Shown piece after piece: positions 1 through 41,621 of a stretch of DNA of 41,621 nucleotides. Where the stretch lies: the NCBI GenBank assembly GCA_030655055.1, contig JAURWH010000046.1, positions 1 through 41,621 of the forward strand, read 5' to 3'. Both the position numbers and the translations under genes were made by a program. The notes under the pieces were generated by a model that was given only the letters and a program-made list of their open reading frames with translations, did not search any database and had not been told where the DNA came from. The stretch comes from a bacterium (GTDB lineage Bacteria > Edwardsbacteria > AC1 > EtOH8). How positions within the stretch are numbered: position 1 is the first letter of the stretch; every line of letters starts with the position of its first letter.

Positions 1-426
1 CAGCGTGATCGAAAGCTCCCGGCTTTTGACGATGTCGCCCCCGGCGATGACGACCCCGGGTTTTTTTGCCAGCGCTTGCATTCCGGCATATAGTTGGTCT
101 ATTTGCTTGACGCTGGTTTTTGCAGGAAGCGCCAAGGTGACCAACGCCATCATAGGGTTCCCCCCCATGGCCGCAATGTCGGAAAGGTTGGCCGCCATGG
201 TCCTGTATCCCAGGTCAAAGAAGGAAGTGTAGCTCAGGTCAAAGTGAACCCCTTCCACCATGGTGTCGGTGGTGACGGCGCATATTTTGCCCGGGGACAG
301 TTTTAAAAGAGCGGCATCATCACCTATACCCAATAGGACCCGGCTGTTCCTGGGGACCATGCCTGCGGTCTTTTTTATCCGGTCTATCAGGCCGAACTCG
401 CCTATGTCAGATATCTTTTTTGCCAC
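1..426 (-). CDS. thiL: Thiamine-monophosphate kinase, N-terminal part (cut by window edge)
   Basis: ThiL phosphorylates thiamine monophosphate to thiamine pyrophosphate with ATP, the last step of cofactor synthesis in many bacteria. The 142 codons visible read VAKKISDIGEFGLIDRI..., then GIGDDAAL (residues 33-40), TTDTMVEGVHF (52-62), NLSDIAAMGG (80-89) and a GGD near residue 132. These are the metal- and ATP-binding aspartate motifs of the AIR-synthase-like fold. I chose the GTG at 424-426: an in-frame TGA lies just upstream, and the GEFGLI segment that aligns with the family N-terminus would be lost from the next ATG at residue 23. It begins 29 bases after the nitrilase-family gene, probably in the same transcript. 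The C-terminal half lies outside the window. Confidence 0.9.
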   Translation of the reverse strand, partial: MAKKISDIGEFGLIDRIKKTAGMVPRNSRVLLGIGDDAALLKLSPGKICAVTTDTMVEGVHFDLSYTSFFDLGYRTMAANLSDIAAMGGNPMMALVTLALPAKTSVKQIDQLYAGMQALAKKPGVVIAGGDIVKSRELSITL

Positions 427-455
427 AGAGCGATGATTTCAACATTTCTAACTTT

Positions 456-1238
456 TCAAACATAATATTCCGGGCATCTATCGAGGAACAGGTGGTTTAG
501 CGGCGTCACCCTCTTATTATCTGCTACTTTGGGGTCGATGTCAACCACCCTCACGGCCTCGTTTTTCACGGGAGCCTTGGCCAAAATGCTTTGATCAGGG
601 CCGGCCATTATGCTCTGTCCTATGAAGTTCAGGTCATGCCGGCCCCGCTTTTCCCGGCCCGTCCGGTTGGCGGTGATGGTGAAGACCTTGTTCTCCAGCG
701 CCCTCACCGGCATGGATCTTGGGCAATAAGGCAGTACCAGGTTGGCCGGATGGCAGATGATCTGGGCGCCATTAAGAGCCAGACTGCGGGCAGCCTCGGG
801 GAAGAACCAGTCGTAGCAGATCATCATCCCGATCTTCACTTGTCCGGCCCGGAAGACCTTGAAACCGGTATCGCCCGGGGCGAACCACTTTTTCTCGTTC
901 CAGAAAAGATGGGTCTTGCGGTAGATGTCGGTCTTGCCCGAAGGACGGATCAGGATGGACGAGTTAAATATCTTGTTCCCGGCCTGCTCGGCGAATCCCG
1001 CCACCAGAATGGTCCCCGTTTTCTTTGACAGCAGTTTCAAGGCTTTGATGGAAGGCCCTTCGGAAGTTTCCGATAACTGCCGGACCTCGTCCTTGGAAAC
1101 GAAATTGTAACCGGACAGGCACAGCTCCGGCAGCACCAGCAGGTCGGCCTTGACTGAGGAGACCAGCCGGTGTATGGTGCTTAGATTTTTAGTTACCTGG
1201 CCGAAAGCCGGGTTGAATTGAACGAAGCCTGTCTTCAT
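456..1238 (-). CDS. Carbon-nitrogen hydrolase (nitrilase superfamily amidase)
   Basis: This is a predicted cytoplasmic amidohydrolase of 260 residues, the usual length for a stand-alone nitrilase-fold enzyme. The Glu-Lys-Cys triad is visible: E38 in LLVLPELCLSGYNF, K108 in IYRKTHLFWNEK and C141 in MMICYDWFFPEAAR. The Cys-Tyr-Asp context resembles omega-amidase, N-carbamoyl-amidase and polyamine-pathway members, but the substrate cannot be read from sequence. An in-frame ATG at 1253 would add MTCKT, but that codon lies inside the repeat at 1251-1336, so the ATG at 1238 (MKTGFVQFNP) is preferred. thiL follows after 29 bases. No link between the two functions is evident. Confidence 0.85.
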   Translation of the reverse strand: MKTGFVQFNPAFGQVTKNLSTIHRLVSSVKADLLVLPELCLSGYNFVSKDEVRQLSETSEGPSIKALKLLSKKTGTILVAGFAEQAGNKIFNSSILIRPSGKTDIYRKTHLFWNEKKWFAPGDTGFKVFRAGQVKIGMMICYDWFFPEAARSLALNGAQIICHPANLVLPYCPRSMPVRALENKVFTITANRTGREKRGRHDLNFIGQSIMAGPDQSILAKAPVKNEAVRVVDIDPKVADNKRVTPLNHLFLDRCPEYYV

Positions 1239-1250
1239 GGTTTTACATGT

Positions 1251-1336
1251 CATCCTGAGCGCTGCACTGAGCGGCCCGGCTGAGTAAGCCGAAGCCTTGT
1301 CGAAGTGGTTGGCGCCGTGCCTGGCCTATCGAAGGA
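1251..1336. repeat. Intergenic palindromic repeat of the TTCGACAAG/CTCAGGATGA type
   Basis: The gap between ychF and the nitrilase gene reads on the minus strand GATCCTTCGATAGG... CCACTTCGACAAGGC...CTCAGTGCAGCGCTCAGGATGACA. The CCTTCGA, TTCGACAAG and CTCAGGATGAC blocks resemble a dispersed intergenic repeat that I know from many bacterial genomes. It fills the gap almost exactly, starting beside the ychF stop codon and ending at the start region of the nitrilase gene. GC-rich inverted segments within it can form hairpins. Assignment to a family is from memory of the motif. Confidence 0.5.
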
Positions 1337-2395
1337 TCAGACATTGAACTTGATGTTGATCACGTCCCCGTCCTTGACTATGTACTCCTTGCCCTCCTGT
1401 CTAACATAGCCCTTTTCCCGGGCGGCGGCGTAGGTGCCTACCTCGGTCAGGTGGTCGTAGGAGACCGTCTCGGCCCGGATGAACCCCCGTTCCAGGTCGG
1501 AGTGGATGGTCCCGGCCGCCTGGGGGGCCTTGGTGTTTAAGGGAATGGTCCAGGCCCGGCACTCGTCCTCGCCCACGGTGAAAAAGGAGATCTGGCCCAG
1601 CAGCCGGTACGAGGTGCGGATCATCTTGTTCAAGGCCGGCTCGGCGATCTTCATTTCGGCCAGAAATTCTTTGGCCTCCTCGTCCGACATCTGGGCGATG
1701 TCCATCTCGATGGCCCCGCACAGGGCGGTGGCTTCCTGGCTGCTGGCCGAGGACAAGGCGCTCTGCAAAGCAACAAAATCCACCCCTTCCCCGTAGTTCA
1801 GCACCGGCAGCAGCGGCTTCTCGGTCAGAAGCTGGAAACTGCGGAGGGCCTTGGATTCTTCCGGGAAAAGGTCCAGCATGTGAAGCGGCTTTTCGGCCTC
1901 CAGGTGGACCCGGCATTTATCCAGGATCGCCAGTTCCTTGTCCAGCTCCGGCCGTTTTACCTTTTTAATGTCTATTTTGACCCGCTCGATCCGCCGCTCC
2001 ACCATGGACAGGTCGGACAGCAGCAGCTCGGTGGCAATGGTCTGGTAATCATCCACCGGGGATGGGGCGCCGGAGGCGTCGGCGAAGCCGCGCAGCACCA
2101 GGATCATGGCGTCCACCTTGTGCATCTGGGTCAGGAACTCGGTGCCCAGGCCCCCGGAATCGGAGACCCCCTTGGCCATGCCGCCGATGTCCACATAGGT
2201 GATGGTGGCCGGGACCTTCTTCTTGGGGTTGAACATGGCAGTCAGCTTGTCCAGCCGGGGGTCCGGCACCTTGACCACTCCCATGTGGACATCGCAGCCG
2301 GTGGAGTATTCACCCTCTTTGATGCAGGATTTGGTCAGGGCGTTGAAGATCGTTGTCTTGCCCGACTGGGGCAGGCCGATGATTCCTAGTTGCAA
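1337..2395 (-). CDS. ychF: Ribosome-associated P-loop ATPase/GTPase YchF (OLA1 family)
   Basis: YchF is an Obg-related P-loop NTPase that binds ribosomes and in characterised members prefers ATP. The 352-residue protein starts MQLGIIGLPQSGKTTIFNAL, which holds the Walker A motif GLPQSGKT, followed by VDIGGMAKGVSDSGGLGTEFL (G3/switch II region) and a C-terminal TGS domain ending KDGDVINIKFNV. Length is slightly shorter than the usual 360 or so. The start codon is TTG, supported by AAAGGAAC seven bases upstream. It sits alone between the hairpin terminator at 2492-2531 and the repeat at 1251-1336, with its own promoter candidate at 2463-2491. Confidence 0.95.
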   Translation of the reverse strand: MQLGIIGLPQSGKTTIFNALTKSCIKEGEYSTGCDVHMGVVKVPDPRLDKLTAMFNPKKKVPATITYVDIGGMAKGVSDSGGLGTEFLTQMHKVDAMILVLRGFADASGAPSPVDDYQTIATELLLSDLSMVERRIERVKIDIKKVKRPELDKELAILDKCRVHLEAEKPLHMLDLFPEESKALRSFQLLTEKPLLPVLNYGEGVDFVALQSALSSASSQEATALCGAIEMDIAQMSDEEAKEFLAEMKIAEPALNKMIRTSYRLLGQISFFTVGEDECRAWTIPLNTKAPQAAGTIHSDLERGFIRAETVSYDHLTEVGTYAAAREKGYVRQEGKEYIVKDGDVINIKFNV

Positions 2396-2462
2396 AATAG
2401 TTCCTTTGTTTGTATTATGAATGTCAAGGATTTAAGCCGGATTTCACTCATTCCGAAATTTT

Positions 2463-2491
2463 ATTTTATCACAATCCAACCCTGCATTCAA
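2463..2491 (-). promoter_or_regulatory. Candidate sigma-70 promoter for ychF
   Basis: On the minus strand a -35 box TTGAAT (2486-2491) is separated by 17 bases from a -10 box TAAAAT (2463-2468). It lies about 70 bases ahead of the ychF start codon and directly after the terminator of the acetyltransferase gene, where a new promoter is expected. Confidence 0.5.
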
Positions 2492-2531
2492 GCATAAAAC
2501 AAGGCCCTGTCAAACTATTTGACGGGGCCTT
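2492..2531 (-). terminator. Intrinsic terminator after the acetyltransferase gene
   Basis: A 14-bp stem (2501-2514 with 2518-2531, one G-U pair) with a 3-base loop is followed on the minus strand by GTTTTATG. The stem is AAGGCCCCGTCAAA / TTTGACAGGGCCTT. It lies 19 bases past the stop codon of the gene at 2550-3800. Confidence 0.85.
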
Positions 2532-2549
2532 TTAGCACCGGGTTTACGG

Positions 2550-3800
2550 TTAAAAATAGGTATAGCAGATGGGCTTGTTTTGGGCCCTAAATATCCGGTC
2601 CACCGTGTTCAAATAGGCCGGATCGGAGATCCGGGACAGGCCCAGACGGTGAAGTGTTTTGTAATCCACCGCCCCCATCAGCAGGGAAGAGAATTCAGGG
2701 ACGTCCAGCCAGACCTCCGCGTCGTATTCCTGCTCGTCTGATATGGTCAGGGAGCCGAACTCCACCTGGGCCACCAGCGCCCCGGCATTGGCCGGCAGGA
2801 AACTGTCGGCGATGTTAAGTTTCAGTTTGCAGTTTTGTTCCCCGAAACTATGTCCTTTCATCTCTTCCAGCAGCCTTCTGGTATTGAGCGACCGGTACAT
2901 CATCCCGTAACCGGCGTTGGCGGTCTGCTGGAACAGCGGCGGGATCAGGTTCTCCGAGCCGTCACGGATGTCCCCGAACAGCCAGTTCAGGTGCTCATCC
3001 TGGGTGATGAAGACCACCTGCTTTATCTGGTCGGCCTGGCTGTGCAGGAAGGTCATCAGTTCCATGAGGACCTCCGGATCCTGATAAACTAATTCCCGCA
3101 CCACCATCTCGGTCTGCAGGAAATTGGCGTCGGCCGGTTTAAAGGAAAAGGTCAGATACCCCAATACCTGGTCGGCCTTCTTATAGCCGTAAACCTTGGA
3201 ATCCGGGCTTTTCAGCAGGCCCTCGGCCTCGGCCTGGGTCTTCTCCATCATCCCGTGATGCTCCCGGCCGAACTGCCGGGCGCAGGCCAGATATTCCTTG
3301 AGATCGCCGGTTTCCAGCCGTTTGACATGGCTCTTGGTGCTTCCCTTGGGCAGCTGATCGGGCCTGGTCCTGAACTGAAAGGCCCGGGTGCCGTAGCCAA
3401 ATCCCATCTTCTTGTAAAAGTCCGGGCGGAAGGGATACAGCGTGGCCAGATTGTAACCCTTCTGGCGGTAGTGTTCCAGAAAGTAGGCGATCATCTCCCG
3501 GCAGATCTTTTCCTTTTTGTGGAGCAGGTCCACCGCCACCATGCCCACCCCGCCGGCCTTGATCTGGGTCTCATACATTTGCAGGTTCAGGTCGTGCAGC
3601 CGCATCCCGCCCAGCATTTTCTCGTCGCGGAAAAGCCCCCAGAAACTGACTCCGGGATCATCCTCCTGGTGTTTTACCAAACGTTCCTTGAGTTTTTGCT
3701 TGTCCTCGGGCGTGACGATCTTGAACCCGGGATAGGCCTCGGCCACGATGTTGACATAGCGGTCAAGATCCTCTTCAAACAGGCGTCGTATCTGGCTCAT
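2550..3800 (-). CDS. Eis-like GNAT N-acetyltransferase
   Basis: This 416-residue protein has the three-part layout of Eis-type acetyltransferases: an N-terminal GNAT domain (about 1-150, with GGVGMVAVDLLHKKEKICREMI forming the acetyl-CoA loop), a second GNAT-like domain, and a C-terminal SCP2-like domain. FYKKMGFGYGTRAF matches the region carrying the general-acid Tyr of Eis, and the chain ends in ...ICYTYF. A C-terminal Phe carboxylate acts in catalysis in characterised Eis proteins. The start at 3800 (MSQIRRLF) has AGGGAG six bases upstream; the longer reading from 3818 lacks one. Substrate is unknown; mycobacterial Eis acetylates aminoglycosides, but most family members are uncharacterised. 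Confidence 0.85.
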   Translation of the reverse strand: MSQIRRLFEEDLDRYVNIVAEAYPGFKIVTPEDKQKLKERLVKHQEDDPGVSFWGLFRDEKMLGGMRLHDLNLQMYETQIKAGGVGMVAVDLLHKKEKICREMIAYFLEHYRQKGYNLATLYPFRPDFYKKMGFGYGTRAFQFRTRPDQLPKGSTKSHVKRLETGDLKEYLACARQFGREHHGMMEKTQAEAEGLLKSPDSKVYGYKKADQVLGYLTFSFKPADANFLQTEMVVRELVYQDPEVLMELMTFLHSQADQIKQVVFITQDEHLNWLFGDIRDGSENLIPPLFQQTANAGYGMMYRSLNTRRLLEEMKGHSFGEQNCKLKLNIADSFLPANAGALVAQVEFGSLTISDEQEYDAEVWLDVPEFSSLLMGAVDYKTLHRLGLSRISDPAYLNTVDRIFRAQNKPICYTYF

Positions 3801-3829
3801 ACAGCTCCCTGTGTACACAGTTTTTTATT

Positions 3830-3909
3830 TTAACCACAAAAGGCACAAAATACACAAAACTAATTTATTTAAACCCTATGTGATTTATGTGCTTTCTGTG
3901 GCTATTTAA
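3830..3909. repeat. CCACAAAG-type imperfect palindromic repeat, copy A
   Basis: Left arm TTAACCACAAAAGGCACA (from 3830) is the imperfect reverse complement of the right arm TATGTGCTTTCTGTGGCTATTTAA (3886-3909), with an AT-rich centre. Across the 23-base cores 18 positions pair. It shares the CCACAAAG/GCACAAA/ACACAAA pattern with the copies at 12018-12112 and 15821-15908. Its right end overlaps the 3' end of the small membrane-protein gene. Confidence 0.65.
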
Positions 3910-4130
3910 CCCCGTTTCTTAAGGAAGTTTAGTTTCACCCAGCCCCAGTTGAGCCACAGATGCGCCAGGACAACAAGGACCATGGCCAGCCCGGCATACT
4001 CATGCACCTCCCCGGCGGCCTCGGCGTTCTCCAGCAATCCGGTAAAGGCCAGCGCCCCGGTCACCGCCTGGACGGCAAACAGCGCAAACAGCGCCAGGTT
4101 CAGCCATTTAAGTGTTTTCTGCTTGTTCAT
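3906..4130 (-). CDS. Small two-helix membrane protein with paired histidines (DUF4405-like)
   Basis: The 74-residue protein has two predicted membrane helices (about residues 8-32 and 45-66). A short loop ends in VHEYAGLAMVLVVLAHLWLNW. H43 and H57 are 14 residues apart in or beside the second helix, a spacing resembling haem-ligand pairs in cytochrome b-type proteins, and HEYAGL...HLWLNW resembles DUF4405 proteins. AAGGGGA lies about eight bases before the ATG. The function is not known. It lies between the acetyltransferase and GHL10 genes on the same strand, 48 bases after the latter, and could be co-transcribed. Confidence 0.7.
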   Translation of the reverse strand: MNKQKTLKWLNLALFALFAVQAVTGALAFTGLLENAEAAGEVHEYAGLAMVLVVLAHLWLNWGWVKLNFLKKRG

Positions 4131-4178
4131 AAAACTATTCCCCTTTACAATTCACGATTCACAGTTTACCGTTTGCTA

Positions 4179-5294
4179 TCAGAAGCCCCTGTCCTTAAGC
4201 TCCTCAAAGCTTATCCCCCGCTGGGCCAGGCCGTCGTAGGAGAACAGCACGATGTCGTTGATGCCCGCCCGCCGCAGTTCCCTGGTCTTCTCCATGATGC
4301 CCTCCATGCTGTCGCGCCAGGCCCCCAGCCCCACGTAGACCTGTCCCGCCCCCTTGTAGCGCACCGATTTCTGGGCCAGCCGCAGGACGGTGGGAGTGTC
4401 TTTGGAGTAATCCATCAGCACCACAAAGTCCACCCAGCGGTTCAGCAACCAGTTGGGCCAGTCCTGGCCAAAACCGGCCCGGGCCTCGTCGGGGTCGGGC
4501 TTGACCGCAGCCGAGAGCTTGACCCAGGGGTTGAACTTGACGATGTCCATCTTCAGCTGGGAGACCAGGTCCGAGATGTTGTACATCCGCCACTGGTACC
4601 AGGTATCCCAGTAGGGCTTTAGGCCGGGATCCCCGGTGAAGAAGGCCATGGGGTCAACCTTATACTGGCTGTAAAAGGCGTTGCGGCTGGAGAGGTCGTA
4701 GGAATAGTTAAGGTTGCCGTAGCGCACATAGTCCAGGTGGATGCCGTCCACATCGTATTTGAAGAGGATCTCCCTCACCAGCTCCCGAAGATACTCCTTG
4801 ACCTCGGGGCTGGCCGCTGAAAGATAGACCCCTTCCAGGCCTTTCCGGTCCAGTTCTTTCTGACTGTAATCCTTTAACGAACGTCCCTCTGAATCGGCGG
4901 CGAACCACCCCTTGCCCTTGTAATAGACATGCCTCCGGTCCTTGGGGTCCGCCTCGGAGGACCAGATGAAGTAGACGTTGATCCAGGCGTGCATCTTGAT
5001 GCCGCTGGCCTTGCATTCCTTCAGCATCAGGGCAAGGGGGTCGAAGTCCTTGGAGACGCAGGCGGCGGTGGGCAGGTTTTGGGAATTGTAGTAGGCCTCG
5101 CCCTTGGCGAAGAACTGGACGAACAGATCGGTGATGCCGGCCTGCCGGGCCGAGCGGACGATCTTCTTGACGCTGGCCGGGCTGGTCAGGGAGTAGCGCA
5201 CCACCCACATGCCTTTGACCTGGGCCTGTACCAGGGCAGGGAGGAGTGTCAGAACTAGAGCTAAAATTATTATGTTTTTTATTGGAGTACGCAT
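4179..5294 (-). CDS. Secreted GHL10-type glycosidase-like protein
   Basis: The start at 5294 gives 371 residues beginning with a signal peptide (MRTPIKNIIILALVLTLLPA..., likely cleavage after ...ALVQA near residue 24). A longer in-frame reading from 5372 would place the signal internally and is rejected. After QVKGMWVVRY come TIM-barrel motifs of the GHL10 (glycosyl hydrolase-like 10) family: GITDLFVQFFAKGEAYY, SGIKMHAWINVYF and YDVDGIHLDYVRYGN, the last carrying a candidate catalytic acid. Family members are envelope-associated and may act on cell-wall glycans, but the substrate is unproven. It lies immediately after the terminator of the ribosomal supercluster. Confidence 0.85.
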   Translation of the reverse strand: MRTPIKNIIILALVLTLLPALVQAQVKGMWVVRYSLTSPASVKKIVRSARQAGITDLFVQFFAKGEAYYNSQNLPTAACVSKDFDPLALMLKECKASGIKMHAWINVYFIWSSEADPKDRRHVYYKGKGWFAADSEGRSLKDYSQKELDRKGLEGVYLSAASPEVKEYLRELVREILFKYDVDGIHLDYVRYGNLNYSYDLSSRNAFYSQYKVDPMAFFTGDPGLKPYWDTWYQWRMYNISDLVSQLKMDIVKFNPWVKLSAAVKPDPDEARAGFGQDWPNWLLNRWVDFVVLMDYSKDTPTVLRLAQKSVRYKGAGQVYVGLGAWRDSMEGIMEKTRELRRAGINDIVLFSYDGLAQRGISFEELKDRGF

Positions 5295-5351
5295 GAATAA
5301 GCTCTGTTTTATATTTACGAGACCGTGAACGATATCGCTATTAATAATACA

Positions 5352-5395
5352 CAAAAAACAAAAATAGCGCAAGGCTTATTTCTAAACCTTGCGCT
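5352..5395 (-). terminator. Intrinsic terminator of the ribosomal-protein supercluster
   Basis: A perfect 9-bp stem AGCGCAAGG / CCTTGCGCT (5366-5374 with 5387-5395) with a 12-base loop is followed on the minus strand by ATTTTTGTTTTTTG. It lies 21 bases after the rplQ stop codon and marks the end of the alpha-operon transcript. Confidence 0.93.
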
Positions 5396-5416
5396 CTTTA
5401 AATCAACTTAAAAAAA

Positions 5417-5965
5417 CTACTTCTTTACTTCGGCCTTTTTCTCTGTTTTCTTCTCTACCTTGTCCACAGAAGTCTTGGCGGAGGCGGGTTTCTTTTCCTC
5501 TTTGGGCTTGCCTTCTGTCTTGACCTTCTTGCCAGGCTGTTTCTTGGCCGGCTTGTGGATCTTCTTTTCCTTTTCCTTCTTCTCGCCTTCAACCAGCTTG
5601 GCCTTGGCCGGGGCGCCGTAGAGCTCCATCAGGCACAGCAGGGCGGCATCGCCCTTGCGCAGCCATAGCTTGGTGACGGTAATGAAGCCGGAGTTCTTGT
5701 CCTTCATCCGGGGCATGATCACCTGGAACAGCTTCTTTAGGACATCCTTGTCCTTGACCACCCGGCCCACCTGGCGGATGGCGGCCAGGTCGTTCTGCTT
5801 GGAGACGGAGATCAGGTGCTCGGCCACCCGCTTGGAGGCCTGGGCCTTGGGGAAGGTGGTCTGTATCTTTTCGTATTTGAACAGCGATGTCACCAGATTG
5901 GACATCAGGGCCCGGCGGTGGGAATGGCTGCGGCTCAGTTTTAAGGTGTCTTTGCGGTGTCGCAT
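5417..5965 (-). CDS. rplQ: 50S ribosomal protein L17 with lysine-rich C-terminal tail
   Basis: L17 lies near the peptide-exit side of the 50S subunit. Residues 1 to about 118 carry the family core: MRHRKDTLKLSRSHSHRRALMSNLVTSLF at the start, then KRVAEHLISV and GFITVTKLWLRKGDAALLCLMELYG. From about residue 125 the protein changes to a Lys/Glu/Ala-rich low-complexity tail ending in KKTEKKAEVKK. At 182 residues it is about 55 longer than E. coli L17. It is the last gene of the cluster, 101 bases after rpoA, and is followed at once by the terminator. Confidence 0.97.
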   Translation of the reverse strand: MRHRKDTLKLSRSHSHRRALMSNLVTSLFKYEKIQTTFPKAQASKRVAEHLISVSKQNDLAAIRQVGRVVKDKDVLKKLFQVIMPRMKDKNSGFITVTKLWLRKGDAALLCLMELYGAPAKAKLVEGEKKEKEKKIHKPAKKQPGKKVKTEGKPKEEKKPASAKTSVDKVEKKTEKKAEVKK

Positions 5966-6018
5966 GTATGTTTACCCTATCTCAAAAATTTTAGTTCTAT
6001 CTTTAACCAGAGAAACCA

Positions 6019-6058
6019 ATGTCTACTAATGTCGATAATGTCCGATGCCTGTCCGTCC
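6019..6058. repeat. Short degenerate ATGTC repeat between rpoA and rplQ
   Basis: ATGTC occurs at 6019, 6029 and 6038, followed by CTGTC at 6049 and GTCC at 6055, so the unit recurs about every 10 bases. It occupies the 101-base rpoA-rplQ gap. No hairpin or promoter was found in it. Confidence 0.4.
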
Positions 6059-6066
6059 GTAGTTTA

Positions 6067-7056
6067 TCAGGCCTTCTTCTTCTTGGCGTCGGTATACTGG
6101 TCCACCTTCATCCCGAAGGTCAGGCTCATGTTCTTTAAGATCACCGAGAGCTCGGCCAGCGACTTGCGGCCGAAGTTCCGGTATTTAAGCATTTCGCTTT
6201 CGGTCTTCTGCACCAGATCGCCCAGGGTGAAGATATTGTTGGCCCGCAGACAGTTGGCCGAGCGCACCGAGAGCTCCAGCTCCTCCACCGGCTTCATCAG
6301 CATGTCCCGCATCTTCACCATGTCGTCGTCCAGGCCCTCGACCTTGCCCTCTTCGCCGTCTTCACCGAAGGAGCGGAACAGGGTCAGGTGGTCGCGCAGC
6401 AGCTTGGCGGCCTGGGATACCGCCACATCGGGCTTCACCGAGCCGTTGGTGTGGACCTCCAGGATCAGGCGGTCATAGTCGGTGCGCTCGCCCACCCGGC
6501 AGTTCTCCACCAAAAAGTTGACCCGGGAGACCGGCGAGAAGATGGCGTCCACCGGGATCAGCCCGATGGTGTTGAATGATTTGCGGAAGACCTCGGCCGG
6601 CACATAGCCCCGGCCGTGATCCACGGTCAGTTCCAGCTTGAACACCCCGTCCTCGGAAAGGGTGGCGATGTGCTGTTCGGGGTTCAGGATCTCCACCTCG
6701 GCGTCGGATTCAATCTGGGAGGCCTTGACCTCGCCCTTGCCCGAAGCCTTGAGATACAGGACCTTGGGATGTTCGGAATGCAGGCGGAGCTTAATTTTCT
6801 TGATGTTCAGGATTATCTCGGTGACGTCTTCCACCACGCCCGGGATGGTGGAGAACTCGTGGAGCACGCCCTCGATCTTGACCGCCATGATGGCCGCCCC
6901 GGGGATGGATGACAGCAGCACCCGGCGCAGGGCGTTGCCTAAGGTCAGGCCGTAACCCCGTTCCAAGGGCTCGGCAATGAATTTACCGTAATTGGGTCCG
7001 TAAGTTGCTTCGTCTATCACGATGCTCTTGGGCATCTGCAGGGTATTCCATCTCAT
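6067..7056 (-). CDS. rpoA: DNA-directed RNA polymerase alpha subunit
   Basis: The alpha dimer is the assembly platform for beta and beta', and its C-terminal domain contacts UP elements and activators. The start at 7056 (MRWNTLQMPKSIVIDE) has GGAGG five to six bases upstream; a longer TTG reading from 7068 overlaps that Shine-Dalgarno site and is rejected. That gives 329 residues. The N-terminal domain (about 1-230) contains GYGLTLGNALRRVLLSSIPGAA and GRGYVPAE. The alpha-CTD follows an acidic linker and contains PVEELELSVRSANCLRANNI and RNFGRKSLAEL. It sits between rpsD and rplQ in the usual alpha-operon position. Confidence 0.98.
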   Translation of the reverse strand: MRWNTLQMPKSIVIDEATYGPNYGKFIAEPLERGYGLTLGNALRRVLLSSIPGAAIMAVKIEGVLHEFSTIPGVVEDVTEIILNIKKIKLRLHSEHPKVLYLKASGKGEVKASQIESDAEVEILNPEQHIATLSEDGVFKLELTVDHGRGYVPAEVFRKSFNTIGLIPVDAIFSPVSRVNFLVENCRVGERTDYDRLILEVHTNGSVKPDVAVSQAAKLLRDHLTLFRSFGEDGEEGKVEGLDDDMVKMRDMLMKPVEELELSVRSANCLRANNIFTLGDLVQKTESEMLKYRNFGRKSLAELSVILKNMSLTFGMKVDQYTDAKKKKA

Positions 7057-7200
7057 AATTGCCTCCAAAAGTTTTGAAATTGAACCCGGCCCAAACCGCT
7101 TGAACCGAGCGAGGCTTCCCGAATGAGGACCCTTTTAAAGCCTTGTCAAAGAAAGCTGTATTATGTTAATAACGGCTTTTTAAATAGGATCCTTTCGGCA

Positions 7201-7830
7201 TTACTTGGAGTACAACTCCACGATCAGCTGTTCGTTGATCTGCATCCCGATGCTGTCCCTGGTGGGGATGTTGACCAGCTTGCCCGAGAGTTTCTCCTTG
7301 TTGAGCTCCAGCCAGGGCACGGGGGTCCGCCCTTTGGTCGCTTCCAGGGCGCCGGCAATGATCACATTGTCCTTGCTCTTGGTTTTGACCTCGATGGTGT
7401 CGCCGGGGCGCAGCAGGATGGATGGAATATTGACGACCTTGTCGTTGACCAGAAAATGCCCGTGATTGACCAGCTGGCGGGCGGCCGAGCGGGATGGGGC
7501 CAGCCCCATCCGGAAGACGATGTTGTCCAGCCGGCGTTCCAGCAGTGACAGCAGGTTCTCGCCGGTGACCCCCTTCATGCTGGAGGCCTTCTCGAAATAG
7601 TTGCGGAACTGGCGTTCCAGGATGCCGTAGATCCGGCGGACCTTCTGTTTTTCCCTCAGGTGGATGGCGTAACCGGTGGGCTTGCGCATCCGGTCCTTGC
7701 CGTGCTCGCCCGGGGCATAGGGCCTCTTGTCAAAGGCGCAGTTCTTGGTGTTGCATCTTTCGCCCTTTAGGAACAACTTGGCTCCCTCGCGGCGGCACAA
7801 CTTACACCTGGCAGCAGTATATCTTGCCAT
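7201..7830 (-). CDS. rpsD: 30S ribosomal protein S4 (zinc-binding form)
   Basis: S4 nucleates 30S assembly on 16S rRNA. In E. coli it also represses the alpha operon; whether it does here is not visible. The 209 residues start MARYTAARCKLCRREGAKLFLKG. Four cysteines (CKLC, then ERCNTKNC) form the N-terminal zinc knuckle of the C+ form. The S4 RNA-binding domain follows (RRLDNIVFRMGLAPSRSAARQLVNHGHFLVNDKVV). The length is normal. A 144-base gap to rpoA holds no evident hairpin. Confidence 0.98.
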   Translation of the reverse strand: MARYTAARCKLCRREGAKLFLKGERCNTKNCAFDKRPYAPGEHGKDRMRKPTGYAIHLREKQKVRRIYGILERQFRNYFEKASSMKGVTGENLLSLLERRLDNIVFRMGLAPSRSAARQLVNHGHFLVNDKVVNIPSILLRPGDTIEVKTKSKDNVIIAGALEATKGRTPVPWLELNKEKLSGKLVNIPTRDSIGMQINEQLIVELYSK

Positions 7831-7897
7831 TTATATTTAAAAACCTCCTAAAAAATTACTTTCCGAATGTCTGTTCCCGTTTGGCATTGGCCCTGGT

Positions 7898-8287
7898 TTA
7901 GACCCGGCGCTTCTTGGGGGCCCGGCAGCCGTTGTGGGGCACCGGGGTCACGTCGCGGATCACGGTCACGGCCAGGCCCGAGGACTGGAGCGACCTGATG
8001 GCGGATTCCCGTCCGCCGCCCGGGCCCTTGACCCAGGCCTCCACCCGCTGCATCCCCAGCGAGACCGCGGTCTTGGCGCAGTTCTCGGCCGCCATCTGGG
8101 CGGCGAAGGGGGTTGATTTGCGCGAGCCCTTGAATCCGGCCTTCCCCGACGAGGCCCAGGAGATGACGTTGCCGCTCTTGTCGGTGATGGTGACGATGGT
8201 GTTGTTGAAGGTGGCCTGGATGTGGGCGATGCCTGAAGATTCGATCTTCTTTTCTTTTTTCTTGACCTGCTTTTTCTCTTCCGCCAT
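7898..8287 (-). CDS. rpsK: 30S ribosomal protein S11
   Basis: S11 forms part of the 30S platform with S6, S18 and S21. The 129 residues show the family core: [22 protein letters not shown], then [22 protein letters not shown] and the ending [19 protein letters not shown] short Lys-rich N-terminus ([15 protein letters not shown]) precedes it. It is separated from rpsM by 106 bases that hold two GC-rich hairpins (8322-8385) and from rpsD by 67 bases. Confidence 0.98.
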
Positions 8288-8321
8288 TTTCCCTCTTTTC
8301 GGTAAAATCTTTTATCTCTGG

Positions 8322-8385
8322 CCGGCCCCTATTGCGGGGACCGGGAGCATTTCTTTTGACCGGTCCGCTTTAATGCGGCAACCGG
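8322..8385 (-). promoter_or_regulatory. Two tandem GC-rich hairpins between rpsM and rpsK
   Basis: One hairpin (8322-8344) pairs CCGG-CCCC with GGGG-(A)-CCGG across a short loop. The second (8360-8385) pairs CCGGT and CCGC with GCGG and ACCGG around ATTAAA. Neither is followed by a T-tract on the minus strand, so termination is unlikely. They could stabilise the mRNA, bind a regulatory r-protein, or be remnants of a dispersed repeat. Confidence 0.5.
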
Positions 8386-8393
8386 GGTTTGGG

Positions 8394-8777
8394 CTACTTC
8401 TTGCCGGGGGCTTTTTTCTTGACGATGGCGCCCTTGCGCGGTCCCTTGCGGGTGCGGGCGTTGGTCTTGGTGCGCTGGCCCCGCACCGGCAGGCCCTTGC
8501 GGTGCCTGACCCCCCGGTAGCTGCCGATCTCCACCAAACGCTTGATGGCCAGGCTGACCTCGGTCCGCTTGTTGCCCTCCACCTTGAACTCCTGTTCGAT
8601 GATGCTGCGCAGGCGGCCCACTTCGTCGTCGCTTAGGTCCTTGACCCGTTTGTTGGGGTCCACCTTGGCCAACATCAGTATCTTTTTGGCCGAACTCCGG
8701 CCCAGGCCGAAGATATAGGTCAGGCCTATCTCCACCCTTTTCTCCCGGGGTAAATCCACACCAGCGATTCTGGCCAC
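8394..8777 (-). CDS. rpsM: 30S ribosomal protein S13
   Basis: S13 sits in the 30S head, contacts P-site tRNA and forms intersubunit bridges. The 127 residues start [22 protein letters not shown] and include the helix-two-turn-helix region [10 protein letters not shown] and the conserved [23 protein letters not shown], followed by a basic tail. It follows rpmJ after 52 bases, as in the standard infA-rpmJ-rpsM-rpsK-rpsD-rpoA-rplQ order. Confidence 0.98.
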
Positions 8778-8829
8778 TTTTTATCCTCTCTTAAAAATAA
8801 CTGTGTAATTGATTGGCTTGGGAACGGGT

Positions 8830-8943
8830 TTAACCCTGGCGCTGTTTGTGGCGGGGGTTCTTGCAGACCACCCGCAGCACGCCCTTGCGCTTGATCAGCT
8901 TGCAGTGCTCGCAGATCACCTTGACCGATGCCTTGACTTTCAT
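8830..8943 (-). CDS. rpmJ: 50S ribosomal protein L36 (zinc-binding form)
   Basis: This 37-codon gene reads [17 protein letters not shown] then [20 protein letters not shown]. The CxxC (CEHC), third Cys and His make the zinc ribbon of the C+ form of L36, which packs on 23S rRNA near the base of the L7/L12 stalk. It lies between infA and rpsM, its normal position, so the identification is safe despite the length. Confidence 0.97.
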
Positions 8944-8980
8944 GGGAATATATCCTTAAGTTTTTTATTATCTGGGATTT

Positions 8981-9199
8981 TTATTTGAAGCGGTATATGA
9001 TCCGGCCCCGGGTCAGGTCGTAGGGAGACAGTTCCAGGGTCACCTTGTCTCCGGGCAGGATCTTGATGAAGTGCATCCGCATCTTGCCCGAGATATGGGC
9101 CAGGATCTTATGGCCGTTGGGAAGCTCCACCCGGAAGGTGGCATTGGGAAGGTTTTCCAGCACGGTTCCTTCGACCTGTATCCCCTCTTGTTTGGCCAT
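8981..9199 (-). CDS. infA: Translation initiation factor IF-1
   Basis: IF-1 binds the 30S A site and works with IF-2 and IF-3 during initiation. The 72 residues are a single S1/OB-fold: [20 protein letters not shown], then [32 protein letters not shown] and the ending [15 protein letters not shown]. The length is exactly typical. It lies between map (32 bases upstream) and rpmJ (37 bases downstream). Confidence 0.98.
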
Positions 9200-9231
9200 T
9201 TTTTATCGGATCTTAATTGTTGGAGTTTATA

Positions 9232-9981
9232 TTACCGGGTTACTATCAGCGGTTGGCCGGCGGTGACCACCACCGTGTCCTCGAAATGGGCGGAGAGGCT
9301 GGAATCGGCGGTGACCACTGTCCAGCCGTCGGACAGGAACTTTACCTGGTGGCCCCCGGCGTTGATCATCGGCTCTATGGCCAGCACCATTCCCTCTGCC
9401 AGCGCCGGGCTGGAACCGGATTTGACGTAATTCGGTATCTCCGGCTCTTCGTGCAGTTTCTGGCCCACCCCGTGGCCGCACAGGTCGCGCACCACGGAAA
9501 AACCGGCGGACTCCGCCGCCTGCTGAACGGCCCGGGAGATGTCGCTGACCTTGGATCCGGGACGGGCGCTTTGGATGCCCAGTTCCAGGGCCTGCTTGGT
9601 GGTGGCCAATAGTTTTAGGATCTCCGGGGAAGGGGCCCCGCCGACGTAATAACTGCGGGCGGCATCGGCGATGTACCCGTTCTTTGAGGTTCCCACGTCT
9701 ATTCCCACCAGGTCGCCCTCCCGCAGGATCCGTTCCGGCCTCGGTATGCCGTGCACCACTTCGTGGTTGATGGAAATGCAGAGGGTGGCGGGATAGCCCC
9801 GGTAGCCTTTGAAGGCCGGCTCCGCCTGATTGTCGATTATGAAGTCATAGGCCAGTTTGTCCAGTTCGGAAGTGGCTGTCCCCGGTCTGATCCTGGGGGC
9901 CAGGACCTTCCACAGACCGGCGATCACCTGTCCGGCCGCCCTGATCCGGTCGATCTCCCAAGCCTCCCGGATGGCGATCAT
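9232..9981 (-). CDS. map: Methionine aminopeptidase, type I
   Basis: This enzyme removes the initiator Met from nascent proteins. The 249 residues show the pita-bread fold metal ligands in order: His in INHEVVHGIP, Asp in GIDVGTSKNGYIADAARSYYVG, His in CGHGVGQKLHEEPEIPNY, Glu in LAIEPMI and Glu in HFEDTVVVT. No N-terminal zinc extension is present. The ATG overlaps the adk stop codon (ATGA), so the two are translationally coupled, as in many spc operons. Confidence 0.97.
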   Translation of the reverse strand: MIAIREAWEIDRIRAAGQVIAGLWKVLAPRIRPGTATSELDKLAYDFIIDNQAEPAFKGYRGYPATLCISINHEVVHGIPRPERILREGDLVGIDVGTSKNGYIADAARSYYVGGAPSPEILKLLATTKQALELGIQSARPGSKVSDISRAVQQAAESAGFSVVRDLCGHGVGQKLHEEPEIPNYVKSGSSPALAEGMVLAIEPMINAGGHQVKFLSDGWTVVTADSSLSAHFEDTVVVTAGQPLIVTR

Positions 9982-10628
9982 TTATATTCCTGCAGCGCGG
10001 CGATGACATCCTGAAATACTTTGCCGGGCTCGGCATTGCCGTCTATTTGCTTGAGCAGTTTGCGGGAGTTGTAGTACTCCAGCAGCGGCTGGGTCTGCTT
10101 AAGATACACTTCCAGCCGGTTCTCCGCGGTCTGTCGCTGGTCGTCCACCCTTTGCTCCAGTTTGCCTCCGCACTTGTCGCAGATCCCTTCTTTTACGGGG
10201 GACTGGAACAGCAGGTTATAGATGGCCCCGCAGCCGGAGCAGATCCTTCTGGAGGTCAGCCGTTTTATCAGCTCCTCCCGCTCCACATCTAAAGAACAAG
10301 CTATATCGATCTTCAGGTTTTGCTGTGTCAGAGAGTCTTCCAAGCCCTGGGCCTGGGCCACCGTCCGGGGAAAACCGTCCAGCAAAAATCCCTGTTGGGC
10401 ATCCAGAGACTTGAAGCGCTCTTTGATCAGGTCCAGGATCAGGTGGTCGGGAACCAGTTCTCCCCGGTCCATGAACCCCTTGGCTTTCAGGCCCAGCGGG
10501 GTTCCGTCCTTGACCGCCTGCCGTAGGATGTCGCCGGTGGAAATGTGGGGCAGGCCGAATTTCTGGCAGATCTGCTTGGCCTGGGTTCCCTTGCCGGAAC
10601 CGGGGGCGCCTAAAAGGACCAGTCTCAT
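9978..10628 (-). CDS. adk: Adenylate kinase (long form with zinc lid)
   Basis: Adk interconverts ATP and AMP with two ADP. The 216 residues start with the P-loop MRLVLLGAPGSGKGTQA, followed by the NMP-binding region (STGDILRQAV) and FLLDGFPRTVAQAQ. The lid domain carries four cysteines (CSGC and CDKC), so it is of the structural-zinc type found in Gram-positives and various other phyla rather than the E. coli type. It sits between secY and map with a 4-base overlap into map. Confidence 0.98.
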   Translation of the reverse strand: MRLVLLGAPGSGKGTQAKQICQKFGLPHISTGDILRQAVKDGTPLGLKAKGFMDRGELVPDHLILDLIKERFKSLDAQQGFLLDGFPRTVAQAQGLEDSLTQQNLKIDIACSLDVEREELIKRLTSRRICSGCGAIYNLLFQSPVKEGICDKCGGKLEQRVDDQRQTAENRLEVYLKQTQPLLEYYNSRKLLKQIDGNAEPGKVFQDVIAALQEYK

Positions 10629-10664
10629 ATTAGCATCACAACTTTCGCCGGGTTATTCAAGTGA

Positions 10665-11987
10665 TTACATCCGTCCGGCCCGGCCCGAGATCTTCCCCTT
10701 TTTGATGAAGCCCTCGTAATGGCGCATCAGCAAATGGGATTCCACCTGCTGCAGGGTGTCCAGGGCCACGCCCACGATGATCAGCAGGGTGGTGCCGCCG
10801 AAGTAGAACGGAATGTGAAAGGCGCTCATCAGGAAGGTGGGCAGGATGGCGATGGCCGCGTAGAACACCGCGCCGGGCAGGGTGATGTGGGTCAGGATCC
10901 GCTCGATGTATTCCGCGGTCTTGGAGCCGGGCCTGATCCCGGGAATGAAGCCGCCGTACTTCTTCATGTTGTCGGCCAGGTCGGCCGGATTGATGACGAT
11001 GGCGGTGTAAAAATAAGCGAAGGCGATGATCAGAAAGGCGTAGAGCAGATTGTAGAGCCAGGAGCCGGTGGCGAACAGTCCGGCCAGGCCCTGGGCCCAG
11101 TCGGCCTTGATGTAGGTGACGATGGTCATGGGAAAGGCCAGCACGCTCTGGGCGAAGATGATCGGGATGACCCCGGCGGTGTTGAAGCCCAGCGGGATGT
11201 AGGTGCTCTGCCCGCCGTAGACCTTGCGGCCCACTATCCTCTTGGCGTACTGCACCGGGATCTTGCGGGAACCCTGGGTCATCAGCACCACGATGGCGGT
11301 GACCCCCACCATCAGCAGGGCGATGAAGGCCAGCACCAGGATGTTAAGCTCGCCGCCCCGGAACGAAGTGTAGGTGCTGATCAGGTCGCCGGGAATGCTG
11401 TCCAGACAGCCCACGAAGATGATCATGGAGATGCCGTTGCCTATGCCGAACTCGGTTATCTTTTCCCCCAGCCACATCACGAAGATGGTGCCGGCGGTCA
11501 TGGTGATCATGGTCAGGATCCGGAACCCGAAGCCGGGGTTGGGCACCACCGCCAGGCCGTTGGGGGCCAGGGATTCCAGGAAAATGGCAATGCCGTATGA
11601 CTGGAACAGGGCCAGCACCACGGTGGCGTAGCGGGTGTACTGGGTGATCTTCTTGCGGCCCTGCTCGCCTTCCTTCTGCAGTTTTTCCAGGAACGGGATC
11701 ACCGCGCCCAAAAGCTGCATGATGATGGAGGCCGAAATGTAGGGCATGATCCCCAGGGCAAAGATGGTGGCCCGGGAGAGGTTGCCGCCCACGAACAGGT
11801 CGTACATCGAGAACAGGGTGCCCCGCTGGGCCCGGAAGAACTCGGCCAGGGCCTGGGTGTCGATCCCGGCTGTGGGCAGATGCCCCCCGATCCGGTAGAC
11901 CACCAGGATTCCCAAGGTAAAGAGTATCCTCCGCCTCAGTTCAGGGATCCGGAATATATTCTGGATTTTCTCCCACATCGTCAGCAT
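10665..11987 (-). CDS. secY: Preprotein translocase subunit SecY
   Basis: SecY is the ten-helix channel of the Sec translocon in the cytoplasmic membrane and partners SecE, encoded at 40757-40942. The 440-residue protein shows family landmarks: RILFTLGILVVYRIGGHLPT in TM1, the plug-region NLSRATIFALGIMPYISASI, and the cytoplasmic loop GGFIPGIRPGSKTAEYIE. Two ATG codons (11987 and 11978) are possible; a weak GGATG precedes the second, so residue 1 is uncertain by three codons. A 137-base gap to rplO contains repeat copy B. Confidence 0.98.
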   Translation of the reverse strand: MLTMWEKIQNIFRIPELRRRILFTLGILVVYRIGGHLPTAGIDTQALAEFFRAQRGTLFSMYDLFVGGNLSRATIFALGIMPYISASIIMQLLGAVIPFLEKLQKEGEQGRKKITQYTRYATVVLALFQSYGIAIFLESLAPNGLAVVPNPGFGFRILTMITMTAGTIFVMWLGEKITEFGIGNGISMIIFVGCLDSIPGDLISTYTSFRGGELNILVLAFIALLMVGVTAIVVLMTQGSRKIPVQYAKRIVGRKVYGGQSTYIPLGFNTAGVIPIIFAQSVLAFPMTIVTYIKADWAQGLAGLFATGSWLYNLLYAFLIIAFAYFYTAIVINPADLADNMKKYGGFIPGIRPGSKTAEYIERILTHITLPGAVFYAAIAILPTFLMSAFHIPFYFGGTTLLIIVGVALDTLQQVESHLLMRHYEGFIKKGKISGRAGRM

Positions 11988-12017
11988 CCAAATTTAAATT
12001 AAGTCTTTTTGTAACTA

Positions 12018-12112
12018 TTCAGCGCCACCAAGACACCAAGGCACCAAACCAAATCGTGAATCGCAAATATTGTGAATAGTTATTTTTGTGTCTTAGTGCC
12101 TTTGTGGCTGAA
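12018..12112. repeat. CCACAAAG-type imperfect palindromic repeat, copy B
   Basis: The left arm (12018-12048) starts TTCAGCGCCACCAAGACACC and the right arm (12083-12112) is its imperfect reverse complement, reading inward TTCAGCCACAAAGGCACTAA. The centre is AT-rich. The element fills the gap between rplO and secY inside the spc operon. It shares the CCACAAAG / GACACAAA pattern with copies A and C. Confidence 0.7.
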
Positions 12113-12124
12113 TGGTCAAGTCTT

Positions 12125-12592
12125 TTATTCGGTCCGGTGGCTGCTGAGCACTTTCAGCACTTCGATCTTTCCCCCGGCGGCTTCGATGGACTTCTGGGCC
12201 GAGGCCGAAAAGGCGTGGGCTTTTACCGTCAGCGCTTTCTTGAGTTCTCCCTTGCCCAGGATCTTGACCGGCTGGTTCTTCTTCCGGACCAGGCCCAGGG
12301 TGAACATGGATTCGGGGGTGACCTCTTTTTCCTGGGTCTCCAGCGCCGTCAGGTTGACCACCTGGAATGTCTTCTTGTCGAAAGCCGTGAAGCCGCGCTT
12401 GGGCAGGCGGCGCTGCAACGGCATCTGGCCGCCCTCGAACCAGGAGGGGACCCTGGCCCCGGAACCGGCCCGTGATTTCTGGCCCTTGTGGCCCTTGGTG
12501 GAAGTGCCGCCGTGGCCCGACCCGGTGCCGCAGCCTCTACGCTTGGCTTTTTTGACTGCGCCCTTGTTGGGCTTGATCTGATCCAGTTTCAT
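12125..12592 (-). CDS. rplO: 50S ribosomal protein L15
   Basis: L15 is a late-assembly 50S protein. The 155 residues start MKLDQIKPNKGAVKKAKRRG and contain the conserved GCGTGSGHGGTSTKGHKGQKSR segment and GGQMPLQRRLPKRGF. Length is about 10 residues above E. coli. The ATG overlaps the rpmD stop (ATGA), so translation is probably coupled. It precedes secY as usual. Confidence 0.98.
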   Translation of the reverse strand: MKLDQIKPNKGAVKKAKRRGCGTGSGHGGTSTKGHKGQKSRAGSGARVPSWFEGGQMPLQRRLPKRGFTAFDKKTFQVVNLTALETQEKEVTPESMFTLGLVRKKNQPVKILGKGELKKALTVKAHAFSASAQKSIEAAGGKIEVLKVLSSHRTE

Positions 12593-12795
12593 TTGCGGCT
12601 GCCTCCTTCTTGAATCTCCTCAACTTTTAGCAAATGCTCCACCTTTTTTACCATCCCCCGGATCTGCGGAGTGTCGGTCTTCTCCACCGTGTGATAAAGC
12701 TTGCGGATACCCAAAGCCTTGATGGTCCGGTACTGGACTTCGGTCCGGTCGATGGTGGAGTGCACCTGAGTTATTCGTAATATTTTTTTGGGCAC
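12589..12795 (-). CDS. rpmD: 50S ribosomal protein L30
   Basis: The 68 residues show the L30 pattern KKILRITQVHSTIDRTEVQYRTIKALGIRKL followed by DTPQIRGMVKKVEHLLKVEE. It lies between rpsE and rplO, its standard place, and overlaps rplO by four bases. The length is slightly over the 60 or so of E. coli L30. Confidence 0.97.
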   Translation of the reverse strand: MPKKILRITQVHSTIDRTEVQYRTIKALGIRKLYHTVEKTDTPQIRGMVKKVEHLLKVEEIQEGGSRK

Positions 12796-12860
12796 GTTAA
12801 TTTTCCTTTATGGCGGTATGCGGTATGATGAAAGACTGTTGGCTTAAGACTGCCGCGCGA

Positions 12861-13445
12861 TCAGACTGCGGCCGGTGTTTCTGCTGCCGGGGCTTCCGGT
12901 TTCGGCTCTTCGGCCGCCTGCGGTTTGACCTCGGGGGCCGCAGCTGGGACGGCTCCGGCCTTGCCCCGGTTGCGCTCTTCCATGATATCGGCCGGCTGGC
13001 GCAGCTGGGACAGCCCGTCTATGGTGGCCTTCAGCAGGTTGTGGGGATTGTTGGAGCCCAGGCTCTTGGTCAGGATGTCGGTGACGCCGCAGACCTCCAG
13101 CACCGAGCGCACCACGTTGCCGGCGATCACGCCGGTTCCGGTGGCGGCCGGCCTTAAGACCACTTCGCTGGCGCCGTATTTGCCCATCACCATGTAGGGG
13201 ATCTTGCCGTCGACCACCGAATATTTCTTAAGGCTTTTCTTGGCGTCCTCATTGGCCTTGCGGATGGCCTCGGAAACTTCGCGGGCCTTTCCCTTGCCGA
13301 TCCCCACATGACCGTTTCCATCACCCACCGTCACCAACGCGGTAAAACCGAAGCGCTTGCCGCCCTTTACCACCTTGGCCACCCGGTTGATATGGACCAC
13401 CTGCTCCTTGAGCTCGCCCAAACCATTCAAGTTGATCCTTGCCAC
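12861..13445 (-). CDS. rpsE: 30S ribosomal protein S5 with Ala/Pro/Glu-rich tail
   Basis: S5 lines the mRNA entry channel and affects decoding fidelity. The core (about 1-165) contains [19 protein letters not shown], then [17 protein letters not shown] and [21 protein letters not shown]. From about residue 166 the chain turns into a low-complexity tail of Ala, Pro and Glu ([20 protein letters not shown]). The 194-residue total is therefore about 28 longer than E. coli S5. It is followed by rpmD after 65 bases. Confidence 0.98.
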
Positions 13446-13469
13446 TGGTCTTAATCTCCCAAATATTTT

Positions 13470-13823
13470 TTAGAATTGCAACCCGGCTTCTCTGGCCGAC
13501 TCGGCCAGCGCCTTGATCCTGCCGTGATAAATATATCCGCCCCGGTCGAACACCACCTGCTTGATGCCCTTGGCCAAAGCCAGCTGGGCGATCTTTTTGC
13601 CCACCTGCTTGCTCTGGGCCAGCTTGCCTTTTTCCAGGCCCTCCATCTTGCCGGAGGCCGCCAGCACCGCATGCTTGGTGTCGTCTATCACCTGGGCATA
13701 AATGAACTTGTTGCTGCGGAAGACGCAGAGCCGGGGCCGTTCGGGCGTGCCCTGAACCTTGCGCCGGATCCGTACATGCCGCCTGAGGCGGGCGTCTCTT
13801 ATTTCTTTTGCCTTGTCTGCCAT
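13470..13823 (-). CDS. rplR: 50S ribosomal protein L18
   Basis: L18 binds 5S rRNA with L5 and L25 in the central protuberance. The 117 residues contain [35 protein letters not shown] and [19 protein letters not shown], the usual L18 landmarks, and end ...AREAGLQF. The length is exactly typical. It lies between rplF and rpsE. Confidence 0.98.
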
Positions 13824-13882
13824 TTGTATAATACCTACTTTTGCTTTTATGAAAATATTTCCCGGGATTAATTTGACCTTTA

Positions 13883-14467
13883 TCAGGACCCGGCTGCTCC
13901 GGCCGCGGTCTTGCCGGCCTTGCGCCGGATGTGCTCGCCCTGGTAGCGGATGCCCTTGCCTTGGTACGGCTCCGGCCGGCGGAACCGTCTGATGGTGGCG
14001 GCCACTTCGCCCACCAGCTGCTTGTCTATGCCCTTGACCACCAGGCTGCTCTGGTATGTCTTGTCCAGCACCTTAAGGCCCGGCTCATCGGTGATGTCGA
14101 ACTCGATGCCCTTGGGGGCCTCCAGATTGATGGGGTGGGAAAATCCCAGGTTCAGGGTCAGGCCCTTGGGGTCCTTGATGGCCTTGTACCCGATGCCGTA
14201 GATCTGGAGCACCTTGGTGAAACCCAGGCTGACCCCGGTGACCGCGTTGAACACCAGGGCCCGGGTCAGTCCGTGCAGGGACCGGTCGAACTTCTCGTCC
14301 GAGGGCCGGATCACCGTCAGGACGCCGTCCTTGAGCTCCAGCTTCATGTTGGGATGGATCTCCAGCTCCAGGGTTCCCTTGGGCCCGGTCACCTTTACCT
14401 TCTGGCCGGACACCTCGGTCTTTACCCCCTGGGGGATCTCTATTGGCTTTCTGCCTATCCGCGACAC
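13883..14467 (-). CDS. rplF: 50S ribosomal protein L6
   Basis: L6 sits near the sarcin-ricin loop and the factor-binding site. The 194 residues start [21 protein letters not shown] and contain [21 protein letters not shown] plus the C-terminal signature [30 protein letters not shown] short Ala/Gly tail (AAGAAGS) extends it past the usual end at about 180. Gene order rpsH-rplF-rplR is standard. Confidence 0.98.
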
Positions 14468-14525
14468 TTTATATATCTCCTTAACTCAATGTAGATGAAA
14501 CTTATTAAGAAACCAGGTAGGTTAC

Positions 14526-14924
14526 TTACCACAGGTAGCAGACCACCTCGCCGCCCAGCTTGTTCTTGCGGGCCTCCCGGTCGGTCATCAGGCCCTTGGA
14601 GGTGGAGATGATGGCCAGCCCCATTCCGCTGCGGACCCGGGGCAGCTTGTCCTTGGGGGCGTAGACCCTTAAGCCCGGGGTGCTGCGGCGCACCAGGCCC
14701 TTGATCAGGTGCTTTCCCTCATCATCGTAGCGCAGGTAAGCGCGGATCACGTTCTGCTTGCCGTCGGCGATGTACTTGAAATTGGCGATCAGGCGCTCCC
14801 GCAAAAGGATCTTGGTGATCGCCAGCTTCATTTTGGAGGCCGGTATATCCGTCCTCTTCATCTTGGCTTTCCCGGCATTGCGGATCCTGGTCAGCATATC
14901 GGCAATGGGATCGGTCATCGACAT
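14526..14924 (-). CDS. rpsH: 30S ribosomal protein S8
   Basis: S8 is a primary 16S rRNA binder and in E. coli the translational repressor of the spc operon. The 132 residues start MSMTDPIADMLTRIRNAGKAKM and carry STPGLRVYAPKDKLPRVRSGMGLAIISTSKGLMTD near the C-terminus. The length is typical. I saw no clear copy of an S8-type hairpin ahead of rplE, though the gap there is long (see 15821-15908). Confidence 0.98.
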   Translation of the reverse strand: MSMTDPIADMLTRIRNAGKAKMKRTDIPASKMKLAITKILLRERLIANFKYIADGKQNVIRAYLRYDDEGKHLIKGLVRRSTPGLRVYAPKDKLPRVRSGMGLAIISTSKGLMTDREARKNKLGGEVVCYLW

Positions 14925-14989
14925 CTTGTATTATCTCCTAAAAATGCTCTTGTAAATCTTGGTAACGGCTTAAGGACCAATTTTGATCC

Positions 14990-15172
14990 CTACCAGCTGG
15001 CCTTGACCATTCCGGGGATCTCGCCCCTGAGTGTCATTTCCCGCAGGCAAATCCGGCAGATGCCGAAGTCCCGGTAGAACGCCCGTGACCTTCCGCAGCG
15101 GCGGCACCGGCTGTGGTGCCGGACTTTGAACTTCGGCCGTTCAGCCTTTTGAATCATCGCCTTTCTGGCCAT
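14990..15172 (-). CDS. rpsN: 30S ribosomal protein S14, zinc-binding type Z
   Basis: The 60-residue protein is the short zinc form of S14: [31 protein letters not shown] has two CxxC pairs that bind zinc in the 30S head. The C-terminus [11 protein letters not shown] is the family end. Proteobacteria and Bacteroidetes generally carry the longer zinc-free form, so this helps exclude them. It lies between rplE and rpsH. Confidence 0.98.
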
Positions 15173-15216
15173 AGAACTTGAATATCCTTTTTGTTAAAAA
15201 ATATTGGACTTGATGC

Positions 15217-15756
15217 TTATTTCTGGAAAGGCATTCCCATCAGGCTCAGCAGTTCCTTGCCCTCTTCGTCGCTTTTGGCGGTGGTCACAAAGGTGATGTC
15301 CATGCCCACTATCTTGGATATCTTGTCGTAGTTGATCTCGGGAAAGATGATCTGCTCCTTGATGCCCATGGTGTAGTTCCCCCGGCCGTCGAAGGATTTG
15401 GCCGGCATCCCCTTGAAATCGCGGATCCGGGGCATGGCCACATTGACCATCCGGTCAAAGAACTCGTACATGGTGTCGCCCCGCAGGGTGACCATAGCCC
15501 CGATGGCCAGGCCGGCCCGCAGCTTGAAGTTGGCGATGGATTTCTTGGATTTGCGGATGGAGGGCTTCTGCCCGGTGATGGTCCCCAGGTCCTTGGCCGC
15601 AGCCTCCACTATCTTGGGATCCAGGATGCCCTCGCCCAGGCCCATGTTGACCACGATCTTGGAAAGGGCCGGAGCCTGCATCGGGCTCTTGTAGCCGAAT
15701 TTCTTGATCAGGGCCGGCTTGACTTCCTTTTGGTATTTTTCTTTTAAACGCGCCAT
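15217..15756 (-). CDS. rplE: 50S ribosomal protein L5
   Basis: L5 binds 5S rRNA and contacts P-site tRNA and S13. The 179 residues contain [35 protein letters not shown] and [18 protein letters not shown], ending with [18 protein letters not shown]. The length is typical. A 152-base gap separates it from rplX and contains repeat copy C. Confidence 0.98.
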
Positions 15757-15820
15757 TTCTCACTCAAGCAAAATTTTACTTTTGCGTTTTGTTTTTGATT
15801 TTGGGTTTACGATTATGTAA

Positions 15821-15908
15821 TTACTCTGCCACCAAGTCACCAAGACACAAATTTAATGTCCAATTTATTAATATAGTTTGGAGCCTTTGTGGCTTTGTGG
15901 CTAAATAA
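15821..15908. repeat. CCACAAAG-type imperfect palindromic repeat, copy C
   Basis: The left arm (15821-15853) starts TTACTCTGCCACCAAGTCAC and the right arm (15876-15908) read inward is TTATTTAGCCACAAAGCCAC, with further matches to CCAAGACACAAA. The right end abuts the rplX stop codon. It is the third member of the family seen at 3830-3909 and 12018-12112 and splits rplX from rplE. Confidence 0.7.
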
Positions 15909-16226
15909 TTAGACTTTGTCCAGCATCTCGCCGCAGGACTTGCAGACCCGGGAACGTTTTCCGTCGGCCAGCACCCGGGCGCCCACCCGGACCCCCTTGT
16001 TGCACTTGGCGCAGACCACCATCAGGTTGGAGACGGCCACCGGGGCCTCCTTTTCCAGGATCCCGGCCTTCTGTCCCTGCTTGCGGGGTTTGGTGTGCCG
16101 CTTGATGAACTGGACGCCCTCCACAATGGCCCGGCTCTTCTCGGGGAAGAGTTTGAGCACCTTGCCCCGTTTGCCCTTGGCCTTTCCGGCTATCACCACT
16201 ACCGTGTCGTTCTTCTTTATCTTCAT
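15909..16226 (-). CDS. rplX: 50S ribosomal protein L24 (with two CxxC pairs)
   Basis: L24 is an assembly initiator protein near the exit tunnel. The 105 residues start [21 protein letters not shown], a KOW motif, then [22 protein letters not shown]. The C-terminal part has CAKC and CKSC pairs, a zinc-ribbon arrangement seen in many non-proteobacterial L24 proteins. It begins nine bases after rplN. Confidence 0.98.
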
Positions 16227-16235
16227 ATTATTTCC

Positions 16236-16604
16236 TTATATCACCTCGGGGGCCAAAGATACTATTTTCAGGAACAGCTTCTCCCGGAGCTCGCGGCCCA
16301 CCGGACCGAAGATGCGGGTGCCCTTGGGTTCGTTCTTGTCGTCGATGATCACCGCGGCATTCTCGTCGAACCGGATGTAGGAGCCGTCCCGGCGCCGAAC
16401 TTCCTTCCTGGTGCGGACCACCACCGCCCGGGCCACTTCGCCCTTCTTGATGCTGCCGCCGGGGAGCACGTCCTTGATGGCGATCTTGATTATGTCCCCG
16501 ATGCTGCCGTAGCGCCGGGTGTGTCCGCCCATCACCTGGATGCACATGCATTTGCGGGCTCCGGTATTGTCGGCCACGGTCAGTCTGCTGTATTGCTGTA
16601 TCAT
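16236..16604 (-). CDS. rplN: 50S ribosomal protein L14
   Basis: L14 contacts 16S rRNA helix 44 in an intersubunit bridge. The 122 residues start [21 protein letters not shown] and contain [42 protein letters not shown] and [14 protein letters not shown]. The length is exactly typical. Gene order rpsQ-rplN-rplX is standard. Confidence 0.98.
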
Positions 16605-16662
16605 TTCAACCCACCTTGTTGCCTGTTGATTTTATTGATTGCTTTTAAAGACCCTGGGAACC

Positions 16663-16920
16663 TTACTTGGCTTTGCTGATGACCCCGTCCAAACGCCAGC
16701 GCTTGCACTTGGAGAGCGGCCTGGTCTCCACTATCCGGACGGTGTCGCCCTCTTTGGCCTCGCTCTTCTCGTCGTGGGCCATCAGTTTGCTGGTCCGCTT
16801 TACCACCTTGCCGTAAAACGGGTCCTTGAACTTGCGCTCCACCGCCACCACGATGGTCTTGGTCATCTTGTTGCTGGTGACCTTGCCGGTCCGTTCCTTG
16901 CGTAAATTTCTCTCGGTCAT
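16663..16920 (-). CDS. rpsQ: 30S ribosomal protein S17
   Basis: S17 is a primary 16S rRNA binding protein with an OB-fold. The 85 residues read [25 protein letters not shown]..., followed by [19 protein letters not shown] and [20 protein letters not shown]. Length and motifs are typical. It follows rpmC after 23 bases. Confidence 0.98.
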
Positions 16921-16943
16921 AAAACTCCTAAAATTGCTGGATA

Positions 16944-17171
16944 TTATGCGGTCTTGGCGCCCGAAGCCAGCTTGGCTTTGCCCAGCTTGTCTTCCTGAAG
17001 CACGGTCTTGAGGCGGGCCACCTGGCGGCGTGATTTTTTGAGCTCGGTGGGCTTGGGCAGCCCCTGGGTGGAATGGCGGATGGTCAGATGAAAGAGATTC
17101 TGCCCCTCATCCTTGAGCTTCTGCTCCACCTCGGCCCGGGTCATTTGGCGAAGTTCTTTTACCTTGGCCAT
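16944..17171 (-). CDS. rpmC: 50S ribosomal protein L29
   Basis: L29 lies at the tunnel exit beside L23, near the docking site for SRP and trigger factor. The 75 residues contain [37 protein letters not shown] and [15 protein letters not shown], a two-helix hairpin. The start ATG is one base after the rplP stop codon. Confidence 0.97.
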
Positions 17172-17172
17172 G

Positions 17173-17598
17173 TTATATTACCTTTATGGTGCGATCGCGC
17201 TCGACGATCTTGGTTTTAATGGGCAGTTTGTGGGAAGCCAGGCCCAGGGCCTTCTTGGCTGATTCCGGGGGAATGCCGCCGATCTCGAACATCACCCGGC
17301 CCGGCTTGATCACCGCCACCCAGTGGTCCGGGGCGCCCTTGCCCTTTCCCATCCGGGTCTCGGCCGGTTTTTTGGTGGACGGGTGGTCGGGGAATATCCT
17401 GATCCATACCCGGCCGCCCTTTTTGGTGAAGCGGGTCAAGGCCACCCGGGCGGATTCTATCTGGCGGTCGGTGATCCAGGCGGATTCGGTGGCCATCAGC
17501 CCCTGATCTCCGAATTCCACGAACTGGCCCCGGCTGGCCGTCCCGGTCATGCGCCCCCGGTGCTGTTTACGGTGTTTTACCCTTTTTGGCATCAACAT
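17173..17598 (-). CDS. rplP: 50S ribosomal protein L16
   Basis: L16 sits near the A-site finger and peptidyl transferase centre. The protein has [57 protein letters not shown] and the C-terminal [23 protein letters not shown] lies 11 bases before the ATG at 17598 and 17 before a second ATG at 17592, so I kept the first (141 residues). It follows rpsC after 158 bases that carry a palindromic repeat. Confidence 0.97.
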
Positions 17599-17679
17599 TT
17601 GTGTGCTATCTCCAAAGTATCAAAAAGACTTGATGGTGTAGAAATATTTTTCCAGGTTTATTAAGGATTGGCCTTTTAT

Positions 17680-17742
17680 TTGACAGGATTTACCGGATTT
17701 TTATTTAAGATCAATTCCGGGAAATCATGTTAATCCTGTCAA
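17680..17742. repeat. GACAGGATT-type imperfect palindromic repeat
   Basis: The left arm TTGACAGGATTTACCGGATT (from 17680) is the imperfect reverse complement of the right arm AAATCATGTTAATCCTGTCAA (17722-17742), differing at three or four of 21 positions. The element lies in the 158-base rpsC-rplP gap inside the S10 operon. Similar GACAGGATTAACAGGATT palindromes are known to me as dispersed intergenic repeats in many bacteria. Confidence 0.65.
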
Positions 17743-17756
17743 TTCCGCTCTTGGTG

Positions 17757-18407
17757 TTACTGTCTGACGGCCTGGCGGGGCGGCAACTGCTCGCCCTTGA
17801 ATATCCAGACCTTGATCCCGATGCATCCGAAAGTGGTGTGCGAGGTGGCGGTGCCGTAGTCGATGTCGGCCCTTAAGGTGTGCAGGGGAACCCGGCCTTC
17901 GCGGTAGGTCTCGGTCCGGGCGATCTCGGCTCCGCCCAGGCGGCCGCCGCAGGAGATCTTGATCCCCTGGGCTCCCATCCTTAATGATCCCTGGACCGCC
18001 TTCTTCATGGCCCGGCGGAAGGAGATCCGCTGTTCCAGCTGGCGGGCGATGGAATCGGCCACCAGCATCGAATTGATCTCGGGAACCTTGACCTCGGCGA
18101 TGTTCAGGTGCACTTCCTTCTGTCCGGTCAGCAGCTGGACCTCGGCCTTGAGCTTTTCGATGTCGGCTCCCTTGCGGCCGATCACGATCCCGGGGCGCGA
18201 AGTGTGGACGGTGATGGTGGCCCTTTTGGGGGTGCGCTCTATCTCGATCTTGGCCAGGCCGGCGTTGGCCAGCTTCTGCCGGATGTACTGGCGGATCTTC
18301 TGATCTTCTTCCAAAAGATCGGGAAAGTCTTTTTTGGCGAACCAGCGGGAATCCCAGGTCTTGATGATCCCCAGCCTTAACCCGATCGGATTTGTCTTTT
18401 GACCCAA
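17757..18407 (-). CDS. rpsC: 30S ribosomal protein S3
   Basis: S3 forms part of the mRNA entry site and helicase activity with S4 and S5. The 216 residues start [20 protein letters not shown]; the KH domain is visible at [20 protein letters not shown], and the C-terminal domain at [19 protein letters not shown]. The start codon is TTG, with GGAGG eight bases upstream. It begins three bases after the rplV stop. Confidence 0.98.
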
Positions 18408-18410
18408 GGC

Positions 18411-18776
18411 TTATTCCTCCGTATCTTGTTTTGGTTGACCGTCGGAAACCCGCACCGTCAGATGGCTGGTCCGCTTCAAACGGCGGTCAGCCCGGCCCCG
18501 GGCCCGGGGTCTCATTCTTTTCCAGGTAGCGCCTTCATCCACCCTGATCTCGGAGACCTTGAGGGTGTCGGGATCGAACTTGGCCTTGCCGGCCTGTTCC
18601 ACCGCCGATGCTACCGCCGACTGGATGGCCTTCAGGATCAGGGGGCTGGCAGCCCGGGGCACGAAGCGCAGGATGGACAGGGCCTGGTTGCAGTTCTTTC
18701 CCCGCACCAGGTCGGCCACTATCCGCATCTTGCGCGGGGTGACCCTGACGAATTTTTGTCTGGCTAAAGCTTCCAT
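18411..18776 (-). CDS. rplV: 50S ribosomal protein L22
   Basis: L22 lines the exit tunnel with its beta-hairpin, here in the stretch GATWKRMRPRARGRADRRLKRTSHLTV. The start is taken at the ATG at 18776 (MEALARQKFVRVTPRKMRIV; 121 residues). A TTG at 18785 is in frame, but neither has a clear Shine-Dalgarno site, so coupling to rpsS is possible. The stop is three bases ahead of rpsC. Confidence 0.97.
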   Translation of the reverse strand: MEALARQKFVRVTPRKMRIVADLVRGKNCNQALSILRFVPRAASPLILKAIQSAVASAVEQAGKAKFDPDTLKVSEIRVDEGATWKRMRPRARGRADRRLKRTSHLTVRVSDGQPKQDTEE

Positions 18777-18795
18777 AATACTCAATAGTGTTTAT

Positions 18796-19155
18796 TTATT
18801 TTTTGGCCGGGGCTGCCGCCGGGGCTGCTCCGGGAGCTGCTCCGGGAGCGGTTGTGGTTTCGGTCTTCTTGCCGCCCTTTTTGTCTACTTCCTTGCCGGC
18901 CGCGCCGTGCTTGCGGAAGGTGCGGGTGGGGGAGAACTCTCCCAGCTTATGGCCGACCATGTTCTCGCTGACATAGACCGGTATGAACTTGTTGCCGTTG
19001 TGGACCGAAATGGTGAACCCCACGAATTCCGGGGGGATCATGGAACGCCGGGCCCAGGTCTTGATCACCTTCTTGTCGCGGGCGGCGTGCATGGCTTCGA
19101 TCTTGGCAAACAGCTTGGCATCGATGAAGGGTCCTTTTTTTAGGGAGCGGGACAT
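18796..19155 (-). CDS. rpsS: 30S ribosomal protein S19 with Ala/Pro/Gly repeat tail
   Basis: S19 pairs with S13 in the 30S head. Residues 1 to about 88 are the family core: [20 protein letters not shown], then [22 protein letters not shown] and [19 protein letters not shown]. The remaining 30 or so residues are a low-complexity tail with a four-residue period ([16 protein letters not shown]). The DNA encoding it has a matching tandem 12-bp unit (GCTGCTCCGGGA, 18827-18852 on the plus strand). The start codon overlaps the rplB stop by one base (TAATG). Confidence 0.97.
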
Positions 19156-19979
19156 TACTTTCTCCTCTTGACTATAAACTTGCTGGAAAGTTTTTTACGG
19201 TTGCGGGTCTTCTTGCCTTTGGATAGGAGTCCGGTGGGTCCGCAGGGGTGGCGTCCGCCCGAGGACTTGCCTTCGCCGCCGCCCATCGGGTGGTCGTGGG
19301 GGTTCTTGACCACGCCCCGGCTGTGGGGCTTGACCCCCAGCCAGCGGTTGCGGCCGGCCTTGCCGATGGAGATGTTCTCATGTTCCAGGTTGCCCACCTG
19401 TCCTACGGTGGCCAGGCATTCCAGGCTGATCATCCGCACTTCGCCCGAAGGCATCCGCAGCTGGGCGTAGCCGGCTTCCTTGGCCAGCAGCTGGGCCGAT
19501 CCTCCGGCGGTGCGCACCATCTGGCCGCCCCGGCCCTTGGTGACCTCGATGTTGTGGACCGAGGTTCCCATGGGGATCTCGGACAGGGGCAGGGCGTTGC
19601 CGTTCTTGATCTCGGAGCCGGGGCCGGACATCACCTTGTCGCCCAGCTTCAGCCCCAGCGGGGCCATGATGTAGCGCCATTCTCCGTCGGCGTACTTCAG
19701 CAGGGCCAGCCTGGCCGAGCGGTTGGGATCGTACTCGATGGCGGCCACCGTGGCGGCGATCCCGAATTTATCGCGCCGGAAATCTATCATCCGGTAGGCC
19801 CGTTTGTGCCCTCCTCCGCGGTGGTCGGCGGTCACCCGTCCGTGATTGTTGCGTCCCCCGCTTTTGCGCATGGCCTTCCTCAGGCTTTTGGGAGCCAGAG
19901 GCTTGGTCAGCTCTTCAAAGGTGTAGCCGGTGCGGTGCCTTAATCCGGGAGTTACCGGTTTATAAGACTTGATCCCCAT
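19155..19979 (-). CDS. rplB: 50S ribosomal protein L2
   Basis: L2 is essential for subunit joining and peptidyl transferase organisation. The 274 residues start [20 protein letters not shown] and contain [36 protein letters not shown]-type sequence ([28 protein letters not shown]) with the conserved His, and a basic C-terminus. Length and order (rplW-rplB-rpsS) are standard. Confidence 0.98.
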
Positions 19980-20043
19980 TTATGTATCGTCTCCTAGTAT
20001 TGCTGGTGCTTGAAAAATCATTTTTAACCAAGACCCGGGAAAA

Positions 20044-20334
20044 CTAAACCCCGTCGCCGATATCCAGCTTCTGGTCCTTGGCCAGGGTCACCACGGCCTT
20101 CTTCCAGTCGGGCCGTTTGCCCTCGTTGCGGCCCTGCCGTTTGATCTTGCCCCGGACGTTCATGGTGGCCACATCGGTGACCTTGACCTTGAAGACCGAC
20201 TCGATGGCCCTTTTGACGTCATGCTTGTTGGCGTTCTTGTCGACCTCAAAAGCGTAACGGTTATAAGCCTCTTTCAGGGCGGTGAATTTCTCGGTGATCA
20301 GGGGTTTTTTAATGACCTTGTTCAAATCTTTCAT
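20044..20334 (-). CDS. rplW: 50S ribosomal protein L23
   Basis: L23 is the main docking site for trigger factor and SRP at the tunnel exit. The 96 residues read MKDLNKVIKKPLITEKFTAL, then YAFEVDKNANKHDVKRAIESVFKVKV and GKIKRQGRNEGKRPDWKKAVVTL. The ATG overlaps the rplD stop by four bases (ATGA). The length is typical. Confidence 0.98.
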   Translation of the reverse strand: MKDLNKVIKKPLITEKFTALKEAYNRYAFEVDKNANKHDVKRAIESVFKVKVTDVATMNVRGKIKRQGRNEGKRPDWKKAVVTLAKDQKLDIGDGV

Positions 20335-20957
20335 TTGTTAAAGACCTCCTTTAAGGCCTCCACGCCGGCCTTGGTGAACAGCACTCTGTCGGCCCGCATG
20401 ATCTCGTAGGTGTTCAGTTCCCGCACCGGCCGGATGGCCAGCCCTTTGATGTTGCGGCCGGAGAGCAGCAGTTCCGAGGTAGGGGCCACGTCCAGCAGCA
20501 GTACTTTCTTGTCGGACAGCTCCATGGTCTTCAGCACCCCGTAGACGTCCTTGGTCTTGCCGCCGGAGGTCACGGCGTCTATCACCGCCAGGCGTCCGGT
20601 CTTGAACGAATCGGTCAGGGCCGACTTCAGGGCCTGGCGACGGCTGGTCTTGGGCATCTCCCAGGAATAATCCCGGGGATGGGGGCCGTGGGCCACGTAG
20701 CCTCCCACCATCAGCGAGGAGCGGTTGCTGCCCTGGCGGGCCCGGCCGGTGCCTTTCTGCTTGAACGGCTTTTTGCCGCCGCCCCGCACGTCCTCGGCAT
20801 TCTGGGTGTTGGCGGTTCCCTGCCGCCTGTTATCCAGGTAATTTTTCACTGCCAGGTAAAGCAGGTGCTGATTCACCCTGACCCCGAAGATGTTCTCGGG
20901 CAGGTCTATATTCCCTGTCATTTTTCCCTGGGCATCATATAGATTTGCGGACAACAT
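20331..20957 (-). CDS. rplD: 50S ribosomal protein L4
   Basis: L4 lines the exit tunnel and in E. coli is the S10-operon repressor. The 208 residues contain the extended loop GGGKKPFKQKGTGRARQGSN, followed by SSLMVGGYVAHGPHPRDYSW, and the globular LLLDVAPTSELLLSGRNIKG. It begins three bases after the rplC stop and overlaps rplW. Confidence 0.98.
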   Translation of the reverse strand: MLSANLYDAQGKMTGNIDLPENIFGVRVNQHLLYLAVKNYLDNRRQGTANTQNAEDVRGGGKKPFKQKGTGRARQGSNRSSLMVGGYVAHGPHPRDYSWEMPKTSRRQALKSALTDSFKTGRLAVIDAVTSGGKTKDVYGVLKTMELSDKKVLLLDVAPTSELLLSGRNIKGLAIRPVRELNTYEIMRADRVLFTKAGVEALKEVFNK

Positions 20958-20960
20958 TTT

Positions 20961-21599
20961 TTATGCCTTCTTCTTTATAATCTTTTGAACGACCAATATC
21001 CCGTCGGGGGCACCGGGCACCGGGCCCTTGACCAGGAGCAGGTTCTTTTCGGCGTCCACTTTGACGATCTTTAGGTTGCGGACTGTGATCTGGACATTGC
21101 CCATCTGTCCGGGATAACGCCGGCCGGGATAGACCCGGCCCGGGGTGGATCCGGCTCCGGCCGATCCGGGACGGCGCAGGCGGTCGGTCTGACCGTGGGT
21201 CTTGGGGCCGCCCTTGAACCCGTGGCGCTTGACCACGCCCTGGGTGCCCCGGCCTTTCATGATCCCGGTGACCTTGACCATGTCGCCCTCGGCGAACAGG
21301 TCGGCCTTGATCACCTGGCCGGGTTTGAAATCCTTGGCCTGGGCCGTTCTGATCTCCTTGATGAAGCGCAGGGGAGCCGGGGCTCCAGCCTTGGTGAAAT
21401 GCCCCTGCATGGCCTTGGTGGTCTTCTGTTTTTTCTTTTCCACAAAGCCCAGCTGAACGGCAGAGTAGCCGTCAAGCTTGCCGTCCTTGACCTGGGTCAC
21501 TACGCAGGGTCCGGCTTCGATCACCGTCACCGGGATCACCGCGTTGCCCGGCCCGAAGATCTGGGTCATCCCTATTTTTCTGCCTAATATTCCGTTCAT
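20961..21599 (-). CDS. rplC: 50S ribosomal protein L3
   Basis: L3 is an assembly initiator whose long loop reaches the peptidyl transferase centre. The 212 residues start MNGILGRKIGMTQIFGPGNA and contain GVVKRHGFKGGPKTHGQTDR, LRRPGSAGAGSTPGRVYPGR and MGNVQITVRNLKIVKVD. Length and order (rpsJ-rplC-rplD) are standard. Confidence 0.98.
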   Translation of the reverse strand: MNGILGRKIGMTQIFGPGNAVIPVTVIEAGPCVVTQVKDGKLDGYSAVQLGFVEKKKQKTTKAMQGHFTKAGAPAPLRFIKEIRTAQAKDFKPGQVIKADLFAEGDMVKVTGIMKGRGTQGVVKRHGFKGGPKTHGQTDRLRRPGSAGAGSTPGRVYPGRRYPGQMGNVQITVRNLKIVKVDAEKNLLLVKGPVPGAPDGILVVQKIIKKKA

Positions 21600-21661
21600 T
21601 GTGTCTTTTACTCTGCTACTTGTTTACTCTTTGAGAGCTTTAAGCCATCTGCTTACAGCTG

Positions 21662-21976
21662 TTATAATCCGGTCTTGATCTCGATGTCCACCCCGGCCGG
21701 AAGGTCCAGCTTGGTCAGGGCGTCGATGGTCTGAGGAGAGGAGTGCCAGATGTCTATCAAGCGCTTGTGGATCCGCCGCTCGAACTGTTCCCGCGACTTC
21801 TTGTCCACGTGGGTGGAGCGGTTGACGGTATAGACGGTGCGGTTGGTGGGCAGCGGGATTGGTCCCGAGATCCTGGCCCCGGTCTGTTTGGCCGTGTTGA
21901 CTATCTCGGCCACCGATTTGTCCAGCACCGCATGGTCGTATGCCTTTAGTTTTATCCTGATGTTCTGAGCCGCCAC
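21662..21976 (-). CDS. rpsJ: 30S ribosomal protein S10
   Basis: S10 is a 30S head protein and, as NusE, a partner of NusB in antitermination. The 104 residues read [20 protein letters not shown], then [33 protein letters not shown] and [15 protein letters not shown]. It heads the S10 block, 94 bases after tuf copy 1. No promoter or L4-type leader was recognisable in that gap, so read-through from the str operon is likely. Confidence 0.98.
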
Positions 21977-22070
21977 TTTTTATATCTCCTCGAGAGTTTT
22001 AAATAACCGGTTTGACTGTTGTAGTTCCTATTTCCAATTTATCCGTTTCCCATTTACCCGGGAGGGGTTT

Positions 22071-23264
<1,194 letters not shown>

Positions 23265-23308
23265 GATGGTTTCTCCCAACTAACGATTAAGAAATATTTC
23301 TTTTATCA

Positions 23309-23358
23309 TTCCCCGCTGAATACACCTTAGAAGAGGGTTTTAGTGTCTTTAGCGGGAA
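23309..23358 (-). promoter_or_regulatory. Long-loop hairpin in the leader of tuf copy 1
   Basis: On the minus strand TTCCCGCT (23351-23358) pairs with AGCGGGGAA (23309-23317), enclosing about 33 bases that contain a secondary ACC/GGT pairing. It sits between fusA and tuf, about 45 bases before the tuf start codon. No T-tract follows, so it looks like an mRNA structure rather than a terminator. Confidence 0.45.
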
Positions 23359-23375
23359 GGTACTATTGGTTATCT

Positions 23376-25454
23376 TTATTTTGTTCCGCTTTTGGCCATG
23401 ATCTCTTCGGATATCGAGCGGGGCACTTCTTCGTAATGGTGGAACTGCATGGTGTAGATGGCCCGGCCCTGGGTCAGGGACCTTAATCTGGTGGCGTATC
23501 CGAACATCTCGGACAGGGGGACCATCGAGGCTATCACCTGGGCGTCCTTGCGCTTTACCAGCCCCAGTATCTTGCCCCGGCGGGAGTTGATGTCGCCGAT
23601 CACCTCGCCCATGTAGAGTTCCGGAACCACCACCTCCACGCTCATCACCGGTTCCATGATCACCGATCCGGCTTTGCGCAGGGCTTCGTTGACCGCTATC
23701 GATCCGGCCGCCTTGAAGGCGATGTCCGAGGAGTCCACTTCGTGATAAGAGCCGTCGACCAGAGATACTTTGACGTCCACCACCGGATACCCGGCCAGGA
23801 TCCCAGCCTCCAGCGCCTCTTTGACGCCCTTCTCCACCGAGTTGATGTATTCCTTGGGAATGGAGCCGCCGACGGTGTCGTTGGTGAATTCAAAACCCAG
23901 CCCCTGCTGCTGCGGTTCCAGTATGATCTCCACGTGTCCGTACTGCCCCCGGCCACCGCTCTGGCGGATGAACTTGCCCTCGGCCTTGGCCGCCCTGCGG
24001 ACCGTCTCCCGGTAGCTGACCTGGGGCTTGCCCACGTTGGCCTGCACCCCGAATTCCCTCATCATCCGGTCCACGATGATCTCCAGGTGGAGTTCGCCCA
24101 TGCCGGAGATGATGGTCTGTCCAGTTTCCTCGTCGGTCTTCACCTTGAAGGTGGGGTCTTCTTCGGACAATTTTGAAAGAGCGTTGCCCAATTTATCCTC
24201 GTCGGCCTTGGACTTTGGCTCCAGGGCCACCGAGATCACCGGGTCGGGGAAGTTCATTGATTCCAGGACGATGGGATTCTTCTTCTCGCACAGGGTGTGG
24301 CCGGTCTTGCTGTCCTTGAGGCCCACCACGGCCGCGATGTCCCCGGCCGAAAGCTTCTCCACGTCCTCCCGTTTGTTGGCGTGCATCAAAAGCAGCCGGC
24401 TGACCCGTTCGTGCTTGCTGATGTTGCTGTTGTATACTGCCTGCCCGGCCTCGATGGTGCCGGAGTAGATGCGGACATATGATATCTTACCCACGTAGGG
24501 GTCGGTGGCGATCTTGAATACCAGCGCCGCCAAAGGCTCGTTGGGGTCGTCGTGGCGGTCTTCGTGCTGGCCGGTGTCGGGATTCAAACCGGAGATCGGG
24601 GGCAGGTCGGGGGGGGCCGGCAGGTAATCCACCACCGCGTCCAGCAGCGGCTGCACTCCCTTGTTCTTGAAGGACGATCCGCACAGCACCGGGAAGATCT
24701 TGATGTCCAGGGTTCCCCGGCGGATGGCCTTCATCAGGAGATCTTCCGGGATGGGCTGGCCTTCTACGTATAAATTGAGGGCCTCTTCGTCGTACTCGGC
24801 CACCTGTTCCACCAGGAAGTTGTGGGCGGCCTGGGCCTGGGCCAGATATTCTTCGGGGATGGGGCTCAGTTTGGGGTCCTCGTTCTCGCCCGCATCGTAG
24901 ATGATCGCCTGCATCTTGACCAGATCCACCGCTCCGGTGAAAGTCTCCCCGCTGCCGATGGGCATCTGGATGGGCACCGCCTTGGCGGCCAGCCGTTCCC
25001 TCATCATCTCCACCGCGTCGTCGAAATCCGATCCCACCCGGTCCATTTTGTTGATGAAGGCGATCCGGGGAATGTGATAGCGATCGGCCTGGCGCCAGAC
25101 CGTTTCCGATTGCGGCTCCACGCCGCCTACCGCGCAGAACAGGGCCACGGCCCCGTCCAGGATCCTTAATGAGCGTTCCACTTCCACCGTGAAGTCCACG
25201 TGGCCCGGGGTGTCGATGATGTTGATCCGGTGCCCGTTCCAGGAGCAGGTGGTGGCGGCCGAGGTGATGGTGATGCCGCGTTCCTTTTCCTGTTCCATCC
25301 AGTCCATGGTGGCGGCGCCGTCGTGAACCTCGCCGATCCGGTGAACCTTGCCGGTGAAGAACAGGATCCTCTCGGTGGTGGTGGTCTTGCCGGCATCGAT
25401 ATGGGCCATGATGCCGATGTTTCTGGTCTTATTTAACGAAGAAGCCTGGGTCAT
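23376..25454 (-). CDS. fusA: Elongation factor G
   Basis: EF-G drives translocation. The 692 residues start [20 protein letters not shown], with G1 [10 protein letters not shown], switch region [18 protein letters not shown]3 DTPGHVDF and G4 NKMDR. Domains 3-5 follow, with GMGELHLEI in domain 3 and SRRGKILG in domain 5. The length is normal for a housekeeping EF-G. It lies between rpsG and tuf as in the standard str operon, though 221 bases separate it from rpsG. Confidence 0.98.
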
Positions 25455-25675
25455 TTGAATTCCAACTTTACTTTCTGCATTTTAACCGTCCGCCATCCCT
25501 TCGGCCAACGCCCAAAGGAAGGCGGCTGGCTGAAAGTCAATTTCTTTCGTCGGGAACTGCAAATGGCGTCAGGTTTCTCATTTTACAAATCTTAACTTTT
25601 TAAAAAGTCAAAAATCTTTTTGTGCTAGTCCGGGCCCGGGGCCTTAAGGACTCAAGAAAAACCAGGGGGTGATTT
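25455..25675 (-). other. Unusually long rpsG-fusA gap with several palindromes
   Basis: This 221-base gap contains no gene. It holds a perfect 14-bp palindrome ACTTTTTAAAAAGT (25595-25608), a GC-rich stem AGTCC/GGACT around GGCC...GGCC (25627-25652), and a CCGCC...GGCGG hairpin (25490-25525) resembling a dispersed repeat. A TTGACT preceding the palindrome has no good -10 partner. In most bacteria this gap is short. Confidence 0.5.
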
Positions 25676-26146
25676 TTAGAAGCGGAAGTGGCTGAAGGCC
25701 TTGTTGGCCTCGGCCATCTTGTGGGTGTCTTCCTTCTTTTTGACGGCCCCGCCCTCGTTCTTGTTGGCCGACATGATCTCTCCGGCCAGGCGGTCGCGCA
25801 TGGTCTTCTCGGAGCGGGCCTTGGCCGCGATGATCATCCAGCGGATGGCCAGGGCGGTGCGCCGCTCGGGCTTGACCTCGATCGGCACCTGGTAGGTGGC
25901 GCCGCCCACCCGGCGGGGTTTGACCTCCAGCACCGGCTTGATGTTGTTCAGGGCCTGCTTGAACACTTCGATCCCCGGAAGCTTCAGCTTCTGTTCCACG
26001 ATCTCCACCGCCTGGTAGAAGATCTTCTCGGCCACGCTCTTTTTTCCGCTCTTCATGATGTTGTTGATGAAGATGGTGACCATGGGATCGTGGTACTTGG
26101 GATCCGGCAGGACCTCGCGCTTGATGACTCTTTTTCTTCTTGGCAT
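25676..26146 (-). CDS. rpsG: 30S ribosomal protein S7
   Basis: S7 nucleates 30S head assembly and in E. coli represses the str operon by binding the rpsL-rpsG gap. The 156 residues start [20 protein letters not shown] and contain [24 protein letters not shown] and [22 protein letters not shown], ending FSHFRF. The length is exactly typical. The 104-base gap from rpsL contains a 20-bp palindrome (26189-26208). Confidence 0.98.
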
Positions 26147-26188
26147 TTTATATCAGTTCCCGATTTTCAGATTGTTGGATGTTTGTTG

Positions 26189-26208
26189 GGGCAATTCATG
26201 AATTGCCC
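26189..26208. repeat. Perfect 20-bp palindrome GGGCAATTCATGAATTGCCC
   Basis: The palindrome lies in the rpsL-rpsG gap; flanking bases extend the pairing slightly. Identical or near-identical GGGGCAATTCATGAATTGCCCC palindromes are familiar to me as dispersed intergenic repeats. Its position coincides with where E. coli S7 binds its own mRNA, but the sequence gives no sign of an S7 site. Confidence 0.6.
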
Positions 26209-26250
26209 TTACCCGTTGTTGTTTTACCGCGCTTCAGTGGCTGGGCCCGT

Positions 26251-26649
26251 TTATTTTTTCAGGGCTGGCTTGGCGCCGGCCTTGATCCGCTTGGTGCCGT
26301 AGAGCGAGCGGCTCTTCTTGCGGCCCTCCACCCCGGAAGTGTCCAGGGTGCCGCGCACGATGTGATAGCGCACGCCGGGCAGGTCCTTGACGCGGCCGCC
26401 CCGCACCATGACGATGGAGTGCTCCTGCAGGTTGTGGCCCTCGCCCGGGATGTAGGACAGAATTTCAAATCCGTTGGTCAAACGCACCTTGGCCACCTTG
26501 CGCAAAGCGGAGTTGGGCTTCTTGGGGGTGGTGGTGTAGACCCGGAGACACACGCCCTTGCGCTGGGGGCACGAGTTGAGGGCCGGGGCCTTGGTCTTCT
26601 TGCGTTTGGAATTTCTTCCGGAGCGGATCAGTTGGCTGATGGTTGGCAT
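26251..26649 (-). CDS. rpsL: 30S ribosomal protein S12
   Basis: S12 monitors codon-anticodon pairing at the decoding site. The 132 residues start [20 protein letters not shown] and contain [20 protein letters not shown] and [17 protein letters not shown]. The two lysines altered in streptomycin-resistant mutants (TPKKPN and GRVKDLP) are present, so this is a sensitive-type sequence. GGAG lies six bases before the ATG. It is first in the str operon behind its own promoter at 26768-26797. Confidence 0.98.
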
Positions 26650-26698
26650 TAATTCTCCTTGCCCTAAAGATAATTTTTAAAGACAAAAATAGCCTTAT

Positions 26699-26726
26699 CC
26701 GGTTTTCATCGCCGCGACGAAAACGG
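26699..26726 (-). promoter_or_regulatory. Hairpin in the rpsL leader
   Basis: On the minus strand CCGTTTTCGTCG pairs with CGATGAAAACCGG around a three-base loop, with one G-U pair and one bulge. It lies in the 5' leader about 50 bases before the rpsL start codon. No T-tract follows it, so it is more likely a leader structure than a terminator. Confidence 0.55.
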
Positions 26727-26767
26727 AAATGTTTTGTCAAAAATTTTTGTAATCGATTGGAATCCCA

Positions 26768-26797
26768 ATTATATAATATTTACAGTATAAAAGTCAA
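26768..26797 (-). promoter_or_regulatory. Sigma-70-type promoter for the str operon
   Basis: On the minus strand a -35 box TTGACT (26792-26797) and a perfect -10 box TATAAT (26768-26773) are 18 bases apart. Transcription would begin near 26760, giving a leader of about 110 bases before rpsL. It lies downstream of the terminator that closes the restriction-modification cassette, so it can restart transcription of the ribosomal genes. Confidence 0.8.
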
Positions 26798-26971
26798 GAT
26801 GCTTTAACAATTATTTTGATAAATCTTTGGGATGGAAAAATAGTTCTTGTCAAAGTGAAAAAATGGTTGTTTTTTACGGTTTCTTAAAGAAATATTTTGC
26901 TTTTATGGCCGAATAGACCGATTAAAATCGTCATACATATAGTGCCCATAGGTAATCGAGATACCAGATAT

Positions 26972-27014
26972 TGAGTAAAATACAAAACGGGGCTTTGCAA
27001 GCAAAGTCCCGTTT
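26972..27014 (-). terminator. Intrinsic terminator after the restriction endonuclease gene
   Basis: A 13-bp stem (26985-26997 with 27002-27014, one G-U pair) with a 4-base loop is followed on the minus strand by a TTGTATTTTAC tract. The stem reads AAACGGGACTTTG / CAAAGCCCCGTTT. It lies about 93 bases past the endonuclease stop codon and separates the cassette from rpsL. Confidence 0.88.
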
Positions 27015-27106
27015 AATATCACCTTCCTTGGCATTATGTTCCAATATGGAACTATGTGCATTCTTCAACCCTCGGTAGTCCCCGGGAATCAACTATAACC
27101 AATAGC

Positions 27107-28048
27107 TTAATAAGGACCAAGGAATCTCTCACCATTAAAGTGTATTAAATGAGAAGGATTATCGGCAACCCACACCTCTGTTTCCCATGCTATATCTCCA
27201 AGATACCTTGCCATTATAGACCGATTAGGGAAGCAGGTAATAAATACAAGTGGTGCTTTTGATTTTGAAAATAAAGCAGCTAACTCTTCATGCCTTTTGC
27301 TGTCCACTGGACCATGGCTGGTGACAGATTCAACAAGAATCAACCACTTCTTTTCTTCATGGTATAATACCACATCTGGCATCTTGCCATGTGAATCAAT
27401 CTTAACACCTAAATTAGCCAAAAATTCCTCATCAAAATAGCCCCATTTATTGCCAGTGTCACCAGCATAGATTAATACACCACTAGGAACAAAACGAGAA
27501 GCAAACTCCTCAATAATCGCCTTAATTAATTCGTTATGCTTCCCAGGGCTTAATTTTATGTTCTTGCCCTTCGCCAACCGAACGGGAACAAGTTGATACG
27601 CTCGTTCACTAGCATAACGTTGGGCGAGGGATTTGCTTTGCGATAAATATTTACCCAATGCTGTCGGCCATCTCGAAGATCCGTAGGTACGCAGCAACAA
27701 TAGCATTTTAGGTGCTATTTGATATACCGCTTTGGGACTGTTAACGGATCGGGATGCGTCATCTGGATTATACAAAGCAATGCCAGCAGCAACGAACTGA
27801 TGGATTGTTTGTCTCCGAAATGTTTCTCGCGTATTGGGTTTATATTTTTTCCCATAATGAGATCGAGCCCAATCCATAATTGGTGTTATGCCAATCAAGG
27901 GGTTTTCTGCCTCAACCCATTTCTTACCAGGAGAGAGATTCAACAAGGCCAACAAACAAAGAGCGGAACGTTCATTCTGTTGGGCACGAGGCAATCCCAG
28001 AGAAGACAGAACCTTAAGGGAGGCAGAAATATTGCTTATTGGTCTCAT
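27107..28048 (-). CDS. Type II restriction endonuclease, BsuBI/PstI family
   Basis: The 313-residue protein matches the BsuBI/PstI restriction endonuclease family in length and layout. It has an N-terminal helical region (NERSALCLLALLNLSPGKKW; RETFRRQTIHQFVAAGIALYNPD). The C-terminal nuclease part carries GDTGNK (196-201) and PDVVLYHEEKKWLILVESV, with PD at 224-225 and E240 as the probable metal-binding residues. Characterised members cut CTGCAG; specificity here is inferred only. The ATG overlaps the methyltransferase stop (ATGA), so expression is coupled, with the methylase first. The gene is strikingly AT-rich beside its ribosomal neighbours, a sign of transfer. It appears intact. Confidence 0.88.
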   Translation of the reverse strand: MRPISNISASLKVLSSLGLPRAQQNERSALCLLALLNLSPGKKWVEAENPLIGITPIMDWARSHYGKKYKPNTRETFRRQTIHQFVAAGIALYNPDDASRSVNSPKAVYQIAPKMLLLLRTYGSSRWPTALGKYLSQSKSLAQRYASERAYQLVPVRLAKGKNIKLSPGKHNELIKAIIEEFASRFVPSGVLIYAGDTGNKWGYFDEEFLANLGVKIDSHGKMPDVVLYHEEKKWLILVESVTSHGPVDSKRHEELAALFSKSKAPLVFITCFPNRSIMARYLGDIAWETEVWVADNPSHLIHFNGERFLGPY

Positions 28049-29514
28049 AGTATGTCCTTAATTTCATTATCAACTGATTCTTGTGAAAATCGCTGTTGAT
28101 TCTTTGCCCATCTACCAAGTTTTTCCAAAAGCAACCGACTGGGATATTTAAGCTGCTTAAGGTCGGTAGCATTGACTTGTGTATGCCCGCTAAATTTACG
28201 AAAATGCTCATCAATAAGCGTCGAGTTCAAATAAACGGCCAATCCACGAGCGATCAATTCCGTAAGACCTTGCCTGGCATGATGGAACACGTTTAAATGA
28301 TTTTCAAAACCAATGTATTTTGAGTTAGATATATTCGGGGTTACAACATTAGCAACTATCCTTCGTTTTTCTTCTTTCGATGAAAATCTACGGGTCATAG
28401 TGTAATAACCATTGGGATATAGCCATTTCTTTGTTTCCGGGGTTAAATTTATTGCATTAGGTTTTTTACATGTTTTCTTTGGCCATTCTATCGATTTTTC
28501 TCCGAAATGACAAGGATAAAGCAAGGGGACCGAATGGGACGTGGGCATATCGGTGATAAATTGATCAACACGAAAATCCACCACAGGACCAGTGGATACT
28601 TCTATGTTAAGGTCAGCAAGAGTGTTATCAAACGGCAATGATGATGACGTGTTCAAACCGTTATGTACTGTTGGAATATGTATGAATCTTTCTTGATCGC
28701 CCGGATTAACAATGTTTGAAAATTGGTGTTCAGCAATATGATAGTCAATAAACTGATCATCCGTGGATGTAGATACGACTACATTTCCTTGGCGAGCAGA
28801 GCATTCAAGCAATATAACAACATTCTCTTGAAGAACCTTGTCATCCTTAAACGCCTGATCCCTAGAAATAAAAAGGTGAATATGTTTTAATGCCGCCTTC
28901 TTGAATATTAATTCACGAAAAGGCCGATAGTATGGGCCATTGCAAAAACTACGTGGGATTATCGCAACGATATGACCGCCAGGCCTCATTAATCCTATTG
29001 TCAGAGCAACAAACGCAGAATATAAATTAACGGTTTCTATGCCAACTTGTCGAAGTAAGTGACGATGACGCGAATCGCTATTAATTTTCCTGTATGGCGG
29101 ATTAAGTATGGCATGAGTATAACGAGGCCCATTGCCAAATGCCAGCATATGAGCAGCGTCTTCAATAAAATCATGTTCAAGTATATTAACTTTGCAACAG
29201 TGAGGATTTGCAAATATTGATAATGACTTATTTAAATGTTTCCGAAGGGTGCTATCAATTTCATATGCTGTAACCTCAATATGTTTGGCAGAAAACTCTT
29301 GCGACTTCCATCGATGTAAAAAAGCAGTTGCTAACGAACCAACCCCCGCACCGGCATCAAGCAGATGCATTGAAGCCTCGTTACCCACAGGAAATAATGA
29401 GGCCATATAATTGGCTATCGTACTGGGCGTCAGGAATTGGCCCAAATGGACTTTGGTCATGTGATCAAGCCCATTTGATGCTTCAATGCGTATTTGGTCA
29501 ATTTGAGTTAACAT
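28045..29514 (-). CDS. Adenine-specific DNA methyltransferase, M.BsuBI/M.PstI type
   Basis: This 489-residue protein is the modification partner of the downstream endonuclease. Motif X is GQFLTP (25-30), motif I is LLDAGAGVGSL (about 51-61, SAM binding) and motif IV is NPPY (138-141, N6-adenine transfer). The order X-I-IV followed by a C-terminal target-recognition region is that of gamma-class m6A methylases, as in M.PstI and M.BsuBI (about 500 residues). It starts about 20 bases after its promoter with no Shine-Dalgarno site, which suggests leaderless-like or weakly initiated translation. It has a low GC content like the nuclease gene. It would protect the host sites, probably CTGCAG. Confidence 0.9.
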   Translation of the reverse strand: MLTQIDQIRIEASNGLDHMTKVHLGQFLTPSTIANYMASLFPVGNEASMHLLDAGAGVGSLATAFLHRWKSQEFSAKHIEVTAYEIDSTLRKHLNKSLSIFANPHCCKVNILEHDFIEDAAHMLAFGNGPRYTHAILNPPYRKINSDSRHRHLLRQVGIETVNLYSAFVALTIGLMRPGGHIVAIIPRSFCNGPYYRPFRELIFKKAALKHIHLFISRDQAFKDDKVLQENVVILLECSARQGNVVVSTSTDDQFIDYHIAEHQFSNIVNPGDQERFIHIPTVHNGLNTSSSLPFDNTLADLNIEVSTGPVVDFRVDQFITDMPTSHSVPLLYPCHFGEKSIEWPKKTCKKPNAINLTPETKKWLYPNGYYTMTRRFSSKEEKRRIVANVVTPNISNSKYIGFENHLNVFHHARQGLTELIARGLAVYLNSTLIDEHFRKFSGHTQVNATDLKQLKYPSRLLLEKLGRWAKNQQRFSQESVDNEIKDIL

Positions 29515-29538
29515 ATTTATTTCGTTTTTCTACTATTG

Positions 29539-29567
29539 ATTATAATTGGTAATCATCACATTGTCAA
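29539..29567 (-). promoter_or_regulatory. Near-consensus promoter of the restriction-modification cassette
   Basis: On the minus strand a perfect -35 box TTGACA (29562-29567) and a perfect -10 box TATAAT (29539-29544) are 17 bases apart. The start point would fall about 20 bases before the methylase ATG. An inverted repeat TGATTA...TAATCA straddles the -10 box (29537-29555), a possible operator. Confidence 0.85.
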
Positions 29568-29615
29568 TCTGATAATATACCTTAGGCATGACAATATTTT
29601 CCAATGCCATATAAG

Positions 29616-29654
29616 TCAAAACCAAGCCCCGCCAAACAGGTGTTGGCGGGGCTT
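29616..29654 (-). terminator. Intrinsic terminator after rpoC
   Basis: A perfect 12-bp stem AAGCCCCGCCAA / TTGGCGGGGCTT (29624-29635 with 29643-29654), 7-base loop, is followed on the minus strand by GGTTTTGACTTAT. It lies about 22 bases past the rpoC stop codon. The T-tract is modest, so some read-through into the cassette is possible. Confidence 0.85.
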
Positions 29655-29675
29655 TTGATTTGAATATGAAAATAA

Positions 29676-32600
29676 CTATTTCTCTGCCGGCTGTTCCTGG
29701 GGTTGCTCCTCCTCGATCTTGAAGTTGCGGTAGCGCCGGATCCCGGTCCCGGCCGGGATCAGCCGGCCCACTATCACATTCTCCTTTAAGCCCAGCAGCG
29801 GGTCCGATTTTCCCTGGACCGCGGCTTCGGTCAGGACCCTGGTGGTCTCCTGGAAGGAGGCCGCCGAGACCCAGCTGGAGGTCGACAGCGCGGACTTGGT
29901 GATGCCCATCAGCAGCGATTCGAAAGTGGCCGGACGCCCTCCCTCGTGCAGCACCCGCTCGTTCTCCTCGCGCACCGAGGCTTTGTCCACCTGGTCGCCC
30001 TCGATGTAGATGGTGTCGCCCGGATCCTGGACCCGCACCTTCTGCAGCATCTGGCGCACTATCACCTCGATGTGCTTGTCGTTGATGGCCACGCCGTTCA
30101 GCCGGTAGACCTCCTGGATCTCGTTGACCAGGTAGACCTGGACCGCGGCCGTGCCCCGGATCCGCAGGATGTCGTGGGGATTGATGGAGCCCTCCGTTAT
30201 CTTTTCCCCGGCCTTGACCTTGTCGCCGTCCCGGACGTAGAGATGCTTGTTCAACGGGATCAGATAGGCCCGCTCCTCGCCGTTCTCGTTGCGGACCAGG
30301 ACCGTTCGCTGGCCCTTGGCGATCTCGCCCAGCTTGATCCGGCCGTCGATCTCGGAGACCACCGAGGGATCGGCCGGCTTGCGGGCTTCGAACAGCTCGG
30401 CCACCCGGGGCAGACCGGCCGTGATGTCTCGGGTCTTGGATATCTCGCGCGAGGTCTTGGCCAGGAACTCTCCGGCCGCTATCACCTGCCCGTTCTGGGC
30501 CATGATCCGGGCCCCGATGGGGATGGGGTAGCTGGACAGGCTCTTGCCCCGCTTGTCTATGATGTTGATATGGGGATAAAGGTTCTTGTTCTTGTCCTTG
30601 CTCTCGATCACCACCGGACGGCGCATCCCGGTTATTTCGTCGAACTCCTCGGAGATGGTGACGTCGGGGATCATGTCGGCGAACTGGATGGCGCCGGAGT
30701 GCTCGGCCAGGATGACGGCGGTGTGGGGATCCCACTCGAACAGGGTGTCGCCGGGGGCCACCTTGGCTTGGTCGGCGGCCTTAAGCACCGAGGCGTAAGG
30801 CACGCTGTAGCGGGTCTTGGCCCCGGGTTTCTCGCCGTGGAGGATGATCTCGCCGTCGCGGTTGATGACCACCACCTCGCCGGTTTCCTTGGCGATGGTC
30901 TCCAGCGACTTGAACTCCAGGGTTCCCGGGATCTTGGCCGAGACCTTGGACTGGGCCGCGATCCGGGCCGCGGTGCCTCCGATGTGGAAGGTGCGCAGGG
31001 TCAGCTGGGTGCCCGGCTCGCCGATGGACTGGGCGGCCATCACTCCGGTGGCCTCTCCCATGTCCACTATCCGGCCGGTGGCCAGGTTGCGCCCGTAGCA
31101 CTTGCGGCACAGGCCGCGCTTGGCCTCGCAGGTCAGAACCGAACGGATCCGGATCTTCTCGATGCCGGCCTCGGACAATTCCTCGGCCGCGTCCTCGGTG
31201 ATCTCCTCGCCCGAGGACACTATCATCTCGCCGGTGATGGGGTTGATCACGTCCTCCATGGCCACCCGTCCCAGCACCCGGTCCCTAAGCGACTCGATGA
31301 TCTCTTCGCCTTCCTTGAGGGCGCCCCGGTCCTCGCCCATGATGGTGCCGCAGTCCTCTTCGGTGATGATGATATCCTGGGCCACATCCACCAGGCGGCG
31401 GGTCAGGTACCCGGCCTCGGAGGTCTTGAGGGCGGTGTCGGCCAGTCCCTTGCGGGCTCCGTGGGTGGAGATGAAGTACTCCACAATGGTCAGGCCTTCC
31501 CGCAGGTTGTTGATGATGGGGGTCTCGATGATCTCCTGTCCGGTCAGGCGCTTCTGGGGCTTGGACATCAGTCCCCTCATCCCGCCCAGCTGGCGCACCT
31601 GCTCCCGGCTGCCCCGGGCCCCGGAATCCAACATCATGAACACCGGATTGAAGCCCTGGCGGTCGTCGGCCAGACGTTTGATCAGGGCCTCGGTCACCTG
31701 GTTGTTGACGTGGGTCCAGGTGTCGATCACCTTGTTGTAGCGCTCGGTGTCGGTGATCACGCCCTTGCGGTACTGGCCCAGGATCTTCTCGGTGGCCTCG
31801 ATCCCCTTCTTGACCAGTCCCTCCTTCTCGGCCGGCACGATTACGTCGGAAAGGCTGATGGTCACCCCGGCCTGGGTGGCATAGGTGAAGCCCATCTTCT
31901 TGACCTCGTCCATGAACATGGCGGTCTTGAAGTTGCCCAGCTTGCGGAAGGACTGCATGGCCATCTTGTCGATGGCCTTCTTGTCCAAAGTATCGTTGAC
32001 GTAGCCCAGCTCCGGGGGAACTATCTGGTTGAAGATCACCCGGCCGGCGGTGGTCTCTATCTTGCGGTCGTTGACCTTGATCTGGATCTTGGCGTGCAGG
32101 GCCAGAATTCCGTTCTCGTAGGCCAGCATCACCTCGTTCTGGTCGGTGAAGGCCTTGCCCTCGCCCTTGACCCCGGCCCGGGGCTTGGTCAGGTAATAGC
32201 AGCCGATGACGATGTCCTGCCTGGGGGTGATCACCGGGCGGCCCGAGGCCGGCGACAGCACGTTGTTGGTGGAAAGCATCAGGGTGGCGGCCTCGATCTG
32301 GGCCTCGTAGGAAAGCGGCACGTGGACCGCCATCTGGTCCCCGTCGAAGTCGGCGTTGAAGGCCTCGCAGACCAGGGGGTGGATCCGGATGGCCTTGCCC
32401 TCGATCAGCACCGGCTCAAAGGCCTGGATGCCCAGGCGGTGCAGGGTGGGGGCCCGGTTCAGCAGCACCGGATGCTCCTTGACGATCTCTTCCAGGATCT
32501 CCCAGACCCCGGGCTTTTCCTTTTCCACCAGGCGCTTGGCGCTCTTGACGCTCTGGACGTAGCCTTTTTCCTCCAGCTTTTTCAGGATGAAGGGTTTGAA

Positions 32601-33734
32601 CAGTTCCAGGGCCATGCTCTTGGGAAGGCCGCACTGGTAGGGTTTCAGCTCGGGGCCGACCACGATCACCGAGCGGCCGGAATAGTCCACCCGCTTGCCC
32701 AGCAGGTTCTGGCGGAACCGTCCCTGCTTGCCGCGCAGGATCTCGGACAGGCTCTTCAGCTCGCGGTTGCCCCGGCCCTTCAGGGCCCGGGAGCGGCGTC
32801 CGTTGTCGAACAGGGCGTCCACCGCCTCCTGCAGCATCCGCTTTTCGTTGCGCAGGATGATCTCCGGGGCCCGCATGTCGATGATCTTCTTCAGCCGGTT
32901 GTTGCGGGTGATGACCCGGCGGTAGAGGTCGTTCAGGTCGGAGGTGGCGAAGCGCCCTCCCTCCAGCGGCACCAAGGGACGCAGGTCCGGCGGGATCACC
33001 GGGATGGCCGAAAGGATCATCCACTCCGGGCGGTTGCCCGACTTGCGGAAGGCCTCCACTATCCGGAGCCGCTTCAAGACGTTCTTCTTGACCTCGGCCG
33101 AAACCTCCAGCCTCAAGCGGGAGCGCAGTTCGGCCGACAGGTCGTCGATGTTGATCTCCTTGAGCAGTTCCCGGATGGCCTCGGCTCCCATATGGGCGAT
33201 GAAGTCCTTGCCGTATTCCTCCTCGGCCTTGATGCACTGGTCCTCGTTGATCAACTCCTTCTTCTTGAATCCCGAGGAACCGGGCTCGATCACGATGTAG
33301 CTTTCGTAGTACAGCACCCGTTCCAGGTCCCGGATGGAGACGTCCAAAAGCTGCCCGATCCGCGAGGGCAGGGACTTGAAATACCAGATGTGGGCCACCG
33401 GCACCGCCAGGTCTATGTGCCCCATCCGTTCCCGGCGGACCCGGGACAGTGTGACCTCCACCCCGCAGCGGTCGCAGATCACGCCCTTGAAGCGGATCTT
33501 TTTGTATTTGCCGCAGTTGCACTCCCAGTCCTTGGTGGGCCCGAATATCTTCTCGCAGAACAGGCCGTCCCGTTCCGGCTTAAAGGTGCGGTAGTTGATG
33601 GTCTCGGGCTTGGTCACCTCTCCCAGCGACCAGCCGTGTATGATCTCCGGGGAGGCCAGCTTCAGCTTGATGAAGTCGAAATCGGTGGCCCTGACCTCCA
33701 TCTCTCCGGTATTGGCAGTTCTTTCGGGGGTCAT
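29676..33734 (-). CDS. rpoC: DNA-directed RNA polymerase beta' subunit
   Basis: Beta' carries the catalytic Mg site. The 1352 residues include the N-terminal zinc motif (C72, C74, C87, C90 in ECNCGKYKK...VICDRC) and the absolutely conserved [15 protein letters not shown] with the three catalytic aspartates at about residue 461. The second zinc motif is [13 protein letters not shown], following EEDCGT. The chain ends in a short Glu/Gln-rich tail. AAGGAGG lies eight bases before the ATG, and the rpoB stop is three bases upstream. Length resembles Gram-negative beta' without large lineage-specific insertions that I could see. A terminator follows directly. Confidence 0.98.
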
Positions 33735-33737
33735 CGC

Positions 33738-36700
33738 TTAGTCCTCCTTATACAGTTGAACGTCCAGGCACAGGCCCCTCAGTTCGTTTACCAGCACCTC
33801 AAAGCAGGCCGGGGTGCCGGGCTCGGGCAGGTTGTCTCCCTTGACGATGGCCTCGTAGACCCGCTGTCTTCCCTGGACATCGTCGGACTTGACGGTCAGT
33901 ATCTCCTGCAGGGTGTAGGCCGCCCCGTATGATTCCAGGGCCCAGACCTCCATCTCACCGAAACGCTGGCCGCCGAAATGGGCCTTGCCTCCCAGGGGTT
34001 GCTGGGTGATAAGGGAATAGGGCCCGATGGACCGGGCGTGGATCTTGTCGTCCACCAGGTGGGATAGCTTGAGCATGTACATCACGCCCACCGTCACCGG
34101 CTCGTCGAACGACTGTCCGTTCCGGCCGTCATAGAGGGTGACCTTGCCGTGTTCGGGCAGGCCGGCCAGTTTCATCTCGGACTGGATCTCGGCGATGTTG
34201 GCCCCGTCGAAGATGGGGGTGGCCACCTTGAAGCCCAGGATCTGGGCGGCCCATCCCAGATGGGTCTCCAGCACCTGTCCCAGGTTCATGCGCGAAGGCA
34301 CGCCCAGCGGGTTCAGGATCATGTCCAGGGGCCGGCCGTCGGCCAGGTAGGGCATGTCCTCCTCGGGCACGATCCTGGCCAGCACGCCCTTGTTGCCGTG
34401 CCGTCCGGCCAGCTTGTCGCCCACCATCAGCTTGCGCTTGCGGGAGACGAAGACCTTGACCAGCTTGATGACGTCGGCCGGGAGCTCGTCGCCCCGCTCC
34501 ACTTTTTCCTTCTCGATCTGCAGCTCATACTGCACGGCTTCGATGGCCTTGCGGGCCGAATCCATCAGCTTGACGGCCTTGGCGCCCAAAGCAGAGTCTT
34601 CGCAGATCTGGGCCAGGTCCTCCAGGGGGGTTCTTTCAAATTTTATCTCGTCCAGCACCGCTTCCGACAGGCGCTGCCCCTTGCGGGCCAGCAGTTTTTC
34701 CCCGTCCTTCAGGGTCTGGTTGCAGGGCTGGTCCAGCAGCAGTTCCCGGATCCTGCGGTCGCGCTCGTTCTTGATCCGTTCGGAACGCTTCCGGGCCTCC
34801 TTCTGCATCTCTTCAATCTTGCGCTTTTCCTCCTGGCTGCTCCTGCGGTCCTGGCTCTTGCGGGAGAAGACCTTGACATCGCAGACTATCCCGTCCATGC
34901 CCGGAGGCGCCTTGAGCGAGGTGTCCTTGAAGTCCCCGGCCTTGTCGCCGAAGATGGCCCGGAGCAGTTTTTCCTCGGGGGTCGGCTCGGTCTCGCCCTT
35001 GGGGGTCACCTTGCCCACCAGAATGTCGCCGGCCTCCACCCGGGCGCCTATGCGGATGATGCCGTTCTCGTCCAGGTCTTTCACCGCCTCCTCGCCCACG
35101 TTGGGTATCTCCCGGGTCACTTCCTCCGGCCCCCGCTTGGTGTCCCGCACAAAGCACTCGAAATTCTCGATGTGGACCGAGGTGAACTTGTCATCCTGGA
35201 CCATCTTGTCGGAGATGATGATGGCGTCCTCGAAATTGAAGCCCGACCAGGGCAAAAAGCCCACCAGGCAGTTGATGCCCAGAGCCAGCTCGCCCCCCTC
35301 GGTGGATGAGCCGTCGGCGATGACCTCGCCCTTCTTGACGACCTCTCCCTCGCGGACTATGGGCTTGTGGTTGAGGCAGGTGTCCTGGTTGGAGCGGCGG
35401 AACTTGGTGAGATGATAAACGTCGTACTGGCTGTCCTTCAGGAAATCCACCTCGGCGATGTCGGTCTTGGCCGGCCGGATGAAAACACAGTCGGCGGTGA
35501 CCTTTTCCACCACCCCGTCCCGCTTGCAGAGCACCATGGTCCCGGAGTCCACCGCCGCCTTGCCCTCCAGCCCGGTGCCCACCACCGGCGACTGGGGCTT
35601 AAGCAGGGGGACCGCCTGGCACTGCATGTTGGAGCCCATCAGGGCCCGGTTGGCGTCGTCATGCTCCAGGAAGGGGATCAAGGCGGCCGAAAGGCTCACC
35701 AGCTGCTGGGGCGAAACGTCCATGTAGTGGACCTCCTGGGCCTTGGCCCGGGGAAAGGTCTCGCGGTAGCGGCTCAGGGCCTGTTCTCCCAGGATCTTCC
35801 CGCCGTCGTCCACCGGGGTGTTGGCCTGGGCGATGGTGAACTGGTCCTCCTCGTTGGCCGAGAGGTAGTCCACCTCTCCGGTCAGCTTGCCGTTCTTAAG
35901 CTTGCGGTAGGGCGTTTCCAGAAAGCCCAGCTCGTTCACCCGGGCAAAGCAGGCCAGGGATGCGATCAGCCCGATGTTGGGTCCTTCCGGGGTCTCGATG
36001 GGGCACATCCGGCCGTAGTGGGTGTAATGCACGTCGCGGACCTCGAACCCGGCCCGTTCCCGGGTCAGGCCGCCTGGTCCCAGCGCCGAAAGGCGCCGCT
36101 TGTGCCGCAGCTCGGCCAGCGGATTGGGCTGGTCCAGGAACTGGGACAACTGGGAGGAGCTGAAAAAGCTGTTGACGGTGGAGGAGATGATGCGGGAGTT
36201 GACCAGGTCCTGGGGGGTGATGGAACCCTGTCCGTCCCACATGGCCATCCGCTCCCGGGTCATCCGGGCCATCCGGGAGAGCGCGGCCGAGAACTGGTTG
36301 GAGACCAGCTCGCCGACCCTCAAGATCCGGCGGTTGCCCAGATGATCGATGTCGTCCACTTCGCCCTGGTTCATTCTTAAGGACAGCAGGTAGCGGACCA
36401 CTTCCACAAAATCCTTCGGCCCCAGCACATTGGCGGTGGAGATCTCCTGCCCCAGCCTTTTGTTCAGCTGGTAGCGGCCCACCTTCTTCAGGTCGTAGCG
36501 CTTGCGGTCAAAGAACATCTTTTCGATCACCGCCTTGGAGAGCTCGGGGTTGATGGCGTCTCCGGGGTGAAGGATGTTGTAGATCTTGGAGAGGGCGTCC
36601 TCCTTGGAGCCCTTGTTGTTGTCGGCCAGCATGGTGCGGGGGATGATGGCCGGGTCCTTGACCGGATCGATGGCCACCACCTCCACCTTTTCCACCTTGG

Positions 36701-37508
36701 ACAGCTTGAGGGTGGCCAGGATCTCGGGGGTTATCTTGTGCCCGGCCTCGGCCAGCACTTCGCCGGTCTTGGGGGCGCTGACGTCGCTGAAAAGATAGCG
36801 GTCCAGGGCCTGCTTTTCCCCCGACAGGGAGATGGTCTCCGGCTGGTGGTAAAGGGAAAGCAGGGCCTTGTTGGTGGCAAAGCCCACCGCCCGCAGCAGC
36901 AGGGTGGCGTGGAACTTGCGGTGCTTGTCGATGGAGACCCACAGCAGATCGTTGGGGTCCAGGGTCAGCTTAAGCCAGGAACCGCGGTAGGGGATGATCT
37001 CGGCGGTGTAGATCCTTTTTCCCGAAGGATGGCTTTTTTCGGCGAAGAAGGCCCCGGGAGATCGGTGCAGCTGGCTGACCACCACCCGCTCGGCCCCGTT
37101 GATCACGAAGGTGCCGGTCTCGGTCATCAGCGGCACTTCGCCCAGGAAGACCTCCTTTTCCACCACTTCCTTGGGCTTGCCCTTGGGATCGCTGGGATCC
37201 TTAAGGGACAGCCTGAGGATGGACTTCAGCGGGGCGGCGTAGGTCATGTCGCGGTCGTGGCATTCGGAGATGGAATAGCGGGGCTTGCCCAGGCCGTAGG
37301 AGATGAAATCCATCGCCATCCGGTTCTGGGCGTCCTCGATGGGGAATATCTCGTTGAACACCGACTGCAGCCCTTCGTTCTTGCGTTTTTCCGGAGCCTG
37401 GTGCTCCTGCAAAAAGTCCTTGTAGGAATTGAGCTGCATGTCCAGCATGTTGGGCAGCTGGATCCCCGACTTTATTTTGGAATAATCTTTTCTTTTGACC
37501 GGCTTCAA
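33738..37508 (-). CDS. rpoB: DNA-directed RNA polymerase beta subunit
   Basis: The 1256-residue beta subunit starts from a TTG with AAGGAGG five to six bases upstream (MKPVKRKDYSKIKSGIQLPN). The rifampicin-contact region SSQLSQFLDQPNPL...LRHKRRLSALGPGGL keeps the wild-type Asp, His and Ser, so it reads as rifampicin-sensitive. Later landmarks include GFNFEDAIIIS, GRHGNKGV and the C-terminal GKAHFGGQRFGEMEVWALE. rpoC follows after three bases. The 290-base gap from rplL contains tandem terminator-like hairpins. Confidence 0.98.
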   Translation of the reverse strand: MKPVKRKDYSKIKSGIQLPNMLDMQLNSYKDFLQEHQAPEKRKNEGLQSVFNEIFPIEDAQNRMAMDFISYGLGKPRYSISECHDRDMTYAAPLKSILRLSLKDPSDPKGKPKEVVEKEVFLGEVPLMTETGTFVINGAERVVVSQLHRSPGAFFAEKSHPSGKRIYTAEIIPYRGSWLKLTLDPNDLLWVSIDKHRKFHATLLLRAVGFATNKALLSLYHQPETISLSGEKQALDRYLFSDVSAPKTGEVLAEAGHKITPEILATLKLSKVEKVEVVAIDPVKDPAIIPRTMLADNNKGSKEDALSKIYNILHPGDAINPELSKAVIEKMFFDRKRYDLKKVGRYQLNKRLGQEISTANVLGPKDFVEVVRYLLSLRMNQGEVDDIDHLGNRRILRVGELVSNQFSAALSRMARMTRERMAMWDGQGSITPQDLVNSRIISSTVNSFFSSSQLSQFLDQPNPLAELRHKRRLSALGPGGLTRERAGFEVRDVHYTHYGRMCPIETPEGPNIGLIASLACFARVNELGFLETPYRKLKNGKLTGEVDYLSANEEDQFTIAQANTPVDDGGKILGEQALSRYRETFPRAKAQEVHYMDVSPQQLVSLSAALIPFLEHDDANRALMGSNMQCQAVPLLKPQSPVVGTGLEGKAAVDSGTMVLCKRDGVVEKVTADCVFIRPAKTDIAEVDFLKDSQYDVYHLTKFRRSNQDTCLNHKPIVREGEVVKKGEVIADGSSTEGGELALGINCLVGFLPWSGFNFEDAIIISDKMVQDDKFTSVHIENFECFVRDTKRGPEEVTREIPNVGEEAVKDLDENGIIRIGARVEAGDILVGKVTPKGETEPTPEEKLLRAIFGDKAGDFKDTSLKAPPGMDGIVCDVKVFSRKSQDRRSSQEEKRKIEEMQKEARKRSERIKNERDRRIRELLLDQPCNQTLKDGEKLLARKGQRLSEAVLDEIKFERTPLEDLAQICEDSALGAKAVKLMDSARKAIEAVQYELQIEKEKVERGDELPADVIKLVKVFVSRKRKLMVGDKLAGRHGNKGVLARIVPEEDMPYLADGRPLDMILNPLGVPSRMNLGQVLETHLGWAAQILGFKVATPIFDGANIAEIQSEMKLAGLPEHGKVTLYDGRNGQSFDEPVTVGVMYMLKLSHLVDDKIHARSIGPYSLITQQPLGGKAHFGGQRFGEMEVWALESYGAAYTLQEILTVKSDDVQGRQRVYEAIVKGDNLPEPGTPACFEVLVNELRGLCLDVQLYKED

Positions 37509-37582
37509 AATAACCTCCTTGATTAAAGGGGTGTCTGGAATAAATAACCGATGTCAGATCTGGATCAGCCCGGACGGCGGGC

Positions 37583-37635
37583 AAAAAAAGCAGGTGGCCG
37601 CTGCATTTGTCTGATGATTAAAGCAATGCACGGCC
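37583..37635 (-). terminator. Attenuator-like hairpin 2 between rplL and rpoB
   Basis: On the minus strand GGCCG-TGCATT (37625-37635) pairs with AATGCA-GCGGCC (37596-37607) around a loop of about 17 bases, with one bulge. ACCTGC and seven Ts (37583-37589) follow. It lies about 75 bases ahead of the rpoB start and would terminate part of the transcripts. Confidence 0.6.
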
Positions 37636-37638
37636 GCC

Positions 37639-37710
37639 AAAAAAGCAGCGTTTGACGGAGCCTTAAAATGTTTCCGCAGCACCGCAGCCGCAGATGGCCC
37701 CCTCAAACGC
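37639..37710 (-). terminator. Attenuator-like hairpin 1 between rplL and rpoB
   Basis: On the minus strand GCGTTTGAGGGGGCC (37696-37710) pairs with GGCTCCGTCAAACGC (37648-37662) with two mismatches in 15, around a 33-base loop. TGC and six Ts (37639-37644) follow. It is the first of two consecutive terminator-like structures in this gap. A third, smaller hairpin TGCGGCA/TGCCGCA lies at 37733-37751. Confidence 0.6.
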
Positions 37711-37798
37711 CGTTCAAGATATATATCTTTCCTGCGGCAACCACTGCCGCAAAAAGTTTGGCTATGTTTTTACTGGATGTTATTAAGGATGCTGTTTT

Positions 37799-38173
37799 TT
37801 ACTTGAGTTCCACCACGGCTCCGGCCGCTTCCAGGGTGGCTTTGATCTTCTGGGCCTCGTCCTTGGTCACGCCCTCTTTGACCGGCTTGGGGGCGCCTTC
37901 CACCAGGTCCTTGGCTTCCTTCAGGCCCAGGTTGGTGATCCCGCGGACTTCCTTGATCACCTGGATCTTCTTGTCTCCGCCGGAGACCAGCACCACGTCA
38001 AAAGAGGTCTTCTCTTCGGCCGGGGCGGCGGCGGCTCCGCCGGCTGCGGCTGCGGCCACCGGGGCGGCGGCCTTGACGCCGAATTTTTCTTCCAGGGACT
38101 TGACCAGCTCAGCCAGCTCCAGCACCGTCATCTGCTCGATGGCTTCCATTACGACTTGTTTCTTGTCCGACAT
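37799..38173 (-). CDS. rplL: 50S ribosomal protein L7/L12
   Basis: L7/L12 forms the multimeric stalk that recruits translation factors. The start at 38173 ([20 protein letters not shown]) has AAAGGAG ten bases upstream; a longer frame from 38233 runs through hairpin DNA and is rejected. The 124 residues have the dimerisation domain, an Ala-rich hinge ([18 protein letters not shown]) and the C-terminal domain [28 protein letters not shown]. It is followed by attenuator-like hairpins, fitting its need for higher expression than rpoBC. Confidence 0.98.
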
Positions 38174-38217
38174 TTCCTTTTGCTCCTTTATTTGCTCTTT
38201 AATTAATTTTCGGTTTT

Positions 38218-38247
38218 GCCGCCGTAGCGGCACCCCGCCATAGGCGG
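38218..38247. repeat. Two adjacent short GC hairpins between rplJ and rplL
   Basis: GCCGCCGTAGCGGC (38218-38231) and CCGCCATAGGCGG (38235-38247) each form a short stem with a 3-base loop. They occupy the 103-base rplJ-rplL gap, with no T-tract on the minus strand close by. They may be a dispersed repeat or an mRNA-stabilising structure separating the two stalk genes. Confidence 0.5.
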
Positions 38248-38276
38248 TGGTATTGTTTTTTATAGGAACCGGGTTT

Positions 38277-38801
38277 TTAGGACTGGGCTTCCTTTTGCTT
38301 GGCGATGGCGTCCACCGTGCCCACTATTTTCTGCAGTACTCCGCCCAGGACCCCGACAAACGAGGAGATGGGAGCCTGGAGCCCGGCCAGCACCATGGAG
38401 AGAAGCACTTCCCGGGAAGGAAGCAGGGCCAGCTGTTTGACCTCGCTGGGACTGACCACCTTGCCTTCGATCAGGCCGATCTTGACCGTAGGCTTGTTGC
38501 CCTCCTTGGCGAACTCGGTCAGGATCTTGGCCGGGATGATGGCGTCTTTCAGTCCGAAGGCCAGTCCGGTGGGGCCGGTCAGGTAGTCGGCCAGCATCTC
38601 GTATCCGGCGTTCTTGGCGGCCAGCTTGGCCAGGGTGTTCTTGGCCACCCGGTATTCCACCGAGGCTTCCCGCAGTTTTTTGCGCAGTTCGGTGGCCTGG
38701 GGAACGTTCAGACCGGTAAAATCGGTAAGATAGACCGATTTGGCGGTCTTCATTTTCTCGGTCAGTTCCAGGACCTTTTGTTCTTTATCTGTTTTTGGCA
38801 T
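38277..38801 (-). CDS. rplJ: 50S ribosomal protein L10
   Basis: L10 anchors the L7/L12 dimers to 23S rRNA. The 174 residues start [20 protein letters not shown] and contain [40 protein letters not shown] and the C-terminal helix that binds L12 dimers. It begins 10 bases after rplA, so the long L10-binding leader found upstream of E. coli rplJ is absent. Autoregulation, if any, must use another site. Confidence 0.98.
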
Positions 38802-38811
38802 TTTAATTATC

Positions 38812-39513
38812 TCACTTTCCTAAAGCCGACAGTTCGGTAAGGGCGACCCTGACCCCCGGGCTCATGGTGGAGGAAATGGATACGCTTTCTATGTAGGTGC
38901 CCTTAAGCGATGAAGGCCTGGCCTTAACTATCTCGGACAGCAGCGTATTGATGTTATCCACCAGTTTGGAATTGTCAAAGGATTTCTTTCCCACCGCCAC
39001 ATGGAGGTTGGAGTTCTTGTCCACCCGGTATTCTATCTTTCCGGCCTTGGCTTCCTTGACCGCCTTGGCCAGATCAAAGGTCACGGTCCCGGTCTTGGGG
39101 TTGGGCATCAGCCCCCGCACCCCCAGGATCTTGCCCAGCCGGCCCACCTGGCTCATCATGTCCGGAGTGGCTATGGCCACGTCAAAATCGGTCCAGCCTT
39201 CCGAAACCTTCTTGATCAGGTCGTCGCTGCCGGCGAAATCGGCCCCGGCCGCTGTGGCTTCGGCTTCCTTTTCGCCCTTTGCAAACACCAGCACCCTCAT
39301 TTTCTTGCCGGTGCCGTGGGGCAGGATCACAGTTCCCCGCAGGTTCTGATCGGCCTTCTTGGGGTCCAGTTCCATTTTGATCGAGACCTCAAAAGCCTCG
39401 TCAAACTTGGCGTAAGCCATCTGCTTTACCGCCTCCACCGCTTCGGCCACGGTGTAGGTCTTGGTCAGGTCTGTTTTCTGGGCTGCCAGATTGTACTTTT
39501 TCCCTCGGTCCAT
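38812..39513 (-). CDS. rplA: 50S ribosomal protein L1
   Basis: L1 forms the mobile stalk at the E site and in E. coli represses its own operon. The 233 residues contain [63 protein letters not shown] and the C-terminal [26 protein letters not shown] lies about six bases ahead of the ATG. A 182-base gap separates it from rplK, longer than usual. Confidence 0.98.
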
Positions 39514-39695
39514 TTTCCTCCTTCCTGGTTCTAAGCGGCGCCCTTAGCTTGGTGCATGAGAATTTGTTATTTGAAAACTTGTGAACCCCGACTATGGCTC
39601 CTGAATCCCCCGATTTCCCCTTTTTCAAATTGCCCATCAACCAAGGCGGTGCGCCTCCCAGCGTTATGTTTATATATGCCCTGTTTATAAAGTGT
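39514..39695 (-). other. Long rplK-rplA gap with small palindromes
   Basis: The 182 bases hold no supported gene. On the minus strand a GGCG-CAC-CGCC mini-hairpin lies near 39650 and a CTAAG...CTTAG stem encloses GC-rich sequence near 39540, just ahead of the rplA ribosome binding site. The latter could affect rplA initiation. In most bacteria rplK and rplA are a few bases apart. Confidence 0.45.
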
Positions 39696-40121
39696 CTATC
39701 CGGAAATATCGATGCCCATGCTGCGGGCTGTTCCCTTTACCAGCCTCATGGCGGCTTCCACCGAAGCGGCGTTCAGGTCCACCATTTTCTTCTGGGCGAT
39801 CTCCTTCACCTGGGCCTCGGTGACCTTGCCCACCTTGTTGCGGTTGGGCACGCCCGAGCCCTTGGCCAGCCCGGCCGCCTTCTTCAGCAGCACCGCGGCC
39901 GGCGGGGTCTTTAGGATGAAGCTGAAGCTCCGGTCCTTGTAGATGGTGATCAGGCAGGGAATGATCAGCCCGTCCTGTCCCTGGGTGCGGGCGTTGAACT
40001 GTTTGCAGAATTCCGGGATGTTGGCTCCGTGCTGGCCCAAGGCCGGCCCTACCGGGGGTGCAGGATTGGCCTGCCCGGCCGGGATCTGCAGTTTTACCAG
40101 GGCGGATACTATTTTTGCCAT
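39696..40121 (-). CDS. rplK: 50S ribosomal protein L11
   Basis: L11 binds the GTPase-associated centre of 23S rRNA and is needed for RelA activation and thiostrepton binding. The 141 residues contain [36 protein letters not shown] and [20 protein letters not shown], ending [12 protein letters not shown]. The length is exactly typical. It follows nusG after 83 bases that carry a GC-rich hairpin. Confidence 0.98.
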
Positions 40122-40151
40122 AAGGGTTTATCTCTCTTTTTAAAAATACTT

Positions 40152-40198
40152 GGCGTCCGGGCAGAAGCAATTCCTTTAAAAGGGAAAGCCGGGGCGCC
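40152..40198 (-). promoter_or_regulatory. GC-rich leader hairpin between nusG and rplK
   Basis: On the minus strand GGCGCCCCGGC (40188-40198) pairs imperfectly with GCCCGGACGCC (40152-40162) around a loop containing the palindrome CCTTTTAAAGG. It sits about 30 bases before the rplK start, where E. coli L1 binds to repress the L11 operon. No L1 consensus was confirmed; a T5 run follows. Confidence 0.5.
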
Positions 40199-40204
40199 TA
40201 AAAG

Positions 40205-40729
40205 TTATATTTCGTTGATCTGTATGAAATCCAGTTCCACCGGGGTGGTCCGGCCGAAGATGGTGACCATCACCTTGACCTTGCCGTGCTGTTTGTCCAC
40301 TTCGTTGATGATCCCGGTGAAGTTGGCAAAGGGCCCGTCCACTATCTTCACCGAGTCGCCGGCATGGAACGGGATGTCTGCCGGGCCCGCCACCTTGGTT
40401 CCGTCTATCCGGGCCAGCAGCCGGGCGGCCTCGGCGCTTCTCATGGCCTGGGGCTTGCGGCGTGAGCCCAGGAAGCTGGTGACCCCGGGGGTGGACGACA
40501 CCGCGTTCCAGACGTCGTCGGTCAGGTCCATCTCCACCATCAGATAGCTGGGATAAAGCTGCTTGGCGGTGGTCTTGCGCTTGCCGTGCTTGATCTCGGT
40601 TATTTCCTCGGTGGGGATAAGCACCCGGCCCAGCTTGTCCTGCAGTCCCAGCCTTTGGGCCGACGACTCCAAGGCCGACTTGACCCGGTTTTCGTGCCCG
40701 GAGTATGTATGAATTACGTACCAGCGCAT
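40205..40729 (-). CDS. nusG: Transcription termination/antitermination factor NusG
   Basis: NusG binds RNA polymerase clamp helices and couples transcription to Rho or the ribosome. The 174 residues start MRWYVIHTYSGHENRVKSAL (NGN domain) and contain YPSYLMVEMDLTDDVWNAVSSTPGVTSFLG. The C-terminal KOW domain is at PFHAGDSVKIVDGPFANFTGIINEVD. Length and position after secE are standard. Confidence 0.98.
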   Translation of the reverse strand: MRWYVIHTYSGHENRVKSALESSAQRLGLQDKLGRVLIPTEEITEIKHGKRKTTAKQLYPSYLMVEMDLTDDVWNAVSSTPGVTSFLGSRRKPQAMRSAEAARLLARIDGTKVAGPADIPFHAGDSVKIVDGPFANFTGIINEVDKQHGKVKVMVTIFGRTTPVELDFIQINEI

Positions 40730-40756
40730 TTTTGGTGCTTATGCCTTAATTTATTA

Positions 40757-40942
40757 TTAACCCAGGATCACTGTGATCAGCCGGGTAAGCCCCTGGTCCA
40801 CCAGGGCTATGAACACCGTGACCACCAGCGAGACCACTATCACCACCATGGTGGACTGCGTCAGTTCCTCGCGGCTGGGCCAGCTGACCTTGGCAAACTC
40901 GGCCTTGGTATCGATGAAAAACTGTAATATTTTTTTGAACAT
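40757..40942 (-). CDS. secE: Preprotein translocase subunit SecE (short form)
   Basis: SecE clamps SecY in the membrane. The 61-residue protein is the short single-helix form: an amphipathic segment with the conserved AEFAKVSWPSREEL, then one membrane helix (TMVVIVVSLVVTVFIALVDQG). The three-helix E. coli type is excluded. It lies between tRNA-Trp and nusG, the usual place, with nusG 27 bases downstream. Confidence 0.97.
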   Translation of the reverse strand: MFKKILQFFIDTKAEFAKVSWPSREELTQSTMVVIVVSLVVTVFIALVDQGLTRLITVILG

Positions 40943-41080
40943 CTCTGCTGCTCCTAAACCCGGTTGGTCCGGGGTTTTTTAAAATGCCTGTGCCCGGCGT
41001 ATTGAGATATTGATTCCCTTTGTCCGGATCCCGGGTCTGTCATTCTTTCAGTCCCCGGCTCCTGAAATTTTCTGTCAAAG

Positions 41081-41157
41081 TGGCAGGCCAGGAGGGACTT
41101 GAACCCCCAGCATCCGGTTTTGGAGACCGGCGCTCTACCAATTGGAGCTACTGGCCT
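41081..41157 (-). tRNA. tRNA-Trp (CCA anticodon)
   Basis: On the minus strand the gene begins AGGCCAGTAGCTCCAATTGG, with acceptor stem AGGCCAG/CTGGCCT. The anticodon stem-loop CCGGTCTCCAAAACCGG carries the CCA anticodon. The T arm has GGGGGTTCAAGTCCCTCC. Discriminator G is followed by an encoded CCA (41081-41083). tRNA-Trp between rpmG and secE is a common bacterial arrangement, which supports the call. Confidence 0.97.
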
Positions 41158-41178
41158 ATACCAAAATCTTTAAGGGAA

Positions 41179-41328
41179 TTACTTGGTCTCCTTGTGGGCA
41201 GTATGCTTTTTGCAAAAACGGCAGTATTTCTTGAACTCGGCCCGGTCCGGATGCTTGCGCTTGTTCTTGGTGGTGGTGTAATTCCGGCGCTTGCAGGGCA
41301 CGCAGGCAATGGTGACTATTTCTCGCAT
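41179..41328 (-). CDS. rpmG: 50S ribosomal protein L33 (zinc-binding form)
   Basis: The 49-residue protein reads [49 protein letters not shown]. The CVPC and CRFC pairs form the zinc ribbon of the C+ form. It lies between tuf copy 2 and tRNA-Trp, the standard neighbourhood. The reading frame is short but its ends, motifs and context leave no doubt. Confidence 0.97.
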
Positions 41329-41420
41329 TTTACAACCTATTACATAAAGTATTTTTTATTAGGAACCCATGAACCCACGAATTTTTCCTGTTTTCCTGGT
41401 TTCCTTATTGATGCCTGTGA

Positions 41421-41621
41421 TTAGTCGGGGAGGATCTCGGTGACGGTTCCAGCGCCCACGGTCCGGCCGCCCTCGCGGATGGCGAACTTCAGGCCCTTCT
41501 CCATGGCGATCGGGGTCAACAGCTCGCCCTCGATGGTCACGTTGTCGCCGGGCTTGATCATCTCCACCCCCTTGGGCAGCGCCAGGTTCCCGGTGACGTC
41601 GGTGGTTATAAAAAAGAACTG
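41421..41621 (-). CDS. tuf: Elongation factor Tu, copy 2 (C-terminal 66 codons, cut by window edge)
   Basis: The visible end ([20 protein letters not shown]...EILPD) is the end of EF-Tu domain 3. Over the same 201 bases it differs from copy 1 at about 13 positions, with three amino-acid changes: Arg to Ile in FRTTD, Ser to Ala in NLSLP and Met to Lys in MIMPGD. The reading frame and stop are intact. It is followed 92 bases later by rpmG. Position ahead of rpmG-trnW-secE-nusG is the common place for a second tuf. Confidence 0.95.

Follow-up and report, generated by a model that had tools for sequence, protein, structure and literature searches.

A predicted PstI-type restriction-modification operon between rpoC and rpsL, and a possible landing slot for defence genes upstream of rpsL

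Among the described type II restriction-modification (R-M) systems, EcoGIII of Escherichia coli O104:H4 strain C227-11 is clearly closer to the system reported here than SdaI. For EcoGIII, CTGCAG is the site of both methylation and cleavage, and the system restricts lambda-like phages (PMC6602927). In a strain with the same R gene as C227-11, 98.8% of CTGCAG was methylated, compared with 0% in a sister strain without the gene (PMC3893438). PstI and BsuBI are further members of the same family, and SdaI (PDB 2ixs), which has the site CCTGCAGG, is the only relative with a solved structure. Defence hotspots between core genes are also known, from P. aeruginosa (PMC10250203) and from the defence islands of E. 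coli (PMC10121019). In both cases, related genomes have varied defence genes at the same core-gene junctions.

We analyzed a stretch of 41,621 nt (hereafter the window) from a source genome, G000. Two genomes of the same genus (G001 and G002), two of genus g2 (G003 and G006) and four of the sister genus g4 (G005, G007, G008 and G009) were compared with it, all belonging to one family. The window contains an intact two-gene type II R-M operon at 27107-29514 on the minus strand, with a methyltransferase gene (M) followed by an endonuclease gene (R). The features of the locus, all on the minus strand, are as follows.

26251..26649, minus strand: rpsL (S12), first gene of the str operon, intact; 97-98% identity in the same-genus genomes
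26768..26797, minus strand: native promoter of rpsL and the str operon, TTGACT-18-TATAAT (11/12), conserved in 3/3 same-genus genomes
26984..27014, minus strand: terminator in the host flank, downstream of R and ahead of the rpsL promoter; marks the edge of the variable site
27107..28048, minus strand: R, BsuBI/PstI type II restriction endonuclease, 313 aa, with a winged-helix N-terminal domain and a nuclease domain
28045..28048, minus strand: ATGA shared by the stop of M and the start of R, from sequence reading
28059-28054, minus strand: AAGGAC, ribosome-binding-like, upstream of R, from sequence reading
28045..29514, minus strand: M, gamma-type N6-adenine DNA methyltransferase of the PstI/EcoGIII kind, 489 aa, from Pfam, PADLOC and motifs
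29539..29567, minus strand: cassette promoter TTGACA-17-TATAAT, sigma-70 (12/12 consensus positions)
29624..29654, minus strand: hairpin terminator 3′ of rpoC, 12-bp stem
29676..33734, minus strand: rpoC, intact; 99% identity to G001

The first-pass annotation had described two open reading frames overlapping by ATGA, with a near-consensus promoter of their own, inserted between rpoC and rpsL without disturbing either. Our analysis agreed on each point. The frames run from 29514 to 28045 and from 28048 to 27107, the promoter at 29567-29539 matches the consensus perfectly, and rpoC and rpsL are both intact, with 99% and 97% identity to G001, respectively. About 25 nt separate the −10 box from the ATG of M, and no obvious Shine-Dalgarno sequence was seen upstream of this ATG. 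An identical ATGA overlap was found in an E. coli plasmid homologue, whose M is 54.8% identical. M would be transcribed first, from the cassette promoter, and translation of R is probably coupled to it through the overlap.

The same annotation had the cassette bracketed by terminators. Compared with shuffled sequence, both hairpins have much stronger predicted folds (z = −4.5 for 29612-29662 on the rpoC side and z = −4.7 for 26968-27022 on the rpsL side), but the one on the rpsL side is part of the host flank and lies outside the cassette, because G001 has an equivalent hairpin (L044 11444-11477, where its homology to the window starts) next to a different insert. The rpoC-side terminator had no counterpart in G001 or G002. 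Two weak Rfam matches over it were both under the gathering score and were treated as chance.

R matched PF06616 (7.6e-64) and PF17728 (1.9e-50) over nearly its full length, and REase_II in PADLOC (3.8e-146). M matched MTase_II in PADLOC over residues 3-488 (1.6e-189) and the Eco57I-type methylase family PF07669 in Pfam (2.1e-9), and it carries motif I (D53-x-G55-A56-G57) and NPPY at 138-141. PF06616, PF17728 and a gamma-type adenine methylase liken the cassette, by domains and type, to the PstI and BsuBI systems. In alignments, M retained all 91 of the 91 residues that are near-invariant in its family, and R retained 92 of 96 when aligned with 112 R relatives. The putative active site of R (P224-D225, E240, T243-P247 and K251) showed zero deviation. 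The deviations were clustered at 266-272 (G266P, Y269F, V270I and A272C); two of them agree with SdaI, and G266P is unusual. In 104 of the 109 relatives having both genes, M immediately precedes R on the same strand. These comparisons bear out the earlier assignment to the BsuBI/PstI type, as R has both family domains and an adenine methylase lies beside it. By every testable feature the cassette belongs to the BsuBI/PstI type II systems, and its enzyme pair is ordinary, a normal PstI-like R-M. Judged from these sequence comparisons, it is very probably a complete type II R-M operon of the PstI/EcoGIII kind.

With the R protein of phage PPwrbA, R shares 69.7% identity, and the PPwrbA R gene is 100% identical in C227-11. 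The endonucleases belong to the same BsuBI/PstI family, although EcoGIII is prophage-borne in C227-11, whereas the present system is chromosomal and lies between rpoC and rpsL. SdaI is homologous to R over nearly the full length (4e-79 against structure 2ixs), but at 41% identity it is clearly farther than EcoGIII. Because R is so much closer to R.EcoGIII than to SdaI, CTGCAG is the best predicted site by homology. M would introduce m6A into a palindrome, which is most likely CTGCAG, and R would cut the same site in unmodified incoming DNA. An R-M system of this kind with another specificity, for example the 8-bp CCTGCAGG of SdaI, seems improbable. SdaI does share the winged-helix and nuclease architecture and is the only relative with a structure, but the R tree places it farther away than any other leaf, and an 8-bp site is not expected in R.

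We also counted CTGCAG in whole genomes by pattern search. The source genome has 1254 sites, about 528/Mb, and the two sisters without the cassette have about 498 and 404/Mb. No depletion was found in the source genome relative to these two sisters, and avoidance of CTGCAG as a mark of long residence was therefore rejected.

R-M systems of this type are common. One genome scan gave at least 576 relatives, and further relatives were found on 142 plasmids, on 35 viral contigs and in three phages; relatives at about 60-71% identity are spread across many phyla. None of 20 related genomes, including both same-genus genomes, has a copy of the cassette. Its GC content is 40.4%, 18 points below the 58.5% of the rest of the window, and the cassette is thus AT-rich as first described. 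Comparatively, R-M systems at 90 other loci were on average 2.5 points under their flanks, and never 17 or more below. The absence from 20 relatives, the scattered relatives, the GC drop and the lack of CTGCAG depletion all fit horizontal acquisition by the source species from an unsampled donor, probably not an ancient event.

A viral or plasmid vehicle as the donor was considered and rejected. No donor was identified because R is at most about 71% identical, over the full length, to its plasmid and prophage relatives; two partial R matches among the mobile relatives reached 77-78% over about 100 residues. There is no integrase or transposase among the genes of the insert, and the cassette edges showed no convincing direct repeats or target duplications. 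Insertion linked to a tRNA was likewise rejected, as the only tRNA of the window is at 41081-41157 and none is near the cassette. With no integrase, transposase, tRNA or repeat borders, the cassette is not an integrase-driven genomic island.

In G001, rpoC and rpsL are 10.9 kb apart and the same junction holds a different insert, which encodes a C39-peptidase-like protein, a giant RHS protein of 2257 aa, a 139-aa protein without any family match and an AbiEi/AbiEii pair. Homology between G001 and the window extends from rpsL as far as the terminator near 27014, with 92% identity in the rpsL-side spacer, and then ends. Thus, the R-M cassette and the G001 insert end at the same host terminator. 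On the rpoC side, homology to the same-genus genomes ends at the rpoC stop codon, and the spacer between this stop codon and M has no similarity to G001 or G002. In G002, a truncated trypsin-like gene follows rpoC near a contig end, and divergent metabolic genes lie ahead of rpsL.

Several other observations were made in these two genomes. At L044 2377-9150 in G001, the RHS-repeat giant and the 139-aa ORF downstream of it recall a polymorphic toxin and, possibly, its immunity gene. A degenerate 55-bp duplicate of the 3′-end of rpoC lies at L044 1439-1493, about 500 bp past the true end of rpoC and between rpoC and the insert. It is followed by a hairpin-like sequence of its own and is a sign of an earlier rearrangement. 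In G002, an N6/N4 methylase and an MvaI/BcnI-family nuclease form a further type II R-M pair (L046 3056-4967), some 8 kb upstream of rpsL.

The rpoC-rpsL junction had been said to host accessory genes only rarely. We tallied gene coordinates in 48 genomes from outside the family in which both genes were located. All 27 linked junctions were insert-free, with gaps of 15-534 bp, and in the remaining 21 the two genes lay on different contigs or far apart. The claim therefore holds outside the family, but inside it the site is variable. In genus g4, rpsL lies downstream of prfB, not rpoC, and an AbiEi/AbiEii pair was found directly upstream of rpsL in three of the four genomes (G005, G007 and G009). 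These pairs are 57-77% identical to each other, a degree of relatedness that would fit one acquisition, and they have no BLAST similarity to the pair of G001. AbiEii genes are rare in these genomes. The copy adjacent to rpsL is the only one in G005 and G007; G009 adds one weak match, and the total in G001 is three. The source genome itself has an AbiE pair near phosphate-transport genes (L187 3628-5159, contig C44), and its AbiEii shares 84% identity with the rpsL-adjacent AbiEii of G005.

It had also been proposed that an empty site could be found by aligning the junctions of relatives, which succeeded in part. G008 lacks AbiE, shares both flanks with the other g4 genomes and has an intact rpsL, so that it presents an empty site upstream of rpsL. 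Both g2 genomes have an rpoC-rpsL spacer of 570-590 bp without cargo. The source genus gave no empty rpoC-rpsL site.

These comparisons raise the possibility that the spacer just upstream of rpsL is a family-specific, reusable landing slot for defence-type genes, to which we assign roughly an even chance. As in the hotspots of P. aeruginosa and E. coli, varied cargo was found between the same core genes (the R-M cassette in G000 and RHS plus AbiE in G001), with empty sites in the close relatives G008, G003 and G006. Unlike those hotspots, the present one would be a short spacer ahead of the str operon, without an integrase, seen in ten genomes of one family. Its cargo would comprise a PstI-type R-M system, two unrelated AbiE toxin-antitoxin pairs and an RHS polymorphic-toxin-like gene. 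The cassette would sit in this slot, with the end of rpoC on one side and, on the other, the terminator that precedes the rpsL promoter. As this terminator bounds the slot, transcription of the cassette would be insulated from the str operon. Whether this is a true slot for small defence modules, kept open because the strong pre-str terminator insulates an essential operon, is a question on which our opinion is evenly divided. Only the rpsL side is common to all cases, since rpsL follows prfB in the genus with the AbiE pairs. The slot reading draws on ten genomes of a single family, most of them fragmented metagenome assemblies, with about three independent cargo events among them; the slot was tested after the first case had been seen, and no mechanism of insertion is visible at the rpsL spacer.

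A one-off chance insertion of an ordinary R-M system, with coincidental cargo in the relatives, would leave the identity of the cassette as it is and compete only with the slot. We regard it as possible, somewhat short of an even chance. R-M systems are mobile and common, the site has neither mobility genes nor repeats, and the genomes are few. However, G001 has a different defence-type insert at the same junction with homology starting from the same terminator, and the only AbiEii genes of G005 and G007, and one of just three in G001, lie in inserts ahead of rpsL. With about 2,000 spacers per genome, repeated chance hits on this one seem unlikely, a rough judgement on a spacer chosen after the fact.

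The first-pass annotation had suggested that essential neighbours would make the cassette hard to lose. Type II R-M systems can cause post-segregational killing, and a selfish addiction cassette that essential neighbours stabilise through linkage would accord with a position between two essential operons. Nevertheless, a deletion between the two terminators could remove the cassette and leave both operons untouched, and none of the 115 inspected R relatives lies beside rpoC or rpsL, which implies that linkage to these genes is no habit of the R family. Locking by essential neighbours is unsupported, because the module is cleanly absent from the G008 spacer while rpsL is intact. We consider such a cassette very unlikely. 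Even less probable is an assembly chimera or a piece of a contaminant contig. The assembly is metagenome-like, with 238 contigs, and the GC step is strong, but native sequence flanks the cassette on both sides in a single contig, identity to G001 in the rpsL-side spacer is 92% as far as the terminator, and two independent mis-joins would be required. As native DNA is contiguous on either side, a simple mis-join appears unlikely.

If the spacer upstream of rpsL is indeed a landing slot, defence genes can turn over in front of one of the most conserved operons of bacteria without a visible integrase, and this turnover is tolerated as long as the terminator insulates the operon. It would follow that the spacer of a core operon equipped with its own promoter and preceded by a strong terminator can become a defence hotspot even in slow-changing neighbourhoods. 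Our literature search for a slot directly ahead of the str operon, or for insertion sites at rpoC/rpsL, found nothing relevant.

Two further observations concern the window outside the cassette. The rpsL leader (26650-26770), of about 118 nt, is near-identical in 3/3 same-genus genomes and contains the hairpin-like stretch TTTTCGTCGCGGCGATGAAAA; it had no Rfam match and may be a regulatory leader. The end of the contig (41433-41621) and the window from 22083 onwards align to one and the same part of the G007 tuf gene, and it was probably a second copy of tuf that ended the contig there.

What the first reader, a model, noticed from the sequence alone, without database searches (positions are those of the whole stretch)
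37583..37751. Tandem terminator-like hairpins in the rplL-rpoB gap
Two successive structures on the transcribed strand each end in a T-run preceded by TGC: stem 37648-37662/37696-37710 then T6, and stem 37596-37607/37625-37635 then T7. A third small hairpin precedes them. E. coli has a partial terminator between rplL and rpoB that lowers polymerase relative to L12; a doubled version built from unrelated sequence would be a convergent solution. The shared CTGC-T6/7 flank suggests the pair may have arisen by duplication.
Basis: partly seen in the sequence, partly recalled or inferred. Interest (0 to 1): 0.6.

Follow-up and report, generated by a model that had tools for sequence, protein, structure and literature searches.

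The report
Conserved RNA hairpin before rpoB
Between the genes for ribosomal protein L12 and RNA polymerase, this little-known bacterial phylum keeps one conserved RNA hairpin that probably acts as a leaky transcription brake, a lineage-specific version of a control point known from E. coli; the second 'terminator' that was noticed is a recent extra seen in only two close relatives.

Summary
The hairpins are real. Hairpin B (37646-37712, minus strand, then T6) folds far better than shuffles (z -6.7). It is present once per genome, always in the rplL-rpoB gap, in all 10 held genomes of the phylum (covariance-model E 1e-16 to 1e-24). It has no second copy and no significant match in 376 genomes outside the phylum, apart from one chance hit inside leuS. 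It is not in Rfam. A covarying hairpin (A) lies just upstream. Hairpin C, the 'second terminator', occurs with its T-run only in G000 and its nearest relative, so 'doubled' is not a property of the system and duplication is not supported. Terminator-like hairpins are about 2.7 times enriched in rplL-rpoB gaps of other bacteria, and the E. coli attenuator region at this place is Rfam P26 (RF00630). Best reading: a lineage-specific, leaky attenuator that lowers rpoBC relative to rplL. Its conserved stem and octaloop, the 1-3 nt spacer before the U-tract and the lost U-tract in G003 suggest it may be more than a terminator (protein site or RNase III site). No clear promoter lies in the gap, so read-through is needed. 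The evidence is comparative only.

The parts
37799..38170 (-). rplL (ribosomal protein L12), gene upstream
   Evidence: ORF; 84-99% identical orthologues in 10 genomes
37733..37751 (-). hairpin A, stem UGCGGCA/UGCCGCA, loop GUGGU (pairing extends to about 37728-37755)
   Evidence: z -3.3; in 7 genomes 96% of cells paired, 5 of 10 pairs with changes on both sides, none of the slid controls comes near; a stable hairpin also sits here in the other three genomes, with another loop
37646..37712 (-). hairpin B: conserved core of the element; basal stem CGUUUGA/UCAAACG invariant, inner GGGGCC helix, apical stem with octaloop (37680-37687)
   Evidence: z -6.7; one copy per genome in all 10 genomes, E 1e-16 to 1e-24; 3 apical pairs with compensatory changes; about half the positions invariant
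37639..37644 (-). T6 tract after hairpin B (U-tract of the putative leaky terminator), 1 nt after the extended stem
   Evidence: T4-T6 in 9 of 10 genomes, broken in G003
37593..37638 (-). hairpin C, second terminator-like stem, restricted to the closest relatives
   Evidence: z -2.5; same form only in G000 and G001
37583..37589 (-). T7 tract after hairpin C, 3 nt after the stem
   Evidence: interrupted in G002
33738..37508 (-). rpoB (RNA polymerase beta), TTG start, gene downstream
   Evidence: start region conserved in all 10 genomes

Best explanation
The rplL-rpoB gap of this phylum carries one conserved cis-acting RNA element (hairpin A, then hairpin B, then a short U-tract) on the transcribed strand. 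Most likely it is a leaky transcription attenuator: polymerase leaving rplL makes hairpin B and the U-tract, part of the transcripts end there, and the rest read through to rpoBC, so that more L12 than polymerase is made. Shown: position, structure, conservation, single copy, general lack of a promoter-like site in the gap. Inferred: that transcripts end there, the fraction, and whether a protein bound to the conserved stem and loop tunes it. Hairpin C would be a recent extra brake in G000 and G001.
For: Hairpin B is in all 10 genomes, always in this gap, one copy per genome. The U-tract is T4-T6 in 9 of 10, with tail scores of 3.1-4.4, against 3.8 for the E. coli attenuator scored the same way. 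The U-tract lies on the rpoB strand. Terminator-like hairpins in these gaps exceed shuffles (8 against 3.25 of 10) and in other bacteria too (29 of 76 against 10.8). No sigma70-like site of 9/12 or better in the window's gap and only one marginal 8/12 site in one of the ten gaps, so rpoBC need read-through. E. coli has an attenuator at this place that decouples rplL and rpoBC (PMC4670729), with the same order: two hairpins, then U5. The phylum does use intrinsic terminators.
Against: Ordinary terminators of the phylum are compact with the T-run directly on the stem (spacer mostly 0), whereas B is a long irregular hairpin with 1-3 nt before the T-run. G003 keeps the hairpin but has no U-tract (CTGTCGTTAG), so the U-tract is not what is best conserved. 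The invariant basal stem and conserved octaloop are more than a terminator needs. No transcript data.
Confidence: 0.55

Rival explanations
1. Hairpin B is mainly an RNase III processing site that separates the rplJL and rpoBC messages and gives them different stabilities; termination is secondary.
For: The irregular duplex totals about 22 or more base pairs. RNase III is encoded in all 10 genomes. E. coli RNase III cuts in the rplL-rpoB intergenic RNA (PMC2777011). The hairpin survives in G003, where the U-tract is lost.
Against: RNase III sites need little primary sequence, yet the basal stem and loop are invariant or nearly so. A U-tract is kept in 9 of 10. In the G000 genus a G.G mismatch interrupts the helix.
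Confidence: 0.25
2. Hairpin B (with A) is a protein-binding autoregulatory site: RNA polymerase, L10(L12)4 or another product of the operon binds the conserved stem and octaloop and changes read-through, translation of rpoB, or stability of rplJL mRNA.
For: Sequence conservation beyond structure. The operon has no room for an L10 leader before rplJ (7-11 nt in all 9 genomes measured) and no Rfam L10 leader, whereas the same scan finds one in three other loci. In E. coli rpoBC is under its own autogenous control (PMC10931766).
Against: No similarity to the phylum's own 23S rRNA beyond chance in 5 of 6 comparisons. No conserved alternative pairing that would make a switch. Conservation is only modestly above that of fourfold sites in the same genes (0.784 against 0.706 mean pairwise identity, p = 0.06 for invariant sites).
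Confidence: 0.15
3. The hairpin is a chance or neutral secondary structure without function.
For: Generic terminator scans of the region equal shuffles.
Against: Ten of ten orthologues with one copy each, compensatory changes in hairpins A and B, and every other gap of the operon unalignable or nearly so.
Confidence: 0.03

Closest known systems
E. coli rplL-rpoB attenuator (the same place carries Rfam P26, RF00630)
   Same: Same gap, same order: hairpin, second hairpin, short U-tract followed by GC-rich DNA.
   Different: No significant sequence or structure match to model R1 (9.2 bits, E 0.15). E. coli's second hairpin is compact (11 bp, 4-nt loop, U-tract directly attached); ours is long, with a conserved octaloop and a 1-3 nt spacer.
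RNase III processing site between rplL and rpoB in E. coli
   Same: Same intergenic region, long duplex.
   Different: Cleavage untested; E. coli has further large structures downstream of the attenuator.
Lacto-rpoB RNA motif (RF01709)
   Same: Listed as a candidate cis-regulatory structured RNA with rpoB in its name, limited to one lineage (PMC2864571).
   Different: Limited to Lactobacillales; no Rfam match here.
L10 leader (RF00557)
   Same: Cis-acting RNA of the same operon.
   Different: Lies upstream of rplJ with a kink-turn; not detected in this phylum, where the rplA-rplJ gap is 7-11 nt.

Membership tests
Intrinsic (Rho-independent) terminator | Stable GC-rich hairpin | tested here: met
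   dG -39.8, z -6.7; -33 to -45 in the relatives
Intrinsic (Rho-independent) terminator | U-tract directly following the stem | tested here: inconclusive
   T4-T6 in 9 of 10 genomes but 1-3 nt off the stem; broken in G003; ordinary terminators of the phylum mostly have spacer 0
Intrinsic (Rho-independent) terminator | Transcripts end in the U-tract | not testable with these tools
   No RNA data
rplL-rpoB attenuator (E. coli type) | Position between rplL and rpoB on the transcribed strand | tested here: met
   All 10 genomes
rplL-rpoB attenuator (E. coli type) | Homology in sequence and structure to the E. coli element or Rfam P26 | tested here: not met
   R1 against E. coli: best 9.2 bits, E 0.15, not significant; no P26 match in the phylum, whereas E. 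coli matches P26 at 74.5 bits
rplL-rpoB attenuator (E. coli type) | Partial termination with read-through into rpoBC | not testable with these tools
   Read-through is inferred from the general lack of a promoter-like site in the gap
RNase III site | RNase III present and a duplex of about two turns | tested here: met
   rnc in 10 of 10 genomes; 22-pair structure
RNase III site | Cleavage in the stem | not testable with these tools
   Needs 5' end mapping
L10 leader (RF00557) | Match to the covariance model, upstream of rplJ | tested here: not met
   No match in the window or relatives; control matches in L024, L079, L104

The most novel reading that the evidence does not exclude
Hairpins A and B form a protein-gated attenuator: a product of the operon (polymerase or the L10-L12 stalk complex) reads the conserved stem and G(U/C)GGU-bearing loops and sets read-through into rpoBC, making this the only conserved regulatory RNA found in an operon that has no detectable L10 leader.
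Probability: 0.13. Interest if true: 0.65.

Novelty: new variant of a known kind. Interest (0 to 1): 0.38.

Why it matters
How cells keep L12 (several copies per ribosome) and RNA polymerase in proportion from one operon is a classical question known mainly from E. coli. A conserved, lineage-specific RNA at the same junction in a poorly known phylum, together with a general excess of terminator-like hairpins in this gap across bacteria, suggests that a brake before rpoB is a common need met by different RNA sequences. It also gives an undescribed RNA family with a ready covariance model.

Tried and rejected
Duplication of B into C: stems alike no more than shuffles. rRNA mimicry by B: chance-level local alignments in 5 of 6 comparisons, 3 of 100 shuffles in the sixth. 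Alternative antiterminator pairing: the best partners of each arm lie in different places in different genomes. Rfam families, also at lax thresholds: none. A second copy in the genomes: the weaker hits are mostly self-complements of B itself or lie near chance level. Presence in other phyla: not in 94 rplL loci; one genome hit of 376 (G108, E 0.0026) lies inside leuS and is chance. A first structure string for hairpin A was off by two columns and was corrected. Papers on a structured RNA before rpoB outside E. coli and Lactobacillales: none found.

Full report
Check of the observation. The sequence between rplL (37799-38170, minus strand) and rpoB (start TTG at 37508) is 290 nt. Folded alone it is more stable than its shuffles (z -3.3). 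Hairpin B (37646-37712) has dG -39.8 kcal/mol and z -6.7 and is followed by T6. Hairpin C (37593-37638) has dG -19.7 and z -2.5 and is followed by T7. Hairpin A (37733-37751) has z -3.3. A plain terminator scan of the region gives 13 sites against 12 by chance, so the case cannot rest on T-runs and stems alone.

Comparison within the phylum. The held collection has 10 genomes of this phylum, in one family and four genera. All ten have the rplL-rpoB gap (183-401 nt between the two genes). All ten contain hairpin B with the same core: CGUUUGA..GGGGCC..CGG(A/C)UG(U/C)GG(U/C)GC(C/U)G..UCAAACG, with GGAGCC for GGGGCC in G006. A covariance model of B (R1) finds exactly one strong copy per genome, always here (E 1e-16 to 1e-24); these sequences built the model, so the point is the absence of other copies. 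It finds nothing significant in 94 rplL loci of other bacteria. In 376 genomes outside the phylum it gives one weak hit, inside leuS, which is chance.

Structure and conservation. In B the apical stem shows compensatory changes at three pairs, while most of the basal stem does not vary at all. An invariant stem supports constraint on the sequence but says nothing for or against pairing. Hairpin A is supported by covariation in seven genomes: 96% of cells paired, 5 of 10 pairs changed on both sides, and slid controls at 58% or less. Identity to the window is 0.69 in B against 0.19-0.36 in the other gaps of the operon and 0.64-0.86 in its genes. A caution: fourfold sites in these highly expressed genes are themselves well kept (0.706 against 0.784 mean pairwise identity in B; p = 0.06 for the share of invariant sites). 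The argument therefore rests on B being alignable and single-copy where its own flanks are not.

What is not conserved. Hairpin C with its T-run is found only in G000 and G001; G002 keeps part of the stem but has an interrupted T-run several bases away, and the other genera lack it. B and C stems are not similar (245 of 500 shuffles as good); only CTGC plus the T-run is shared. The 'tandem' arrangement and its origin by duplication are therefore not supported.

Is B a terminator? The U-tract is present in nine of ten genomes (T4-T6) but sits 1-3 nt off the stem, and G003 has lost it while keeping the hairpin. In 260 kb of G005 most of the strong terminator-like sites are compact, with the T-run directly on the stem. 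So the phylum uses intrinsic terminators, but B is an unusual one. In the ten gaps, eight have a strong hairpin plus T-tail against 3.25 in shuffles. No promoter-like site was found in the window's gap, and only one marginal site in one of the ten gaps, so rpoBC must be reached by read-through, unless the phylum's promoters differ from the sigma70 consensus. A leaky attenuator fits this best. RNase III processing is the main rival: the enzyme is encoded in all ten genomes, the duplex is long enough, and E. coli cuts its own rplL-rpoB RNA (PMC2777011).

Comparison with the known. E. coli's gap holds two tandem hairpins, the second with U5, then GC-rich DNA, and matches Rfam P26 at exactly this place. 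An attenuator there is known to decouple rplL from rpoBC (PMC4670729). Model R1's best match in 4.5 kb of E. coli lies at this hairpin but is not significant (9.2 bits, E 0.15). The two thus work alike, if at all, without shown homology. Among 76 gaps from other bacteria 29 have a terminator-like hairpin against 10.8 in shuffles; several are close relatives (Bradyrhizobium), so the excess is somewhat overstated. A brake before rpoB is therefore probably widespread. The Lacto-rpoB motif (RF01709) is a further lineage-limited candidate RNA with rpoB in its name (PMC2864571).

Operon context. In nine genomes the rplA-rplJ gap is 7-11 nt, which leaves no room for the L10 leader; no Rfam L10 leader is found, while the same scan finds it in three other loci. 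Among the gaps of this operon B is the only well-conserved non-coding piece. Whether an operon product binds it is an open and testable idea. The loops of A (in seven genomes) and B both contain G(U/C)GGU or a close form, which is a lead only.

Verdict. A real, conserved, undescribed RNA element at a known control point, most likely a leaky attenuator. The doubled terminator is a local feature of two genomes.

Noticed in passing
L149 (G001:C4) 3978-4067, between hairpin C and rpoB: G001 has a 90-nt imperfect palindrome (AGCCACATAAAGCACATAA...TGTGCCTTTTGTGGCT), MITE-like, absent at this place in G000; at least six longer copies lie in G001 and a diverged one in G000.
   Followed up: partly
window 38802-38811 and relatives: The rplA-rplJ gap is 7-11 nt in all nine genomes measured and no L10 leader is detected, so the usual L10(L12)4 control site before rplJ seems to be missing in this phylum.
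   Followed up: partly
L183 1931-1992 (E. coli K-12 NC_000913.3): Rfam 'Pseudomonas sRNA P26' (RF00630) coincides with the tandem hairpins of the E. coli rplL-rpoB gap, so this 'sRNA' family may simply be the attenuator.
   Followed up: partly
rplL-rpoB gaps of L013, L021, L028, L034, L070: Bradyrhizobium and related Hyphomicrobiales share a conserved terminator-like hairpin GACGGGCG..GC(G/A)CGTC-GTTTTGCGTTT before rpoB.
   Followed up: no
window 38182-38276: The rplJ-rplL gap of the window carries small GC hairpins (CCGCC-TAT-GGCGG) and is longer (106 nt) than in relatives (51-75 nt); its upstream part is not conserved.
   Followed up: no
L172-L179: 23S rRNA matches are uneven in length: 3149 bases for 2925 model positions in G002, split pieces in G007, and 1379 bases for positions 15-2044 in G003; intervening sequences or assembly faults.
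   Followed up: no
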